A stretch of 58,449 nt of DNA, taken from Clostridiaceae bacterium (GTDB lineage Bacteria; Bacillota; Clostridia; DSM-8532). Under the pieces are notes generated by a model. That model had not been told where the DNA came from. It was given only the letters and a program-made list of their open reading frames with translations, and did no database searches. A program made the position numbers and the translations under genes. Of the stretch, positions 1 to 58,449 are shown piece after piece (the stretch's first letter is position 1; every line of letters starts with the position of its first letter). Where the stretch lies: contig JAAYTP010000052.1 in NCBI GenBank assembly GCA_012518025.1, positions 1-58,449 on the forward strand, read 5' to 3'.

Positions 1-875
1 ATGGTTATCTGCACGGTCCGTCCCTTTTTCCTGTGGCGGCGGGCCGACATGGCAATATCCTCCGAAAGCTCCATGATAACCTTCTTAGCTTCCTTCAGGT
101 CGGTAATATCCCTCGGAAGGGTAGTGGAGCGGCCGATGGACTTCATCTCATCGGGGGAGTGGGGCGTTACCGGTGTGTCATCTATACCATTGGCCCTTTG
201 ATGGATCTCAAAAGCCATCTTTCCAAGTTTTTCGGAAAGAATGGCAGGATCCATGGCAGCCAGTTCCCCAATAGTTCTGATATTTATTTTTGCAAGCAGC
301 TGGGCGGTTTTCTTCCCGATCCCATACATGGCTCTCACATTCAAGGGCCAGAGCTTTGCTGGTACATCATGAACCCATAGTTCGGTTATGCCTAAAGGCT
401 TTTTCATGCCGGAGGCCATCTTTGAAAGGAATTTGTTTTCGGATATGCCGATGGAACACCAAAGCCCCAGCTTGCCCCTTATATCTTTCATTATCCGCTC
501 AGCCGCAGTACGGGGACTGCCCAAAATGGCTTCACAGCCTGTCATATCAAGCCATGCTTCATCGATGGAGGCCTGTTCGATAACCGGGGTGTAACCTGAA
601 AGGAGTTGCATCACCTGTTTGGATTTTTCCTCGTAGAAGGAATGATCAGGAGGTACAAGAACAATGTCGGGGCACAGCTTTTTAGCTTCTCCTAGGGTCA
701 TGGTGGTCTTGACGCCATATTTTCGTGCATCGTAATTGGCTGCCAGAATGATGCCACTGCGCATTTTGGGGTCACCAGCAACAGCCGCCGGAATACCCGC
801 AAGTTCCGGACGCCGGGTGGTCTCGCAGCTTATAAAAAAGGCGTTCATGTCCACCAGAAAAACAACCCTTTTCAT
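1..875 (-). CDS. dinB: DNA polymerase IV (Y family), C-terminus outside window
   Basis: This is an error-prone translesion DNA polymerase of the Y family. Reading the minus strand from the ATG at 875 gives MKRVVFLVDMNAFFISCE, with the first catalytic Asp in VDMNAFF and the SIDE catalytic motif in QASIDEAWLDMTG. These are followed by the thumb helix-hairpin-helix (YGIGKKTAQLLAKI) and the start of the little-finger domain. About 291 residues are present; the family usually has 350-420, so the rest lies left of base 1. The RBS is AGGGAG, six bases before the ATG. A TATAAT -10 lies on the minus strand at 903-908, with no good -35. The gene faces away from the cotJ operon terminator. Confidence 0.95.
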   Translation of the reverse strand, partial: MKRVVFLVDMNAFFISCETTRRPELAGIPAAVAGDPKMRSGIILAANYDARKYGVKTTMTLGEAKKLCPDIVLVPPDHSFYEEKSKQVMQLLSGYTPVIEQASIDEAWLDMTGCEAILGSPRTAAERIMKDIRGKLGLWCSIGISENKFLSKMASGMKKPLGITELWVHDVPAKLWPLNVRAMYGIGKKTAQLLAKINIRTIGELAAMDPAILSEKLGKMAFEIHQRANGIDDTPVTPHSPDEMKSIGRSTTLPRDITDLKEAKKVIMELSEDIAMSARRHRKKGRTVQIT

Positions 876-1012
876 AGATCTCCCTCGTAGTTTTATGATT
901 ATATTATACCTTATTTTTGCAAAGTTTTTAGGTGGTGGGGGGCTTAAAGACCGCATCAACGATATGGTGGAAACTGACATGAAACTGGCCGTTGTTTTTA
1001 TACGCAAACAAA

Positions 1013-1038
1013 AAGCAGGCCTTTTTTAAGGTCTGCTT
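1013..1038 (-). terminator. Rho-independent terminator of the cotJ operon
   Basis: The stem AAGCAGGCCTT/AAGGTCTGCTT has a four-base loop and one G-U pair. On the minus strand it is followed by TTTTTGTTTG. It lies just past the cotJC stop codon. Confidence 0.85.
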
Positions 1039-1056
1039 CAATTCCTGTACGGCCTT

Positions 1057-1812
1057 CTATTTCTTTTTGCTATCCGGCTTGGTATTGGGCATAATAGGAC
1101 CCGGTATGTTATGTATGTTCAGGGGGGAAACTGGGTTAGGGTTCATCGGGTTCGGCATGATATTCATCTTGTCGGACATATCCTTTTTATCGGGCATATC
1201 CTTTTTGTCGGCCATTCCCACTAGGGGAACATTTGGCTTATAGTACATTTTCTTTCGGCGCATGGCTTCATAAACGATCCTGAGGGCTTCACCAAACCTC
1301 TGGTAGTGAACCACTTCTCGTTCCCTTAAGAAGCGCAGGGGATCGATGACATCGGGATCATCGGCCATATTGATCAAAAACTCATAGGTAGCCCGTGCCT
1401 TTTGTTCGGCTGCCAGGTCTTCATTCAGGTTTGCAATGGGGTCGCTCATGGACTCGATATAAGCAGCTGTAAAGGGAACTCCGTTAGAGTCGGAAGGGTA
1501 CACACCCTTGCCGTGTATTGCGTAAACAGAGCCAAACCCCATTCTTTCCAGTTCCTGTGGAGGTACGTCCTTTACTAGTTGGGAGATCATGGAGCCAACC
1601 ATCTCAAAGTGGGCAAGCTCCTCCGTGCCAATATCTGTAAGTATCGCTTTAGATTCCTTGTTTGGCATCGCATAACGCTGACTCAGATAGCGAAGGGATG
1701 CAGCCAGCTCTCCGTTGGGTCCTCCGTATTGCGTAAGTATCAATTTCGCCATCCGTGGGTCAGGCCTTTTAATATTGATCGGGTATTCGGTTTTCTTGTC
1801 GTAAACCCACAT
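1057..1812 (-). CDS. cotJC: Spore coat protein CotJC (manganese-catalase fold) with an extended tail
   Basis: CotJC is a spore-coat polypeptide of the non-haem manganese catalase family, made in the mother cell and assembled with CotJA and CotJB. The first 200 or so residues match the family well (MWVYDKKTEYPINIK start, then a four-helix bundle with E and H metal-ligand candidates in TEELAHFEM and EREVVHYQRF). The protein is 251 residues long, about 50 more than usual. The extra C-terminus is a low-complexity Met/Pro/Asn/Lys tail with tandem DKKDM units. The RBS AAGGAGG precedes the ATG by eight bases. The start overlaps the end of cotJB by 44 bases, and the gene ends at a strong terminator. 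Confidence 0.95.
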   Translation of the reverse strand: MWVYDKKTEYPINIKRPDPRMAKLILTQYGGPNGELAASLRYLSQRYAMPNKESKAILTDIGTEELAHFEMVGSMISQLVKDVPPQELERMGFGSVYAIHGKGVYPSDSNGVPFTAAYIESMSDPIANLNEDLAAEQKARATYEFLINMADDPDVIDPLRFLREREVVHYQRFGEALRIVYEAMRRKKMYYKPNVPLVGMADKKDMPDKKDMSDKMNIMPNPMNPNPVSPLNIHNIPGPIMPNTKPDSKKK

Positions 1813-2089
1813 TTGCCATACCTCCTTTCAGTTCTTCCCATCTCATATTGTCCCAGGGCCAGGGATTGTTGACCCAAAGCCAGCAGTCATCAGTGGCGCC
1901 TTGGATCATTCTGAGGGGGCCGTATCTTTCGGTGAATTGCTTATGAAGTCTTTGGCGGGTTTCAGCAAGCATCTTAAAGTCTTTCAGGGCGTTTTCACAC
2001 GAGGGATGCGTATCCAGATACAGGTTCAGATCAATCAGGGCAAAGTCTACTGCACGTATCTGTTCCAACAGTTCATTTTTGCCGTCCAT
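1769..2089 (-). CDS. cotJB: Spore coat protein CotJB
   Basis: This is a small cytosolic mother-cell protein of the CotJB family, needed for normal spore coat composition. It has 106 residues and family features such as the ALIDLNLYLDTHP helix and the C-terminal tryptophan-rich stretch (CWLWVNNPWPW). GGAGGTG sits seven bases before the ATG. It lies 18 bases after cotJA, and its last 44 bases overlap cotJC in another frame. This arrangement points to translational coupling of the last two genes. The exact biochemical role of the family is unknown. Confidence 0.95.
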   Translation of the reverse strand: MDGKNELLEQIRAVDFALIDLNLYLDTHPSCENALKDFKMLAETRQRLHKQFTERYGPLRMIQGATDDCWLWVNNPWPWDNMRWEELKGGMANVGLRQENRIPDQY

Positions 2090-2107
2090 ACTTGTTCACC
2101 TCCATTA

Positions 2108-2308
2108 TCAGTTAACCCAGTGATCCCTGAGTTCTGGGAAGATGGTTCCCTGCTTTAAGCCCTCCTCGGGAGTGAAGGTTTTGCCATAGGTTTGATACCG
2201 GATATAAGCTGTTGCGTATTCAGGATTGATAGGCATTACCGGAATTATGATGGCGTCACCGGTACAGCTGTTGCCGGTATAGATTGTGGTTAATTGCAAT
2301 TCTTCCAT
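2108..2308 (-). CDS. cotJA: Spore coat-associated protein CotJA
   Basis: This is the first gene of the cotJABC operon. The 66-residue protein is rich in Pro/Thr/Tyr and carries the typical IPVMPINPEYATAYIRYQ segment found in CotJA proteins. GGAGGT lies about ten bases before the ATG. Family knowledge says the operon is read by mother-cell sigma-E. A CATAATAT element on the minus strand (2342-2349) resembles a sigma-E -10, but I see no convincing -35, so the promoter is only an inference. Confidence 0.93.
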   Translation of the reverse strand: MEELQLTTIYTGNSCTGDAIIIPVMPINPEYATAYIRYQTYGKTFTPEEGLKQGTIFPELRDHWVN

Positions 2309-2415
2309 GGTTGCCGATACCTCCGGGCTTGTTCCTTCTTCATATTATGTACAGGCCGGATAATGTGTGAGGGAGGGCTGGCGAGCCCTGTGAAAAATTA
2401 ATCAGCAATCATTTT

Positions 2416-2445
2416 TTGACTGGTATTGCCACCTGAGGGTAATAT
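2416..2445 (+). promoter_or_regulatory. Probable sigma-A promoter of the nucleoside kinase gene
   Basis: TTGACT and TAATAT are separated by 18 bases, about 70 bases before the gene start. The promoter sits in the divergent gap with cotJA. Confidence 0.6.
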
Positions 2446-2517
2446 AATAGGAGGGGCTGGATTATCCGGCAATATATTTACAGCCATTATTAAGCCGTAT
2501 AACGAGGAGAGTGGGAT

Positions 2518-4167
2518 ATGTCAAATCAAGGAATCAGGATAAGTTTGAACGGCCGTGAGATGGTAGTTGATAAGGGAACCAGGATTGAGGATCTGGTGCG
2601 GGATTTAAAGGGGAAAAAAGGTTCGCAGATCGTAGCGGCAGTAGTTAATAATGAAATCCGAGAACTGACCTTTCCCATTGAACAGGAATGTATCATAACC
2701 CCTGTGGACTTAAGCAGCGCTGATGGCATCCGCATCTACCAGAGGAGCCTTAAATTTCTGCTGATAAAAGCTGTTCATGATCTTTTTCCGGATAAGGAAC
2801 TACAGGTAAGGCATTCGGTAAGAAGGGGAGTATTCTTCGAGATCGTAGACTATAAGGTTACTGCAGAGGATGTGGAACGCCTGGAAAGGCGCATGAGAGA
2901 GCTGGTTGATCAGGATCATAGATATGTAAAAAGAGTGGTCTCAATAGATGAAGCCCGTAAGATCTTCCTTGACCAGGGAAGGGAGGATCGTTACCGTGCT
3001 CTTGAGTTTAGGGAAAAGGACTATGTTTCCATTTACACTTTTGACGATATAGAAGATTACTTCTACGGCTATATGGTGCCAAGCACAGGATACTTAAAGC
3101 TCTTTGGGCTCGCCGCCGAAAATGATGGGATTGTTTTGATTGTTCCAAAGAAGGGAAACCCCACCCGGCTTCCTGATGTCACACTGCCCAAGCAGCTTTT
3201 CGACGTCTTCACCGAATACACCAACTGGATCAGGATTCTTGGTGTGGAGGATGTGGGGATGCTGAATGATGTGGTAAAAAGCGGCAGGATACACGAATTT
3301 ATTCTTATATCCGAGGCTCTCCATGAAAAAAGGATAGCCAACATTGCTGATATGATAGTAAATCAAAAGAAAAGAATTATCCTGATAGCGGGTCCTTCAT
3401 CCTCCGGGAAGACTACTTTTGCCAGAAGGCTAGGTATACAGCTAAAGGTGAATGGTATCAAGCCGCTAACCATATCGGTGGACGATTATTTCGTTGACAA
3501 GACCCGAACACCTTTGGATGAGGACGGGAAACCCGACTATGAATCTCTGGAGACTGTTGATCTTGAGTTTTTCAACAAAAGCATGAATGCACTACTAAAG
3601 GGTGAGGAGATTGATGTGCCCACCTTTAACTTCATAACGGGAAAACGGGAGTTTAACGGCAGAAAAATGAAATTGGATGAAGGCTGTGCGGTGATCATCG
3701 AGGGCATCCATGCGCTCAATCCCAGGCTGACCAGTGATATAGATGATGCTGATAAGTTTAAGATCTATATAAGTGCCATAACATCCATGAGAATAGACCA
3801 GCATAACCGAATTCCAACCACAGACCTGAGGCTATTAAGGCGCATGGTTCGGGATAATCTGTTCAGAGGCACCTCAGCTCCCGAGACCATTGATATGTGG
3901 CCTGCCGTAAGGCGGGGGGAGGAGCGGAACATCTTCCCGTTCCAACAGGAAGCTGACGCCATGTTCAATTCTTCCCTCATCTATGAGCTTTTGGTCATGA
4001 AGGGCCATGCCCTGCCACTGCTCAGCGCCATAACAAAGGATATGCCCCAGTATTCGGAGGCCAGGCGCCTTATCGAGTTTTTAAGTTACTTCCTGCAGAT
4101 ACCTGCCGATGATATCCCGCCCAATTCTATCCTGCGGGAATTCCTGGGCGGATCATGTTTCAAATAG
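2518..4167 (+). CDS. TGS-domain nucleoside (uridine) kinase-like protein
   Basis: This is a P-loop nucleoside kinase of the uridine kinase/phosphoribulokinase family, fused behind a module shared with threonyl-tRNA synthetase. Residues 1-70 or so form a TGS-like beta-grasp domain. Residues 80-230 resemble the ThrRS second additional (editing-like) domain. The kinase domain begins near residue 285, with a Walker A motif GPSSSGKT at 292-299 and a DDYF motif typical of uridine kinases. It has 549 residues, the usual size for this clostridial architecture. GAGGAG precedes the ATG by eight bases. The gene appears to stand alone behind its own promoter. The fold is secure; the phosphate acceptor and the purpose of the tRNA-synthetase-like half are not shown by sequence. 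Confidence 0.85.
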   Translation: MSNQGIRISLNGREMVVDKGTRIEDLVRDLKGKKGSQIVAAVVNNEIRELTFPIEQECIITPVDLSSADGIRIYQRSLKFLLIKAVHDLFPDKELQVRHSVRRGVFFEIVDYKVTAEDVERLERRMRELVDQDHRYVKRVVSIDEARKIFLDQGREDRYRALEFREKDYVSIYTFDDIEDYFYGYMVPSTGYLKLFGLAAENDGIVLIVPKKGNPTRLPDVTLPKQLFDVFTEYTNWIRILGVEDVGMLNDVVKSGRIHEFILISEALHEKRIANIADMIVNQKKRIILIAGPSSSGKTTFARRLGIQLKVNGIKPLTISVDDYFVDKTRTPLDEDGKPDYESLETVDLEFFNKSMNALLKGEEIDVPTFNFITGKREFNGRKMKLDEGCAVIIEGIHALNPRLTSDIDDADKFKIYISAITSMRIDQHNRIPTTDLRLLRRMVRDNLFRGTSAPETIDMWPAVRRGEERNIFPFQQEADAMFNSSLIYELLVMKGHALPLLSAITKDMPQYSEARRLIEFLSYFLQIPADDIPPNSILREFLGGSCFK

Positions 4168-4257
4168 AGGGCTATTGAGAAAGATCTACCACAAATTTTT
4201 AGGCTTTGGAGCAGAGAATCCATCTTCTGCCCGCCAATAAAAAAGAAAGGTTTAATT

Positions 4258-5445
4258 ATGCAGCAATTAGAACTATTTGCGACGGCCGCATTCGGGGTGG
4301 AAGCGGCTGTAGTAAGGGAACTGAAACACTTAGGCTACAGTGACACCCGCACCGACAACGGCAGAATTTACTTTACAGGAGACTATGAAGCTATTTGCAG
4401 AACCAATCTATGGCTCCGCTGTGCTGGTCGTGTCTATGTTCTCATCGGCAGATTCGAAGCCAGGACCTTCGATGAGCTCTTTGAAAGTACAAAGGCTCTT
4501 CCCTGGGAGGAGTGGCTTCCAAAAGATGCGGAGTTTCCCGTTACAGGCAATTGTGTGAAGTCGACCCTTATGAGCATATCGGATTGCCAGTCCATCATAA
4601 AAAAGGCTGTGGTGGAAAGATTGAAGAAGACCTATGGCCTTAAGATTTTCCCGGAGACAGGTTCAAGGTTCAAAATAGAGTTCAACATACTGAGCGATGT
4701 GGTAACCCTGGCCATTGACACCAGCGGGGACAGCCTGCACAAGCGCGGCTATCGTACCCTGGCTTACTCAGCCCCCGTCAAGGAAACTCTGGCGGCAGCC
4801 ATGCTCAGGATTAGCCGCTGGTCACCCGGAAGGCCTCTGATCGATCCTTTCTGCGGTTCTGGCACCATACCCATCGAGGCAGCCATGATGGTGCGTAATA
4901 TTGCTCCAGGGTTGTCACGGAATTTTGACAGCCAGGCATGGCCGTTCATCCCCAAATCTGTCTGGAACCGTGCCATAGAGGAGGCAAGAAGTGTGATCCG
5001 GCCTCCCGATGAAGGGATAGCAATACATGGGTATGACGTCAGCCCCGATGCCATCAGCATCGCACAGTATCATGCACGCCAGGCAGGAGTGCAGGACAGT
5101 GTCCATCTTCAGGTCAGGGATGTGGCGGATCTGTCCTCAAGGATCAAATATGGCTTTGTCGTGACTAACCCGCCCTATGGGGAAAGAATCGGAGATAAAA
5201 ATGAAAACATCCGGCTATATAAAACCATGAGCGAGGTCTTCAGGCGGCTTGACACCTGGTCCTTCTATATTCTCAGTGCCGATCCACAATTTGAAAGGTA
5301 TTTCGGCAGAAAGGCCGACAAGAACAGGAAGCTGTTTAACGGCGGGCTTCTGTGCTATTATTACCAGTATTTTGGACCAAAGCCCAATAGAGGTGAGAAG
5401 GAAGATATGAGGTATGAAAAGCAGGGCAGAAAATCGGAGAAGTGA
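4258..5445 (+). CDS. THUMP-domain class I RNA methyltransferase (RlmL/YpsC type)
   Basis: This is a SAM-dependent RNA base methyltransferase, likely acting on 23S rRNA guanine N2. The N-terminal third is a ferredoxin-like plus THUMP RNA-binding region. The Rossmann domain carries the SAM motif DPFCGSGTIPIEAA from residue 196 and the catalytic NPPYGE motif at 304-309, typical of N2-guanine methylation. The length of 395 residues matches the Bacillus YpsC class and is about half of E. coli RlmKL. The RBS is AAAGG, seven bases before the ATG. The last dozen residues (MRYEKQGRKSEK) are basic and may be non-conserved read-out into repeat-like GAGAAGTGAGA sequence. Confidence 0.88.
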   Translation: MQQLELFATAAFGVEAAVVRELKHLGYSDTRTDNGRIYFTGDYEAICRTNLWLRCAGRVYVLIGRFEARTFDELFESTKALPWEEWLPKDAEFPVTGNCVKSTLMSISDCQSIIKKAVVERLKKTYGLKIFPETGSRFKIEFNILSDVVTLAIDTSGDSLHKRGYRTLAYSAPVKETLAAAMLRISRWSPGRPLIDPFCGSGTIPIEAAMMVRNIAPGLSRNFDSQAWPFIPKSVWNRAIEEARSVIRPPDEGIAIHGYDVSPDAISIAQYHARQAGVQDSVHLQVRDVADLSSRIKYGFVVTNPPYGERIGDKNENIRLYKTMSEVFRRLDTWSFYILSADPQFERYFGRKADKNRKLFNGGLLCYYYQYFGPKPNRGEKEDMRYEKQGRKSEK

Positions 5446-5535
5446 GAAGTCAGAAGTGCGAAGATAAAGCTGAGAATTTGGATGTGGGAGCCTCAAAGCT
5501 AAAAGTGCGGGGCTGAAAGTTAATAAGTATGATTA
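5446..5535. repeat. Degenerate GAGAAGTGAGA-type 3'-end sequence
   Basis: The stretch just after the methyltransferase stop is a run of degenerate GAAGTGAGAAGTCAGAAGTGCGAAG units. Similar purine-rich GTGAGAAGTGAG strings occur next to the palindromic repeats at 18.35 kb and 40.2 kb. No gene is visible here. Confidence 0.45.
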
Positions 5536-5537
5536 AA

Positions 5538-5563
5538 GCGGGGCATGGAGCCCCGCTTTTTAT
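5538..5563 (+). terminator. Rho-independent terminator, usable by both convergent genes
   Basis: GCGGGGC, a five-base loop and GCCCCGC are followed by TTTTTATT. On the minus strand the hairpin is followed by TTTAATC, so it can also serve the PBP gene that ends at 5597. Confidence 0.9.
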
Positions 5564-5596
5564 TAACCAGTTTTGTTTATTCTCTTAAAATTAGTT

Positions 5597-8212
5597 TCAA
5601 TTGTCCCAGAAGTCCTCCGGATTAAAATAATCCTCTTCATCCGGGATACTGCCCGGATTCTCCAGGTCAGGAATGTCAACATCCTCGTCTCCCGGGTATT
5701 GAATACCCGATGAATCATTCGGGTTCTCAGGATCGTAAGGATCCTCCTCAGTCACAGGAGGAATAATCACGGAGTGGGGGCCATGAATCGTGCAGTATTC
5801 TCCTTCGGGCAGCTCATAGATCACGTCTTCCGGATATGGGCTGTTGGGGAATGGTGGCATGTATTGCACAGGCCGCTTTATATAAACCCTTTCAAAGACT
5901 GATTCGTGCGGGCAGTATTCGGTGGCCAGCAGCATGCGTCCCTGGGCGTCCTTGGCATCCTTGCAGGCCAGTGCGGCTACATGGGTGGTGCACACATCGC
6001 TGTAGGACGGTTCGGTGCCCTGGATAAAGTATTCTGTGCGCACCCTGGAACCTCTTGGGTCTGCCTTACACAGTTCAGTGGCGATCTTGCCTGAATCCAT
6101 ACAGATTGTCCTTGTTACTATGTTGGGCGGAACCTCATTGAAGAACTCTGCAGGTTCCAGATTCATGTCCTTATGGATCTTCGCCATGACCGCATTCCAG
6201 ATCTTCTGTGCTCCAAAATTCTCGCCACTGGTCAGTGAAACCGCCTTGTCATAACCGTACCATGTTGCCCCTACATAGTAGGGTGTAAATCCGACAAACC
6301 ACTTATCCTTGGATTCATCAGAGGTTCCGGTTTTGCCTGCAGTGGGGAATACCACAGTGCGTTCTTTCTCCTTACCGTTCTGGTCGGTATAGGTTTCGGT
6401 ATACTTAACGGTGCCGTAAGTAGAGGCTGTACCCCTTTTTACAACATCCTGCATCATGCTGTCCATAATGAATACAGTCTGTTCGGAATAAACCTGCCGT
6501 CTTTCAGGAATCACGGACAGTATTACCTGGCCATTGGCATCCTTGATCTCGGTGAAGAAGATGGGTTCTGTGTAGACACCCTTGTTGGCAAAAACTGTAA
6601 AGGCGCTGGCCATCTCTAAGGTGGTCATGCCCTTGTTGAAGCCGCCCATCGCAATGGAAAGGTATTGCTCATCCTTCCTGTCTATCCCTACCTGTGCCAG
6701 ATAATCAAGACCAGTGTCGATACCCACATAGTCCTTGTAGATAAGTGCAGCAACAACGTTTCTGGATCTGAAAAGACCATCCCGGGCTGCGGTAAGACCA
6801 AAGTTTTTATTTTCAATATTCTTCGGCCATACTTTGTCAGGTGTTTTATTATTCAGATACTGGGGAACGTCATCAACCACTGTTGCAGCAGTTATCCTGC
6901 GTGTTTCGATACCCGGAGCGTAGACCAGTATGGGCTTGATGACAGATCCCGGAGATCGTTCAGCCTGGGTGGCTCGATTGAAGACACTGCCTTCCTTCTC
7001 ACCTCTGCCGCCGTAAAGACCACGCACATAGCCGGTTACAGGCTCCACAACCACCATTGATGCCTGGGGAAGCTCATCGGTACGCGGGTTTTCCTCGCTG
7101 AAGAACTCAGGATTGGTGAAGACCTCATCCAGTGCAGCCTGAACCTTTGGTTGCATGGTGGTATAGATGTGGATACCGCCATTGTAAATGATATCCAGAG
7201 CAGCCTGCTCGTTGTATTGGTATCTCTCCATAAACTCGTTTTTAACGGCCTTTATGACTTCATCCACAAAATAGGACTGGTTGCTTGTCTGCATTACCTT
7301 TCCTGCCTCAGGGTTATATTTGAACTTAATGTCTTCGGACATGGCTTCATCGTATTCCGCCTGGGTAATCTTACCTTGCTCCAGCATGAGCCCAAGTATC
7401 GTTCTGGTTCTCTCAAGATTCGCCTTTATATTGCTTTCGGTGGTAGGCATGTATTTACTGGGCCAATTGGTGATGCCGGCAAGGCTGGCGCATTCAGCCA
7501 GGGACAGATCCCGTACGTCCTTGCCATAATAACCCTTGGCAGCTGTTTCAATACCGATAAAGTTACCGCCCATAGGGACATTGTTCAGGTAATAGGTCAT
7601 GATCTCCTTCTTGGTCAGGCCCTTTTCCAACTGAACTGCCTGCCATTGTTCCTGAATCTTTCTTTTGATGGTAACCTCCTGATTCTTGGTCAGGTTCTTG
7701 ATGAGCTGCTGGGTAATGGTGCTGCCACCCTCAATTTCCACGGCAGGATTGATAAAGTGACGGGCATAGGAAATGATGGCGCTGCCTATTCGCCTTAAGT
7801 CGATACCGTTATGCTCTTCAAAACGCTTGTCCTCAACCGCGATATAGGCATCGATGAGTATCTTGGGGATATCTTCATAATCTATCCATACCCGGTTTTC
7901 TTCCCTCTTAAGCTCAGCTATGATATTCCCCTCTGAGTCATAGACAAATGAATTCAAACCCGTGGGTTTAAGAATGCTGGGTTCCAGAATGGGGGTTGAT
8001 CTGATAAGGCCGTATACACTGCCTCCAAGAAGGCCTGCAAGGGCGCTGCCCACCATAAAGATCAGCATAATCGCGAAGATAACCACGCTCAGAACAACCT
8101 TAAGGATTATGGATCCTGGTGTCATCTTCTTTTTATTATGGGGTTTGGCCCTGCCTATGGGAACATCTGAATTACCAAGGCCTTTGGCATTGGGCCTGTT
8201 TATTCTATTCAT
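5597..8212 (-). CDS. Class A penicillin-binding protein (bifunctional glycosyltransferase/transpeptidase)
   Basis: This membrane-anchored enzyme polymerises and crosslinks peptidoglycan. It has a short basic cytosolic N-terminus and one transmembrane helix at about 37-65. A GT51 glycosyltransferase domain follows, with the catalytic Glu127 in EDKRF and the GGSTITQQL motif. The transpeptidase domain has its active-site Ser423 in SVIK, an SRN motif and KTGTSD at about 627. A Cys-containing C-terminal region and an acidic Pro/Asp/Glu tail finish the 871-residue protein. The start is backed by GGAGG eight bases upstream. It is transcribed alone, convergent with the methyltransferase gene. It is PBP1A/PonA-like; the exact paralog cannot be named. 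Confidence 0.93.
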   Translation of the reverse strand: MNRINRPNAKGLGNSDVPIGRAKPHNKKKMTPGSIILKVVLSVVIFAIMLIFMVGSALAGLLGGSVYGLIRSTPILEPSILKPTGLNSFVYDSEGNIIAELKREENRVWIDYEDIPKILIDAYIAVEDKRFEEHNGIDLRRIGSAIISYARHFINPAVEIEGGSTITQQLIKNLTKNQEVTIKRKIQEQWQAVQLEKGLTKKEIMTYYLNNVPMGGNFIGIETAAKGYYGKDVRDLSLAECASLAGITNWPSKYMPTTESNIKANLERTRTILGLMLEQGKITQAEYDEAMSEDIKFKYNPEAGKVMQTSNQSYFVDEVIKAVKNEFMERYQYNEQAALDIIYNGGIHIYTTMQPKVQAALDEVFTNPEFFSEENPRTDELPQASMVVVEPVTGYVRGLYGGRGEKEGSVFNRATQAERSPGSVIKPILVYAPGIETRRITAATVVDDVPQYLNNKTPDKVWPKNIENKNFGLTAARDGLFRSRNVVAALIYKDYVGIDTGLDYLAQVGIDRKDEQYLSIAMGGFNKGMTTLEMASAFTVFANKGVYTEPIFFTEIKDANGQVILSVIPERRQVYSEQTVFIMDSMMQDVVKRGTASTYGTVKYTETYTDQNGKEKERTVVFPTAGKTGTSDESKDKWFVGFTPYYVGATWYGYDKAVSLTSGENFGAQKIWNAVMAKIHKDMNLEPAEFFNEVPPNIVTRTICMDSGKIATELCKADPRGSRVRTEYFIQGTEPSYSDVCTTHVAALACKDAKDAQGRMLLATEYCPHESVFERVYIKRPVQYMPPFPNSPYPEDVIYELPEGEYCTIHGPHSVIIPPVTEEDPYDPENPNDSSGIQYPGDEDVDIPDLENPGSIPDEEDYFNPEDFWDN

Positions 8213-8301
8213 TAAAATTCCTCCAGATTATTGGCTCACTATATGATATCAATTAAGCATATGAACCTGAATTAATGAAATTATTCCATAATATCTACAA
8301 T

Positions 8302-8329
8302 ATTATAGCACAAAACATAGTGCTGTAAT
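8302..8329 (-). promoter_or_regulatory. Probable promoter of the class A PBP gene
   Basis: On the minus strand, ATTACA and TATAAT are separated by 16 bases, about 90 bases before the start codon. An AGCAC/GTGCT inverted repeat (8307-8324) fills the spacer and could be an operator. Confidence 0.5.
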
Positions 8330-8353
8330 ACTCTTTTTATATCCAGGTTCCTG

Positions 8354-8432
8354 GGCTTCTGCCACCAATCTGTGATTGTTAGCGGGTCAGATGCCTACAA
8401 GACCCTGCATGTATAGGGTCTTTCTTTTTTTC
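8354..8432 (+). ncRNA. Candidate structured RNA or attenuator upstream of tyrS
   Basis: Two consecutive hairpins can be drawn. The first (8354-8395) pairs GGC/GCC, TCTG/CAGA and CC/GG around an inner CAATC/GATTG stem. The second (8399-8422) is AAGACCCT/AGGGTCTT followed by TCTTTTTTTCT, a near-perfect intrinsic terminator. A small CCAGG/CCTGG palindrome lies just before. No T-box motif (GGTGGNACC) is present, which is unusual before a synthetase gene in this phylum. It may be a small RNA or a non-T-box attenuator. I do not recognise it as a known family, and no convincing plus-strand promoter was found. Bases 8213-8353 and 8433-8549 hold nothing else I can name beyond the PBP promoter and a TAGAAT box (8444-8449) that may serve tyrS. 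Confidence 0.45.
8399..8432 (+). terminator. Intrinsic terminator 120 bases before tyrS
   Basis: An eight-base-pair perfect stem with an eight-base loop is followed by TCTTTTTTTCT. Confidence 0.85.
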
Positions 8433-8549
8433 TTCCGGTTTGATAGAATCCTAACATGAAGTTTCATTATCAGGCAGCCTGGAAATACTGCTTGATGTTA
8501 TTTTTAATTGCGAACAGTCCTGAGACGCAGCAAGAAAGGAAGAAGAAGC

Positions 8550-9788
8550 ATGGACAACACAAAAACCAACGTTTTTGATATCCTTATGGAACGTGGGTTC
8601 ATCGCACAGACCACAAACCAGGAGAAGATCAGGGAGTTGTTAGGAAGCGGCAGTGCCACTTTTTATATAGGCTTTGATCCTACTGCCGACAGCCTTCATG
8701 TAGGCCACCTGCTTCAACTAATAGTTATGTCCCATATGCAGAAGGCGGGGCATAAGCCGATTGCTCTCATAGGCGGTGGCACGGCCATGGTGGGAGATCC
8801 CACGGGAAAAACCGATATGAGGAGGATGATGACCCGCGAAGAAATCCAGCATAATGGTGACCAGTTCAAGGTTCAGATGAGGAATCTCGTTGATTTCACC
8901 AATGACCGGGCTATTATGGTGGACAATGCCGACTGGCTTCTGGATCTGAATTATGTCAACTTCTTAAGGGAAGTCGGGGTTCATTTTTCGGTGAACAGGA
9001 TGCTAACTGCCGAATGTTTCAAGAGCAGGCTTGAAAAAGGCCTTTCGTTCATAGAGTTTAACTATATGCTGATGCAAAGCTACGATTTTCTACGACTTCA
9101 CCGGGAGCATAACTGTTTACTTCAGCTTGGTGGGGATGACCAGTGGTCAAATATTCTGGGTGGTATCGATCTTATCCGTCGTGTAGAGGGTAAGGAAGTC
9201 TATGGGATGACATTTCAGCTTCTGACTACCAGTGATGGTAAGAAGATGGGTAAAACAGAAAAGGGTGCCGTATGGCTTGATCCCGAAAAGACCAGTCCCT
9301 ATGATTTCTACCAGTACTGGAGAAACGTTCAGGATGCTGATGTTATCAATTGTCTCAAACTGCTCACATTTGTGCCCATGGATCGTATCAACGAGATGGT
9401 AACCTGGAAGGATGCGCGGATCAATGAGGCTAAAAAGGTTCTTGCTTATGAAGTTACCGCTATAGTCCACGGCAAGGAGGAGGCGGATAAGGCACACAAG
9501 GCGGCCGAGGCCATTTTCTCCAAAGGCGTGGCTTCGGACGATATGCCCTCCGTGACCATCGAAAGAAGTGTGTTAAAAGATGGAATTAATATTCTGGACT
9601 TATTGACCCGTACAGGGCTGATTCCCTCAAAGGGAGAGGGACGGCGCCTGATACAGCAGGGTGGACTATACCTGAATAATGCGCGCGTGGATACCATTGA
9701 CAGGAGGGTAAATGAATCCGATCTGGAGGATTCCCGGATAATTATCCGCAAGGGTAAGAAATCCTATTTTAGAATCATAGCTGAGTAG
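8550..9788 (+). CDS. tyrS: Tyrosyl-tRNA synthetase
   Basis: This cytosolic class I synthetase charges tRNA-Tyr. The Rossmann catalytic domain has the HIGH-type motif HVGHL at about 50-54 and the KMSKS-type motif KMGKT at 232-236. A C-terminal S4 RNA-binding domain follows ([16 protein letters not shown]). The length of 412 residues is usual. I chose the ATG at 8550, preceded by AAAGGAAG. An in-frame upstream start at 8508 would add a 14-residue Arg/Lys-rich extension with no RBS. Unlike pheS and valS here, it has no T-box leader; instead a terminator-like RNA precedes it. The next gene begins 30 bases downstream. Confidence 0.96.
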
Positions 9789-9817
9789 AGATTTAACCGA
9801 AAGCGGAGGTTTAGCAG

Positions 9818-10273
9818 GTGGAGATAAAGGTTGGGGAGATAATCAAGGCTAAGCGTGAGGAGAAGGGCTTAAGTCTGGTGGAATTTGCAAAGCGGATCGG
9901 CATATCATCCGGCTACCTTTCCCAGATTGAAAATGGCAGGAAGACCAACCCAAGGTTGGATATCGTTCTTCGGATCATCCATGAGCTGGATATTGACATC
10001 CGGATGCTTCTTGGAATTGAATCCGGAGAGGAAAACTACCTTTCAAGGATTCCTTCTCTCCTGATGCTGACCCTTGCCCGGGATCGTAATCTGAAAGCTC
10101 TTTCGGATAAAGATGTCCTCCGAAAGTTCAATGCCATGATCGACAGTCTCTGCGAGGCACGGTATATCCTTGAGAACCAGGAACTCTACCATCTGTTTCT
10201 GGATGACAGTGCCAACCAGATTGAGAATATCCTCAAACGCTATATGGCTCTTCAAATCCTGCTGAACAAATAA
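9818..10273 (+). CDS. XRE-family helix-turn-helix transcriptional regulator
   Basis: This is a DNA-binding regulator with a Cro/CI-type helix-turn-helix in residues 6-62 (EKGLSLVEFAKRIGISSGYLSQIENG). The helical C-terminal domain of about 85 residues is not recognised as a sensor. The start is GTG, backed by GGAGG nine bases upstream. It follows tyrS by 29 bases with no terminator between, so it is probably co-transcribed with it. The target is unknown. No autoregulatory operator is visible. Confidence 0.85.
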   Translation: MEIKVGEIIKAKREEKGLSLVEFAKRIGISSGYLSQIENGRKTNPRLDIVLRIIHELDIDIRMLLGIESGEENYLSRIPSLLMLTLARDRNLKALSDKDVLRKFNAMIDSLCEARYILENQELYHLFLDDSANQIENILKRYMALQILLNK

Positions 10274-10330
10274 TCAGACCCAGTGTTTTGGGGCAACCAG
10301 AATATGGGGCATAAAAATTTGCACAACCAC

Positions 10331-10360
10331 TTGACCAGGACGGGATATCTTAAGTATAAT
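10331..10360 (+). promoter_or_regulatory. Strong sigma-A promoter of the tRNA pair
   Basis: TTGACC and TATAAT are separated by 18 bases, 28 bases before the mature tRNA-Asn. Confidence 0.85.
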
Positions 10361-10388
10361 AGACTTTGCCCGAAAAAACGGGTGACAT

Positions 10389-10464
10389 TCCTCAATAGCT
10401 CAGTCGGTAGAGCATGCGGCTGTTAACCGCAGGGTCGTAGGTTCGAGTCCTACTTGAGGAGCCA
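10389..10464 (+). tRNA. tRNA-Asn (GTT)
   Basis: A complete cloverleaf is present: acceptor stem TCCTCAA/TTGAGGA, D-arm AGCTCAGTCGGTAGAGC, and an anticodon loop reading CTGTTAA with anticodon GTT. The T-arm is TAGGTTCGAGTCCTA, with discriminator G and an encoded CCA. Confidence 0.97.
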
Positions 10465-10467
10465 CTT

Positions 10468-10544
10468 GGGCCTTTAGCTCAGTTGGTTAGAGCAACCGGC
10501 TCATAACCGGTTGGTCCGGGGTTCGAGTCCCTGAAGGCCCACCA
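10468..10544 (+). tRNA. tRNA with CAT anticodon (elongator Met, or Ile2 if lysidine-modified)
   Basis: The cloverleaf has acceptor stem GGGCCTT/AAGGCCC, anticodon loop CTCATAA, T-arm GGGGTTCGAGTCCCT, discriminator A and an encoded CCA. The first base pair is G-C, so this is not an initiator. CAT tRNAs are either elongator Met or the Ile2 isoacceptor modified by TilS. The D-arm and discriminator A are compatible with both, so the amino acid is left open. Confidence 0.95.
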
Positions 10545-10552
10545 AAGATTAG

Positions 10553-10580
10553 AGGATGACAGATAGGTCATCCTTTTTTA
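10553..10580 (+). terminator. Rho-independent terminator of the tRNA operon
   Basis: AGGATGAC/GTCATCCT with a six-base loop is followed by TTTTTATTTAT, just after the CCA of the second tRNA. Confidence 0.93.
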
Positions 10581-10644
10581 TTTATCTGGAGGTGAGTGGT
10601 TGGATATGAGATTGACCTCCCACCTCTGCCTGGGAGGGAACCGT

Positions 10645-11358
10645 GTGAAACTGAAGGGGCGACTAAAACTGATATACGACATGATACCCCAATGTGACAT
10701 CCTCTGTGACATTGGAACCGATCATGCCCTTATACCGGCTTATGCCCTGCTCAACAAGCGTTGCCGCCGGGCTATTGCCACCGATATAGGGAAGGGACCC
10801 CTTGTGCGGGCAGAACAGACGCTTAAAGCCTATAACCTGCAGAGCATGATGGATCTCAGGCTGGGAAACGGCCTGGAGGTTATCTCCATGGACGAAGCCG
10901 ATGTAATCGTTATAGCGGGAATGGGTGGTGTGTTGATAACAGAGCTGTTGGGCGATCAACTGGATAAGGCAAAAAAGGCAAAAAGGATTATTCTCCAGCC
11001 CATGTACGCCCAGGAAGTGGTTCGGCCTTTCCTGTGGCAAAATGGATTCACAGTAACTGATGAAGCCCTGACCCGTGAAGGAAGAAAGCTGTACCAGGTA
11101 CTTGCTGTGGTATATGATGAGGCGGCCAGCGCATCCTGTATGAAAGACCCCGTATATGAGTTCATTGGCGAGGGTTTGATTAACAACAGGGATCCGCTGC
11201 TGGAAGATTGGCTTTGTGATAGAATAAAGAGACAGAGAAAGATAGTTAACGGGATGAGGAGCGCTGCTTTACCCAGACCCAACCTGGAACAGGAGGAAGA
11301 ACTTCTGAGGGATCTGGAGTCCCTACAAAGCAAGCTGTTTAGTAACAGAGGGATGTAA
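10645..11358 (+). CDS. trmK: tRNA (adenine-22 N1)-methyltransferase
   Basis: This enzyme methylates N1 of A22 in the D-loop of tRNAs using SAM. The N-terminal Rossmann fold carries the motif DIGTDHALIP, a second SAM contact in IATDIGKGPL and the family sequence VIAGMGG. The C-terminal coiled region after residue 165 is typical of TrmK. I chose the GTG at 10645 because GGGAGGG lies six bases upstream and the resulting 237 residues match the family. Starts at TTG 10600 or ATG 10606, also near a GGAGGTG, would add 13-15 residues and remain possible. It lies downstream of two tRNA genes and is followed by the nif3-family gene, a common clostridial pairing. Confidence 0.92.
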   Translation: MKLKGRLKLIYDMIPQCDILCDIGTDHALIPAYALLNKRCRRAIATDIGKGPLVRAEQTLKAYNLQSMMDLRLGNGLEVISMDEADVIVIAGMGGVLITELLGDQLDKAKKAKRIILQPMYAQEVVRPFLWQNGFTVTDEALTREGRKLYQVLAVVYDEAASASCMKDPVYEFIGEGLINNRDPLLEDWLCDRIKRQRKIVNGMRSAALPRPNLEQEEELLRDLESLQSKLFSNRGM

Positions 11359-11377
11359 GGTATGCGCTTACATTGCG

Positions 11378-11482
11378 ATGAGGACAGTTGAAGAGCCCGA
11401 GCAGCATAGCGAAAACAATGAGATTGCCGCTTTCAATGAAATTCTGGGAACACCCTTTATTAATGGTGAGGTGATGGTATGA
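11378..11482 (+). CDS. Possible 34-residue acidic peptide, unknown
   Basis: A short frame opens with ATG in the trmK-nif3 gap, and its stop overlaps the nif3 start as ATGA. Its codons look like those of the neighbours, and the peptide is acidic (RTVEEPEQHSENNE at the front). There is no good RBS, so it could be chance. If real, its overlap would couple it to the next gene. Confidence 0.22.
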   Translation: MRTVEEPEQHSENNEIAAFNEILGTPFINGEVMV

Positions 11483-12279
11483 GGCTGAAGGAGATAATGA
11501 ACTGGATTGAACAGATTGCCCCCCTTTATCTGCAGGAAAGCTATGATAACAGTGGGCTGATTATTGGTGATGAAGACCAGATGATAGACAAAGCTGTGGT
11601 TTGTCTGGATGTGGATGAGGCCGTGCTGGAGTATGCCAGGGAAAATGGTGCCAGGCTTGTGATCTCACATCATCCCTGTGTTTTCAGGTCACTTAAAACC
11701 TTCAGCCCGAAATCGCCGGAAGGCTCAATCCTGTATTCGGCGATTACCCATGGAATTGCGGTTTACAGCGCCCATACCAATTTTGACTCAGCCAGGGGCT
11801 GTATGGGGGACATGATTTGTCAGGAACTTGAGCTGGATGAGGTTAATGTGCTAATACCTAGCAATATCCCGGATTCCGGACATGGCATCGGCAGATGGGG
11901 CTTTTACAAGTCTTCGTTATCATTTGGGAGTTTCCTCAGAATTCTTGGCAACAAGCTGGGAATGAAATCCATGAGGGAAGTGGGAACACGACCCGAACAA
12001 ATATATAGGGTGGCTGTTTTCAATGGTTCCTTTGATAATTCCTGCATGGATGAGTTGTTAAGGGTGAAGCCCGATGTTCTGCTGACGGGTGACCTGAAAT
12101 ACCATGATGCCCTGGTGTTGAAGCATCACGGGATATACACCATTGATGCCGGCCACTATCAAACCGAGATAATTTTTGTGAGGGGATTATCCGACATGCT
12201 GAAAAAGGCCTTTCCAATGCTGGAGGTTTTATGCTGGGAAGGTACTGATATCTTCAAGGTTCTTTATTCCATTGACTGA
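11479..12279 (+). CDS. Nif3-like dinuclear metal centre protein (YqfO family)
   Basis: This is a conserved cytosolic protein that forms toroidal hexamers with two metal ions per subunit. Its in vivo role is unsettled, and the database name GTP cyclohydrolase 1 type 2 is weakly supported. Metal ligands are visible as the SHHP motif near residue 65, an Asp in TNFDSARG and the C-terminal DAGHYQTE. The protein has 266 residues, so it lacks the inserted PII-like domain that makes Bacillus YqfO about 370. GAGGTGATGGT precedes the ATG. The stop codon overlaps the -35 box of the rnpB promoter. Confidence 0.9.
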   Translation: MRLKEIMNWIEQIAPLYLQESYDNSGLIIGDEDQMIDKAVVCLDVDEAVLEYARENGARLVISHHPCVFRSLKTFSPKSPEGSILYSAITHGIAVYSAHTNFDSARGCMGDMICQELELDEVNVLIPSNIPDSGHGIGRWGFYKSSLSFGSFLRILGNKLGMKSMREVGTRPEQIYRVAVFNGSFDNSCMDELLRVKPDVLLTGDLKYHDALVLKHHGIYTIDAGHYQTEIIFVRGLSDMLKKAFPMLEVLCWEGTDIFKVLYSID

Positions 12280-12300
12280 GTATTGGGTATATACTATAAT
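12272..12300 (+). promoter_or_regulatory. Sigma-A promoter of rnpB
   Basis: TTGACT and TATAAT are separated by 17 bases, about 20 bases before the RNA. The -35 box includes the last codons and stop of the preceding gene. Confidence 0.85.
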
Positions 12301-12320
12301 AGCATGTCCATTATAAATGT

Positions 12321-12672
12321 TGATGAGTAAGTCGGATGGTCGCGGGCGCAGCGCCGAAAGGCCGCGCACGAGGAAAGTCCGGGCTCCACAGGGCAAGGGT
12401 GCCGGGTAACACCCGGTGAAGGCGACTTCAAGGAAAGTGCAACAGAAATAAACCGCTGAGAGTGTATCTCAGTAAGGGTGGAAAGGTGAGGTAAGAGCTC
12501 ACCGACCCGACGGCGACGAAGGGTGCTCTGCAAACCCCATCCGGAGCAACACCGTGACGAGGAATATAGGGTTGCCCGCCTGTTCCTCAGAGGTGGCTGG
12601 AGCCATGTAGCAATACATGGCCTGGATAGATGATCATTCAAGACAGAACCCGGCTTATAGACTTACTCATCA
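12321..12672 (+). ncRNA. rnpB: RNase P RNA, bacterial class A
   Basis: This is the catalytic RNA of RNase P, which trims tRNA 5' leaders. The P1 stem pairs GATGAGTAAGTC at 12322-12333 with GACTTACTCATC at 12660-12671. The universally conserved core elements are present: GAGGAAAGTCCGGGCTCC near the 5' side, ACAGAAA in the middle, and AGACAGAACCCGGCTTA near the 3' end. The length of about 350 nucleotides is usual for class A. It has its own promoter and a following hairpin. The protein that modulates RNase P (RnpM/YlxR) is also encoded in this window at 20638. Confidence 0.97.
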
Positions 12673-12678
12673 AAACGT

Positions 12679-12710
12679 CGAAACCGCAGGCTTCAAGGCC
12701 TGCGGTTTCG
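12679..12710 (+). terminator. Hairpin terminator of rnpB
   Basis: CGAAACCGCAGGC/GCCTGCGGTTTCG is a 13-base-pair perfect stem with a six-base loop. The trailing U-run is poor (CTATTTC). Confidence 0.75.
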
Positions 12711-12951
12711 CTATTTCACAGACCGTCCTGTCGTCTTAATTAAGTATCAAATTCTGTCTGTCATGATATCAGTATTCGGTATCTGAGTGCGTATATGTAA
12801 ATTAGGTGCAAAATTAACACAGGGCTTGATTTTCTTTGAATCCGGAAATGGACGGGGGTTCAGAGGGAGCAGACACCGAGTGCCATATTGCTGCAAATTG
12901 GACTCTACGAGGGGTACCCTTGAGCCATTGGTATTTATTTCAGACTTTGCC
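12711..12951. other. Intergenic stretch between rnpB and the Phe T-box promoter, no gene assigned
   Basis: About 240 bases lie between the rnpB hairpin and the pheST promoter. Short open frames exist on both strands but have no RBS and no family I recognise. The section 12850-12930 is G-rich, with a GGGTACCC palindrome. Confidence 0.5.
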
Positions 12952-12979
12952 TTTACAAAAATGCCTTTTGGGGTATAAT
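12952..12979 (+). promoter_or_regulatory. Probable sigma-A promoter of the pheST operon
   Basis: TTTACA and TATAAT are separated by 16 bases, just before the T-box leader begins. Confidence 0.7.
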
Positions 12980-12985
12980 TATGTT

Positions 12986-13320
12986 TATCAGCGATGAAGG
13001 AGAAGGGATTTTCCCCGCTTTTCATGGGCTTCATCAGAAGAGAATTGATGCCGCAGGCTGGGAGCATCAAGGTGAAGAATGAAAAGTGAGTTCACTCCGA
13101 AGCTGCCGCTTGAACGCCAGAAGCCTGGATGTATAATAAGGGTGATGCCTAAAGGTTAACCTGGGGTGAAAGGCAAGTAGGAGCGGCCGGCAGCGACCGT
13201 TATCAGCGCAGAGTGCACTTTGACTTAATACTGCCTGGATTTGAACCGTATCTGGCTGTCAAAGTGAACATAGGTGGTACCGCGAAGACTTCGTCCTATG
13301 GACGGAGCTGTTTTTTTGTC
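12986..13320 (+). promoter_or_regulatory. T-box leader, specifier TTC (Phe)
   Basis: This tRNA-sensing leader allows read-through into pheST when tRNA-Phe is uncharged. Stem I opens at about 12995. The specifier TTC at 13091-13093 sits in the context GTGAG-TTC-ACTCC, matching the Phe codon and the downstream genes. The T-box consensus AGGTGGTACCGCG is at 13272-13284. Its TGGT bulge pairs with an ACCA tRNA end. The following CTTCGTCC/GGACGGAG hairpin and T-run form the terminator, and the T-box can pair instead to form the antiterminator. Confidence 0.93.
13289..13318 (+). terminator. T-box-controlled terminator
   Basis: CTTCGTCC, loop TAT and GGACGGAG are followed by CTGTTTTTTTG. It overlaps the antiterminator sequence of the Phe T-box. 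Confidence 0.88.
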
Positions 13321-13392
13321 AGGGCATATTATGCCCTGATGTAAGGGGTAGCAGGTTTAAACATTCAAAATTATATAGTTGGGGTGTTTGTC

Positions 13393-14412
13393 TTGAAACA
13401 ACAATTGGAATCAATTCAGAAAAAAGCGCTGGAAACGCTTGAAACCATTACGGATATCCGTGAGCTTGAAGATTTCCGTGTAGCCTATCTGGGAAAGAAG
13501 GGTGAGCTTACCCGCATCCTCAAGGGGATGGGCGCACTATCACCGGAGGAGCGGCCTTTGATCGGGCAGCTCGCCAATGAAGTGAGAAATGCTCTTGAAG
13601 AGGGGATTGCCACGACAAGGGGCAGGCTGCTCAGAGTAGCAAGAGAAGAAAAGATCAGGCAGGAAACCTTGGACGTGACCATGCCGGGTCGAGCAAAAAA
13701 ACTGGGCAGGAAGCATCCTATCACCATTGTACTGGATGAAATAAAGGACATCTTCCTGGGCATGGGTTATGAGATAGCCGAGGGTCCGGAGGTTGAGCTG
13801 GACTATTTCAACTTTGAGGCATTGAATATGCCAAAGAACCATCCTGCCAGGGATACCCAGGATACCTTCTACATCACTGAAGATGTTTTGCTCAGAACCC
13901 ATACATCACCTGTTCAGGCCAGGTACATGAAGGATCACAAGCCACCTATCCGTATTATCTGTCCGGGACGCGTTTACCGTTCCGATGCAGTGGATGCCAC
14001 CCACTCCCCCATATTCCATCAGGTGGAGGGTCTGGTAGTGGACAAGGGCGTCACCATGGGTGATCTGATAGGAACCCTGCAGGTGTTTGCCAAAGGGGTT
14101 TTCGGAGAGGATACAAGAATACGGCTGAGACCTCATCACTTCAATTTTACCGAGCCCAGTGCCGAAGTGGATGTTTCCTGCTGGGGATGCGGCGGAACAG
14201 GCTGCAGGATTTGTAAGGGTGAAGGTTGGGTTGAGATCTTGGGTGCCGGTATGGTGCACCCTAACGTGTTGCGGGAAGGCGGGATTGATCCGGATGTATA
14301 CAGCGGCTTTGCCTTTGGTCTTGGAATTGACCGAATAGCCATGGGCAAATTCGGTATCGATGATATGCGCCTGCTGTTTGAGAACGATATAAGGTTTTTG
14401 AGGCAGTTTTAA
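13393..14412 (+). CDS. pheS: Phenylalanyl-tRNA synthetase alpha subunit
   Basis: This is the catalytic subunit of the (alpha-beta)2 synthetase that charges tRNA-Phe. An N-terminal coiled coil of about 85 residues binds tRNA. The class II catalytic domain follows, with motif 2 around [18 protein letters not shown] and motif 3 in GLGIDRIAM near the C-terminus. A Cys-rich insertion ([14 protein letters not shown]) is common in bacterial PheS. I chose the TTG at 13393 with GGGGTG six bases upstream, giving 339 residues. A GTG at 13384 in the same frame has no RBS. It is followed after 39 bases by pheT and is controlled by the Phe T-box. Confidence 0.96.
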
Positions 14413-14451
14413 TCCGCACCGGATATGAAACCTAGGAAAGGATGATATGTG

Positions 14452-16848
14452 ATGAAGGCTCCTTTAAATTGGCTAAAGGATTTTGTTGATATAAATGTTG
14501 GAATCAAGGAATATGTCAATGCAATGACCATGTCTGGCTCCAAGGTTGAGGGCGTTGAGGATTTAGGAGAGGGCATCGAAAAGGTGGTTGTTGGCAGAAT
14601 CCTTGAAATGGAGGCTCACCCCAACGCAGACAGGCTGAAAGTCTGCAAGGTGGACGTGGGCAGTGAAGTGCTTCAGATTGTTACCGGGGCTCCCAATGTG
14701 AAGACCGGTGATCTGATCCCCCTGGCACTTGTAGGCGCAAAGCTCCCGGGAGGACAAATCAAGGCTTCCAAACTTCGGGGCGTGGAATCCTATGGCATGA
14801 TGTGCTCCATAGAGGAACTGAATCTGAGCAGGGATTACCTGCCGGATGCCCCCGAGGACGGAGTTTATGTCTTCTCTGAAGAACTGGAGCCGGGCACCGA
14901 TATCAAAGAAGCTCTGCATCTGGATCAGGTGGTGGAATTTGAGATCACCTCAAACAGACCCGATTGCCTTTCGGTTTACGGCCTTGCCAGGGAAACCGCA
15001 GCTACTTTGGGGGTTCCTCTTAAAAAGCCTGATATCCGCGTAAAGGAAGAGGCCGGCGGTGACGCCAGCGATCGTGTTTCCATTGAGATAGAAAATCCTG
15101 AACTGTGCCCCCGCTACTCCGCCAGGATTGTGACTGATGTGAAGATAGAGCCTTCTCCATACTGGATGCAGCACAGGCTGGCAGCAGCGGGTATGCGGCC
15201 CATAAACAATATTGTGGACATCACCAACTATGTAATGCTGGAACTGGGTCAGCCCATGCATGCCTTTGACTTCTCATGCCTGACCGATTCCAAAATAGTT
15301 GTGCGTACCGCCAGGGAGGGCGAGACTCTAAAAACCCTTGATGGTCAGGAAAGAAAACTAGATACCAGCATGCTGGTAATTGCAGATTCCCAACGCCCTG
15401 TGGGTATTGCCGGCGTAATGGGTGGCGAAAATTCTGAAGTTACTGATCAGACCCGGATGTTGCTGCTTGAATCGGCTAATTTCAACGGTGCATCCATCAG
15501 GGTTACCAGCAAAAAGCTGGGTATCCGAAGCGAGGCATCCGGCAGGTTTGAAAAGGGACTTGATCCTGAGAACACCATAAAGGCACTCGACCGCTGTGCT
15601 GAGCTGATTGAGCTTCTGGGGGCAGGTAAAGTGGTTCGGGGTATAGTGGACTGCAATATGACCCGGAAAAGTCAGGACACCATCAAGTTGGATCCTGATC
15701 GTATCAATGCCTTGCTGGGAACCGAAATTACTGCCGAAAAGATGATGGACATTTTCAGGGCTCTGGAATTTGAAGTTGATCCAAATACCATGATAATGAA
15801 AATTCCGTCCTTCCGTTCCGATATTGAATCCGTTGCCGATCTCTCAGAAGAGGTGGCACGTTTCTATGACTATAACAACATAAAACCCAGCCTTCTTTCA
15901 GGGAAGGAATCCATGCGGGGGAGGAAGAGCTACAAGCAGCGCATGGAGGATGTGATCCGGAATACCATGTGTGCATGTGGTATGAATGAGGCCTTCACAT
16001 TCTCCTTCACCAGCCCTGGAGTGTTTGACAAGATCAACCTGCCGGCTGATCATCCGCTGAGGGATACAGTGGTTATTTCCAATCCTCTGGGAGAAGATTA
16101 CAGCATCATGCGTACCACAACCATTCCGGATATGCTGCGGATTCTGTCCATAAACTACAGCAGGAAGATAGAAACAGCAAGGTTGTTCGAACTGTCTTCA
16201 GTCTATCATCCGGTTGATGGTGAGGAACTGCCGGAGGAGAAATCGGTGCTGACCCTTGGTATGTATGGAGAGGGCTGTGATTTCTTTGAGTTGAAGGGCG
16301 TTGTGGAAGAATTGATGACCGCTATGGGCATCGCCGGCTATGAGTTTAAACCTGAGCGGGAAGAACCCTCTTTCCATCCCGGCCGTACAGCAAGCCTGAT
16401 GGTCATGAAGTCAGATGGAACGCAGCTGAAGGCGGGCATCCTTGGCGAGATTCATCCGGAAGTGGCAGAGAAAACCGAATGTCCCGAAAGAACCTGTGCA
16501 GCCTTGTTTGAAGTGGCTGTTCTGATCGATGCCTCTTCGCTTTCAAGAAAGTTCAAGGCTCTTCCCAGGTTCCCGGCAGTACCCCGTGATATTGCTGTTG
16601 TGGTCAGGGATGAGGTTTATGTGGCCGATCTAATGAAGGCTATTGTCAAAGCGGCCGGAGAAATTCTGGAGGATGTGTCGTTGTTTGATGTCTACAAGGG
16701 AAGTCAGGTACCCGAGGGCATGAAGAGCACAGCCTTTGCCCTGTCCTTCAGGTCGGCTGACAGAACACTCAAGGATGAGGAAGTCAACACGGCCATGGAA
16801 AAAATCCTCAAAAGCTTGGAGTATCAGTTCGATGCCAGATTAAGATAA
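14452..16848 (+). CDS. pheT: Phenylalanyl-tRNA synthetase beta subunit
   Basis: This is the partner of PheS, and it edits mischarged Tyr-tRNA-Phe. Domains in order are: an N-terminal piece, an EMAP-II-like tRNA-binding domain (about residues 40-150), the B3/B4 editing domain (about 210-380), a B5 helical domain (about 400-475), a pseudo-catalytic core, and a C-terminal FDX-ACB anticodon-binding domain (from about 705). It has 798 residues, the normal size. Start ATG 14452 or the adjacent GTG 14449 are both served by AGGAAAGG. It ends 100 bases before the convergent tmcAL gene. Confidence 0.96.
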   Translation: MKAPLNWLKDFVDINVGIKEYVNAMTMSGSKVEGVEDLGEGIEKVVVGRILEMEAHPNADRLKVCKVDVGSEVLQIVTGAPNVKTGDLIPLALVGAKLPGGQIKASKLRGVESYGMMCSIEELNLSRDYLPDAPEDGVYVFSEELEPGTDIKEALHLDQVVEFEITSNRPDCLSVYGLARETAATLGVPLKKPDIRVKEEAGGDASDRVSIEIENPELCPRYSARIVTDVKIEPSPYWMQHRLAAAGMRPINNIVDITNYVMLELGQPMHAFDFSCLTDSKIVVRTAREGETLKTLDGQERKLDTSMLVIADSQRPVGIAGVMGGENSEVTDQTRMLLLESANFNGASIRVTSKKLGIRSEASGRFEKGLDPENTIKALDRCAELIELLGAGKVVRGIVDCNMTRKSQDTIKLDPDRINALLGTEITAEKMMDIFRALEFEVDPNTMIMKIPSFRSDIESVADLSEEVARFYDYNNIKPSLLSGKESMRGRKSYKQRMEDVIRNTMCACGMNEAFTFSFTSPGVFDKINLPADHPLRDTVVISNPLGEDYSIMRTTTIPDMLRILSINYSRKIETARLFELSSVYHPVDGEELPEEKSVLTLGMYGEGCDFFELKGVVEELMTAMGIAGYEFKPEREEPSFHPGRTASLMVMKSDGTQLKAGILGEIHPEVAEKTECPERTCAALFEVAVLIDASSLSRKFKALPRFPAVPRDIAVVVRDEVYVADLMKAIVKAAGEILEDVSLFDVYKGSQVPEGMKSTAFALSFRSADRTLKDEEVNTAMEKILKSLEYQFDARLR

Positions 16849-16869
16849 CTTTTCGCACAGTGAATAAAA

Positions 16870-16905
16870 AAGACCATCCCGGCGACATCGGGATGGTTTC
16901 TTTAT
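16870..16905 (+). terminator. Bidirectional Rho-independent terminator between pheT and tmcAL
   Basis: ACCATCCCG, loop GCGACAT and CGGGATGGT are followed by TTCTTTATG on the plus strand. On the minus strand it is followed by CTTTTTTATTC. It serves both convergent genes. Confidence 0.9.
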
Positions 16906-16919
16906 GTCTTCCTGTTTTA

Positions 16920-18230
16920 TTATAACATCACAGGTGGGGTGGTGAGTTCCAAGCCACCCCTTTTTAGCTCCGGGCGTTTATACCCCAAACAGTAGATATC
17001 GGTCATCCTTATTTCATGTTCAAATAATCTCCTGGCAAGCGGGTTTTCTAGCTTTTTATAGCTGGCAGGCTTGTTAATGATGGGAAGGGTGGCCTTTTTC
17101 CTTGCGGAAGCCAGAAGCTTCCTGCCCTTTTCGTTAAACCCCAGGATCCGGATATATTGGGCATAGCCGTTGTCTTTCAATTCGTCGAGAAAGGAGGCGG
17201 TCATTCCCAGGAGCAATGTACAGAGAATCCGGCTGATTCTTGATCTGGGGTATCGGCTTGTTGTGCAGTATTCCAGGATTTCATCAAGGCTTGTGTAGCT
17301 GAGGGAAGCCTGACGCAGGCGATTATGCAGGCCTTTCTCCATGTAGGGGAGTGCCATCAGTTCCTGATCTGTGGCTGTTCTCAGCTTGTATATAATGATG
17401 CTTTCAAAATCCTGGAGGAAAACAGGGCCGCGCCCTGTCCGAACCTCTCCGTCCAATATCTTCAGGCTGTTTACGGGCATATTGCCCAGCAAATCATGGA
17501 ATGGAGAGTTGAATGCATCAGGACCGATTTCTGACGGGTTGTCATCGGCGGAACTGAAGTCATAATACTTGTCTGTGGCGGAGCTGTATAGTCTGATATG
17601 GCTTCGGATGGCTGTAGCACTGGAATAATTTGACTTAAGCTCTTTCTCGCTGTATCCCTGGCCGGTTCTGAGGATGGTTACCGGTTTGATTCTGGTGTTG
17701 AACCTCTTTATAGCCTTCAGGTATTCAATGCCCAGAATGTTGTTGGGGGTGGAAACCGCCTTATAGGTTTCATCATCCAGGCAAGCCCTGAGTGCGGCCT
17801 GCCGTGCCGCAGGAAAGGAAAACCCTTTGTCCAGATTATTTTTCAAGGCCTCCTTGAAGGCATGGTTTTCGTCAACAAGGAGATTGGCCGCCTTCTGAAG
17901 GGAGTCAAGGTATCCCGCTTCGCTGCCAAAGCTGATGTAATCCACCACCCCAAGGCTGTCAAGCAGCCGGATAGCGGCTGAGGCAAAATACTCGGCCGAG
18001 GCGCAGGAGAAAGCACCGGGCAGCTCAAGCACAAGATCTATTCCGCTGTTCAGAGCCATACGGGTACGAGCCTGCTTGTTGATGATACCAGGCTCTCCCC
18101 GTTGCACAAACTGGCTGCTAAGTACGCAGACCGCAGCGGTTGCGCCCGTCAGTTCAAATGATTTTCGTATATGCCATTCATGTCCGGAGTGGAGGGGGTT
18201 GTATTCAGCGACAATGCCCAGAACCGACAT
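16920..18230 (-). CDS. tmcAL: tRNA(Met) cytidine acetate ligase (YlbM family)
   Basis: This nucleotidyltransferase-fold enzyme acetylates the wobble cytidine of elongator tRNA-Met using acetate and ATP. The N-terminal half carries the HxGH-type motif in NPLHSGHEWH at residues 11-20 and the FVQRGEP motif. The ISTSK-type site is replaced by the family sequence around TAIRSHI. It has 436 residues, close to Bacillus TmcAL. AAGGAGG lies six bases before the ATG. A CAT-anticodon tRNA, a possible substrate, is encoded 6 kb away. The identification is from family resemblance. Confidence 0.9.
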   Translation of the reverse strand: MSVLGIVAEYNPLHSGHEWHIRKSFELTGATAAVCVLSSQFVQRGEPGIINKQARTRMALNSGIDLVLELPGAFSCASAEYFASAAIRLLDSLGVVDYISFGSEAGYLDSLQKAANLLVDENHAFKEALKNNLDKGFSFPAARQAALRACLDDETYKAVSTPNNILGIEYLKAIKRFNTRIKPVTILRTGQGYSEKELKSNYSSATAIRSHIRLYSSATDKYYDFSSADDNPSEIGPDAFNSPFHDLLGNMPVNSLKILDGEVRTGRGPVFLQDFESIIIYKLRTATDQELMALPYMEKGLHNRLRQASLSYTSLDEILEYCTTSRYPRSRISRILCTLLLGMTASFLDELKDNGYAQYIRILGFNEKGRKLLASARKKATLPIINKPASYKKLENPLARRLFEHEIRMTDIYCLGYKRPELKRGGLELTTPPVML

Positions 18231-18278
18231 GAGTTCCTCCTTAAGCTTCGGGCGTATGTTAACACCTTTTCATGCCTT

Positions 18279-18308
18279 ATTTTACCACAGCTGAACTTAC
18301 CCATACAA
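18279..18308 (-). promoter_or_regulatory. Probable promoter of tmcAL
   Basis: On the minus strand, TTGTAT and TAAAAT are separated by 18 bases, about 50 bases before the start codon. Confidence 0.5.
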
Positions 18309-18408
18309 CTGACATACCAGAGGCGGGAGGTTAGAGGAGGGATGTGAAAAGTGAGAAGTGAGATATCACGGGGCCAGGCAGGCGGCTGCCGACTCCCACT
18401 TCCAGTAT
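18309..18408. repeat. Purine-rich GTGAGAAGTGAGA stretch flanking the palindromic repeat
   Basis: The sequence contains GGGAGGTTAGAGGAGGG and GTGAAAAGTGAGAAGTGAGA. It resembles material just after the methyltransferase gene (5446) and uvrB (40198). No gene is seen. Confidence 0.4.
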
Positions 18409-18483
18409 GTCATTGCGAGGAGGCTTTGCCGACGAAGCAATCTCGAAGATCGCCGCACTCCGCTTCGCTTCGTTCGCGATGAC
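18409..18483. repeat. Dispersed imperfect palindromic repeat, copy A
   Basis: The element opens with GTCATTGCGAGGAGG and closes with TCGCGATGAC. Internal segments GACGAAGCAATCTCG and CTTCGCTTCG are typical of a REP-like family. Further copies lie at 40262 and 51239, always between genes. It can fold into a long hairpin. Confidence 0.8.
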
Positions 18484-18615
18484 AGTCTTGATGTGGGATG
18501 TGAATAAAATGAATATCATGGGATGTGTCCGCATATAATAAAGTCGGATTGGCTTGTCATTCTTACATACATGTCTTTACTGCATGAAAGCGTGGTATTG
18601 CCCGATAAAAAGGTG

Positions 18616-18644
18616 TTGCCACAGCTGTTGTTTTGTGCTACAAT
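18616..18644 (+). promoter_or_regulatory. Sigma-A promoter of the rimP-nusA-infB operon
   Basis: TTGCCA and TACAAT are separated by 17 bases. The expected transcript starts about 18652, just before the leader hairpin. Confidence 0.75.
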
Positions 18645-18669
18645 GAGGTTGTTCCAAGAGTTTTTTGCA

Positions 18670-18696
18670 CAAAGAGTGGGTAGTTCCCACTCTTTG
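18670..18696 (+). promoter_or_regulatory. Leader hairpin of the rimP-nusA operon
   Basis: CAAAGAGTGGG, loop TAGTT and CCCACTCTTTG form an 11-base-pair perfect stem followed by CGTTTGTG, ending 21 bases before rimP. As I recall, similar GAGTGGG/CCCACTC hairpins precede this operon in other Firmicutes. A role in attenuation or NusA feedback is inference. Confidence 0.7.
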
Positions 18697-18717
18697 CGTT
18701 TGTGTATGGAGGGTTGA

Positions 18718-19197
18718 ATGGCTAAACAAAGCATTTCCGATATGGTATGGTCGATGGCACTTCCCATTGTTGAGGAGGCCGGGTGCGAACTGGTTGATGT
18801 TGAATTTCTCAAGGAAGGCAGCGACTGGTTCTTGCGCGTTATTATTGACAAAGACGAGGGCGTCAGCCATGAGGATTGCGAACGGGTTAGTCAGCCCCTG
18901 AATAAAATACTTGATGAGAGAGATCCCATATCCCATCCGTTCTACTTAGAAGTATCATCGCCAGGTCTGGAGCGCCGGCTTAAAAGACCCAGGGATTATG
19001 AAAGATCCTTGGGAAAGCTGGTTGAAATCCGGTTATTCAAGGCTATTGATGGTGTGAGAAGATATGAGGGTCATCTCGAGTCCTTCGACGGGAAGGACGT
19101 ATCGATCAGGCTTGATTCTGACGAATTAAAGACTTTCTCGCTTGATCAGATCGCAAAAGCAAAGACGATAGTTAAATTTGATATTGGAGGTATATAG
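18718..19197 (+). CDS. rimP: Ribosome maturation factor RimP
   Basis: RimP helps assemble the 30S subunit. The N-terminal alpha/beta domain is recognisable by EEAGCELVDVEFLKEG and VSQPLNKILDE. The C-terminal SH3-like barrel begins near residue 88 (SSPGLERRLKRPRDYERSLGK). It has 159 residues, the usual size. The start ATG has GGAGGG three to four bases upstream, at short spacing. It is the first gene of the operon and ends three bases before nusA. Confidence 0.95.
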   Translation: MAKQSISDMVWSMALPIVEEAGCELVDVEFLKEGSDWFLRVIIDKDEGVSHEDCERVSQPLNKILDERDPISHPFYLEVSSPGLERRLKRPRDYERSLGKLVEIRLFKAIDGVRRYEGHLESFDGKDVSIRLDSDELKTFSLDQIAKAKTIVKFDIGGI

Positions 19198-19200
19198 GAG

Positions 19201-20604
19201 ATGAGCGCTGAGTTGCTTCACGCCCTCGAACAATTAGAGAAAGAGAGAGGCATCAATAAAGATATTTTGGTGGATGCCATAGAGCAGGCGTTGATTTCTG
19301 CTTATAAGAGGAATTTTGGTTCAGCTCAGAATGTGGAGGTTGTGATTGACAGGACAACCGGAGATGTAAGGGTTTTTACACACAAAACCATTGTGGGTGA
19401 GGTGACCGATCCCGCAAACGAGATGTCCATTGATCAGGCTAAACGATTCGGCGCAGACTTTGAAATTGGAGATATAGTTGAGATTGAGGTAACACCAAGA
19501 AAATTCGGAAGGATTGCAGCTCAGACGGCCAAGCAGGTTGTCATGCAGAGGATTCGTGAAGCTGAGCGCGGCATTATTTTTGATGAGTTTTCCAGTAAGG
19601 AAGAAGATATTGTAAACGGGATTATCGGAAGATTCGATCGGAGAAACATCATAATAGATCTGGGCCGTGCCGAGGCCATACTGCCTCCTGGGGAGCAGAC
19701 ACCCGGAGAAAAGTACAATGTTCACGACCGTATAAAGGTTTATGTGATCAATGTTAAGAAGACCAACAAGAATCCCCAGATCTATGTTTCAAGAACACAT
19801 CCCGGTCTGGTGAAAAGACTTTTGGAACTTGAGGTTCCTGAAATTGCCGATGGTACGGTTGAAATCAAGAATATTGCCAGAGAGGCCGGCTCCAGAACCA
19901 AGATCGCCATTCACTCCAGGAATGAGGATGTTGATCCCGTGGGGGCTTGTGTTGGCCAGAAAGGCAGCAGAATTCGCGCCATTGTGGACGAGCTCAAGGG
20001 TGAGATGATTGATGTCATCAAATGGAGCAACAATCCTGAAGAGTATATCGCCAGCAGCCTGAGCCCGGCTAAGGTAGTTCAGGTTGATCTGGATGAAGAG
20101 GCCAAGGTTGCCAGGGTGATTGTACCCGATTTCCAACTGTCATTGGCCATCGGAAAGGAAGGCCAGAATGCAAGACTTGCGGCAAAGCTAACCGGATGGA
20201 AGATAGATATTAAGAGTGAATCCCAGTTGAGAAGCCAGATAGAATACGAACTCTTTCACCCGGATGCAGCTTCTGACGATGATGAGGACACCGAATCCTA
20301 TGAAGCCCTTGAGGAAGCATACGATTCGGAGGAAGACATGGAGTTCTACGCTGACTCTGAAGATTTGGACGAGGTCAGTGCACTGGAAGAGCCTGCTGAT
20401 GAGGAGACTGGGGAGGAAACCCAGGATGAGGCAGACGATGATAAAATAGAAGCCGTGGATCCTGAAGATGAAGACCAGGTATCCGAAGACGATGACCCCG
20501 ATTCTGACGAACCGGCAGAGCATATTCCTGAAGAGGATCCGGAAAACGAGGAATCCTCCGAAGACGAGGCTGAAGAATCTGCTGATGATGAAGAGAATCA
20601 GTAA
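19201..20604 (+). CDS. nusA: Transcription factor NusA with a long acidic C-terminal tail
   Basis: NusA binds RNA polymerase and promotes pausing, termination and antitermination. It has an N-terminal polymerase-binding domain (1-125), an S1 domain (about 135-200), and KH1 and KH2 domains (about 205-350), with GACVGQKGSRI and AIGKEGQNARLAAKLTGW as GXXG-type motifs. Firmicutes NusA normally ends near residue 350-370. Here residues 353-467 form a tail in which about 60 of 115 residues are Asp or Glu, with a single Lys. AGGAG lies directly before the ATG. The next gene is 33 bases downstream. Confidence 0.96.
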   Translation: MSAELLHALEQLEKERGINKDILVDAIEQALISAYKRNFGSAQNVEVVIDRTTGDVRVFTHKTIVGEVTDPANEMSIDQAKRFGADFEIGDIVEIEVTPRKFGRIAAQTAKQVVMQRIREAERGIIFDEFSSKEEDIVNGIIGRFDRRNIIIDLGRAEAILPPGEQTPGEKYNVHDRIKVYVINVKKTNKNPQIYVSRTHPGLVKRLLELEVPEIADGTVEIKNIAREAGSRTKIAIHSRNEDVDPVGACVGQKGSRIRAIVDELKGEMIDVIKWSNNPEEYIASSLSPAKVVQVDLDEEAKVARVIVPDFQLSLAIGKEGQNARLAAKLTGWKIDIKSESQLRSQIEYELFHPDAASDDDEDTESYEALEEAYDSEEDMEFYADSEDLDEVSALEEPADEETGEETQDEADDDKIEAVDPEDEDQVSEDDDPDSDEPAEHIPEEDPENEESSEDEAEESADDEENQ

Positions 20605-20637
20605 ACCTTTTCAGCGTATTGGTATGAGGTGGGTGAG

Positions 20638-20916
20638 TTGAAAAGAAAAAAGAAGGTCCCCATGCGCCGATGCGTCGGATGCAGGGAAATGAAGGAGAAG
20701 CGGGAACTGCTAAGAATTGTTAGGAACAACGAAGGTGAGATCTTCGTGGATCCCACCGGCAAGAAGAATGGCAGGGGCGCATACATCTGCAAGGACAAGA
20801 CCTGCTATGAGCAAGCCGTGAAAACTAGAAGCCTGAGCCGCGAATTTGGATGCGAAATACCCGAAGAGGTTTATGAAGATATTGCACAGCAGTTGGAGGC
20901 CTATGGCGGAGAGTAA
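20638..20916 (+). CDS. rnpM: YlxR/RnpM family protein (DUF448)
   Basis: This is a small basic RNA-binding protein. In Bacillus it binds RNase P RNA and modulates its activity. The family signature MRRCVGCREMKEKRELLRIVR is in the first 35 residues, and the nucleotide-binding-like GRGAYIC motif follows. I chose the TTG at 20638 with GAGGTG five bases upstream, giving 92 residues. A GTG at 20629 in frame lies inside the RBS. The end overlaps ylxQ by 14 bases. Confidence 0.9.
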   Translation: MKRKKKVPMRRCVGCREMKEKRELLRIVRNNEGEIFVDPTGKKNGRGAYICKDKTCYEQAVKTRSLSREFGCEIPEEVYEDIAQQLEAYGGE

Positions 20917-21235
20917 GATATATTCCTTTATCGGACTTGCCAAAAAGGCCGGTGGTGTTGCTGCCGGCGATTATGCCGTTGAGTACGCCATAAAACGCGG
21001 CAGAGCGGCTTGCGTGATTCTGGCAGAGGATGCCTCGCCCAACACGGCCAGAAAGTTTAGGAATTACTGTGGCGTAAGAGGCATAAAGCTCATCAGCTTC
21101 GGTGCCAAGCAGCGCCTGGGTCAGATTCTGGGCAAAGAGGTGTACTCGGTAATAACCATTACTGATAAACGCTTCTCATCCAGGATTGAGGAAATGATTG
21201 GAGCAGCAAACCACGACAATAGAGTTGATGGCTAA
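20903..21235 (+). CDS. ylxQ: L7Ae/L30e-family ribosomal protein (YlxQ)
   Basis: This is a kink-turn RNA-binding protein of the L7Ae family whose target is not firmly known. Residues 1-100 show the typical [21 protein letters not shown] helix and [14 protein letters not shown] strand-turn. It has 110 residues. I chose the ATG at 20903 because TTGGAGG lies just upstream; a frame start 19 codons earlier would read into ylxR. It overlaps the end of rnpM and precedes infB, the conserved Firmicutes order. Confidence 0.92.
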
Positions 21236-21267
21236 GGCCATTGGCAGAACACACGGGGGTGGCTTTT

Positions 21268-24200
21268 TTGAACAAACTGAAAATTCATGAGCTTGCGAAG
21301 GAGCTTAATGTTACGAGCAAGAGGCTCATGGAAAAGCTGGAGGAAATTAATATTCATCCCAGGAGTCATATGTCGACTCTTAATGATGATGAACTGGAAC
21401 GGCTCTATAAGCATATAGGGATAGTAAATCGTACCCAAAAAAAAGATGCCTCGGAATCAAAGAAGGATTCCAGGAAAACTGACCGTTCTGAGAGTGTTGC
21501 AAAGAGGGGCGTTCCCCGTATTATCAGGAAAACCGAAGTCGTGGTTCATGATGATTATACTCTGGCTGAACATAAGGAAAAGAAGAAGGAGAGGCGCAGC
21601 TATGTCCGCACATCTGATTCCGATGACGGATTGATGGCCGGATATACCAGAAGCAGCCATGACAGTGTCATAGCCGCTATAAAAAAACGCCCGAAGAAGG
21701 AGGAGCCCAAGGCTCAGCCTGAAGAGAAGAAACAGGAACCTGTGGATATCCTGGATTCCATCGTTGTTTCGGACAGGATTAAGAAGCCGGTTGACGATAT
21801 ATTGAGCATAAAAAAAGTAGCACATATATCTGATTTTGAAAAAGCTGAAGACAGTGACAAATCCAGCGAGATGAAAGAACAGGAAAGTATGCAAAAGGAA
21901 GCAACATCAGCCGAGACTAAAAAGGCAGAAGAAAAGAAGACTCAGACAGTAGCAAAGACCAGTGAAAAGACTGAGGAAGAACAGGCTCAAAAGGCTGAAA
22001 CTATGGCCGCAAAGTCGAAAGACGAGAAAGAGGATCCTGCTCAAAAAACCGCCGAGAAACCTGCAAGTGCCAAAGTTGCCCGGGATGAACGCAGGAAGAG
22101 TTCGGCAAGGGATGATAAATCCGATGCAAGGACAGCTGCTGAGGGCAGCGTCGGCAGGACCGAACAACGCACTCCAACTGCTGGAGCAGCTGCTGCATCC
22201 GAAAGGCGTGGCGGAGACTCACTGAAAAGAACCAGGGGAGATTACCCGCGCCGTGGCGAAAGAAGGCCATCCGGAGAGGGAAGACCAGCAGGAAGACCCT
22301 TTGGGGATCGTCGTACCGACAGAAGGGGCGACCAGTTGGTTATTCCCAAGGTTTCAATACCTGCAGGGCAGGCCGAGGAAAAGGTGTTAACCCGCAGTGA
22401 ACGCCGGGAGATGCAGGTTGTCGAAAAGAGGAAAGAAGAAAAGAAGGAACAGAAGAGAGAAACTGTTAAACCCGCAGCAGCATTCTCCCAGAAGAGCCGA
22501 TTGAAGAAAAAGATTGATATCGTGGGGCATAAAGCAAGCGTATCCGATATGATGTCGGATGAATTTGTGATAGATACATTCTACGATGACGCTCACGAGG
22601 CAAAGAATGTTAAGCGTGCAGAGAGGCGCTTGAAGAAGGGGAAGGCCAGGAAAGAGAAGTATATTCCGCCAAAAGCTGTTCTTACCGATATTACCATTCC
22701 TGATGTCATTACCGTCAAGGATTTGGCCGAAGCGCTGAAGAAAACCTCGGCCGATGTGATTAAGAAATTGTTCCTGATGGGTATTGCCGTGACACAGAAC
22801 GAGGAATTGGATTTTGATACGGCGGCCATTCTGGCAGATGAATATGGTGTTAAGGCACATAAAGCAGTGGTGGTGAGCGAAGAGGATATCCTCTTTGATG
22901 ACAGCGAGGACGCTGAGGAAGATCTGAAGCCTCGTGCTCCGGTTGTTGTTGTCATGGGTCATGTTGACCATGGTAAAACCTCGCTGCTGGATGCCATAAG
23001 AAGTGCGAATATAGTAGAACACGAGGCAGGCGGGATCACTCAGCGCATAGGAGCCTACACTGTTAACCTGAACGGACGGGACATCACCTTCCTGGATACC
23101 CCTGGTCATGAGGCGTTTACAGCCATGCGTGCCAGAGGAGCTCAGGTTACCGACATCGCCATTTTGGTGGTAGCTGCGGATGATGGTGTTATGCCCCAGA
23201 CCGTAGAGGCCATCAACCATGCTAAGGCTGCAGGTGTATCAATTATTGTGGCTATAAACAAGATCGACAGACCCAATGCCAATCCGGACAGGGTGAAGCA
23301 GGAGCTCAGCGAGCACGGCTTGTTGATTGAGGAATGGGGCGGAGATGTCATTGCTGTTCCCGTATCGGCCAAGAAGCGTGAGAATATCGACCAGCTTCTT
23401 GAGATGGTGCTCCTTACCGCAGATATTCTGGAATTGAAGGCAAATCCCAACAAGCAGGCCAAAGGTACGGTCATTGAGGCCATGCTTGATAAGAACAGAG
23501 GTCCTGTAGCAACCCTGCTGGTACAAAGAGGAACCCTGAATACCGGAGATTTCGTCCTTTCAGGTTCGGCCTACGGGCATATACGATCCATGATCAATGA
23601 TAAGGGCAAAAAGATTAAGGAAGCCGGGCCATCGGTTCCGGTGGAGGTTTTCGGTTTGTCAGAGGTGCCGGAGGCAGGAGAAGAGTTCTATGTGGTGACC
23701 GATGAAAAGACGGCCAAGCAGCTTGCTGAAAAACGAAAGGATCAGGCCAGGGAGAAGAGCATCGTATCACGCAGCAGAGTTTCCCTGGAGGATCTGTTTA
23801 GTCAGATTCAGGAAGGCCAGGTGAAGGATCTCAACCTGATCGTCAAGGCTGACGTTCAGGGTTCTGTAGAGGCCATCAGGCAGTCCATGGAGAAGCTCAG
23901 TAATGAAGAGGTCAAGGTTAAGGTTATACATGGTGCAGTTGGTGCTATTGCCGAGTCCGACGTGGCTTTGGCGGATGTTTCCAATGCCATTATCATAGGC
24001 TTCAATGTCCGTCCGGGAGTCAATGTTATGGAAGCTGCCCAGGCGGCAGACGTTGATATAAGACTGTACAGAGTTATCTATGATGCCATTGAAGATATTG
24101 AGAAAGCCATGAAGGGTATGCTCAAGCCCACCTATAAAGAGGTTGTGGATGGTCATGTTGAGATACGCCAGCTGTTCAAGGTTTCAAGCCTCGGCACCAT

Positions 24201-24429
24201 TGGTGGCGCTTATGTTCTGGATGGCAAGGTGAACAGAAACTCCGACATCAGGCTGGTTCGTGACGGCATTGTGGTTTACGAAGGAAAGCTTGCGTCATTG
24301 AAACGCTTCAAGGATGACGTGCGTGAGGTCAGCGCCGGTTATGAATGCGGTCTGATGATAGAAAGATTTAATGACATAAAGGAAGGCGACATTGTAGAAG
24401 CCTATCATATGGAAGAGATACAGCGCTGA
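21268..24429 (+). CDS. infB: Translation initiation factor IF-2
   Basis: This GTPase positions initiator fMet-tRNA on the 30S subunit. A short N-terminal IF2_N module ([18 protein letters not shown]) is followed by about 400 residues of Lys/Glu/Arg-rich low-complexity linker. A second IF2_N module (about 470-525) comes next. The G domain has GHVDHGKT at 564-571, DTPGHE and NKID, and domains II, III and IV follow. The 1053-residue length reflects the expanded linker. I chose the TTG at 21268 with GGGGGTGG six bases upstream. A TTG at 21241 in frame has no RBS. Confidence 0.95.
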
Positions 24430-24458
24430 GTCCTAATAGGATAGCGGTGTGGGTATAG

Positions 24459-24488
24459 TTCGCCGCTCCGGGGATCCGGAGCGGTGAA
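24459..24488 (+). terminator. Strong hairpin after infB
   Basis: TTCGCCGCTCCGG and CCGGAGCGGTGAA form a 13-pair stem with loop GGAT. Only TTTACG follows, so termination may be partial. The remaining 170 bases to rbfA hold no gene. A TTGGCA and AT-rich TATATTATAG around 24563-24583 could be a weak promoter. Confidence 0.6.
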
Positions 24489-24657
24489 TTTACGATTCGG
24501 GGATTTCAGTGTGTCAGTCAGTAAACGGCCTGGCGAAAAATAAGCCGGTGCAGTTAATGGTTTGGCAATGGGTATATTATAGTATTGGGTAAATGATCTG
24601 TGTTGGACAAAAATACGATGCGGAGCCCCATGATGATAAAGAAGAGGGATGAGAGTT

Positions 24658-25023
24658 ATGGATAGAACCGACAGGATTTCAGAGGAGATCAAAAAAGAAC
24701 TGAGTAATATCATCAGAGAGAGCATTAAAGACCCACGACTGCCGGATTTTGTATCGATTACTGCTGTAAGGGTAACCAAGGATCTGAGATATGCCAAGGT
24801 CTATGTGAGCATATACGGGGATGAAGAGAAAAAGAAGGATGCCATTACGGCTCTGACCAGCGCTGCGGGATTTATCCGCCGGGAAATAGGTCAGAGGATC
24901 AGTTTACGCTATACACCCGAGTTCCAATTCAAGCTGGATGAATCCATTGAGCATGGGATGCATATTAGCAAGCTCATTGAGGAAACCATGGGCGGCTCGG
25001 GGAAGGCATCCGACAGCGATTAA
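24658..25023 (+). CDS. rbfA: Ribosome-binding factor A
   Basis: RbfA is a KH-fold protein that binds the 5' region of 16S rRNA and helps late 30S maturation. The family motif RISEEIKKELSNII opens the protein, and the C-terminal FKLDESIEHGMHISKLI is typical. I chose the ATG at 24658 (121 residues) because GAGGG is nine bases upstream. The ATG at 24649 immediately abuts that RBS. It follows infB across a 220-base gap with a hairpin and heads rbfA-nrnA-truB-ribF. Confidence 0.95.
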   Translation: MDRTDRISEEIKKELSNIIRESIKDPRLPDFVSITAVRVTKDLRYAKVYVSIYGDEEKKKDAITALTSAAGFIRREIGQRISLRYTPEFQFKLDESIEHGMHISKLIEETMGGSGKASDSD

Positions 25024-25047
25024 TCTGTAGTGAAGGAAAGAAAGAAT

Positions 25048-26022
25048 ATGTCTGATCAGAAACTGGAGGCCATTGCGGAACTTCTCAGCAAGGCCAGTAA
25101 TATTGCTATCATGCCCCATTTGAATGTGGATGGGGATGCGCTGGGGGCCTCCCTGGCTCTGGCTCTGGCACTGAACAGCCATCATTGCCAGGTCGATGTG
25201 CTCATAGAGGAGGAGGTTCCTGCCACGCTGGATTTCCTGCCTGGTCTGGATTTGATCAAGAGCACCCCCAAAGACCGCTACCATGTGGCTGTGAATATTG
25301 ACAACGGAGATATCAACAGGCTGGGTGAGAGGCTGGATATATACCAGAACGCAGAGATTCGTCTTAGCCTGGATCATCATGCCACCAACAAGGTTGAGGC
25401 CGACATATCCTACGTGAACACAAAGGCATCGGCTACCGGAGAGATCATTTTCAGGCTTCTGACCGAGTATATGGGACTTCCCGTTACCAAGGATATTGCC
25501 CTGTGCCTGTATACCGCCATCATTACCGATACTGGTGGCTTCCGGTTCTCCAATACCACGCCCGAAACCATGGAGATTGCCGGCGCGCTGATGAGAACTG
25601 GCATTGATTTTACCTATGCCAATATGAAGGTGTTCGACAGGATATCCTATGCCAAACTCTTCTTGATGAAACAGACCATGAATTCTCTGAAACTCTTTTT
25701 CGATGGGAAATTGGCTGTATCATATCTGCGCTGGGTGGATCTCGCCTCCTTCAACGCCAAACTGGAGGATACTGAAGGACTTGTGAATATTGGAAGAAAT
25801 CTGGAGGGTGTGGAGGTTTCCCTGTTTCTTAAGGAGGAGAAGCCGGGAAGCTTCAAGGGAAGCTTAAGATCCAACGAGCATGTGGATGTTTCAAAGGTTG
25901 CTGAAAGTTTTGGCGGAGGTGGCCATAAACGAGCCGCCGGGTTCAGTGCAGAGGGTGATCTGGAGGATATCGTCAGATCCCTGGCAGATGTCATTAAGGT
26001 CAGTTTGAAGGATGAAGGATGA
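25048..26022 (+). CDS. nrnA: DHH-family oligoribonuclease/pAp phosphatase NrnA
   Basis: This cytosolic phosphoesterase degrades nano-RNAs and dephosphorylates 3'-phosphoadenosine 5'-phosphate. The DHH domain carries HLNVDGDALGASL near residue 25 and the LDHHATN motif near 110. The DHHA1 domain ends with the FGGGGHKRAAGF motif. The start ATG at 25048 has AAGGAAAGAAAG upstream; a GTG at 25030 would include the RBS in the coding region. The 324-residue length is usual. It abuts truB directly. Confidence 0.93.
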   Translation: MSDQKLEAIAELLSKASNIAIMPHLNVDGDALGASLALALALNSHHCQVDVLIEEEVPATLDFLPGLDLIKSTPKDRYHVAVNIDNGDINRLGERLDIYQNAEIRLSLDHHATNKVEADISYVNTKASATGEIIFRLLTEYMGLPVTKDIALCLYTAIITDTGGFRFSNTTPETMEIAGALMRTGIDFTYANMKVFDRISYAKLFLMKQTMNSLKLFFDGKLAVSYLRWVDLASFNAKLEDTEGLVNIGRNLEGVEVSLFLKEEKPGSFKGSLRSNEHVDVSKVAESFGGGGHKRAAGFSAEGDLEDIVRSLADVIKVSLKDEG

Positions 26023-26928
26023 ATGGATGGTATACTTAATATAAACAAGCCCTCCGGCATGACCTCATTCGGAGTCATTCGCAGGCTGAGGGGAATTTTG
26101 AAGATAAAGAAAATTGGACATGCCGGCACCCTTGATCCTGATGCGACTGGGGTGCTTCCTGTTTGCATCGGAAGAGCAACCAAGGTCATAGAATTTCTGG
26201 TGGAGAAGGACAAGTCCTACCATGTGGTGCTGAGGCTGGGTGTTGAAACCGATACCCAGGATGCCTCGGGGGAAATACTTGCCTGCAGGGAGGTTGCAAG
26301 CAGCGATGGAGAGATACGGGAAGCCATTCTCTCCTTTGTGGGGGATATCATGCAGGTACCGCCTATGTACTCGGCTGTCCGGATAGATGGAAAGAGACTT
26401 TATGAAATGGCGCGCCAGGGCATTGAGGTCGAAAGAAAACCCCGCCCGGTAACCATAAAAGCCATTGAAAACCTTAAGATTTTAAGGGAGGGTGAGGAGG
26501 TCAGGGTCATCTTTGACGTTTCATGTTCCAAGGGTACCTATGTCAGAACCCTCTGTGCCGATATAGGAGCCAGACTGGGCTGCGGCGGGCATATGGAATC
26601 GCTGGTCAGAACCAGAACCGGTTCGTTCCACCTGGAAGACTCCATCACCCTTGAGGAAGTACAGAAGCGTGCCGATGACGGTTCCTTGACGGAGGTTGTC
26701 CTTGGAATGGAGATGGCACTGACTGAATTTCCATGCTTAACGGTGACTGACGATCAGGCCCGAAGACTGGGAAACGGCATGGCCGTTCCTTGTCCAGGCT
26801 CTTTGGATGAGTGGGGGAGCCTTGTCAGGATATATCATGAGAACGGAAGCTTTATCTCCATAGGAAAGATTATTCGCCAAGGCGGGAAACAGATGATCAA
26901 AAGCCAAAAATGGCTGGGGGGACGGTAA
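26023..26928 (+). CDS. truB: tRNA pseudouridine-55 synthase
   Basis: TruB makes pseudouridine 55 in the T-loop of tRNAs. The catalytic Asp38 is in the GTLDPDATG motif. Further family motifs are KSYHVVLRLGVETDTQD, PPMYSAVRIDGKRLYE and VSCSKGTYVRTLCADIG. It has 301 residues with a short C-terminal extension. The ATG begins right after the nrnA stop codon, inside GGATGAATGG, which suggests coupled translation. ribF starts one base after its stop. Confidence 0.95.
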   Translation: MDGILNINKPSGMTSFGVIRRLRGILKIKKIGHAGTLDPDATGVLPVCIGRATKVIEFLVEKDKSYHVVLRLGVETDTQDASGEILACREVASSDGEIREAILSFVGDIMQVPPMYSAVRIDGKRLYEMARQGIEVERKPRPVTIKAIENLKILREGEEVRVIFDVSCSKGTYVRTLCADIGARLGCGGHMESLVRTRTGSFHLEDSITLEEVQKRADDGSLTEVVLGMEMALTEFPCLTVTDDQARRLGNGMAVPCPGSLDEWGSLVRIYHENGSFISIGKIIRQGGKQMIKSQKWLGGR

Positions 26929-26929
26929 A

Positions 26930-27865
26930 TTGCAGGTCATAACACAGAAAGAAAAACTGGACAGGAACATATACACCGGCGTTGGATTGGGGAATTTTGA
27001 CGGCCTTCATATAGGTCATATGGCGCTGATAGGAACACTCATCAGCGAATGCCGCCTAAATGGGCTTGAATCTGTGGTCTATACCTTCAGGAAGCATCCT
27101 GAAAACATACTCAGAAAGAACCTGGTCAATCCCCTCATCACATCCAATGATCAGAAAACAAGGGTGCTCGAGGCTCAGGATATCGACTGGCTTTATTACC
27201 AGGATTTTGACGAGGAATTCTCCCATCTTTCACCAGAGGATTTTATTAAAAACATCCTGGTGGACGGGCTTAACATGAAGCTGGCCGTTGTGGGCTTCAA
27301 CTATCGTTTCGGTTATATGGGGAAGGGCGACCCTGAATTCTTAAAGAGGCTGGGAGATAAGTACGGCTTTAAGGTTATCGTGGTTCCGCCGGTCAGGGTG
27401 AACTCGGAGATTGTGAGCAGTACACTCATCCGACAGTACATTAAAAAGGGAAAGATGGAAAGGGTGTTTCAGCTGCTGGGGCGGCATTTCTCACTGAAAG
27501 GCATGGTTGTTGACGGCCGCAGAATGGGGCGAACCCTGGGTTTTCCTACAGCCAACATCGTCGCTGATCCGGAGATGGCGGTACCGGCCAATGGAGTTTA
27601 TATCACCAAGACCTTCACCCATAACAGGTGGTTGAACAGCATAACCAATGTGGGGTATGCTCCGACTGTGAGGGGCAGGGAAGGCAGGTTCAGCATAGAG
27701 ACTCATATTTTGGATTATCATGACGACTTGTACGGCAGGGAAATAGAGGTTTGCTTCTTCAAAAAACTGAGGGGAGAGAAGCGCTTTGAGAGCGTAGACG
27801 CCCTTAAGAGGCAAGTCGTGGAAGACATTGAAAGGGCTGCAGACTACTGGGAAGTGCTCAAATAA
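26930..27865 (+). CDS. ribF: Bifunctional riboflavin kinase/FAD synthetase
   Basis: RibF converts riboflavin to FMN and then FAD. The N-terminal adenylyltransferase domain has GNFDGLHIGH at residues 21-30 and the SSTLIRQYI motif near 165. The C-terminal riboflavin kinase domain begins near 185 with RRMGRTLGFPTANI and VYITKTF. It has 311 residues and starts at TTG behind a GGGGGGACGG stretch. In many Firmicutes rpsO follows; here a class B PBP gene follows instead. Confidence 0.94.
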   Translation: MQVITQKEKLDRNIYTGVGLGNFDGLHIGHMALIGTLISECRLNGLESVVYTFRKHPENILRKNLVNPLITSNDQKTRVLEAQDIDWLYYQDFDEEFSHLSPEDFIKNILVDGLNMKLAVVGFNYRFGYMGKGDPEFLKRLGDKYGFKVIVVPPVRVNSEIVSSTLIRQYIKKGKMERVFQLLGRHFSLKGMVVDGRRMGRTLGFPTANIVADPEMAVPANGVYITKTFTHNRWLNSITNVGYAPTVRGREGRFSIETHILDYHDDLYGREIEVCFFKKLRGEKRFESVDALKRQVVEDIERAADYWEVLK

Positions 27866-27940
27866 AGATCTTGTTACTACTTCAACATCGCTTATGAAGA
27901 TGCGTGGTTTCGGGAATACTCCCAAAGGGAGAGTATGATC

Positions 27941-29593
27941 ATGAAATCACGCATTTCTTTTGTCAAATATCTTTTTTTGATCCTGTTGCTGTTTCTTGCT
28001 TTCAGGATGTTCTCAATTCAGGCGGTAATGGGTGATGAGTATTCCGAAGCTGCGGCGGTTCAGCGCTGGAGGTATACAAGAATCCATACCGAGCGGGGGG
28101 ACATTTTGGACAGGAACGGAATAAAGTTCACAAACCGTCATAAACAGTCCCTTGCCCTGATCCAGCCTGCGGACCTTCTGAAGGATGCATCGGGGCTGAG
28201 CCGGGCATCCGATCTTCTGGGCAAGCCCATGGATGAGTTGGAGGGCGTCGTCGCAAGGAATTACCTGCCCTATGCCATCAAGGTATCGGATGAACAGGCG
28301 GACTCTATTATGAATGCCGGGATAACCGGATTGAGCATAGTGGAAGTTCCGGTACGCAACTCTGATGAGATGCTGGCTGACCATGTTATAGGATATGTTG
28401 ATGAAAGGGGAGAGGAAGGACTTTCGGGTATAGAGAAGGTTTATCAGAATACACTGGAGAAGGGCGGAGGCGTTTATGCAGGGGTGCTGGCCGATGCGGG
28501 GAATTCAGCCATGGAGCAATTCGGGTACCGCATCTGGGACACCACGGGAGTGCATAAGCTCAATATAAAAACAACGCTGGATTACCATATGCAGCAAGTT
28601 GTTGAGGAAACCATGGACATGATGGTAGACCGGGGAGCGGTTGTCATTGTGGACATTCTTAACGGGGATCTTTTGGCAATGGCTTCACGTCCTGCTTTTA
28701 ACCCTTCAAACGTTAACCATGCTCTTAAAGATGAAACCCAGCCCTTGTTCAACCGGGCATTGGGTGAGTATACCCCTGGCTCTATCTTCAAGATTGTCAC
28801 GGCCGCAGCGGCTCTGGAAAAAGGGATTTCTCCCGAGGTTACCCATGATTGTCCGGGCTATGTCATGATGGGAGATCTGATGATGAAATGCTGGAACTAC
28901 GACAGGGGCGGTCATGGGGCGCTGGATATGGCTCAGGGCTTTGCTCAGTCCTGCAACTCCTACTTTATCGGTCTGGGACAGCAGGTGGGCAAAAACGACA
29001 TCATTGCCATGGCAGAAAGACTTGGTTTGGGGAAAAGAACAGGCTTGTACCATCAGGGTATTGACGAGCCCTATGGGCTTTTGCCCAACACCATGGGCTA
29101 TACCTCACCCGCCGAGATCGCCAACCTGTCAATTGGTCAGGGGGATCTTCTCATTTCCCCTGTTCAGGCAGCCAACCTGGTGTCAGTTATCGCCAATGGC
29201 GGTATTCTCAACAGGGTCTCGGTTATAGACTGCATTGTCAACGACCGGGGTGAAAGAATTCGGAATATAAAATCTCCGGCATGGGAGCGGGTGCTAAAAA
29301 AGGAGACCGCCGAGACCCTCCAAAAGATGATGATGATGACTGTGGAGGATGGCACTGGCCGTCTGGCAAATATCCAGGGCTTTGGCGGAAGTGCCGGAAA
29401 AACAGGAAGCGCTGAAACCGGATGGATCCGGAATGACAGGGATGTACTGCATGCCTGGTTTGTGGGATATTTCCCCGTGGTCAGCCCGCGGTATGCCATG
29501 AGTGTATTTATTGAGGACGGCACCAGTGGAGGTATTAGTGCCGCTCCGGTATTTGCTGAGATCTCAGCCAGGATACTGGATTTGGGCTACTGA
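27941..29593 (+). CDS. Class B penicillin-binding protein (transpeptidase)
   Basis: This is a membrane-bound peptidoglycan transpeptidase. One N-terminal transmembrane helix (about 8-26) precedes a dimerisation domain (ERGDILDRNG at about 50). The catalytic domain has Ser281 in SIFK, an SCN motif in QSCNSYF and KTGSAET near the C-terminus. At about 550 residues it is shorter than many PBP2/SpoVD proteins and has no PASTA domain. The ATG at 27941 is nine bases after GGGAG; an ATG at 27935 is too close to it. The RBS can pair with an upstream CTCCC. It follows ribF by 75 bases. Whether it serves sporulation or growth is unknown. Confidence 0.9.
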   Translation: MKSRISFVKYLFLILLLFLAFRMFSIQAVMGDEYSEAAAVQRWRYTRIHTERGDILDRNGIKFTNRHKQSLALIQPADLLKDASGLSRASDLLGKPMDELEGVVARNYLPYAIKVSDEQADSIMNAGITGLSIVEVPVRNSDEMLADHVIGYVDERGEEGLSGIEKVYQNTLEKGGGVYAGVLADAGNSAMEQFGYRIWDTTGVHKLNIKTTLDYHMQQVVEETMDMMVDRGAVVIVDILNGDLLAMASRPAFNPSNVNHALKDETQPLFNRALGEYTPGSIFKIVTAAAALEKGISPEVTHDCPGYVMMGDLMMKCWNYDRGGHGALDMAQGFAQSCNSYFIGLGQQVGKNDIIAMAERLGLGKRTGLYHQGIDEPYGLLPNTMGYTSPAEIANLSIGQGDLLISPVQAANLVSVIANGGILNRVSVIDCIVNDRGERIRNIKSPAWERVLKKETAETLQKMMMMTVEDGTGRLANIQGFGGSAGKTGSAETGWIRNDRDVLHAWFVGYFPVVSPRYAMSVFIEDGTSGGISAAPVFAEISARILDLGY

Positions 29594-29714
29594 GCCGTTC
29601 ATAGGGCGACCCTGCCTTTTACGGAATCACTTAATCTCATACTTAGTCCGCCGTTTCCTTTCTTACCCATATCAGACAAATGAAAACCTCACACGTAGAA
29701 TTAGATGAAAAGAT

Positions 29715-29729
29715 AGGAACTGAGTTCCT
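29715..29729. promoter_or_regulatory. AGGAAC-TGA-GTTCCT palindrome upstream of the PspC gene
   Basis: A perfect six-base inverted repeat with a three-base spacer ends 25 bases before the start codon. It is a plausible operator or small leader hairpin. No function can be assigned. Confidence 0.4.
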
Positions 29730-29754
29730 CATTTTCGGGAATAGAGGTGTCTGT

Positions 29755-30201
29755 ATGGGAAGAAGGTTTTATAGAAAAATAAACGACAAGATTATTGGAG
29801 GCGTGTGTTCGGGTCTGGCCGACTATATCGGCATGGATAAATCCATTGTGAGGCTTCTGGCCTTCGTAGCCATCCTGGCCAGCGGTGTATTACCCGGCTT
29901 GATTGTGTACTTCTTGTGTGTCATCATTGTGCCCTATGATGTCCAGGCGAATCGTGGCTCCCACTATGATAACCATGATTACGGACATAGCTACCATGAA
30001 GAGAGTACTTTTGCCGATGACAGAGAATATGGTGAGCCCGGGAATGGGAGATCCAGGGTGATATTTGGAACTCTGCTGATCGCAGCGGGGGTTTTTCTTC
30101 TGGCCCGCATGTTCTTCGCCTGGCTTGACTGGCGCTATGTTTTTGCGGGGTTGTTGGTCATAAGCGGCCTTTATATGCTGTTTGACGGCAGAAGGGCTTA
30201 G
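29755..30201 (+). CDS. PspC-domain membrane protein
   Basis: This is a small membrane protein of the envelope-stress PspC family. Residues 1-60 form the PspC domain, recognisable by the KINDKIIGGVCSGLADYIGMD start and a hydrophobic segment (RLLAFVAILASGVLPGLIVYF). A His/Tyr/Asp-rich charged linker follows, then two further hydrophobic stretches at about 100-145. I chose the ATG at 29755 with AGAGGTG six bases upstream; a longer frame from 29680 lacks an RBS. It ends 19 bases before a LiaF-like gene, so the two form a likely envelope-response pair. Confidence 0.87.
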   Translation: MGRRFYRKINDKIIGGVCSGLADYIGMDKSIVRLLAFVAILASGVLPGLIVYFLCVIIVPYDVQANRGSHYDNHDYGHSYHEESTFADDREYGEPGNGRSRVIFGTLLIAAGVFLLARMFFAWLDWRYVFAGLLVISGLYMLFDGRRA

Positions 30202-30220
30202 GCCGGAAGGGGTGGACGAT

Positions 30221-31090
30221 ATGAGAAGATCGCACATTGTATGGGGATTATTGCTTATAATTATTGGTATATTATGGATAATGACATCAAGCGGTATGGT
30301 TCCGTTTGACATCATGGGTGCCATCAGAACATTATGGCCGGTCTTTATCGTGGCCGCTGGCATCACTCTCCTTTTAAAGAAGGAGGCTCATGTGATGAAG
30401 GCAGTTGTTTGGTTTTTGGCTATCGCCCTCGTAGGCGGCTATGGGATATACCTGGGTAGTGCCGGACAGAGCCTTATGGAAGATGGTAATGACCTTGTCT
30501 TTGAATTTAAAGATGGCATGGATCATGCCAGAATGGAGGTCAATACAGGAGCCACAAGCATCCGGATAGGATCCACTGACTCAGCACTGGCACAGGTTAG
30601 TTCCAACATCAAAGGTCTTAAACATAATTATAAGGGAGGCAGGGACAGTACCATACGGTTCTATCAGAGATGGGAACCCCTGGATCTTGGCTCTGGCAGA
30701 AACTTTTACGCAAATCTGAGCAAAGATGTAAGGTGGGATCTTGAGCTCAATACCGGCGCTATTGATGGGATTATTGACTTTTCAGGTTTTCCGCTGGAAA
30801 ATTGTGAAATTAATACAGGTGCCTGTGATCTGAGGATTGTGGCAGGAAACCTGCAGGACGAAACCACTGTTAAATGTAACGGTGGTGCTGTAAGCATGAG
30901 CATTTCCATACCGGAGGGAACCGGAATCCGCATAGAATCCAATGCTGCAGTGAATGATATTTCCGGGAATGGGATAACCATTGAAAACAATCGCAGATAC
31001 TATGAATCCTCAAATTTCGATTCAGCGGATAGAGTTGTTTACCTTAATGTAAACAGCGGTGCCTCGAATATAACGGTGAACGTGCTCTAA
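30221..31090 (+). CDS. LiaF-like membrane protein with a beta-rich C-terminal domain
   Basis: The N-terminal 85 residues contain three or four hydrophobic helices, like the LiaI/LiaF transmembrane region (WGLLLIIIGILWIM, LWPVFIVAAGITLLL). The rest is a beta-solenoid-like extracytoplasmic domain with repeated NTGA/NSGA turns (EVNTGATSI, ELNTGAIDG, EINTGACDL, NVNSGASNI), like the DUF4097/LiaF C-terminal families. In Bacillus, LiaF restrains the LiaRS antibiotic-stress system; no kinase or response regulator for it is seen here. The start at ATG 30221 is set by GGAAGGGGTGG. It ends at a strong terminator. Confidence 0.8.
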   Translation: MRRSHIVWGLLLIIIGILWIMTSSGMVPFDIMGAIRTLWPVFIVAAGITLLLKKEAHVMKAVVWFLAIALVGGYGIYLGSAGQSLMEDGNDLVFEFKDGMDHARMEVNTGATSIRIGSTDSALAQVSSNIKGLKHNYKGGRDSTIRFYQRWEPLDLGSGRNFYANLSKDVRWDLELNTGAIDGIIDFSGFPLENCEINTGACDLRIVAGNLQDETTVKCNGGAVSMSISIPEGTGIRIESNAAVNDISGNGITIENNRRYYESSNFDSADRVVYLNVNSGASNITVNVL

Positions 31091-31118
31091 AGGTGAAAAT
31101 CAGACCTACACTGAACTG

Positions 31119-31152
31119 TCAGCCTGCGTGATGAATGCGGGCTGATTTTTTT
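31119..31152 (+). terminator. Rho-independent terminator after the PspC/LiaF pair
   Basis: TCAGCCTGC/GCGGGCTGA with one G-U pair is followed by seven Ts. Confidence 0.92.
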
Positions 31153-31277
31153 GTAGAATCAGCTTTTTGGCATCAGCGGCTGAGACATCTTTCGTCATAT
31201 TTCCCTGATTAGGTATGGTTCGATGTGGAAAAATACTGCATCCGGACAAAACAATTCAGGTAATATAAAAAGTTTAC

Positions 31278-31306
31278 TTGTAAATTGTGGAATTCAACAA
31301 TATAAT
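31278..31306 (+). promoter_or_regulatory. Probable sigma-A promoter of spo0A with an internal 0A-box-like site
   Basis: TTGTAA and TATAAT are separated by 17 bases, about 34 bases before the GTG start. The spacer contains TTCAACA (31292-31298), whose complement TGTTGAA is one base off the Spo0A box TGTCGAA. This suggests possible autoregulation. Confidence 0.6.
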
Positions 31307-31339
31307 TAGCAGTAGATATACTAAGGAGGTAGGTTCAGT

Positions 31340-32149
31340 GTGAATAATAAGATTCGTGTTCTGGTAGCGGATGATAATGTCGCATTTGGCATGATAATCT
31401 GTGAATTTTTGGAGAGTCAGCCCGACATCGAAGTGACTGCAAGAGTGGAAAATGGTGAGGATGCCATTGACATGATCGAAAAAACCAAACCCGATATTGT
31501 CGTGTTGGATATCATCATGCCAAGGCTTGACGGACTGGGTGTGCTTACCCGCTACAAGGATGTCAGTCCATCAGAAAAGCCTTTGTTCATCGTTCTATCT
31601 GCTGTGGGACAGGACACGATCACTCAGCAAGCCCTTTCATTGGGTGCTATCTACTACATTGTAAAACCCTTTGATCTGGGAGTTCTTGTTGAGAGAATCA
31701 GGGAGCTGGTGAGGACCCACAGCCCCACTGTCCTGCGTATGGAGGGCAGTACCGTAACTCCCGCACCAGCTGTCAAGATAGCCGCTTCAAGCGGTGACAG
31801 CGTCCAGTCGAAGATCACCCAGATTATGCGGGATGTTGGTGTACCTGCCCATATCAAGGGCTATCAGTACATGCGCGATGCCATCATGATGGCTTTCAAG
31901 GATCGGGAGATTATAAGTGCTGTTACCAAGAGGCTGTATCCTGAGCTTGCCAAGGCTCATAAAACAACTCCCAGCAGGGTTGAACGGGCAATAAGGCATG
32001 CTATAGAAGTTGCCTGGAACAGAGGACGGGTGGATACCATCAATGACCTGTTTGGCTATACCATCAATACCCGCAAGGGAAAGCCGACCAATTCGGAATT
32101 CATAGCCATGGTGGCCGATACACTGAGACTGAGCGAGAAGAGCAGTTAG
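31340..32149 (+). CDS. spo0A: Sporulation master response regulator Spo0A
   Basis: Spo0A controls entry into sporulation when phosphorylated by the phosphorelay or orphan kinases. The receiver domain (1-120) has the acidic pair D11/D12, the phosphoacceptor D57 in VVLDIIMP, the LSAVG switch Ser and the conserved Lys in VKPFD. A linker rich in Ala/Pro/Ser follows, then the Spo0A-specific DNA-binding domain with [12 protein letters not shown], the recognition helix in [18 protein letters not shown] and the C-terminal FGYTIN motif. It has 269 residues. It starts at GTG behind AAGGAGGTAGG. spoIVB, usually its upstream neighbour, lies 9 kb away at 41128. Confidence 0.98.
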
Positions 32150-32199
32150 GGATTATCCACAGGAGACATAAGCTGCAATCAGATTATTAATGATTTTAA

Positions 32200-32235
32200 C
32201 GGGACGGTTTTTCAAACAGCCGTCCCGCTTCAATT
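32200..32235 (+). terminator. Hairpin after spo0A
   Basis: CGGGACGG/CCGTCCCG with a 12-base loop is followed by CTTCAATTG. The U-run is weak. Confidence 0.6.
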
Positions 32236-32294
32236 GCTGGCAATTTTTATTCTTCCAACCAGTAAAAACGGGCAAAATCAATTTCCAATAATTG

Positions 32295-32323
32295 TTGCAA
32301 AAGCGGTTATACTACTATATAAT
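32295..32323 (+). promoter_or_regulatory. Sigma-A promoter of the carboxyltransferase operon
   Basis: TTGCAA and TATAAT are separated by 17 bases, about 85 bases before the first gene. Confidence 0.75.
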
Positions 32324-32349
32324 TGTTATGACCTAGTTATAATTAAAGG

Positions 32350-32363
32350 GTTAATTAATTAAC
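32350..32363. promoter_or_regulatory. Perfect palindrome GTTAATTAATTAAC in the operon leader
   Basis: This 14-base perfect palindrome lies about 27 bases after the -10 box, where a repressor would block transcription. The regulator is not known. Confidence 0.45.
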
Positions 32364-32407
32364 GATCTGATGGAATCCCGACTGATTCACAGTTTTGAGG
32401 TGAAAGA

Positions 32408-33958
32408 ATGACGACTTACGATAAGATTAATGACCTTCGCCAGAGAAGAGAGCGCATTCTTCAGGGAGGCGGGGAGGAAAGAATCGCAAAGCAGCATCAG
32501 GCCGGAAAGCGTACAGCCAGGGAACGGCTAGAGCTTCTTTTGGATGAGGGAAGCTTTGTGGAGATGGACGCCTTTGTTGAAACACGGGGTACCGATTTTG
32601 ACCTTCAGCAGAAGAAGGTTGCCGGTGATGGTGTCGTAACCGGTTATGGAACCCTGGACGGCAGGCTGGTTTATGTTTCGTCCCAGGATTTTACCGTGAT
32701 CGGCGGATCTCTGGGTGAGATGCATGCGAAGAAGATTACTAAGGTCATGGATATGGCCATGAAGATGGGAGCCCCATTTATCAGCATCAACGACTCCGGC
32801 GGAGCAAGAATTGAGGAGGGGATTGATGCCCTTGGCGGTTTCGGGGAGATTTTCCGAAGAAACACCATGGCCTCGGGTGTCATTCCCCAGATTTCAGTCA
32901 TCATGGGTCCCTGTGCCGGAGGCGCTGTTTATTCTCCGGCCATTACCGATTTCATATTCATGGTTGAGAATACCAGTCATATGTTCATAACCGGTCCATC
33001 GGTTATCAAGGCTGTTACGGGTGAAGATGTAACCTTTGAAGCCCTGGGCGGTGCCGGCGCCCATAGCACTGTCAGCGGTGTGGCTCATTTCGCATCGTCC
33101 GATGAAGAGACCTGCTTCAGTCAGATAAAGAAGCTGATCAGCTTCCTGCCGGATAACAATCTGAGTGATCCGGAGATCCTTCTTACCGGGGATGATGTGA
33201 ACCGGCTGAATGAAGAGTTGAACACCATAATTCCCGACGATCCAAATAAGCCCTACGACATGATGAACATCATTTCAAGGGTTGTGGATAACGGGGATTT
33301 TTTCCAGGTACATGAGAACTTTGCCAGGAACATCATTGTTGGCTTTGCCCGGATTGGGGGCAGAACCGTTGGGATTGTGGCCAACCAGCCACGGGTCAGT
33401 GCAGGCGTTCTTGATGTGGATGCCTCTGATAAGGGAGGGCGTTTTGTCCGTTTCTGTGATGCCTTCAATATCCCACTGATCACCTTTACTGATGTTCCGG
33501 GGTATCTGCCGGGGGTAAAACAGGAACATAGCGGCATCATAAGGCATGGAGCCAAGCTGCTATATGCTTTTTCCGAGGCAACTGTTCCCAAGATCAACAT
33601 CATTGCCCGTAAGGCCTATGGCGGTGCCTATATTGCTATGAACAGCAAGCATCTGGGCGCCGATATGGTGCTGGCATGGCCTACGGCGGAGATAGCCGTC
33701 ATGGGTCCCGATGGAGCCGCCAATATTATCTTCAAAAAGGAGATCGGCAAAGCCGATGACCCTATTGCCTTCAGAAAGGAAAAGATTCAGGAGTACAGGG
33801 ACAAGTTTTCCAATCCCTATATTGCAGCTGCCAGGGGTTATGTGGATGATGTGATAGAGCCTGCCACAACCCGTCAGCGTATTGCAGGCACGCTGGATAT
33901 GCTGTCAGGAAAGCGGGAAACAAGACCGCCCAGAAAACATGGAAACATACCTCTTTAA
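32408..33958 (+). CDS. Acyl-CoA carboxyltransferase (12S/MmdA/PccB-type subunit)
   Basis: This biotin-dependent carboxyltransferase moves CO2 between carboxybiotin and a short-chain acyl-CoA, probably methylmalonyl-CoA/propionyl-CoA. It has two crotonase-like halves with oxyanion-hole motifs in DSGGARIEEG (near residue 125) and ARKAYGGAYIAMNSK (near 400). It has 516 residues, the length of MmdA and transcarboxylase 12S. GAGGTG lies six bases before the ATG. It is followed by a biotin carrier and a 5S-type carboxylase gene, an order matching transcarboxylase. The CoA substrate is inferred. Confidence 0.9.
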   Translation: MTTYDKINDLRQRRERILQGGGEERIAKQHQAGKRTARERLELLLDEGSFVEMDAFVETRGTDFDLQQKKVAGDGVVTGYGTLDGRLVYVSSQDFTVIGGSLGEMHAKKITKVMDMAMKMGAPFISINDSGGARIEEGIDALGGFGEIFRRNTMASGVIPQISVIMGPCAGGAVYSPAITDFIFMVENTSHMFITGPSVIKAVTGEDVTFEALGGAGAHSTVSGVAHFASSDEETCFSQIKKLISFLPDNNLSDPEILLTGDDVNRLNEELNTIIPDDPNKPYDMMNIISRVVDNGDFFQVHENFARNIIVGFARIGGRTVGIVANQPRVSAGVLDVDASDKGGRFVRFCDAFNIPLITFTDVPGYLPGVKQEHSGIIRHGAKLLYAFSEATVPKINIIARKAYGGAYIAMNSKHLGADMVLAWPTAEIAVMGPDGAANIIFKKEIGKADDPIAFRKEKIQEYRDKFSNPYIAAARGYVDDVIEPATTRQRIAGTLDMLSGKRETRPPRKHGNIPL

Positions 33959-34090
33959 GGAATAGGGCACCCGATGTGCCACCCTTCTTTTTCGGGATTA
34001 TATCCTTATAAGCATAAGACAGAATGATCCGATCAGGATATGCTCCGGCAATGATGCCAATATCTTGATCGATGGATGGAAGGAGCTACC

Positions 34091-34531
34091 ATGATGAGAA
34101 AGTTTGTAGTGAATGTAAATGGCAATCGTTATGAGGTAGATGTTGAGGAGGTTGGGGTATCGGTTCCAGCTGTTCCTGCGATGGGAACAGCCACAGCAGC
34201 GGCACCGGCATCAACGGCTGTCGAAACACCTGCCGCCCCGGCTGCGACTGCACCCGCCCCCGCTCAAAGGGCTGAATCCGCTCCTGCGCCCCAGGCGGCG
34301 CCATCAGGAGTAGCAGGCTCCATTGAGATTACCTCTCCAATGCCCGGAACCATACTTGATATCAAGGTGAATACGGGAGAAAGCGTGAAAAAGGGTACGG
34401 TCATCGCAATCCTTGAAGCCATGAAGATGGAAAATGAAATCCTGGCACCAAAGGATGCCGTAGTAGCCAGTATAGACGTTTCCAGAAATCAGCAGGTGAA
34501 CAGTGGGGACGTTATAATGACTTTAAATTGA
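34091..34531 (+). CDS. Biotin carrier protein (1.3S/GcdC-like)
   Basis: This carries carboxybiotin between the two transferases. A short N-terminal beta segment (MRKFVVNVNGNRYEVDVEE) is followed by a flexible Ala/Pro/Thr linker (about residues 28-72) and a biotinyl domain. Biotin is attached at Lys112 in EAMKMEN. The start at ATG 34091 (or 34094) is set by GGAAGGAG; a frame start at 34076 precedes that RBS. The length of 146 residues is normal for sodium-pump or transcarboxylase carriers. It ends 24 bases before the 5S-type gene. Confidence 0.92.
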   Translation: MMRKFVVNVNGNRYEVDVEEVGVSVPAVPAMGTATAAAPASTAVETPAAPAATAPAPAQRAESAPAPQAAPSGVAGSIEITSPMPGTILDIKVNTGESVKKGTVIAILEAMKMENEILAPKDAVVASIDVSRNQQVNSGDVIMTLN

Positions 34532-34555
34532 GCCAGTTGGGAGGACTTATAGATA

Positions 34556-35953
34556 ATGGGTGTTAAGATTACAGAAACTGTATTGCGTGATGCTCACCAA
34601 TCCCTTGTCGCCACAAGGATGACCACCGATGATATGCTGCCCATAGTAGAAAAGCTGGATCAGGTGGGCTACCACTCATTAGAATGCTGGGGAGGAGCCA
34701 CCTTCGATTCATGTCTGAGGTTTTTGAACGAGGATCCCTGGGAAAGGCTTCGGAAGATACGGGAAAAGGCGAAAAAGACAGATCTGCAGATGCTCCTGAG
34801 AGGCCAGAACCTTGTAGGATACAAGCATTACGCCGATGATGTGGTGGACTATTTTGTACAGAAATCCATTGCCAATGGTATTAATATCATCAGAATATTT
34901 GATGCCCTCAACGATCTTAGGAATGTGGAGCGGGCAATCAAGGCCTGCAAGAAGGAAGGGGGACACGCTCAGGGGTGCTTTTCCTATACCACCAGTCCAT
35001 ATCACAGTCTTGACAAATTCGTGGAGGATGCAAGGATCCTTGTCGAGATGGGTGCGGATTCCATTTGCATAAAGGACATGGCTGGTCTTCTGGTTCCCTA
35101 TCAGGCCTATGAATTGGTAAAAGCCCTCAAGGAGAATGTGAAGGTACCCATACAGCTTCATACCCACTATACCAGCGGGGTTGGATCCATGACCTATCTT
35201 AAGGCTATTGAAGCGGGAGTGGACGTGATAGACTGCGCCGTATCCCCTATGGCCATGGGTACATCTCAGCCCCCCACAGAGTCCCTGGTGGCGACCCTGA
35301 AGGATACACCCTATGATACCGGGTATAACCTTGAGCTCCTGACCGAAATAGCAGACTATTTCCGCAGCCTCAGGGAGAAATATCTGGGCAGTGGCCTTTT
35401 AAATACCAAGGTTATGGGTGTTGATGTCAATGCGCTTATCTATCAGGTACCCGGAGGAATGCTTTCGAATCTGGTCTCCCAACTGAAACAGGCGGGCAAG
35501 GAAGACCTGTACATGGATGTTCTCAAGGAGATACCCAGGGTTAGGAAGGATCTGGGATATCCGCCCCTTGTTACGCCCACAAGCCAGATAGTTGGAACCC
35601 AGGCTGTACTGAATGTTATTTCCGGCGAGCGCTACAAGATGGTGCCCAAGGAGACCAAGGGTCTTGTCAGGGGTGAATACGGCAAAACTCCTGCTCCCAT
35701 ATCTGAAGAGATCATAAAAAAGATTATTGGGGATGAAGAGCCCATTACATGCAGGCCGGCGGATATGATTCCCCACGAACTGGACAGGATCAAGGCTGAG
35801 ATGGCTGAGTATATGGAGCAGGAAGAGGATGTCCTTACCTATGCAATGTATCCCCAGGTAGCGCCCAAGTTCTTTGAATACAGGAGGGCACAGAGATATA
35901 AAATCGATCTGGATATGGTGAGTTATGAATACAGGATCCATCCCCTGGGATGA
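34556..35953 (+). CDS. Pyruvate/oxaloacetate carboxyltransferase (5S/OadA-type), no biotin domain
   Basis: This TIM-barrel carboxyltransferase decarboxylates oxaloacetate to pyruvate, or the reverse, passing CO2 to biotin. The motif TETVLRDAHQSLVATR opens the barrel. The metal and carboxylated-Lys region is visible in DSICIKDMAG and LHTHYTSG, and the PYC_OADA domain follows from about residue 300. It has 465 residues; full OadA is nearer 600 because it carries its own biotin domain, absent here. The carrier is the gene before it. No OadB membrane subunit is present, so a soluble transcarboxylase or decarboxylase is more likely than a sodium pump. Confidence 0.9.
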   Translation: MGVKITETVLRDAHQSLVATRMTTDDMLPIVEKLDQVGYHSLECWGGATFDSCLRFLNEDPWERLRKIREKAKKTDLQMLLRGQNLVGYKHYADDVVDYFVQKSIANGINIIRIFDALNDLRNVERAIKACKKEGGHAQGCFSYTTSPYHSLDKFVEDARILVEMGADSICIKDMAGLLVPYQAYELVKALKENVKVPIQLHTHYTSGVGSMTYLKAIEAGVDVIDCAVSPMAMGTSQPPTESLVATLKDTPYDTGYNLELLTEIADYFRSLREKYLGSGLLNTKVMGVDVNALIYQVPGGMLSNLVSQLKQAGKEDLYMDVLKEIPRVRKDLGYPPLVTPTSQIVGTQAVLNVISGERYKMVPKETKGLVRGEYGKTPAPISEEIIKKIIGDEEPITCRPADMIPHELDRIKAEMAEYMEQEEDVLTYAMYPQVAPKFFEYRRAQRYKIDLDMVSYEYRIHPLG

Positions 35954-35970
35954 ATGATTGATCGGATTTT

Positions 35971-36004
35971 AAGCCTCCCTGCCGCTGGTATGGGGGGCTT
36001 TTTA
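35971..36004 (+). terminator. Rho-independent terminator of the carboxyltransferase operon
   Basis: AAGCCTCC/GGGGGCTT with a G-U pair is followed by TTTTATG. Confidence 0.82.
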
Positions 36005-36078
36005 TGAATAATTGTGTAAGCTCATCATTTTTCGGGTAAGTAAATAATGTAAGTGCTTTCTAAAAGGAGTTGATTTTT

Positions 36079-36255
36079 GTGGATATTGCGGCACTATCGG
36101 TTATCTCTCACCAAAACGCTGTCAAACAGCAGGCGGGTATTGCGGTATTGAAAAAAGCCATGGACAACATGGAATCAAATAATCAGGCTCTTATCAAGGT
36201 GATGGAGAAAAGTGTCAATCCCCATATCGGTGCCAATGTGGACATTAAAGTCTGA
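36079..36255 (+). CDS. YjfB-like putative motility-associated small protein
   Basis: This 58-residue helical protein begins MDIAALSVISHQNAVKQQAG and contains AVLKKAMDNME, typical of the YjfB family. Databases label that family putative motility protein, but its function is unproven. I chose the GTG at 36079 with AAAAGGAG nine bases upstream; a TTG at 36070 is too close. It stands alone between two terminators. No flagellar genes lie nearby, and no sigma-D promoter is seen. Confidence 0.75.
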   Translation: MDIAALSVISHQNAVKQQAGIAVLKKAMDNMESNNQALIKVMEKSVNPHIGANVDIKV

Positions 36256-36305
36256 TCTGTGACAGCAGTTCCATCGCTGTATCTTTTTTATCCATGCATT
36301 AATCT

Positions 36306-36328
36306 GACGACAGCAGTCGTGTTTTTTT
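36306..36328 (+). terminator. Small terminator after the YjfB-like gene
   Basis: ACGAC/GTCGT with loop AGCA is followed by GTTTTTTT. A weaker ACAGC/GCTGT hairpin with six Ts lies just upstream at about 36262-36288. Confidence 0.65.
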
Positions 36329-36342
36329 ATGTCCTTTTTTAA

Positions 36343-36371
36343 TACACAAGAATGGAAAAACGTGATAGAAT
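36343..36371 (+). promoter_or_regulatory. Probable promoter of pgi
   Basis: TACACA and TAGAAT are separated by 17 bases, 50 bases before the start codon. Confidence 0.5.
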
Positions 36372-36421
36372 AGTCCAGGTAATTTATGCAAAACTATATT
36401 CGAGGAAAGGTATGAACTACA

Positions 36422-37765
36422 ATGGGAAAACTGAGTTTTGACTACAAGAATGCACTGGGTTTTATCAGCGAGCATGAAATCAGCTATTTGGAACCCCAGG
36501 TTCTTTCGGCCCATAATATGGTCCATGAAAGAAGCGGGCCGGGAAGTGACTATCTGGGCTGGGTTGAACTTCCCAATGGGTACGACAGGGAGGAATTCAG
36601 CCGAATCCAAAAAGCCGCTGAGAAGATACGTCAGGATTCGGATGTTCTGATTGTGGTTGGAATCGGGGGATCGTACCTGGGAGCAAGGGCTGCCATTGAG
36701 GCGCTGACCCATTCGTTCTACAATATGCTCCCGAAGGAAAAGCGTAACGGTCCTGAAATTTATTTCGCCGGAAACAGCATAAGCTCCACCTATCTGGTCG
36801 AACTGCTGGAATTGGTAGAGGGCAGGGAGATATCGGTCAATGTTATTTCCAAGTCGGGTACCACCACCGAGCCTGCCATAGCGTTCCGTATCATAAAGGA
36901 TTATATGGAAAAGAAGTATGGGAAAGAAGGAGCCAGGGGTCGTATCTATGCCACCACCGACAAGGCAAAGGGTGCACTGAAGACCCTGGCGGATTCAGAA
37001 GGGTATGAGCAGTTTGTCATTCCCGATGATGTGGGCGGCCGTTTTTCAGTTCTCACGGCTGTAGGTCTTCTTCCAATTGCAGCAGCCGGTGTGGATATTG
37101 CCGGGATGATGAAGGGCGCTCAGGATGCGTATGTTGATTGCAAAAAGCCTTATTCTGAGAATGACTGCTACCTTTACGCAGCGGTTCGTAATGCCCTTTA
37201 CAGGAAAGGGAAAACTACCGAGATACTCGTAAACTACGAACCATCCCTCCACTTTCTCACCGAATGGTGGAAGCAACTGTACGGAGAGAGTGAGGGCAAG
37301 GACAATAAAGGGATTTTCCCTGCGGGTGTGGACTTCTCAACAGACCTTCATTCCATGGGTCAGTATATCCAGGATGGTCTGAGGAATATTTTCGAGACAG
37401 TTCTCAATGTGGAGAAGTGCAAAAAAAACCTTGATATGATAAAGACGGAGGATGATCTGGACAAGCTCAATTATCTTGTCGGCAGGGAGATGGATTTTGT
37501 CAATAAGATGGCCATGAAGGGCACCATCCTGGCCCATGTGGACGGAGGGGTTCCCAACCTGGTTGTGAGCGTTCCCGAAATGACCGCCTACTGGTTTGGT
37601 TATCTGGTTTATTTCTTCGAGAAGGCCTGCGGCATAAGCGGTTATCTTTTAGGGGTCAATCCCTTCGATCAACCCGGAGTGGAAGCCTATAAGAAGAATA
37701 TGTTTGCACTGCTGGGTAAACCAGGATTTGAGGCGGAAAAAGCAGAACTGGAAAAGCGTCTCTGA
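36422..37765 (+). CDS. pgi: Glucose-6-phosphate isomerase
   Basis: Pgi interconverts glucose-6-phosphate and fructose-6-phosphate in glycolysis. The two SIS sub-domains are recognisable by [18 protein letters not shown] (near residue 80) and the sugar-phosphate motif [15 protein letters not shown] (near 140). The signature [14 protein letters not shown] and the C-terminal [14 protein letters not shown] are also present. It has 447 residues, typical of the Firmicutes form. GAGGAAAGG is ten bases before the ATG. It has its own promoter and precedes a dyad that overlaps the secG promoter. Confidence 0.97.
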
Positions 37766-37778
37766 TCCTTCCGCTGAT

Positions 37779-37802
37779 CATGACAAATTGTTACTTGTCA
37801 TG
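37779..37802. promoter_or_regulatory. Perfect dyad CATGACAA-N8-TTGTCATG overlapping the secG -35 box
   Basis: An eight-base inverted repeat with an eight-base spacer lies between pgi and secG. Its right half is the -35 box. It could be an operator or a pgi 3' hairpin. Confidence 0.55.
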
Positions 37803-37823
37803 TAATATTCTTTGTGTTACAAT
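37795..37823 (+). promoter_or_regulatory. Sigma-A promoter of secG
   Basis: TTGTCA and TACAAT are separated by 17 bases, 40 bases before the start codon. Confidence 0.75.
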
Positions 37824-37862
37824 TGTACGTGCTGTATAAACTCAATGGAGGTTGCGAGTGTA

Positions 37863-38099
37863 ATGAGTTTGGTTGTTAATATTATATATTTGATTATCTG
37901 TTTGGCCATAATAGCCATTGTACTGCTTCAGTCGGGAAGATCTGCCGGATTGAGCGGGTCCATCGCTGGAGGCGCGGAGACCTTCTTTGGTAAAAACAAG
38001 GCTCGTGCCTATGAAGCACTGCTTAGCAAGTATACCGGATGGATTGCGATACTCTTTGTTATTGTTTCCATAATACTCGTATTCCTTCTGAGGGAATGA
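37863..38099 (+). CDS. secG: Preprotein translocase subunit SecG
   Basis: SecG is a small membrane subunit of the SecYEG channel. Two transmembrane helices (about 3-22 and 54-74) flank the conserved loop LLQSGRSAGLSGSIAGGAETFFGKNKA. It has 78 residues. I chose the ATG at 37863 with GGAGGT ten bases upstream; a frame start at 37812 would add a Cys-rich run with no RBS. It stands between pgi and uvrB behind its own promoter. No rnr or smpB follows, unlike in many Firmicutes. Confidence 0.93.
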   Translation: MSLVVNIIYLIICLAIIAIVLLQSGRSAGLSGSIAGGAETFFGKNKARAYEALLSKYTGWIAILFVIVSIILVFLLRE

Positions 38100-38120
38100 T
38101 TTTGTGAATTCGCTTTAGAT

Positions 38121-38163
38121 GGGCTGTACATGCAATCCCGCATGTATGGCCTTTTGTGTTTTT
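38121..38163 (+). terminator. Rho-independent terminator after secG
   Basis: GGCTGTACATGC/GCATGTATGGCC forms a 12-pair stem with two wobble pairs and is followed by TTTTGTGTTTTT. Confidence 0.82.
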
Positions 38164-38214
38164 ACCTGTATTCGGGCTGTGGGCACAGTCCGGATAAACA
38201 GACGGAGGGAGACC

Positions 38215-40197
38215 ATGCCGGAGTTTAAACTCAGATCAGAATATAAGCCGACCGGCGACCAGCCCCAGGCTATTGAGCAGCTCACAGAGCTGATAAAGAG
38301 CAACAGCCGTCATCAGACACTTTTGGGCGTCACGGGTTCGGGTAAGACCTATACTATTGCCAATGTCATCGAGAGGGTTCAAAAGCCCACGCTGGTTATT
38401 GCCCATAACAAGACACTGGCCGCTCAGCTCTGCAATGAATTCACCGAGTTTTTTCCGGATAATGCCGTGGAGTACTTTGTCAGCTATTATGATTATTACC
38501 AGCCCGAAGCCTATATCCCTTCCACCGATACCTATATTGAGAAGGATTCCTCTATAAATGATGAGATCGACAAATTGCGGCACTCGGCCACAGCCGCCTT
38601 ATTTGAGCGGCGGGATGTGATCATCGTTGCCAGTGTTTCCTGTATCTATGGTCTGGGTGATCCGGAGGATTACACCGACCTGATGCTGTCCCTAAGACCA
38701 GGGATGATCAAGGATCGTGACGAGGTTATCGAAAAGCTTGTGGACATCCAGTACAACAGGAACCAATATGATTTCAAACGGGGAACCTTCCGGGTGCAGG
38801 GCGATATTCTGGATATCTTTCCTCCCTCCTCCACCAATACTGCGCTTAGAGTGGAGTTCTTCGGTGATGAGATCGAGCGTATCACCGAGATCGATGTTCT
38901 TACAGGAGAGGTAACCGGCCGCAGATCCCATATCGCGGTATTCCCAGCATCCCACTTTGCCACCAAGCGGGAAAAGATGCAAAAGGCCATAGGCAGTATT
39001 GAGCGGGAACTGGAAGAAAGGCTTTATGAACTGAAACAAGATGGAAAACTCCTGGAGGCGCAGCGCCTTGAGCAGCGTACCCGGTACGATCTGGAGATGA
39101 TGCAGGAGATAGGCTTCTGCCAGGGAATTGAGAACTATTCAAGGCATATAAGCGGGCGCGAGCCGGGAAGTGCTCCCTATACATTGATTGACTACTTCCC
39201 CAGTGACTTTTTATTGGTGATTGATGAGTCTCATGTCACCATACCCCAGATCGGAGCCATGTATAATGGTGACCGATCCAGAAAAGAATCCCTTGTGCAA
39301 TATGGTTTCAGACTGCCCTCAGCTTTTGATAACAGACCGCTGACCTTTGAGGAGTTCAGTCAGAGAATCAACCAGGCGATCTATGTCAGCGCCACCCCGG
39401 CCGAGTACGAAAGAAAGCTGTCAACCAGAGTGGTCGAGCAGATTATAAGGCCGACCGGACTCATTGATCCCGAGATTATTGTGAGACCCGTAAAAGGCCA
39501 GATAGATGATCTTCTTGATGAGGTAAACGATTGTGCCCAAAGAGAAGAGAGAGTTCTTGTGACCACTCTGACCAAGAGAATGGCCGAGGATTTGACTCAA
39601 TATATGGCGGATATGGGAGTCCGGGTGAAGTACCTTCATTCAGATATAGATACCATAGAAAGAATGGAGATCATCCGTGATCTGAGGCTGGGCAAGTTTG
39701 ATGTGCTGGTGGGAATCAATCTTTTAAGGGAAGGCCTGGACATCCCGGAGGTATCCCTGGTAGCCATCCTGGATGCCGACAAGGAAGGATTCTTAAGATC
39801 CGAAACCTCCCTGATTCAGACCATAGGCAGGGCCGCCCGAAATGTAAACGGGCGTGTCATCATGTATGCCGATACCATAACCAGCTCCATGGAACGGGCT
39901 ATCAGTGAAACCAACAGACGACGCAGGATCCAGCATGAGTATAACGTCAAGCACGGTATAACCCCCAGAAGCATTCAAAAGGCGGTGCATGATGTCATTG
40001 AGGCAACCCATGCAGCCGAGGAGGCAAAGGAATACAAGACCGGGACTAAGGGTATGGAAACCCTGAATGTGGACACCATCACGTCCCTGATCGAATCCAT
40101 GGAAAAAGAGATGCGTCAGGCTGCCCGGGAGCTTGAGTTCGAGCGTGCCGCAGCCCTTCGAGACCGCATTGAAGAGCTGAGGCAATATATCAAATAG
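38215..40197 (+). CDS. uvrB: Excinuclease ABC subunit B
   Basis: UvrB is the damage-verifying helicase-like subunit of nucleotide excision repair. The Walker A motif GVTGSGKT is at 38-45. The beta-hairpin region has [10 protein letters not shown], motif II is DESHV, motif VI is QTIGRAARN, and the C-terminal UVR domain ([23 protein letters not shown]) binds UvrC. It has 660 residues. I chose the ATG at 38215 with GGAGGGAG four bases upstream; a 32-residue Cys-rich upstream extension overlaps the secG terminator and is rejected. uvrA, often next, is not here. Confidence 0.97.
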
Positions 40198-40261
40198 AAG
40201 TGAGAGGCAAGAAGTGCTTAAGAGTTCTCACATCCAACATCACGCTTCTCACTTTTAATAT
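40198..40261. repeat. GTGAGAGGCAAGAAGTG / CACGCTTCTCAC imperfect inverted sequence
   Basis: The sequence between the uvrB stop and palindromic copy B contains AAGTGAGAGGCAAGAAGTG and, inverted, CTTCTCACTTTT. It resembles the stretches flanking copy A and following the gene at 5445. Confidence 0.4.
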
Positions 40262-40342
40262 GTCATTGCGAGCGGAGCGCGGCAATCCCTTCTTGAGCGG
40301 CAAGTACAAGATTGCTTTGTCGGATGCGCCTTCTCGCAATGC
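40262..40342. repeat. Dispersed imperfect palindromic repeat, copy B
   Basis: GTCATTGCGAGCGGAGCGCGGCAATC at the left and TTCTCGCAATGC at the right are inverted versions of each other. The centre differs from copies A and C. The element ends 12 bases before the RBS of the glycosylase gene. Confidence 0.78.
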
Positions 40343-40366
40343 ATACCAGGGACAGGAGGTTTTAGA

Positions 40367-41083
40367 TTGTCCTTTATTCCTGAAAACGCACATCCGGCAT
40401 GGTCGGATTTACTTGATAAAAAAACCATTGAAATGCTTGGAAAGATCGAATCCTGTCTGGGGGAGAACGTAACCCCTGAGAAAGAAAGTATGCTGCGGTT
40501 TTTAACAGTTGATCCCGGAAAGATCAAGGTTGTCATCCTGGGTCAGGATCCCTATCCGGAGCCGGGAGTCGCAACTGGCAGGGCATTTGAGGTTGGGACG
40601 CTGAGATCATGGCATCAGTCTTTCAGACAGGTCTCCCTGAAGAATATTGTTCGGTTGATCTATAAAACCTATAATCGTATAGAGGATTATTCTGATATCC
40701 CAACATTCTCACAAATACTGCCGGAGATTGCCGATGGCAGGTTTAACCTAGAAACTCCTGAAAGAATATTCAAGGCCTGGGAGCGCCAGGGCGTGCTGCT
40801 GTTGAACATATGGCTGAGCACCTGTCCCTCCGAACCTGGAGCTCACCGCAGGATCTGGCATCCCTTCTCGGTCAAGCTCTTGAACTATCTCTCTGGCAGC
40901 TTACCGGATCTCATCTGGTTTCTTTGGGGAAAAAATGTTATATCCTATAAGCCTGAAATCCTGTCTGGAAATCTGATTGAATCAAGACATCCCATGATGT
41001 GCTCATCCTCCTATCCCGATGACTTTCTCAAGTCGGACTGTTTCAAAAATACCATGAAAATCATCAATTGGATGGGAAAATAA
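40367..41083 (+). CDS. Uracil-DNA glycosylase, divergent family 1 member
   Basis: This is a repair glycosylase expected to remove uracil from DNA. The water-activating motif is present as GQDPYPEPG with Asp61, and VLLLNIWLS stands where VLLLNTVLT is usual. The second catalytic motif reads HPMMCSS instead of HPSPLS, and His after GQDPY is replaced by Pro. It has 238 residues, near the family length. The start is TTG with GGAGGT six bases upstream, downstream of repeat copy B. Its sequence departs enough from Ung that the exact lesion range is uncertain. Confidence 0.82.
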   Translation: MSFIPENAHPAWSDLLDKKTIEMLGKIESCLGENVTPEKESMLRFLTVDPGKIKVVILGQDPYPEPGVATGRAFEVGTLRSWHQSFRQVSLKNIVRLIYKTYNRIEDYSDIPTFSQILPEIADGRFNLETPERIFKAWERQGVLLLNIWLSTCPSEPGAHRRIWHPFSVKLLNYLSGSLPDLIWFLWGKNVISYKPEILSGNLIESRHPMMCSSSYPDDFLKSDCFKNTMKIINWMGK

Positions 41084-41127
41084 TGGAGTGATTGGAAGGC
41101 ATAAGAGTCACGCACGAGGGTTAACTT

Positions 41128-42468
41128 ATGAAAAGAGATTTCATATGGAGCGTGATCCTTTTGCTGAAAAGAAAATGGCTAGTATTATCTTTTTTTATTT
41201 TATCTCTGATTTTGGTTGTTGCTTATGCAGTGACCCTTTTTGTTCTGCCCGGGCATATTACACTTCTTGCAGGTGAGGATTACACTATCTCCATACGATC
41301 CCCGCTGTTCCTTCAGGCTTTTACCGACAGCAGCATGCTGAAACTGACATATATGGATCATGAAGCTGCACATGCCTTTGAAAGGCCTTATAAGATCATA
41401 TGCACGGATGAAGGTCAGGCAGAGATGGAAGTAAAAATGCTGGGTTTTATACCGGTCAAGACCATCGAGGTTCGGTCCATACCCAGCCAGAAGGTTCTTG
41501 TTTGCGGCTTTCCCGTCGGGATAAGGCTGAAAACAAGCGGTGTAATGATCATAAATGTTTCCAGTGTTGTATTGAATGATGGGAACAAGGTATCCCCTGC
41601 TGAGAAGGCCGGATTACTGGCGGGGGACATCATCATAAGCGCTGGAGGAAAAAGTATTGAAAGCATAAGGGATTTGATTTCGGTAATCGAAAACTCCGAT
41701 GGAAAAGACATTCCTCTGACATATATACGGCAGAACAGCAAATATGACACTTCGGTCAGGCCTATCAAATCGGCTGAAGACACTCAATATCGTATTGGTA
41801 TCTGGGTCAGGGACAGCTCAGCAGGAATTGGGACTCTCACATTCATAGATCCGGAAAGCAATGTATATGGTGCGCTGGGTCATGGTATAAGCGATATTGA
41901 TACCGGTTCCCTGCTTCAAGTTGGTTCAGGACAGCTGATGAAATCTAATATTAAAAGCATCAAAAAAGGGATCAAGGGCACACCCGGTGAACTGGAAGGT
42001 GACTTTCTCAGTATGAACCAGGTCATAGGCGATATTGAACTCAACAGCAATTTCGGAGTTTATGGCAGATTGTCCGATAGCTTTATCCATCCCAAGGGCC
42101 GTCCTATATCGATAGGATCCCATAGCCTTGTCCGTGCGGGAAAAGCATCAATCCTGGCCTGTGTCCGTGGTAACACAGTAGAAGAGTTTGAGATAGAGAT
42201 CCAAAAAATTGCCAAATGGGATTTGGGAAGCACTAAGAACATGGTTATCAGGATTACTGACAGAAGGCTTTTGGAAGCCACGGGCGGCATTGTCCAGGGG
42301 ATGTCGGGAAGCCCCATCATTCAGGATGGACGTCTGATTGGAGCGGTGACCCATGTCTTTATCAATGACCCGGAAAGGGGATATGGTGTTTTCATAGAAT
42401 CCATGCTGGAGCAGGCCAAATCGGTTGCAGCTAAAAACTATGCGCATCCGAAGGCATCAGGGTTCTAG
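41128..42468 (+). CDS. spoIVB: SpoIVB peptidase
   Basis: SpoIVB is a serine protease (S55 family) secreted from the forespore that triggers pro-sigma-K processing. One N-terminal transmembrane helix (about 17-40) is followed by a PDZ domain (about 125-205, with AEKAGLLAGDIIISAGG). The S55 peptidase domain has a candidate catalytic His252 in GALGHGISD and Ser393 in GMSGSP. It has 446 residues, close to Bacillus SpoIVB. GAGGG lies eight bases before the ATG. In most spore-formers it sits directly upstream of spo0A, but here spo0A is 9 kb to the left. A strong terminator follows. Confidence 0.95.
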   Translation: MKRDFIWSVILLLKRKWLVLSFFILSLILVVAYAVTLFVLPGHITLLAGEDYTISIRSPLFLQAFTDSSMLKLTYMDHEAAHAFERPYKIICTDEGQAEMEVKMLGFIPVKTIEVRSIPSQKVLVCGFPVGIRLKTSGVMIINVSSVVLNDGNKVSPAEKAGLLAGDIIISAGGKSIESIRDLISVIENSDGKDIPLTYIRQNSKYDTSVRPIKSAEDTQYRIGIWVRDSSAGIGTLTFIDPESNVYGALGHGISDIDTGSLLQVGSGQLMKSNIKSIKKGIKGTPGELEGDFLSMNQVIGDIELNSNFGVYGRLSDSFIHPKGRPISIGSHSLVRAGKASILACVRGNTVEEFEIEIQKIAKWDLGSTKNMVIRITDRRLLEATGGIVQGMSGSPIIQDGRLIGAVTHVFINDPERGYGVFIESMLEQAKSVAAKNYAHPKASGF

Positions 42469-42508
42469 ACCTGTGAGTCATGGATTTTCGGTATAACTAA
42501 TGATTAGG

Positions 42509-42544
42509 CAGCCTGCCGGAACTTAAACGGCAGGTTGTTTTTTT
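42509..42544 (+). terminator. Rho-independent terminator after spoIVB
   Basis: CAGCCTGCCG/CGGCAGGTTG with a nine-base loop is followed by seven Ts. Confidence 0.92.
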
Positions 42545-42688
42545 GCCGTTTAGGAAAAGTGATGCCCCTGCAGATGTGTTTGATATCGATGTTTTGGAAG
42601 ACAGCTTTTTTGTTGGTAAAAAGAATGATATAATACCATATTAGCGACATTAGCGACTTGATAATGAAAAAAACGATGGGGGATTCTT

Positions 42689-43105
42689 ATGCGGATAGCG
42701 GTGGTTGACGGTCAGGGAGGCGGAATGGGCAAAACCCTGGTTGAAAGGATCAGACAAACCCTGGGCTCACAGGTTGAGATTCTTGCCCTGGGAACCAATG
42801 CACTGGCTACCGCTGCCATGCTCAAGGCAGGAGCAGACGAGGGCGCAACAGGAGAGAACGCTATCGCAGTGAATGCTTCCAGGGTCGATTATATCCTTGG
42901 CTCTGTGGGAATTCTATCGGCAAACTCCATGCTGGGAGAACTCACCCCCATAATGGCTGCTGCCATAGCCGAAAGCCCTGCCCAGAAGATTCTGATACCT
43001 TTAAACCGTTGCAGCCTTTTTATTGTTGGCACCCGTGACGAACCGCTGATAAAGCACATCGAGGAAGCAGCTGAATTCCTGAAGACTACGATTGCAACAA
43101 AATGA
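42689..43105 (+). CDS. DUF3842 family protein
   Basis: This 138-residue cytosolic protein belongs to a clostridial family of unknown function. It begins MRIAVVDGQGGGMGKTLVE, a glycine-rich motif like a nucleotide-binding loop. The middle is rich in Ala/Gly (ALATAAMLKAGADEGATGENA), and ILIPLNRCSLFIVGT is near the C-terminus. The RBS is AGGGGGA-like (ATGGGGGATTC). A TATAAT box at 42629-42634 lies 55 bases upstream, with only a weak -35. A TTAGCGACA/TTAGCGACT direct repeat follows the box. It is followed by the TPR-GGDEF gene. Confidence 0.8.
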   Translation: MRIAVVDGQGGGMGKTLVERIRQTLGSQVEILALGTNALATAAMLKAGADEGATGENAIAVNASRVDYILGSVGILSANSMLGELTPIMAAAIAESPAQKILIPLNRCSLFIVGTRDEPLIKHIEEAAEFLKTTIATK

Positions 43106-43172
43106 GCACAGCCGGAGGACTGATAATAAAGTTTCAGTTTATTGATGGGGGGCAACAAAATAATGGCCAGGC

Positions 43173-44729
43173 ATGGTGTTGCCTATGAGAAAGACTGTCC
43201 AAAAAATCGAAAACCTTCTGGATGAAGCCAGAAGCCAGATCAACACCGATCCTTCCCTTTCCCGCCAAAAGGCCACTGAGGCGTTGAGCCTTTCTGAGGC
43301 ATGCCAGTATATGGAAGGTAGGTTCGAAAGCCTCTTTACTCTGGGGAGAGTTTTTAATCTCTACAACCAGAGTTCCGAATCCATCGGGATCTTTGAAAAA
43401 TGCTGCAAGACAGCCGAAGCCATGGGTGATCCCGAACGCAAGGCCATGGCGGTGAATGCTCTGGGGGTTACCTATGACAATATGCTGGTTCACTCAAAAG
43501 CTCTGGAATGTTTTCTTGAAGCCCTGGACACCGCAAGAAAGCATAAGTTCCAGCAGCTTGAAAGCAAGATTCTCAACAATGTGGCCTCGGTTTTCTCATA
43601 CCTGAAGGAATATGAAACAGCCCTGTCCTATTTGCTTGAAGCCTACAAGAAGACACTGGGTACAGGAGAGTCCATAGCTGTCTATTTACGTAATATAGCA
43701 AATATCTATCTGGAGATGGGCGACTTTGACAAGTGCTATGAGTACAGCATACTGGCTCGTAATGCAGCCTGGCGTGAAAATGATGGTGAACAGAGGGGCG
43801 ACATTTATTTCTTTCTGGCGCTGGTATTTGCCAGGAGGAACAGGTTGCGCAGATCCTTCAGATATTTCAATCTCGGATTTGAACTGACCAGGCGAAATCA
43901 TTGTTTCCACTCCCATGCTGAGGGATGTTATGAACTTGCCAGGATTTTCTTTGAGCAGAAGCAATATGACAGTGCTCTCAAATACCTGGACAAGGCTCGT
44001 GAGCTGGCCTCTCAATATGGGTACAGTTTATTGCTCAAGGATACCCTTAAGCTCAGTGCCGAGATCTTTCAGATGACGGGAGACACCGAAAATGAGATCC
44101 GATCGCTGAGAGAATACGTTGCCATAAGTACCATGCTGGAATCCAGGGATGCGGACAAGAAAAAAAACTATGCGCAAATGCAGGTATCCCTGTTCAAAAT
44201 GCAAAAAGAGCGGGAGTATCTCAAGGCTCAGGTGTACAGGGATCCTCTTACGGGGTGTCTCAGCTACAGGGATTTTGAAGAGACGGTCCGGAAGTTCTTT
44301 GATCGTGCTGGTGGCCGCGTGGCCGTCATCTTCATGGATATGGACGATCTTAAGACCATCAACGACAGATATGGCCATGATGCCGGAGACCAGCTTATAA
44401 TCGAATTTGCTGAAACCATCAAGGAAGTATTGGGCGATTCTGGCCTGGTTTTCAGAAAGGGCGGGGACGAGTTTGTAGTAATCAAGCCCTTTGCAAACCG
44501 GGATGAACTGAAAATGTTTTATGGAACTCTTTTCGCCCGCCTGTCAAGGGTCAGGATCATCGGCAGGACGCTTACAAATATCAGTTGCAGCATGGGTATT
44601 GCCATAGCTCCGGACGACTCTGACCAGCCTGCGGAGCTTGTAAGGATGGCCGACAAGGCCATGTACCGCGCAAAGAAAAGTGGAAAAAGATGTTGCTGCT
44701 TTTATAGCGATATCCATATAAAATTATAG
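43173..44729 (+). CDS. TPR-repeat diguanylate cyclase (GGDEF)
   Basis: This cytosolic protein is predicted to make cyclic di-GMP. Residues 1-330 or so are tetratricopeptide-like helical repeats (NALGVTYDN, NNVASVFSYLKEYETALSYL and NIANIYLEMGDFDKCYEY). A coiled segment follows, then a GGDEF domain with an intact GGDEF signature at 430-434 and the DMDDLKTINDRYGHDAGD motif. No transmembrane segment or signal peptide is seen. The usual inhibitory RxxD site upstream of GGDEF is absent (GDSGLVFRK instead). The start is uncertain: GTG 43173, TTG 43176 and ATG 43185 all lack a clear RBS. Confidence 0.88.
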   Translation: MVLPMRKTVQKIENLLDEARSQINTDPSLSRQKATEALSLSEACQYMEGRFESLFTLGRVFNLYNQSSESIGIFEKCCKTAEAMGDPERKAMAVNALGVTYDNMLVHSKALECFLEALDTARKHKFQQLESKILNNVASVFSYLKEYETALSYLLEAYKKTLGTGESIAVYLRNIANIYLEMGDFDKCYEYSILARNAAWRENDGEQRGDIYFFLALVFARRNRLRRSFRYFNLGFELTRRNHCFHSHAEGCYELARIFFEQKQYDSALKYLDKARELASQYGYSLLLKDTLKLSAEIFQMTGDTENEIRSLREYVAISTMLESRDADKKKNYAQMQVSLFKMQKEREYLKAQVYRDPLTGCLSYRDFEETVRKFFDRAGGRVAVIFMDMDDLKTINDRYGHDAGDQLIIEFAETIKEVLGDSGLVFRKGGDEFVVIKPFANRDELKMFYGTLFARLSRVRIIGRTLTNISCSMGIAIAPDDSDQPAELVRMADKAMYRAKKSGKRCCCFYSDIHIKL

Positions 44730-44757
44730 GGGATACTTTAGTTGTTAAGGAGGATCT

Positions 44758-45600
44758 ATGCCAGGCGGTGAAACCCGGGCGCAGCTTCAGCGCATACGGC
44801 TAAAAAGGCCGAGAATCATTGAAATTCCGGGCATGAAGGATATTCCGGAACTGCTTCAGGGATATACCACACGTTTTGGAGGGGTAAGCCAGGCTCCTTA
44901 TGAGTCTTTGAACCTGAATTTTTATAAAGAGGATGATCCTTCACGGGTTATGGAGAATTTCCGATTGCTTTCGGAGGAGCTGGGGGTACCCCTTGAGGAT
45001 ATGGTCTTATCAAAGCAGGTTCATGGCAGCCGCATACTCAGGGTTTATAACGCCCACAGAGGCATGGGTATTGTCCGGGAACGATCCTATGATCCAGTGG
45101 ACGGTCTAACCACAGATATACCCGGCATTATGCTGGTTACCTACTACGCTGATTGCGTGCCCCTGTATTTTTATGATCCTGTGAGAAAAGCCATATGCTT
45201 GTCCCATTCAGGATGGAAGGGTACCCTTCTTGATATGGCCGGTGAATCGGTTAAGACCATGGAAGCTCACTACCATAGTCGTCCTGAGAATATCATGGTG
45301 AGCATTGGCCCCCATATCCGGGTCTGCTGTTTTGAGGTGGGAGAGGATGTGGCTGGTTTATTCTTTGAAAAATGGCCCTGGTCAGAGAAATTGGCGAAGA
45401 AGAGCCATGGGGACAAATGGTTCCTCAACCTGGAAGACATTGTCAGGAGAAACCTTTTAACCCACGGCATACGGGCAGAAAATATTTACGGTTGCCAAAT
45501 CTGCACCAAATGTGAACATGATGTGTTTTTCTCGCACCGGGGGAGCGGAGGAAATACCGGAACCGGAGCAGCTTTACTTATGATGAGGAGTATGGTATGA
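44758..45600 (+). CDS. pgeF: Laccase-domain protein PgeF (YlmD/YfiH family)
   Basis: This cytosolic family was first called polyphenol oxidase; members also remove L-Ser misincorporated at peptidoglycan precursors or act as purine nucleoside phosphorylases. Zinc ligands are visible as SKQVHGSR, YYADCVP and SHSGWKGT. It has 280 residues, near the usual length. AAGGAGG lies five bases before the ATG. The stop overlaps the next start as ATGA, so the following lipoprotein gene is translationally coupled. Confidence 0.9.
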   Translation: MPGGETRAQLQRIRLKRPRIIEIPGMKDIPELLQGYTTRFGGVSQAPYESLNLNFYKEDDPSRVMENFRLLSEELGVPLEDMVLSKQVHGSRILRVYNAHRGMGIVRERSYDPVDGLTTDIPGIMLVTYYADCVPLYFYDPVRKAICLSHSGWKGTLLDMAGESVKTMEAHYHSRPENIMVSIGPHIRVCCFEVGEDVAGLFFEKWPWSEKLAKKSHGDKWFLNLEDIVRRNLLTHGIRAENIYGCQICTKCEHDVFFSHRGSGGNTGTGAALLMMRSMV

Positions 45601-47135
45601 AAAAAACAGCCATTGTTGCTTTAATCTTTGTATTTCTTTTGGGTTTGGCAGGATGTGGCCAGCAGGTAATTAATCAGGAAGACTACAGCTATTATGCCGT
45701 GCGTGAAGAGATGCCTGTATTGACTCAGGACTCAGGCCCCGCCCAGGGCGGTCGCCTCAGATTATTCATGACAACGCCGGATTCCCTTAACCCAATCTAT
45801 ACCTTTAATCCATATATCAGTGATCTTTCACTCTTTGTATTTGATTCCCTGTTTGTGGCGGATGGTGAGAAAAGCTGCGTTAATTCTCTTGCAGAGTCCT
45901 GGCAGCTCAGTGAAGACGGTATGACTTTGGACATCAGGCTTCGTGATGGGGTAAAATATCATGACGGTTCGGAGTTTTCCGCAAAGGATGTTGCCTTTAC
46001 CATTGAAGCCATCCGGAATGCCGGGAGTAGGAGCCCATACAATGACTATATCAGGAATATTGACAGCGTCATGGTTCCCGACAGGCTGAATATTCGCATT
46101 ATTCTCAAGAAACCCGATCCCGACTATCTTTTAAAGCTGACCTTTCCCATCCTTCCTGGTCATGTGTTTGAAGACTGGCCCATTGATGGATATGATCCCG
46201 ACAAAAAGCTTATAGGAACGGGGGCATATAAATACGACTCCTTTAATGAGGGTGTGATATCCCTGTATCGAAATGATGACTGGTGGTATGCTTCGGTGCC
46301 GGATGGCCTTGACCACCCCATCTGGATAGACGGGATAGATTTCATAGTACATGACGGTGATTATGAGATGATGGCTGCTTTTCAGAAAAACATCATTGAT
46401 ATAGCAACAGTGAGCGGGAATAACATGGATTATTATTCCAACAGATCCGATATATTGTATAGCCAGTATGTGGGAAACCGATTTGAATATATTCTTATTT
46501 CCGCCACCGGGGCAGACGGAAGGAGAACGGAAAGTAGTGAATTCAGGGCAGCTCTTCTAAAGTACCTGGCCGGATATATAGACTTGAATCCACTGGAGAC
46601 CGGTATTCCGGCAGTTACCGAGGTGGACTTGGGCAGGGAAAAAGCAGGCAGGGAGGATACACTGGAAGCTCTTGAGCAAATGGGAATGACCTATGATGAG
46701 AAGAAGAATACTCTTTATTCATATCGCAACGGCGTTAAGACAGCCCTGACCCTTAGTGTTAAATACAACAGTCTGGATCTTGACAGGCAGATTACTGCCG
46801 AGTGGATTCAAGCCGCACTACAGGAGATAGGAATAAAGGTAGTTCTTGAAAACGCCAGTCAGGAAGATGAGATCAAGGCCGTGTCCAATGGAAGGTTCGA
46901 TATGATGATTCTTGGAAGCCGGATACCGCTTTATTCCAATCTTGAGGAGACCTTGGAACTTCTGAGCAGGGCTTTGGGTGTCGAAGGCCGGGAAGCTGTG
47001 ATCCTGCCCTTATATCGCAAACGCGAGGCTGTGCTCTATAGTATGGAAATAAGGGGTGTAAAGAATCCCTTTTGGAAGAATATATTCAATGGCTGGACCG
47101 AATGGTATATTGTTCAGTCCGAATCAGACAAGTGA
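45597..47135 (+). CDS. Oligopeptide-type ABC transporter substrate-binding lipoprotein
   Basis: This is an extracytoplasmic solute-binding protein of family 5 (peptide or nickel binding). The signal peptide ends in the lipobox LAGC at about residues 17-20. The mature part has the family pattern: GGRLRLFMTTPDSLNPI, LAESWQLSEDGMTLDIRLRDGVKYHDGSEFSAKDVAFTIE and GTGAYKYDSF. It has 512 residues, normal for the family. No permease or ATPase gene is nearby, so it is an orphan component or works with a distant transporter. Its ATGA overlap with pgeF suggests a cell-wall or peptide-recycling link, but that is only inference. Confidence 0.88.
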   Translation: MKKTAIVALIFVFLLGLAGCGQQVINQEDYSYYAVREEMPVLTQDSGPAQGGRLRLFMTTPDSLNPIYTFNPYISDLSLFVFDSLFVADGEKSCVNSLAESWQLSEDGMTLDIRLRDGVKYHDGSEFSAKDVAFTIEAIRNAGSRSPYNDYIRNIDSVMVPDRLNIRIILKKPDPDYLLKLTFPILPGHVFEDWPIDGYDPDKKLIGTGAYKYDSFNEGVISLYRNDDWWYASVPDGLDHPIWIDGIDFIVHDGDYEMMAAFQKNIIDIATVSGNNMDYYSNRSDILYSQYVGNRFEYILISATGADGRRTESSEFRAALLKYLAGYIDLNPLETGIPAVTEVDLGREKAGREDTLEALEQMGMTYDEKKNTLYSYRNGVKTALTLSVKYNSLDLDRQITAEWIQAALQEIGIKVVLENASQEDEIKAVSNGRFDMMILGSRIPLYSNLEETLELLSRALGVEGREAVILPLYRKREAVLYSMEIRGVKNPFWKNIFNGWTEWYIVQSESDK

Positions 47136-47151
47136 CTGCCTGAGGGATGTA

Positions 47152-47646
47152 ATGCGGGAAATCAGTATGCATGAAATCAGTTTCAGAAGTGTAAGCCCAC
47201 GGGATATGGATTCTTTGGAAAAGTGGTATTCCATGACCGATGAGCTGGGCTATGCCACAGGATTCAAGAGCCTGGAGGAGGAAAGGGAAAGGATAATGTC
47301 CCATCCCATGATTTCCATGATGATAATTCTCGGAGATGACCAGGCTGTGGGTTTTATATGCTGCGAATTACGGATTTTGGACGAAAGAAAAGTGGTTTGG
47401 ATACATATCATCATTGTTGATCCGGTCTTCCAGAACAGAGGTATAGGCACCTGGGCAGTCCGGAGGCTTTTGAACAATTTCGAATCCAGGGGTGCCTCTG
47501 TAGCGATGGCCTCGGTTTCCGAGGAGAATAAATGCGGTCTCAGGTTCTGGGAGAGCCTTGGTTTTGAACGTTTCCCCACCATGGAAAAAGCACTCAACAA
47601 CTCCGGAACAAGCGGTGTGGCCATCATGAAAAGAAATCTCACCTGA
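47152..47646 (+). CDS. GNAT-family N-acetyltransferase
   Basis: This acetyl-CoA-dependent acetyltransferase has an unknown acceptor. The 164-residue protein shows the acetyl-CoA loop as QNRGIGTWAVRRLL near residue 105, and the C-terminal NKCGLRFWESLGFERF motif typical of GNATs. I chose the ATG at 47152 with GAGGG five bases upstream. A longer frame from 47089 overlaps the lipoprotein gene in another frame. It follows the lipoprotein gene by 16 bases and precedes comEC by 59. Confidence 0.88.
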   Translation: MREISMHEISFRSVSPRDMDSLEKWYSMTDELGYATGFKSLEEERERIMSHPMISMMIILGDDQAVGFICCELRILDERKVVWIHIIIVDPVFQNRGIGTWAVRRLLNNFESRGASVAMASVSEENKCGLRFWESLGFERFPTMEKALNNSGTSGVAIMKRNLT

Positions 47647-47705
47647 ATAAAGGCTGAAAGCGGGAGCGACCCGCAAATATATAGCGATTCTGCGGAGTTG
47701 CCGCC

Positions 47706-50186
47706 ATGAAAAGACCATTGGCAGTATCAGCAGTTGCCCTGATTATTGGAATACTTGTTGCCGACAATGTACCCTCAATTGTTACAGGTTTATGTGCGGT
47801 ACTCTTCCTCTGCTTTGCCGCCTTGCTTGTTTATCGCAGGATCCCCGGCAGGTCCCCCTTCCTTCTGTTAGCGCTTCCATTGATGATGGCAGGTTTTTTG
47901 CTTCATTTTTTCAATATCCAGGCTGTTAATAACAGGTTCCTGCCTTGGCAGGGCCGCCAGGTGGTGATTGAAGGGGCAATTCATGATGAGCCTGTATTCT
48001 CTGATGGCAGGGTTATCTTCACCCTGTCGGTGGATACCATCGCCGTAGATGGAGAGGTAAGCCCAATTCGCAAGGGCAGGATCAAGGTAAGCGTTTACAG
48101 TGACAGTCCCCTGGAGGAATTGCAGTACGGGAGGATGGTGCAAATCAGAGCCGTAATGGAAATCCCGGCAGTGCAGCGCAACATCGGAGGATTTGACTAC
48201 AGGCGTTTTCTTGCGGCAAAAGGTATATCCGGGATATGCAGTATAAATTCGTCACAACTGAGAGTTCTGGAGGGTGACAGGGGCTTCTTTCTCAAATCTA
48301 CTGGTTATGCTGTGCGCAAAAACATATTGGATGCCCTGTATGGAAGCATGCCGGAACAGGAGGCCTCTGTGGTGGCCGGAATGCTCATAGGTTACACCCA
48401 GGAAATGCCCGAGAGCATGGAGGAGGCCTTCAGGAGGGCAGGGCTGTCCCACATAATGGCGGTATCCGGAGCCAACCTGGCCTTTCTATTGCTTCCCTTC
48501 ATCTGGCTGCTTAAACGAATTGGGCTTAATCCCAGATGGGCTTCGGTGGTTTCGCTGCCAGTAATGTTGATTTATGTCTTTGCTACTGGCATGGAAGCGT
48601 CGGTTATTCGCGCTGCCATCATGGCAGGCATTATGTTATTGGGCATGATTATCTGGCGGCAAACTGATTTCTTTTGTTCGATATCAGCTTCGGTCCTGCT
48701 GATCCTGCTCTCGAATACCTTTATGCTGTTCGATATCGGATTTATTCTTTCCCATAGTGCTGCCCTGTCCCTGGTGGTATTCTACAAACCTGTATTTGAA
48801 AAACTTCCTGTAAAAATGCCCAAGGTGATAAGGGATACCCTGGCAGGAACCTTCTCGGCGCAGCTAGGCGTGATCCCTGTCATAGCAGGAACCTTCAACA
48901 GTTTCTCGGTGGTATCCATCCTTGCCAATCTGGTTGTGGTTCCAGTAACAGGGATTTTGACAGCGCTGGCTGCTGTTCTGGCGGTTTTCTGGTTTGTGTT
49001 CCGTCCGATCTGCCATGTGCTGGGCTGGATTGTATCCTTATTAACCGGTATTGTTCTCACGGCAACTCAGACTGTTTCGTCCGTGCCCTGGGCGGAACTG
49101 GCTGTGGCCACCCCGAGCTTTTTGCTGACAGCCGGATATTATCTGATCCTGCTTATCATACGCTATGGTATACCCTGGATGGAGAGAAAGTTTCAGAAAC
49201 CGTGTCCCGTTGCCATGGATAGCTCCGGACATGCCAGCAGAAATGAAGTAGACGGAGGTGATACCGTCAAGGGCTTTAAGTCAGGAGGCAACGCAAAGAG
49301 ATGGGGCAGCTGGCTTATTGCATGTATGCTGGCTGTTTATGGAAGCCTGATCCTGCTGGACATGATCCCATCCGGGAAGCTTGAGATCTATTTTGCTGAT
49401 GTGGGGCAGGGGGATTGCAGTATTATTAAAACCCCGTCGGGTAAGAGCATCATCATTGATGGGGGAGGAAGCATCTACGATGACCATGATGGTTCCTATA
49501 CGGGAGAAATGATTGTGGTTCCGGTTCTTTACGACCTGAAAATCACCCGGATTGATGTGATGATTGCAACCCACGGTCATGCAGATCATATAAACGGGCT
49601 GAAGAGCGTCATGGACAAAATGGGAGTCAAACGACTGGTGATTGCCGACGCGGAAGACAGCGAAATGAATGAGCTGACCGATTATGCCCGCGATAAAGGT
49701 ATCCCTGTGGAGTTGGCAGATCAGGATGATATTATTTATTCGGAGGATGGCCTTGTGCTTACGGCCATCTATCCCCTTGAAGATAAAACACAAATGCCAA
49801 CTGGCAAAACAGCCAACGCCAATGAGCTCTCATTGGTGACAAGACTGGATTATGCAGGATTCAGTGCGATTTTTACAGGGGATATCGGATTTCCCTCCGA
49901 AAACCTGCTTCTGGGACAAAAGGCGTTGGATTGTGATCTCATAAAGGTTCCCCACCATGGTTCGAAATATTCATCAAGTGCTGAATTCATAAGGCAGGTA
50001 AGCCCCACCATAGCTGTTATAAGCGTGGGTAAAAACAGGTATGGGCATCCCAGTGAGGAGTCGATGAAGCGCTATGCATCAGCAGGTGCCAAGCTATACG
50101 AGACCATTAGTCATGGAGGTATAATGGTAAGGGTGGATTCCCGAAAACCTGGGCAAATGTCGGTATGGACTGTGATCAAAGAATAA
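47706..50186 (+). CDS. comEC: ComEC/Rec2 DNA uptake channel protein
   Basis: ComEC is a polytopic membrane protein that passes one DNA strand into the cell during transformation. N-terminal helices and an OB-like DUF4131 region (about 80-170) precede the Competence domain with many membrane segments (about 220-500). A C-terminal metallo-beta-lactamase-like domain has FADVGQGDCSII, THGHADHINGL and KVPHHGSKYSSS. It has 826 residues, a full-length protein. The start has GGAG eight bases upstream. No comEA is adjacent. Its 3' end overlaps that of the convergent agmatinase gene. Confidence 0.95.
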   Translation: MKRPLAVSAVALIIGILVADNVPSIVTGLCAVLFLCFAALLVYRRIPGRSPFLLLALPLMMAGFLLHFFNIQAVNNRFLPWQGRQVVIEGAIHDEPVFSDGRVIFTLSVDTIAVDGEVSPIRKGRIKVSVYSDSPLEELQYGRMVQIRAVMEIPAVQRNIGGFDYRRFLAAKGISGICSINSSQLRVLEGDRGFFLKSTGYAVRKNILDALYGSMPEQEASVVAGMLIGYTQEMPESMEEAFRRAGLSHIMAVSGANLAFLLLPFIWLLKRIGLNPRWASVVSLPVMLIYVFATGMEASVIRAAIMAGIMLLGMIIWRQTDFFCSISASVLLILLSNTFMLFDIGFILSHSAALSLVVFYKPVFEKLPVKMPKVIRDTLAGTFSAQLGVIPVIAGTFNSFSVVSILANLVVVPVTGILTALAAVLAVFWFVFRPICHVLGWIVSLLTGIVLTATQTVSSVPWAELAVATPSFLLTAGYYLILLIIRYGIPWMERKFQKPCPVAMDSSGHASRNEVDGGDTVKGFKSGGNAKRWGSWLIACMLAVYGSLILLDMIPSGKLEIYFADVGQGDCSIIKTPSGKSIIIDGGGSIYDDHDGSYTGEMIVVPVLYDLKITRIDVMIATHGHADHINGLKSVMDKMGVKRLVIADAEDSEMNELTDYARDKGIPVELADQDDIIYSEDGLVLTAIYPLEDKTQMPTGKTANANELSLVTRLDYAGFSAIFTGDIGFPSENLLLGQKALDCDLIKVPHHGSKYSSSAEFIRQVSPTIAVISVGKNRYGHPSEESMKRYASAGAKLYETISHGGIMVRVDSRKPGQMSVWTVIKE

Positions 50187-51021
50187 GAGCCAGTTCCCTC
50201 AGTAACTTGCAGGCGGCGGCGGTAGATACGCCGCTATGGTCGTAGTGGGGTGCCAGTTCTACCAGGTCAGCAGCCTTTATGTCCAATGGAGTGAGTTTGA
50301 TCAGGAAATCCAGGAGTTCCCGGAAGGTGACGCCGCCATGTTCGGGGGTGCCGGTGCCGGGAAAGACCGAGGGGTCCAGAACATCCAGGTCAATGGTGAG
50401 ATAAACCGGCCTGTTTCCTATTTCATCTATGGCCTTTTCAATTCCATCCAAAACAAAGGGAGTTAAACAGGTGTGTTGCCTGGCCCACTGGAACTCATAG
50501 CGTTCTCCCGAACGGATACCGTATTGCCATATCCGGTTGTCGCCGACCATTTCCCAAACCCGCCTCATGACTGTTGCATGGGATAGCCTGACTCCCAGAT
50601 AGTCATCCCTCAGATCTGTGTGGGCATCCAGATGGATGATGCATAGGTCGGGAAACGCTTCCAAAGCGGCTTCCACTGCGGGCAAGGTAACCAGATGCTC
50701 GCCTCCAAGCATGATGAATTTTTTCCGGTCTTCTATGATTCTTCTTGCGCAATCTCCGATTTCTTTAAGAGCCTGGTTGGTATCACCGAAGGGAAGATCC
50801 AGATCCCCCAGATCGTGTCCTTTGATTTCTGCCATATCCCGATACTGATAAGGGCTGTATGTCTCAATACCATAGGAATCATTGCGGATGGCGGGCGGAC
50901 CGAAGCGCGAACCCGGACGAAAGGAGGATGTGCCGTCAAAGGGGGCGCCGAACACAACCGTGTCGGCATCCTGGTAAGGACTGTTGAAGCCGAGGATTCT
51001 GAAATCCGAATTGATCTTCAT
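50176..51021 (-). CDS. speB: Agmatinase (ureohydrolase family)
   Basis: This is a manganese enzyme of the arginase family expected to split agmatine into putrescine and urea. Metal ligands appear as GGEH, the DAHTDLRD motif and the DLDVLDPS motif. The GAPFDGTSSFRPGSRFGP start is typical of agmatinases. I chose the ATG at 51021 (281 residues) with GAAGGAG eleven bases upstream; a frame start at 51078 adds 19 residues without an RBS. It stands alone, without speE or speA nearby. Its last 11 bases overlap comEC convergently. Confidence 0.88.
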   Translation of the reverse strand: MKINSDFRILGFNSPYQDADTVVFGAPFDGTSSFRPGSRFGPPAIRNDSYGIETYSPYQYRDMAEIKGHDLGDLDLPFGDTNQALKEIGDCARRIIEDRKKFIMLGGEHLVTLPAVEAALEAFPDLCIIHLDAHTDLRDDYLGVRLSHATVMRRVWEMVGDNRIWQYGIRSGERYEFQWARQHTCLTPFVLDGIEKAIDEIGNRPVYLTIDLDVLDPSVFPGTGTPEHGGVTFRELLDFLIKLTPLDIKAADLVELAPHYDHSGVSTAAACKLLRELALIL

Positions 51022-51166
51022 AGCCACTTTCGCTCCTTCACAGGGGATTCTTGTTATCTTCCATCCCATCCTATTCAATCTTGCTCATCCTGTCAACATT
51101 GAATCTGATGGGTCATCGCAAGCGTTTCGAGCAATCTCACATATGGTAAGACAGTGAACGGCTGGC

Positions 51167-51191
51167 CATGTGAAAATATAAGTTTCACATG
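51167..51191. promoter_or_regulatory. Perfect inverted repeat CATGTGAAA-N7-TTTCACATG
   Basis: A nine-base perfect inverted repeat lies in the 500-base gap between the divergent speB and thyA. No U-run follows on either strand, so an operator or a structured element is more likely than a terminator. No gene is seen between 51022 and 51518. Confidence 0.5.
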
Positions 51192-51238
51192 CTTTCAGGA
51201 ATCCCATAAAGCCCAGTCGCTGTGCTGCACAAAGAAGT

Positions 51239-51311
51239 GTCATTGCGAGCGGAACGCAGTGAAGCGCGGCAATCTCCGAAATTGCTTCGTCGCATTGCTC
51301 CTCGCAATAAC
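51239..51311. repeat. Dispersed imperfect palindromic repeat, copy C
   Basis: GTCATTGCGAGCGGAACGCAGTGAAGCGCGGCAATCTC is followed by GAAATTGCTTCGTCGC and GCTCCTCGCAATAACA. The arms are inverted copies, matching copies A and B. Confidence 0.8.
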
Positions 51312-51427
51312 ATACTTGAGGTGAGTGGTGACAGCCGCCCTTTTTCATTCTCGCAGAGAGTTTTAGGCGCCTTATCGCAATGTGCCCTAGTTTTACGTGA
51401 TCCCTTCTGCCTGATCTGTTATTTATA

Positions 51428-51456
51428 TTGTCGGTGTGGGAAGAATAGGGTAAAGT
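51428..51456 (+). promoter_or_regulatory. Possible promoter of thyA
   Basis: TTGTCG and TAAAGT are separated by 17 bases, about 60 bases before the gene. Confidence 0.4.
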
Positions 51457-51518
51457 ATTGTTAAAGGGATGAGCACAAAGCATATACTTAAAATATAACG
51501 AAAGGGCAGGTGTTAAGC

Positions 51519-52349
51519 ATGAGTCAGGCGGATCTTATCTTCATCGAAATGTGCAAGGATATTCTTGAGAACGGGTTTTCCGACGAAGGTTTTGAGGTAA
51601 GGCCCAGATGGCCGGATGGCACGCCAGCCCATACCATCAAGAAATCCTGTGTGGTCAACCGGTACGATCTTTCAGCCGAGTTTCCCATCCTGACCTTAAG
51701 GCCCACAAACCTGAAGAATGCCGTAGACGAGCTTCTTTGGATCTGGCAGAAAAAGTCCAACAATATCAAGGATCTCAACAGTCATATCTGGGATGCCTGG
51801 GCGGATGAAAATGGATCCATCGGAAAGGCATACGGCTACCAACTGGGTATCAGGCATCGCTATAAGGAAGGCGAGTTCGACCAGGTGGACAGGGTACTGT
51901 TTGATCTTAAGCGTAATCCCTACAGCAGGCGTATCATAACCAACATGTATAATCATGCCGACCTGATAGACATGAATCTATACCCCTGTGCCTACAGCGT
52001 GACCTTCAATGTCAGCGGAAGGAAGCTCAATGCCATCCTCAACCAGAGATCCCAGGACGTATTGGTGGCCAATAACTGGAATGTGGTTCAGTACGCTGTG
52101 CTTGTGCATATGTTTGCCCAGGTGAGCGGGCTGGAAGTGGGTGAATTGGTTCACGTCATCGCCGATGCCCATATCTACGACAGGCACATACCCCTGGTGA
52201 AAGAATTGATCAGCAGGGAGCCTCATCCGGCGCCTGAATTCATTATGAATTCTGATATCAAGGACTTCTATGCATTCGAGGTCTCCGATTTCAGTCTTGA
52301 GAACTATATTGCCGGACCTCAGATAAGAAATATTCCTGTTGCGGTTTGA
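51519..52349 (+). CDS. thyA: Thymidylate synthase (phi3T/Bacillus ThyA-like)
   Basis: ThyA methylates dUMP to dTMP using methylene-tetrahydrofolate. The catalytic Cys157 is in LYPCAYSV, where most family members have PCH. The phosphate-binding Arg and Asp motif is QRSQDVLV, and the dUMP-binding helix NNWNVVQYAVLVHMFAQ follows. It has 276 residues. Its layout (DGTPAHTIKKS, WIWQKKSNNIKDLN and IGKAYGYQLG) resembles the ThyA of Bacillus subtilis and phage phi3T more than E. coli ThyA. The start ATG at 51519 has AGGGCAGGTG upstream. folA follows after 21 bases. Confidence 0.92.
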   Translation: MSQADLIFIEMCKDILENGFSDEGFEVRPRWPDGTPAHTIKKSCVVNRYDLSAEFPILTLRPTNLKNAVDELLWIWQKKSNNIKDLNSHIWDAWADENGSIGKAYGYQLGIRHRYKEGEFDQVDRVLFDLKRNPYSRRIITNMYNHADLIDMNLYPCAYSVTFNVSGRKLNAILNQRSQDVLVANNWNVVQYAVLVHMFAQVSGLEVGELVHVIADAHIYDRHIPLVKELISREPHPAPEFIMNSDIKDFYAFEVSDFSLENYIAGPQIRNIPVAV

Positions 52350-52370
52350 TCTGATTTTTGGGAGGTTAAA

Positions 52371-52886
52371 ATGGATTGGCCGAGAAATGACCTTATCCTC
52401 ATCGCTTCGGCCGATAGAAACTGGGGGATAGGGTTTAAAAACAAGTTGTTAAAAAGAATACCTGAGGATTTGAAGCGCTTTTCCCAACTGACCAGGGGCA
52501 ATATGATAGTGGTGGGGCGCAAGACGCTGGAATCCTTCAAGGATGCCAGGCCCCTTCCGGACAGGATCAACGTGGTACTGACACGGGATAAGAATTACCA
52601 GTGCCCGGGGGCAGTTGTGGTGCATAATCTTGAGGAACTGATGTCCACCATAGCCGACTTTAAAGGTGATGTTTATGTATGCGGCGGGGAATCGGTCTAC
52701 CGGCTGCTTCTGGACTATTGTTCCCAGGCTCTGATTACCCGAATTGACGCGGCATTTGAAGCTGATACCCACCTTCCTGATTTTGACAGGGAAAGCCAGT
52801 GGGTCAGGGAGGAAGCAGGCGGGTGGCAGGAGAGCAAGGTTGGAGTAGCATTCCGGTATGACACTTACAGGAGGTGCGAAGGGTGA
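52371..52886 (+). CDS. folA: Dihydrofolate reductase
   Basis: DHFR regenerates tetrahydrofolate used by ThyA. The sequence shows ILIASADRNWGIGFKNKLL at the substrate loop (W and G conserved), PEDLKRFSQLTRGNMIVVGRKTLESF and the NADPH motif VYVCGGESVYRLLL. It has 171 residues. GGGAGG precedes the ATG. It is transcribed with thyA, an expected pair. Its stop overlaps the next start as GTGA. Confidence 0.95.
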   Translation: MDWPRNDLILIASADRNWGIGFKNKLLKRIPEDLKRFSQLTRGNMIVVGRKTLESFKDARPLPDRINVVLTRDKNYQCPGAVVVHNLEELMSTIADFKGDVYVCGGESVYRLLLDYCSQALITRIDAAFEADTHLPDFDRESQWVREEAGGWQESKVGVAFRYDTYRRCEG

Positions 52887-53491
52887 AGGAATCAGGCATT
52901 CCATGGTCTATAGTGGTGGTTGGCTTCGTTATATTCTGGCCTTTAGGGCTTCTGCTCCTTATCCTGAAGGTGCGTTCCGATCTAAAGGCTACCATGGTTG
53001 CATCAGGGATTCTTAAGGTGCTGGCATGGATACTTATTGCATTGATTGGCGCATTTCTTACGGCAGCGCTTTTTGAAGCAGGTTTCAGAGTGAACAGTGT
53101 TGTAGCTGGATTTCTAGTCCTGATGTCCGGTGCCCTTGCCCTTTTGGCAGCCGCTGTTTTTATAAAAAAGAATGCCAATGTTTACAGGCGGTTTATCAGC
53201 ATAATCGTCAACGACGGGGTTTCCAGCATAGATGAAATCAGCAGGCTTACGAGAATCCCATACGAAAAGGTGCGTCAGTATCTGGAGCGGATGATCAGCC
53301 GTAATTTCCTTCCAAACGCGCGCATCAGCGAAGTGAATCGTACTGTTGTGGTGCCCCGACCCGGGGTGGAACATGACCCTGAGCTGGAATATGATATAGT
53401 ATCCTGCAAGAATTGCGGAGCGAATAAAGAAGTGGCTGTGGGCAGGATCGAAGCCTGCAACTTTTGCGGATCCAAACTGAAAGCCGGATAA
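52883..53491 (+). CDS. Membrane protein with winged-helix-like and zinc-ribbon domains, unknown function
   Basis: I do not recognise this as a named family with a known role. Two or three hydrophobic segments lie in the first 100 residues (SIVVVGFVIFWPLGLLLLIL, VLAWILIALIGAFL and a third to about 97). The middle (about 100-150) looks like a winged-helix or PCI-type fold (SSIDEISRLTRIPYEKVRQYLERMISRNFL). The C-terminus has a zinc ribbon with CKNCG and CNFCG. The GTG at 52883 has GGAGGTG six bases upstream and overlaps the folA stop. It is the last gene of the thyA-folA operon. Confidence 0.6.
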   Translation: MKESGIPWSIVVVGFVIFWPLGLLLLILKVRSDLKATMVASGILKVLAWILIALIGAFLTAALFEAGFRVNSVVAGFLVLMSGALALLAAAVFIKKNANVYRRFISIIVNDGVSSIDEISRLTRIPYEKVRQYLERMISRNFLPNARISEVNRTVVVPRPGVEHDPELEYDIVSCKNCGANKEVAVGRIEACNFCGSKLKAG

Positions 53492-53495
53492 ACCC

Positions 53496-53525
53496 TTGAC
53501 AGACTTTGCGGTAATGGTCTATATT
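53496..53525 (+). promoter_or_regulatory. Sigma-A promoter of the Val T-box operon
   Basis: TTGACA and TATATT are separated by 18 bases, just after the zinc-ribbon gene. Confidence 0.85.
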
Positions 53526-53531
53526 CATTAA

Positions 53532-53800
53532 TAAACAAATAGTTGGCGATGACGAAGAGGAGTAGGCAATAACGCCCTAAAGAGAGGATGTGCATTTGGT
53601 GCAAGCACTTCCGGGAAAGTGTTGCTGAAGGTCGCTTCCGAGCCTGGCGGTTGAACCGGCAGCAGCTATTGAAGGCGCTGGCAAAGTAGATCGCATCGGG
53701 TAGGAACCGTTAAATTCCTGTTAAAGGGCCCGTTAAAGGGAACTTTGGTGGTACCGCGGAAAATGCTTTCGTCCAAAGATATGGATGGAAGTTTTTTTTA
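53532..53800 (+). promoter_or_regulatory. T-box leader, specifier GTC (Val)
   Basis: The leader has a Stem I with the specifier GTC at 53631-53633 in the context GAAG-GTC-GCTTCC. The T-box consensus AACTTTGGTGGTACCGCGG is at 53741-53759. The terminator CTTTCGTCC/GGATGGAAG with eight Ts ends near 53800. Val is the amino acid of the nearby valS, so the leader matches it. A membrane protein gene lies between. Confidence 0.93.
53765..53800 (+). terminator. T-box-controlled terminator of the valS operon
   Basis: CTTTCGTCC and GGATGGAAG pair with two wobbles and are followed by eight Ts. Confidence 0.88.
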
Positions 53801-53848
53801 TGGATTTGTAACCCCTGGTGATGCAGATTCCGGTGATATGGAGGGAAT

Positions 53849-54091
53849 ATGACTGTATTGAAGATAGCAGCGATCCTGCTGATAGTGACGGGCGCCGTTA
53901 TTAACTATGGCGCGGGATATATTGTTAAGCGCCTTGCCCTGAGCCAGCGCGTCGCTGTGAAGGAGGCTCATGAGTTTACTGGTGAGGCTCTTGAAGAATA
54001 CAAGCGGATGAAGGCACTTTCCATGGTCAAACTGGTAGGTTTGTTCACCTTGATACCGGGTGTGGTGCTTATCTTTATAGCCTTTAAATAG
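53849..54091 (+). CDS. Small membrane protein between the Val T-box and valS, unknown
   Basis: This 80-residue protein has two hydrophobic helices at about 4-26 and 60-79 around a charged middle (AHEFTGEALEEYKRMKALSM). GGAGGG lies three bases before the ATG. I recognise no family. It follows the T-box terminator by 49 bases and precedes valS by 69, with no terminator or clear promoter between, so the T-box should control both genes. Confidence 0.7.
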   Translation: MTVLKIAAILLIVTGAVINYGAGYIVKRLALSQRVAVKEAHEFTGEALEEYKRMKALSMVKLVGLFTLIPGVVLIFIAFK

Positions 54092-54160
54092 TCTGTCGCC
54101 AGATAGAACCTGTTAATTATAAATACATCTTGCGCACTTTAGCATGAAAGGGTTGGGAAT

Positions 54161-56812
54161 ATGCGTTTAGACAATATTGAAAAGACTTACGATCCCTCAA
54201 AGGTAGAGGAGAAGATTTATCACAGATGGATGGAGAAGGACTATTTTCACACCGAGGTTGACCGGGAAAAGGAGCCCTTCTGTATTGTGATACCCCCACC
54301 GAATATTACAGGTCAGCTCCATATGGGGCACGCCCTGAACAATACCCTGCAGGATATTCTCACCCGGTTCAGGAGAATGCAGGGATATAATGCCCTGTGG
54401 CTTCCCGGTACGGATCATGCCAGCATTGCTACCGAGGTAAAGATTGTTGAAAAGATGGCTGAAGAGGGTCTTACCAAGGAAGATGTAGGCCGTGAGGAAT
54501 TCCTGAAAAGAGCCTGGGAGTGGAAGAAGCAATACGGCGGGCGTATTGTGGAGCAGCTTAAGAAGCTGGGAAGTTCCTGCGACTGGAAGCGGGAGCGTTT
54601 TACCATGGATGAAGGCTTGTCCAGGGCTGTGCTGGAGGTTTTTGTAAGGCTCTATGAAAAAGGCCTGATCTACAGAGGAGAAAGGATTATCAACTGGTGT
54701 CCCTGCTGCGGTACCTCCATATCGGACGCCGAGGTGGAATATGAGGAAAAGGAAGGCAGCTTCTGGCATATCAAGTACCCCGTAACCGGTACTGATGCAT
54801 ATCTGGAGGTAGCCACAACGCGTCCCGAGACCATGCTGGGGGATACTGCGGTGGCAGTCCACCCTGAGGATGAGCGCTATAAGGATTTCATAGGGAAAAC
54901 CGTAACACTGCCTCTGATGAACCGTGAGATACCCATCATTGCCGACGATTATGTTGAGCGGGAATTCGGCACCGGTGTGGTTAAGATAACTCCTGCCCAT
55001 GACCCCAATGACTTTGAGATAGGTCTCAGGCATGACCTTGAAATGATCAATGTCATGAACCCTGACGCCACCATTAATGAAAATGGTGGAAAATACGCCG
55101 GTCTTGACCGCTATGAAGCCAGAAAACAGGTTGTCAGAGATCTGGAAGAGCTTGGACTTCTTGTTAAGATTAAGCCCCACCATCATAACGTGGGTTCCTG
55201 TTACCGCTGCAATACCGTTATTGAGCCAAGAGTAAGCCATCAGTGGTTCGTGAAGATGAAACCCCTTGCTGAGCCGGCCATTGAGGCGGTGAGGAACGGC
55301 ACCATTAAATTTGTGCCTGAGCGCTTCTCAAAGATCTATTTCAACTGGATGGAAAATATACAGGATTGGTGTATTTCAAGGCAGCTATGGTGGGGTCACA
55401 GGATTCCTGCCTATTATTGCGATGACTGCGGACATATCACCGTATCCAGGGAGGCTCCGGAAAAATGTCAGAAATGCGGATCCGCCAGAATCCGTCAGGA
55501 TGAGGATGTTCTTGATACCTGGTTCAGCTCGGCTCTGTGGCCGTTCTCAACACTGGGATGGCCGGAAAAAACCGCTGATCTGGAGCATTTCTATCCTACC
55601 AGCGTTTTGGTAACCGCTTATGATATCATTTTCTTCTGGGTGGCCAGGATGATCTTCTCAGGTTTGGAGCAGATGGGGAAGGAACCCTTCAGCCATGTCG
55701 TTATCCATGGCCTGGTTCGGGATGCCCAGGGCAGGAAGATGTCCAAATCCCTTGGGAACGGGATCGATCCACTTGATGTTATAGAGAAGTATGGTACCGA
55801 TGCCTTAAGGTATGCCCTAACCATCGGAACTTCTCCCGGTAATGACTTGCGCTTCTCTGACGAAAAGCTGGAGGCCAGCCGAAATTTTGCCAATAAGATC
55901 TGGAACGCCTTCCGCTTTGTCATGATGAATTTTGATGAGGATATAGATTTCTCAAAGGTTGATCCGGGCAGGTTTACCTCCGCTGATAAGTGGATCCTGA
56001 GCCGAATCAATACAGTTGCCCGGGAAGTCACCGAGAATCTGGAACGCTTTGAGATTGGCATCGCTTTGCATAAGATCTACGAATTCATATGGGATGAATT
56101 CTGCGACTGGTATATTGAGTTGGTGAAGCCACGTCTGTATGATCAGGAGGCACCGGGTCGGATTGAAGCCCTCTATGTACTGAATGAGATACTGAAAAAT
56201 GCCATGAAGCTTCTTCACCCGTTCATGCCGTTCATTACAGAAGAGATCTATGGCCATCTCATCACATCAGATGAGAGTATTATGATCTCCGAATGGCCAG
56301 AGTACCGGGAAGGGGTTCTGTATCCTGAAGAGGAGCGGGTTATGAAGGTTATCATGGATGCCATCCGCGGTATACGCAACAGGCGGCTGGAGATGAATGT
56401 TCCTGCCAGCAGGCGGGCAAAAGCCATATTTGTTACCTCCGATCCCGATCTGGCTTCGGCTGTTGACAGGGAAGCTCCCACGTTTAAACGGCTTGCCTCC
56501 ATTTCCGATGCGGTGGTCAGAAAGGATAAGTCAGGTATCGCCGATGATGCGGTGGCTGTTGTGGTGGAAGGAATGGAGGTTTTCCTGCCCCTTGAAGAGC
56601 TGATTGACATGGAGAAGGAAATCGAACGACTGGAAAAGGAAAAGGCCAACCTTGAGATGGAATTGGATCGTGTGGAGAAAAAACTGAGCAATGCCGGTTT
56701 CGTCGCCAAGGCTCCCAAGGCTGTTGTGGAAGCCGAGAAGGAGAAGGAGGCCAAGTACCGCGACATGTACCGCAAGGTCATTGAAAGGCTTGAAACCATA
56801 AAAGGAAAATAG
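54161..56812 (+). CDS. valS: Valyl-tRNA synthetase
   Basis: ValRS charges tRNA-Val and edits mischarged Thr. The class I catalytic core has HIGH as HMGH at 54-57 and KMSKS at 526-530. The CP1 editing domain lies between (about 190-345, with [17 protein letters not shown]). A helical anticodon-binding domain follows, and a C-terminal coiled coil (about 815-880) completes it. A zinc-finger-like CDDCG...CQKCG is near residue 430. It has 883 residues. It starts with ATG at 54161 after the small membrane protein gene and is under Val T-box control. Confidence 0.97.
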
Positions 56813-56909
56813 ACCCTGAGCCATGACGGATCAAGTTGGCAATAGGATATGGCAAACCGTGATTTATATTTTGTTTCAACTTGATTAAAATATGATTATT
56901 AGGATTTCA

Positions 56910-56938
56910 TACTGACGGCAAAAATGCTATGATATAAT
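56910..56938 (+). promoter_or_regulatory. Probable promoter of the LCP gene
   Basis: TATAAT at 56933-56938 has a weak TACTGA -35 17 bases upstream, about 50 bases before the start. Confidence 0.45.
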
Positions 56939-56990
56939 TTGCCATTTTCTGCGAGGTTAATAGATATAGTCAAGGGGGTGTGTCGATGTG

Positions 56991-58073
56991 ATGTACAGAA
57001 GTAAAAGGGCAAGGATTCTCATCAGTTTGCTGGCTACCATATTTGTTGTTTTCTCAAGCCAGATGTTTTTCCAGAATCTTTCTGTGGGGAACCCCAATAA
57101 TCAGCCTAATACTCCTGATGACAACAATCCTGCCACACATACCCCCGAACCTACCGCAGAAACTGAACCCCCGGAGGAAACCCAGCAGCCCCAGGAGTTG
57201 AAGCTGACCAACGATCAGAAGTATTTTGAGCAGTTAGTTTCACCCAACAGCATAAACATCCTGATCACCGCATCCGACGTAGTGGGCTGGAATTTCGATA
57301 CTATAATGATCATGAGCATTGATAAGGCTGACAAGGCTGTCAAAATGCTCAGCCTGCCACGAGATATTTATATTGACTACAGCGATTTTGTTACAGAGGA
57401 AATAAGCAAGAAAAAGCCTGCACTCCTTAATGAAAAGGGTATAAATAAAATCAATGCTGTACCATCTGTAGGCAATGCTATTGAATACAAAAAGAATGTG
57501 GGAAGGTTCCAGAGGCCTTATATCGATTTTCTTTGCGATATCATAGAAGAGGTCTTTTCCATCCATATCGATGATTATGCCTATGTGAAGGTGCAGGGTG
57601 TCAGAAACATCGTTGACTATTTCGGCGGTGTATATATCAACGTTCCTATTCTGATGAATTACCATGATCCTACCCAAAATCTTGATATTTACATTGAGCC
57701 GGGTCCTCAAACCCTGTACGGAAGGCAGGCTGAAGGCTTCTTGAGATTCAGACAGGGTTATAATGAGCATGGTGTTTTCCATAACTATGGGGATATATTC
57801 AGAAAGAAGAATCAAATAGCCTTTATGCAGGCTTTTATCAAGCAGAAGGTGACCCTTTCCAATCTTGCTAAAATCACTACCATCGCCGAGGTGATTCAGA
57901 GGAATATCATTACAAGCGTGACAAATCTGGAAACCGTGATATCCTATGGTGCTCTGGCTGAAGAGGCTGTCCGGGACGAATACCGGATGGAGAGTGTGGA
58001 AATCCAGTTTTCCGAGAAGAGAATCGGCGGTGTGGATTATCTCGTTATCAAGCAGGCGGAAGCCGATTCATGA
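56991..58073 (+). CDS. LytR-CpsA-Psr (LCP) family glycopolymer transferase
   Basis: LCP proteins attach teichoic acid-like or capsular polymers to peptidoglycan from lipid carriers, outside the membrane. One N-terminal transmembrane helix (about 9-27) is followed by a Pro/Glu/Thr-rich linker (about 33-70) and the LCP domain. Its conserved sites are ITASD near 85, LSLPRDIYI near 115, INAVPSVG and the FLRFRQG motif. It has 360 residues. I use the ATG at 56991; the adjacent GTG 56988 is equally possible behind GGGGGTG. It is a single gene with its own promoter. Confidence 0.9.
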   Translation: MYRSKRARILISLLATIFVVFSSQMFFQNLSVGNPNNQPNTPDDNNPATHTPEPTAETEPPEETQQPQELKLTNDQKYFEQLVSPNSINILITASDVVGWNFDTIMIMSIDKADKAVKMLSLPRDIYIDYSDFVTEEISKKKPALLNEKGINKINAVPSVGNAIEYKKNVGRFQRPYIDFLCDIIEEVFSIHIDDYAYVKVQGVRNIVDYFGGVYINVPILMNYHDPTQNLDIYIEPGPQTLYGRQAEGFLRFRQGYNEHGVFHNYGDIFRKKNQIAFMQAFIKQKVTLSNLAKITTIAEVIQRNIITSVTNLETVISYGALAEEAVRDEYRMESVEIQFSEKRIGGVDYLVIKQAEADS

Positions 58074-58138
58074 CAATCTCCTATTAATACAGTAAATATA
58101 CTTCAAATTCAAAACGGCGACAAGGAAGAAAAAGGTCT

Positions 58139-58168
58139 TTGACAAAGATTCCTCAGCCATGCTAAACT
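58139..58168 (+). promoter_or_regulatory. rRNA operon promoter 1
   Basis: TTGACA and TAAACT are separated by 18 bases, the first of three tandem TTGACA promoters. Confidence 0.7.
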
Positions 58169-58225
58169 GGGTATCCGCCGGTTAAATCAGTCGAAATAAG
58201 CTGTCAGAAAAGATTGAAAACCCGG

Positions 58226-58254
58226 TTGACAGTCAGGCCGGTTGGTGGTACACT
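58226..58254 (+). promoter_or_regulatory. rRNA operon promoter 2
   Basis: TTGACA and TACACT are separated by 17 bases. Confidence 0.75.
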
Positions 58255-58318
58255 TAAATACCGCCGGAAACATTGAAAATAAGCGCAGAATTAATCGAAA
58301 CAAAGATTAAAAAAGCTC

Positions 58319-58347
58319 TTGACAACAAAACGATACGGTGGTAAGAT
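58319..58347 (+). promoter_or_regulatory. rRNA operon promoter 3
   Basis: TTGACA and TAAGAT are separated by 17 bases; GATAAT three bases on is an alternative -10. Confidence 0.75.
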
Positions 58348-58449
58348 AATAAAGCTGTCTCCGCTCGGGAAAAACCCTGAAACAGTGACAGCAAGCCGTA
58401 GAAGGCAGTATGGACATTGAAAATTAAACAGTGTATGAGCATCATTAAA
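58348..58449 (+). other. Leader of a probable rRNA operon, continuing past the window
   Basis: The segment after promoter 3 contains GACATTGAAAATTAAACAGTG, a pattern often found just upstream of 16S rRNA in Clostridia and Bacilli. No rRNA is present within the window itself. Confidence 0.6.

Follow-up and report, generated by a model that had tools for sequence, protein, structure and literature searches.

Why should a gene for a small membrane protein be placed between a valine T-box and valS, the gene for the soluble enzyme valyl-tRNA synthetase (ValRS)? The question is raised by a 58,449-nucleotide stretch of DNA, here called the window, which is the contig JAAYTP010000052.1 of a Clostridiaceae bacterium (assembly GCA_012518025.1). 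An 80-residue two-helix membrane protein, referred to below as the valS-linked hairpin protein, is encoded there directly ahead of valS, and an earlier note on this DNA took it for a transport accessory or sensor wired to valine starvation.

The valine T-box leader and the two genes behind it

The locus lies on the forward strand, where the tail of a 205-aa ORF is followed by a promoter-like site, the T-box, its terminator, the 80-codon ORF, and valS. The promoter-like site is of the sigma-70 type (TTGACA-18-TATATT, 53,496–53,525), agrees with the consensus at 11 of 12 positions, and stands directly before the T-box. The T-box leader (53,540–53,779) matches the Rfam covariance model RF00230 over its full length, model positions 1–219, with 107 bits against a curated gathering score of 93 and an E-value of 1.1e-22. 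Its specifier codon in the Rfam alignment is GUC (53,631–53,633, context ...CUGAAG-GUC-GC...), and because ten relatives carry GUC or GUA, that is, always valine, at the same alignment position, the frame in which the specifier is read and its assignment to valine are both fixed. The T-box bulge UGGU together with ACCGCG (53,749–53,758), recognized from the sequence and the Rfam alignment, is predicted to pair with the acceptor end of the tRNA and forms the core of an antiterminator. This antiterminator competes with an intrinsic terminator (53,765–53,799), as is characteristic of a T-box; the terminator consists of an 11-bp stem at 53,765–53,792 followed by a run of eight T residues up to 53,799, and its folding energy of -13.8 kcal/mol (z = -4.6) is equaled by no shuffled sequence. 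Judged from its sequence, the natural reading of this leader is control by uncharged tRNA-Val.

The hairpin gene (53,849–54,091) is preceded by the Shine–Dalgarno sequence GGAGGG and encodes a two-helix membrane protein according to both hydropathy and AlphaFold2, while valS (54,161–56,812) encodes a ValRS of 883 aa recognized by PF00133, PF08264, PF10458, and TIGR00422. The succession of a T-box with the specifier GTC, an 80-residue two-helix protein, and valS, as the earlier note had described it, is therefore confirmed in every part. The same note had claimed that no terminator separates the two genes and had named an isolating terminator or promoter as the objection to look for; no terminator-like or promoter-like site is seen between 53,800 and 54,160, and the 69-nt gap between the hairpin ORF and valS folds no better than its shuffles. 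The hairpin gene and valS are probably co-transcribed as one transcription unit.

Within the genus, where the proteins are 75–99% identical, the dN/dS of the hairpin gene is 0.08–0.25, and G15, A56, G64, K61, P70, and G71 are conserved residues. The ORF is beyond chance because of this dN/dS and because relatives occupy the corresponding position in dozens of genera, and by these comparative criteria it is a real gene under purifying selection.

Other features of the surroundings are recorded here as separate observations. In the 205-aa ORF (52,874–53,491), hydrophobic segments at the N-terminus are combined with a weak match of winged-helix type and, at the C-terminus, a Cys4 motif resembling a zinc ribbon; among the loci compared, the ORF is shared by no genome beyond the nearest relatives, G000, G001, and G004. 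A dispersed intergenic repeat, TCATTGCGAGCGGAACGCAGTGAAGC..., is present at 51,220–51,330 and 18,397–18,484, with about 55 matches in the 2.0-Mb genome. A second T-box, sub-threshold at 73 bits (12,985–13,301), precedes a pheS-like ORF in the window.

The hairpin family and its predicted fold

The gene is not confined to this locus, as the dozens of genera mentioned above show, so the other objection named in the earlier note, occurrence at this one place, does not apply either. Relatives were found by the first search in 27 of 61 related genomes, and by the profile search in a long form in 61 and a short form, of about 60 aa, in 92 of 392 genomes of the class, nearly always in single copy. 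The long and short profiles are linked to each other by profile–profile comparison with 98.2% probability, and further links reach the f5/f48/f60 group (97.5%), the f11 group (97.4%), and the f56 group (96.6%). ATP synthase subunit c, an unrelated protein with two transmembrane (TM) helices, scores 0.1% against both profiles, which indicates that hydrophobicity alone does not produce the links among subgroups. Outside the class Clostridia, no convincing member was found in phylum-wide sets of 299 and 249 genomes.

The statement of the earlier note that no family is recognised holds in searches of Pfam, NCBIfam, and the PDB. In Pfam-A and NCBIfam, the window protein matches nothing above cut-off, the best being Pox_I5 at 22.8 bits against a cut-off of 25, and the best E-values of its relatives against the family libraries are 7e-5 (Pox_I5) for the long form and 1e-3 for the short form. 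The matches to Pox_I5, Trp_oprn_chp, and Na+/H+ antiporter subunit G are weak and hydrophobic and were dismissed. PHROGs gives no credible match, and the PDB gives no significant match in sequence (best hmmsearch E-value 0.27) or fold (best Foldseek E-value 3.7). In the literature searched, no paper described a small clostridial protein encoded ahead of valS.

AlphaFold2, given 43 relatives, predicts the long form as a confident helical hairpin with a pLDDT of 93.4. In the window protein, the predicted helices comprise residues 2–20, approximately the first TM segment, then after a break a short helix at 22–28, a loop, and a long helix at 45–78 that contains the second TM segment. The short form is predicted with helices at 2–17, 19–25, and 34–58 and a pLDDT of 87.9, and the models suggest that one fold is common to both forms. 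In all 67 members of 67, the lysine and arginine residues of the interhelix loop exceed those of both termini; by the positive-inside rule, this concentration predicts a cytoplasmic loop with both ends outside. The loop itself is strongly variable between the long and short forms.

Linkage to valS and independence of the T-box

The neighborhoods around the profile matches were retrieved and valS was located in each. Of the distinct profile matches, 121 had enough flanking sequence for their position to be assessed. In 106 of these, valS follows immediately on the same strand, across a gap with a median of 23 nt, and in some short-form genomes the two ORFs overlap, with gaps down to -23 nt. Many matches with E-values near 1e-4 also adjoin valS, which argues that these weak matches are true relatives. 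The largest upstream ORFs of 116 hairpin loci fall into 65 sequence clusters; the upstream neighbors are thus shuffled while the hairpin–valS pair is kept, so the linkage is more than conserved synteny, and synteny without function was rejected on this ground. When a membrane protein is the conserved, dedicated neighbor of one soluble enzyme, the simplest reading is a physical partnership between the two.

The exceptions that lie away from valS belong mainly to the f56 clade, the odd genome L020, and the f43 genomes (L073/L074). In the f56 clade (L131–L133, L136, L139, L142, and L148), which has left valS, the loop carries the motif FGFGDQNEA in strongly conserved form, and at one of its loci (L133) the hairpin gene precedes a pilin-like gene. 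A similar motif occurs in L251, a relative of G093, which still adjoins valS. In L073 (G213, f43), a short-form hairpin gene stands directly before a gene for a dusB-like tRNA-dihydrouridine synthase instead of valS.

These few relatives, before a pilin-like gene or a dusB-like gene, are what speaks for the most durable of the rival explanations, in which the hairpin protein is a general small membrane protein without a functional tie to ValRS that owes its place in the valS operon to the constant expression available there. Expression hitch-hiking should accept other partners, yet 106 of the 121 matches are at valS, and the linkage is kept across 28 families while other neighbors turn over. 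We consider such a passenger unlikely, although it deserves to be taken seriously.

A rival of lower probability assigns the effect to the act of translation rather than to the protein, either through translational coupling to valS or because co-translational insertion brings the polycistronic mRNA to the membrane and ValRS is then synthesized there. Such insertion is generally expected of small membrane ORFs, and the position almost always immediately 5' of valS, with overlap or near-contact in some short-form genomes, would suit a regulatory upstream ORF. The low dN/dS and the conserved residues speak against it, as does the separate start of valS in the window, 69 nt beyond the hairpin ORF. 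The hairpin ORF has valine at 10 of its 80 codons, using all four GTN codons, and contains no valine run that would hint at attenuation. Leader-peptide attenuation was rejected because such a run is missing and because the conserved sequence points to a protein. An upstream ORF of this kind is therefore improbable, and the partnership with ValRS remains the preferred reading.

The linkage was also approached from valS itself. With TIGR00422, valS was located in 146 nearly complete genomes of the class; the upstream region could be read in 137 of them, and an ORF of 45–135 aa with two hydrophobic segments ending within 320 nt of valS was sought. Such an ORF is present in 57 of the 137 genomes and in 28 of 58 families, a count based on hydropathy windows, which may include a few unrelated hairpins; some of the 57, for example L247, are beyond the reach of any profile and may be of that kind. 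The background of small two-TM ORFs was controlled with ileS and with the other T-boxes of this genome. The same test before ileS gives 0 of 30 (p = 9e-7 against valS). The genome has 13 other T-boxes, and a small two-helix protein is the first ORF after none of the nine that are readable.

By a rough motif scan, the 137 genomes comprise 28 with both gene and T-box motif, 29 with the gene only, 47 with the T-box motif only, and 33 with neither, and the two are independent (Fisher p = 0.30). As a check on the scan, 18 motif-negative loci were searched with Rfam at an E-value of 0.01. Three proved to have a T-box; the other fifteen, twelve of them adjoining valS, gave no match. To the question of the earlier note, whether the gene always sits between a valine T-box and valS, the answer is divided: many relatives are so placed, but 29 of the 57 gene-bearing genomes lack the T-box motif and 47 genomes have the motif without the gene. 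Since the T-box and the hairpin gene are independent, the conserved partner is valS and not the T-box. The T-box is a lineage-specific switch over the hairpin–valS pair and not a defining feature of the gene, and the view that wiring to valine starvation defines the protein is not borne out. Taken together, the comparisons show a class-wide family of small membrane proteins, absent from current annotation libraries, that is tied to valS independently of the T-box.

The same counts weigh on the proposal of the earlier note, in which a membrane sensor or transporter accessory, induced through the T-box by valine starvation, would alter the uptake or export of branched-chain amino acids. The valine T-box of the window and the T-box motif in 28 of the 57 gene-bearing genomes are in its favor. 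Against it stand the 29 gene-bearing genomes without the motif and the independence of the two features, together with the nine readable other T-boxes of this genome, which precede no such ORF. The proposal also gains no specific support from the neighborhood, where no transporter gene adjoins and the one constant partner is ValRS. We regard it as quite improbable.

A possible membrane partner of ValRS

The explanation that we prefer, tentatively and at somewhat short of an even chance, is that the hairpin protein is a dedicated membrane partner or tether of ValRS, and that the pair is read through when tRNA-Val is uncharged; contact, tethering, a membrane location of ValRS, and any effect on charging are inferred. 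The promoter, valine T-box, hairpin gene, and valS would form one unit with readthrough on uncharged tRNA-Val. The hairpin protein would have its N-terminus outside, its charged loop in the cytoplasm, and its C-terminus outside, and the cytoplasmic loop and the start of the second helix may bind ValRS, or ValRS with tRNA-Val. Part of the ValRS could in this way be held, or adjusted, on the cytoplasmic side of the membrane.

A precedent for such a task exists in cyanobacteria. Aminoacyl-tRNA synthetases bound to membranes have been presented as a peculiarity of that group, with ValRS as the best-documented one (PMC4893482). The only synthetase found at membranes in Anabaena is ValRS, which is held there by a CAAD domain with two TM helices, and upon loss of CAAD the enzyme is soluble but still active (PMC4893482). 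The clostridial protein resembles the CAAD/Curt1/CURT1 module (PF14159) in its size and in its two TM helices, as judged from hydropathy and the AlphaFold2 hairpin. In contrast to the CAAD of Anabaena PCC 7120, which is fused to ValRS, it is a separate ORF 5' of valS, and its layout differs, with a predicted topology that places a long loop in the cytoplasm. PF14159 matches neither the window protein nor its relatives nor anything in this genome, whereas a Synechococcus control is positive. Membership of the hairpin protein in the CAAD family was rejected for want of a PF14159 match and a fusion and on account of the different layout. Its job would be comparable to that of CAAD, performed as a separate subunit.

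For the partnership speak the linkage to valS, the retention of the pair without a T-box, the single predicted fold, the profile links among the subgroups, the predicted cytoplasmic loop, the purifying selection, and the Anabaena precedent. Against it speak the relatives away from valS and several further points. A fusion of ValRS with the hairpin would have argued for contact, and none is found in the 42 clostridial ValRS ORFs examined; about half of the families sampled are without the hairpin gene, so ValRS in general does not need it; and the variability of the loop between the forms is unexpected for a tight binding surface. A membrane modulator that influences ValRS activity or editing but does not tether the enzyme stably, for instance one that releases or blocks it according to membrane state, would draw on the same linkage evidence as a tether, but nothing positive separates it from one, and we consider it very unlikely.

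The tether reading can be extended to the class as a whole: Clostridia may possess widespread, unnamed, stand-alone two-helix tethers of ValRS that are convergent with CAAD and have in some lineages come under a tRNA-Val T-box, a generalization that we advance more hesitantly still. If the hairpin protein is a partner of ValRS, this would suggest that the placement of this enzyme at the membrane arose twice, and the question of why valine is singled out would become testable in genetically tractable anaerobes. At the least, a broadly conserved, unannotated small-protein family with a precise predicted partner is at hand.

Valine T-boxes are also known with other genes directly behind them. For Clostridioides difficile, valS itself is given as the gene that follows the valine T-box (PMC11477304); the leader of the window is likewise a complete RF00230 element with valine specifier, antiterminator, and terminator, but its first gene encodes the hairpin protein. 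In Streptococcus, spr0489 and str0474 are listed behind valine T-boxes as 'Val-tRNA ligase related hypothetical' (Wels et al. 2008, PMC2494555, Table 2). Compared by description only, they share with the hairpin gene the status of a hypothetical gene under a valine T-box that the authors related to Val-tRNA ligase, but they belong to Bacilli, whereas in the phylum-wide genomes searched the hairpin family is found convincingly only in the class Clostridia; in Streptococcus, too, a small gene could have been placed before valS, independently of the clostridial one. Finally, second, shorter ValRS-like genes of about 800 aa occur beside the normal one in several Clostridia (G002:C44, G046:C63, G063:C25, G076:C47, G129:C456, and G151:C35).
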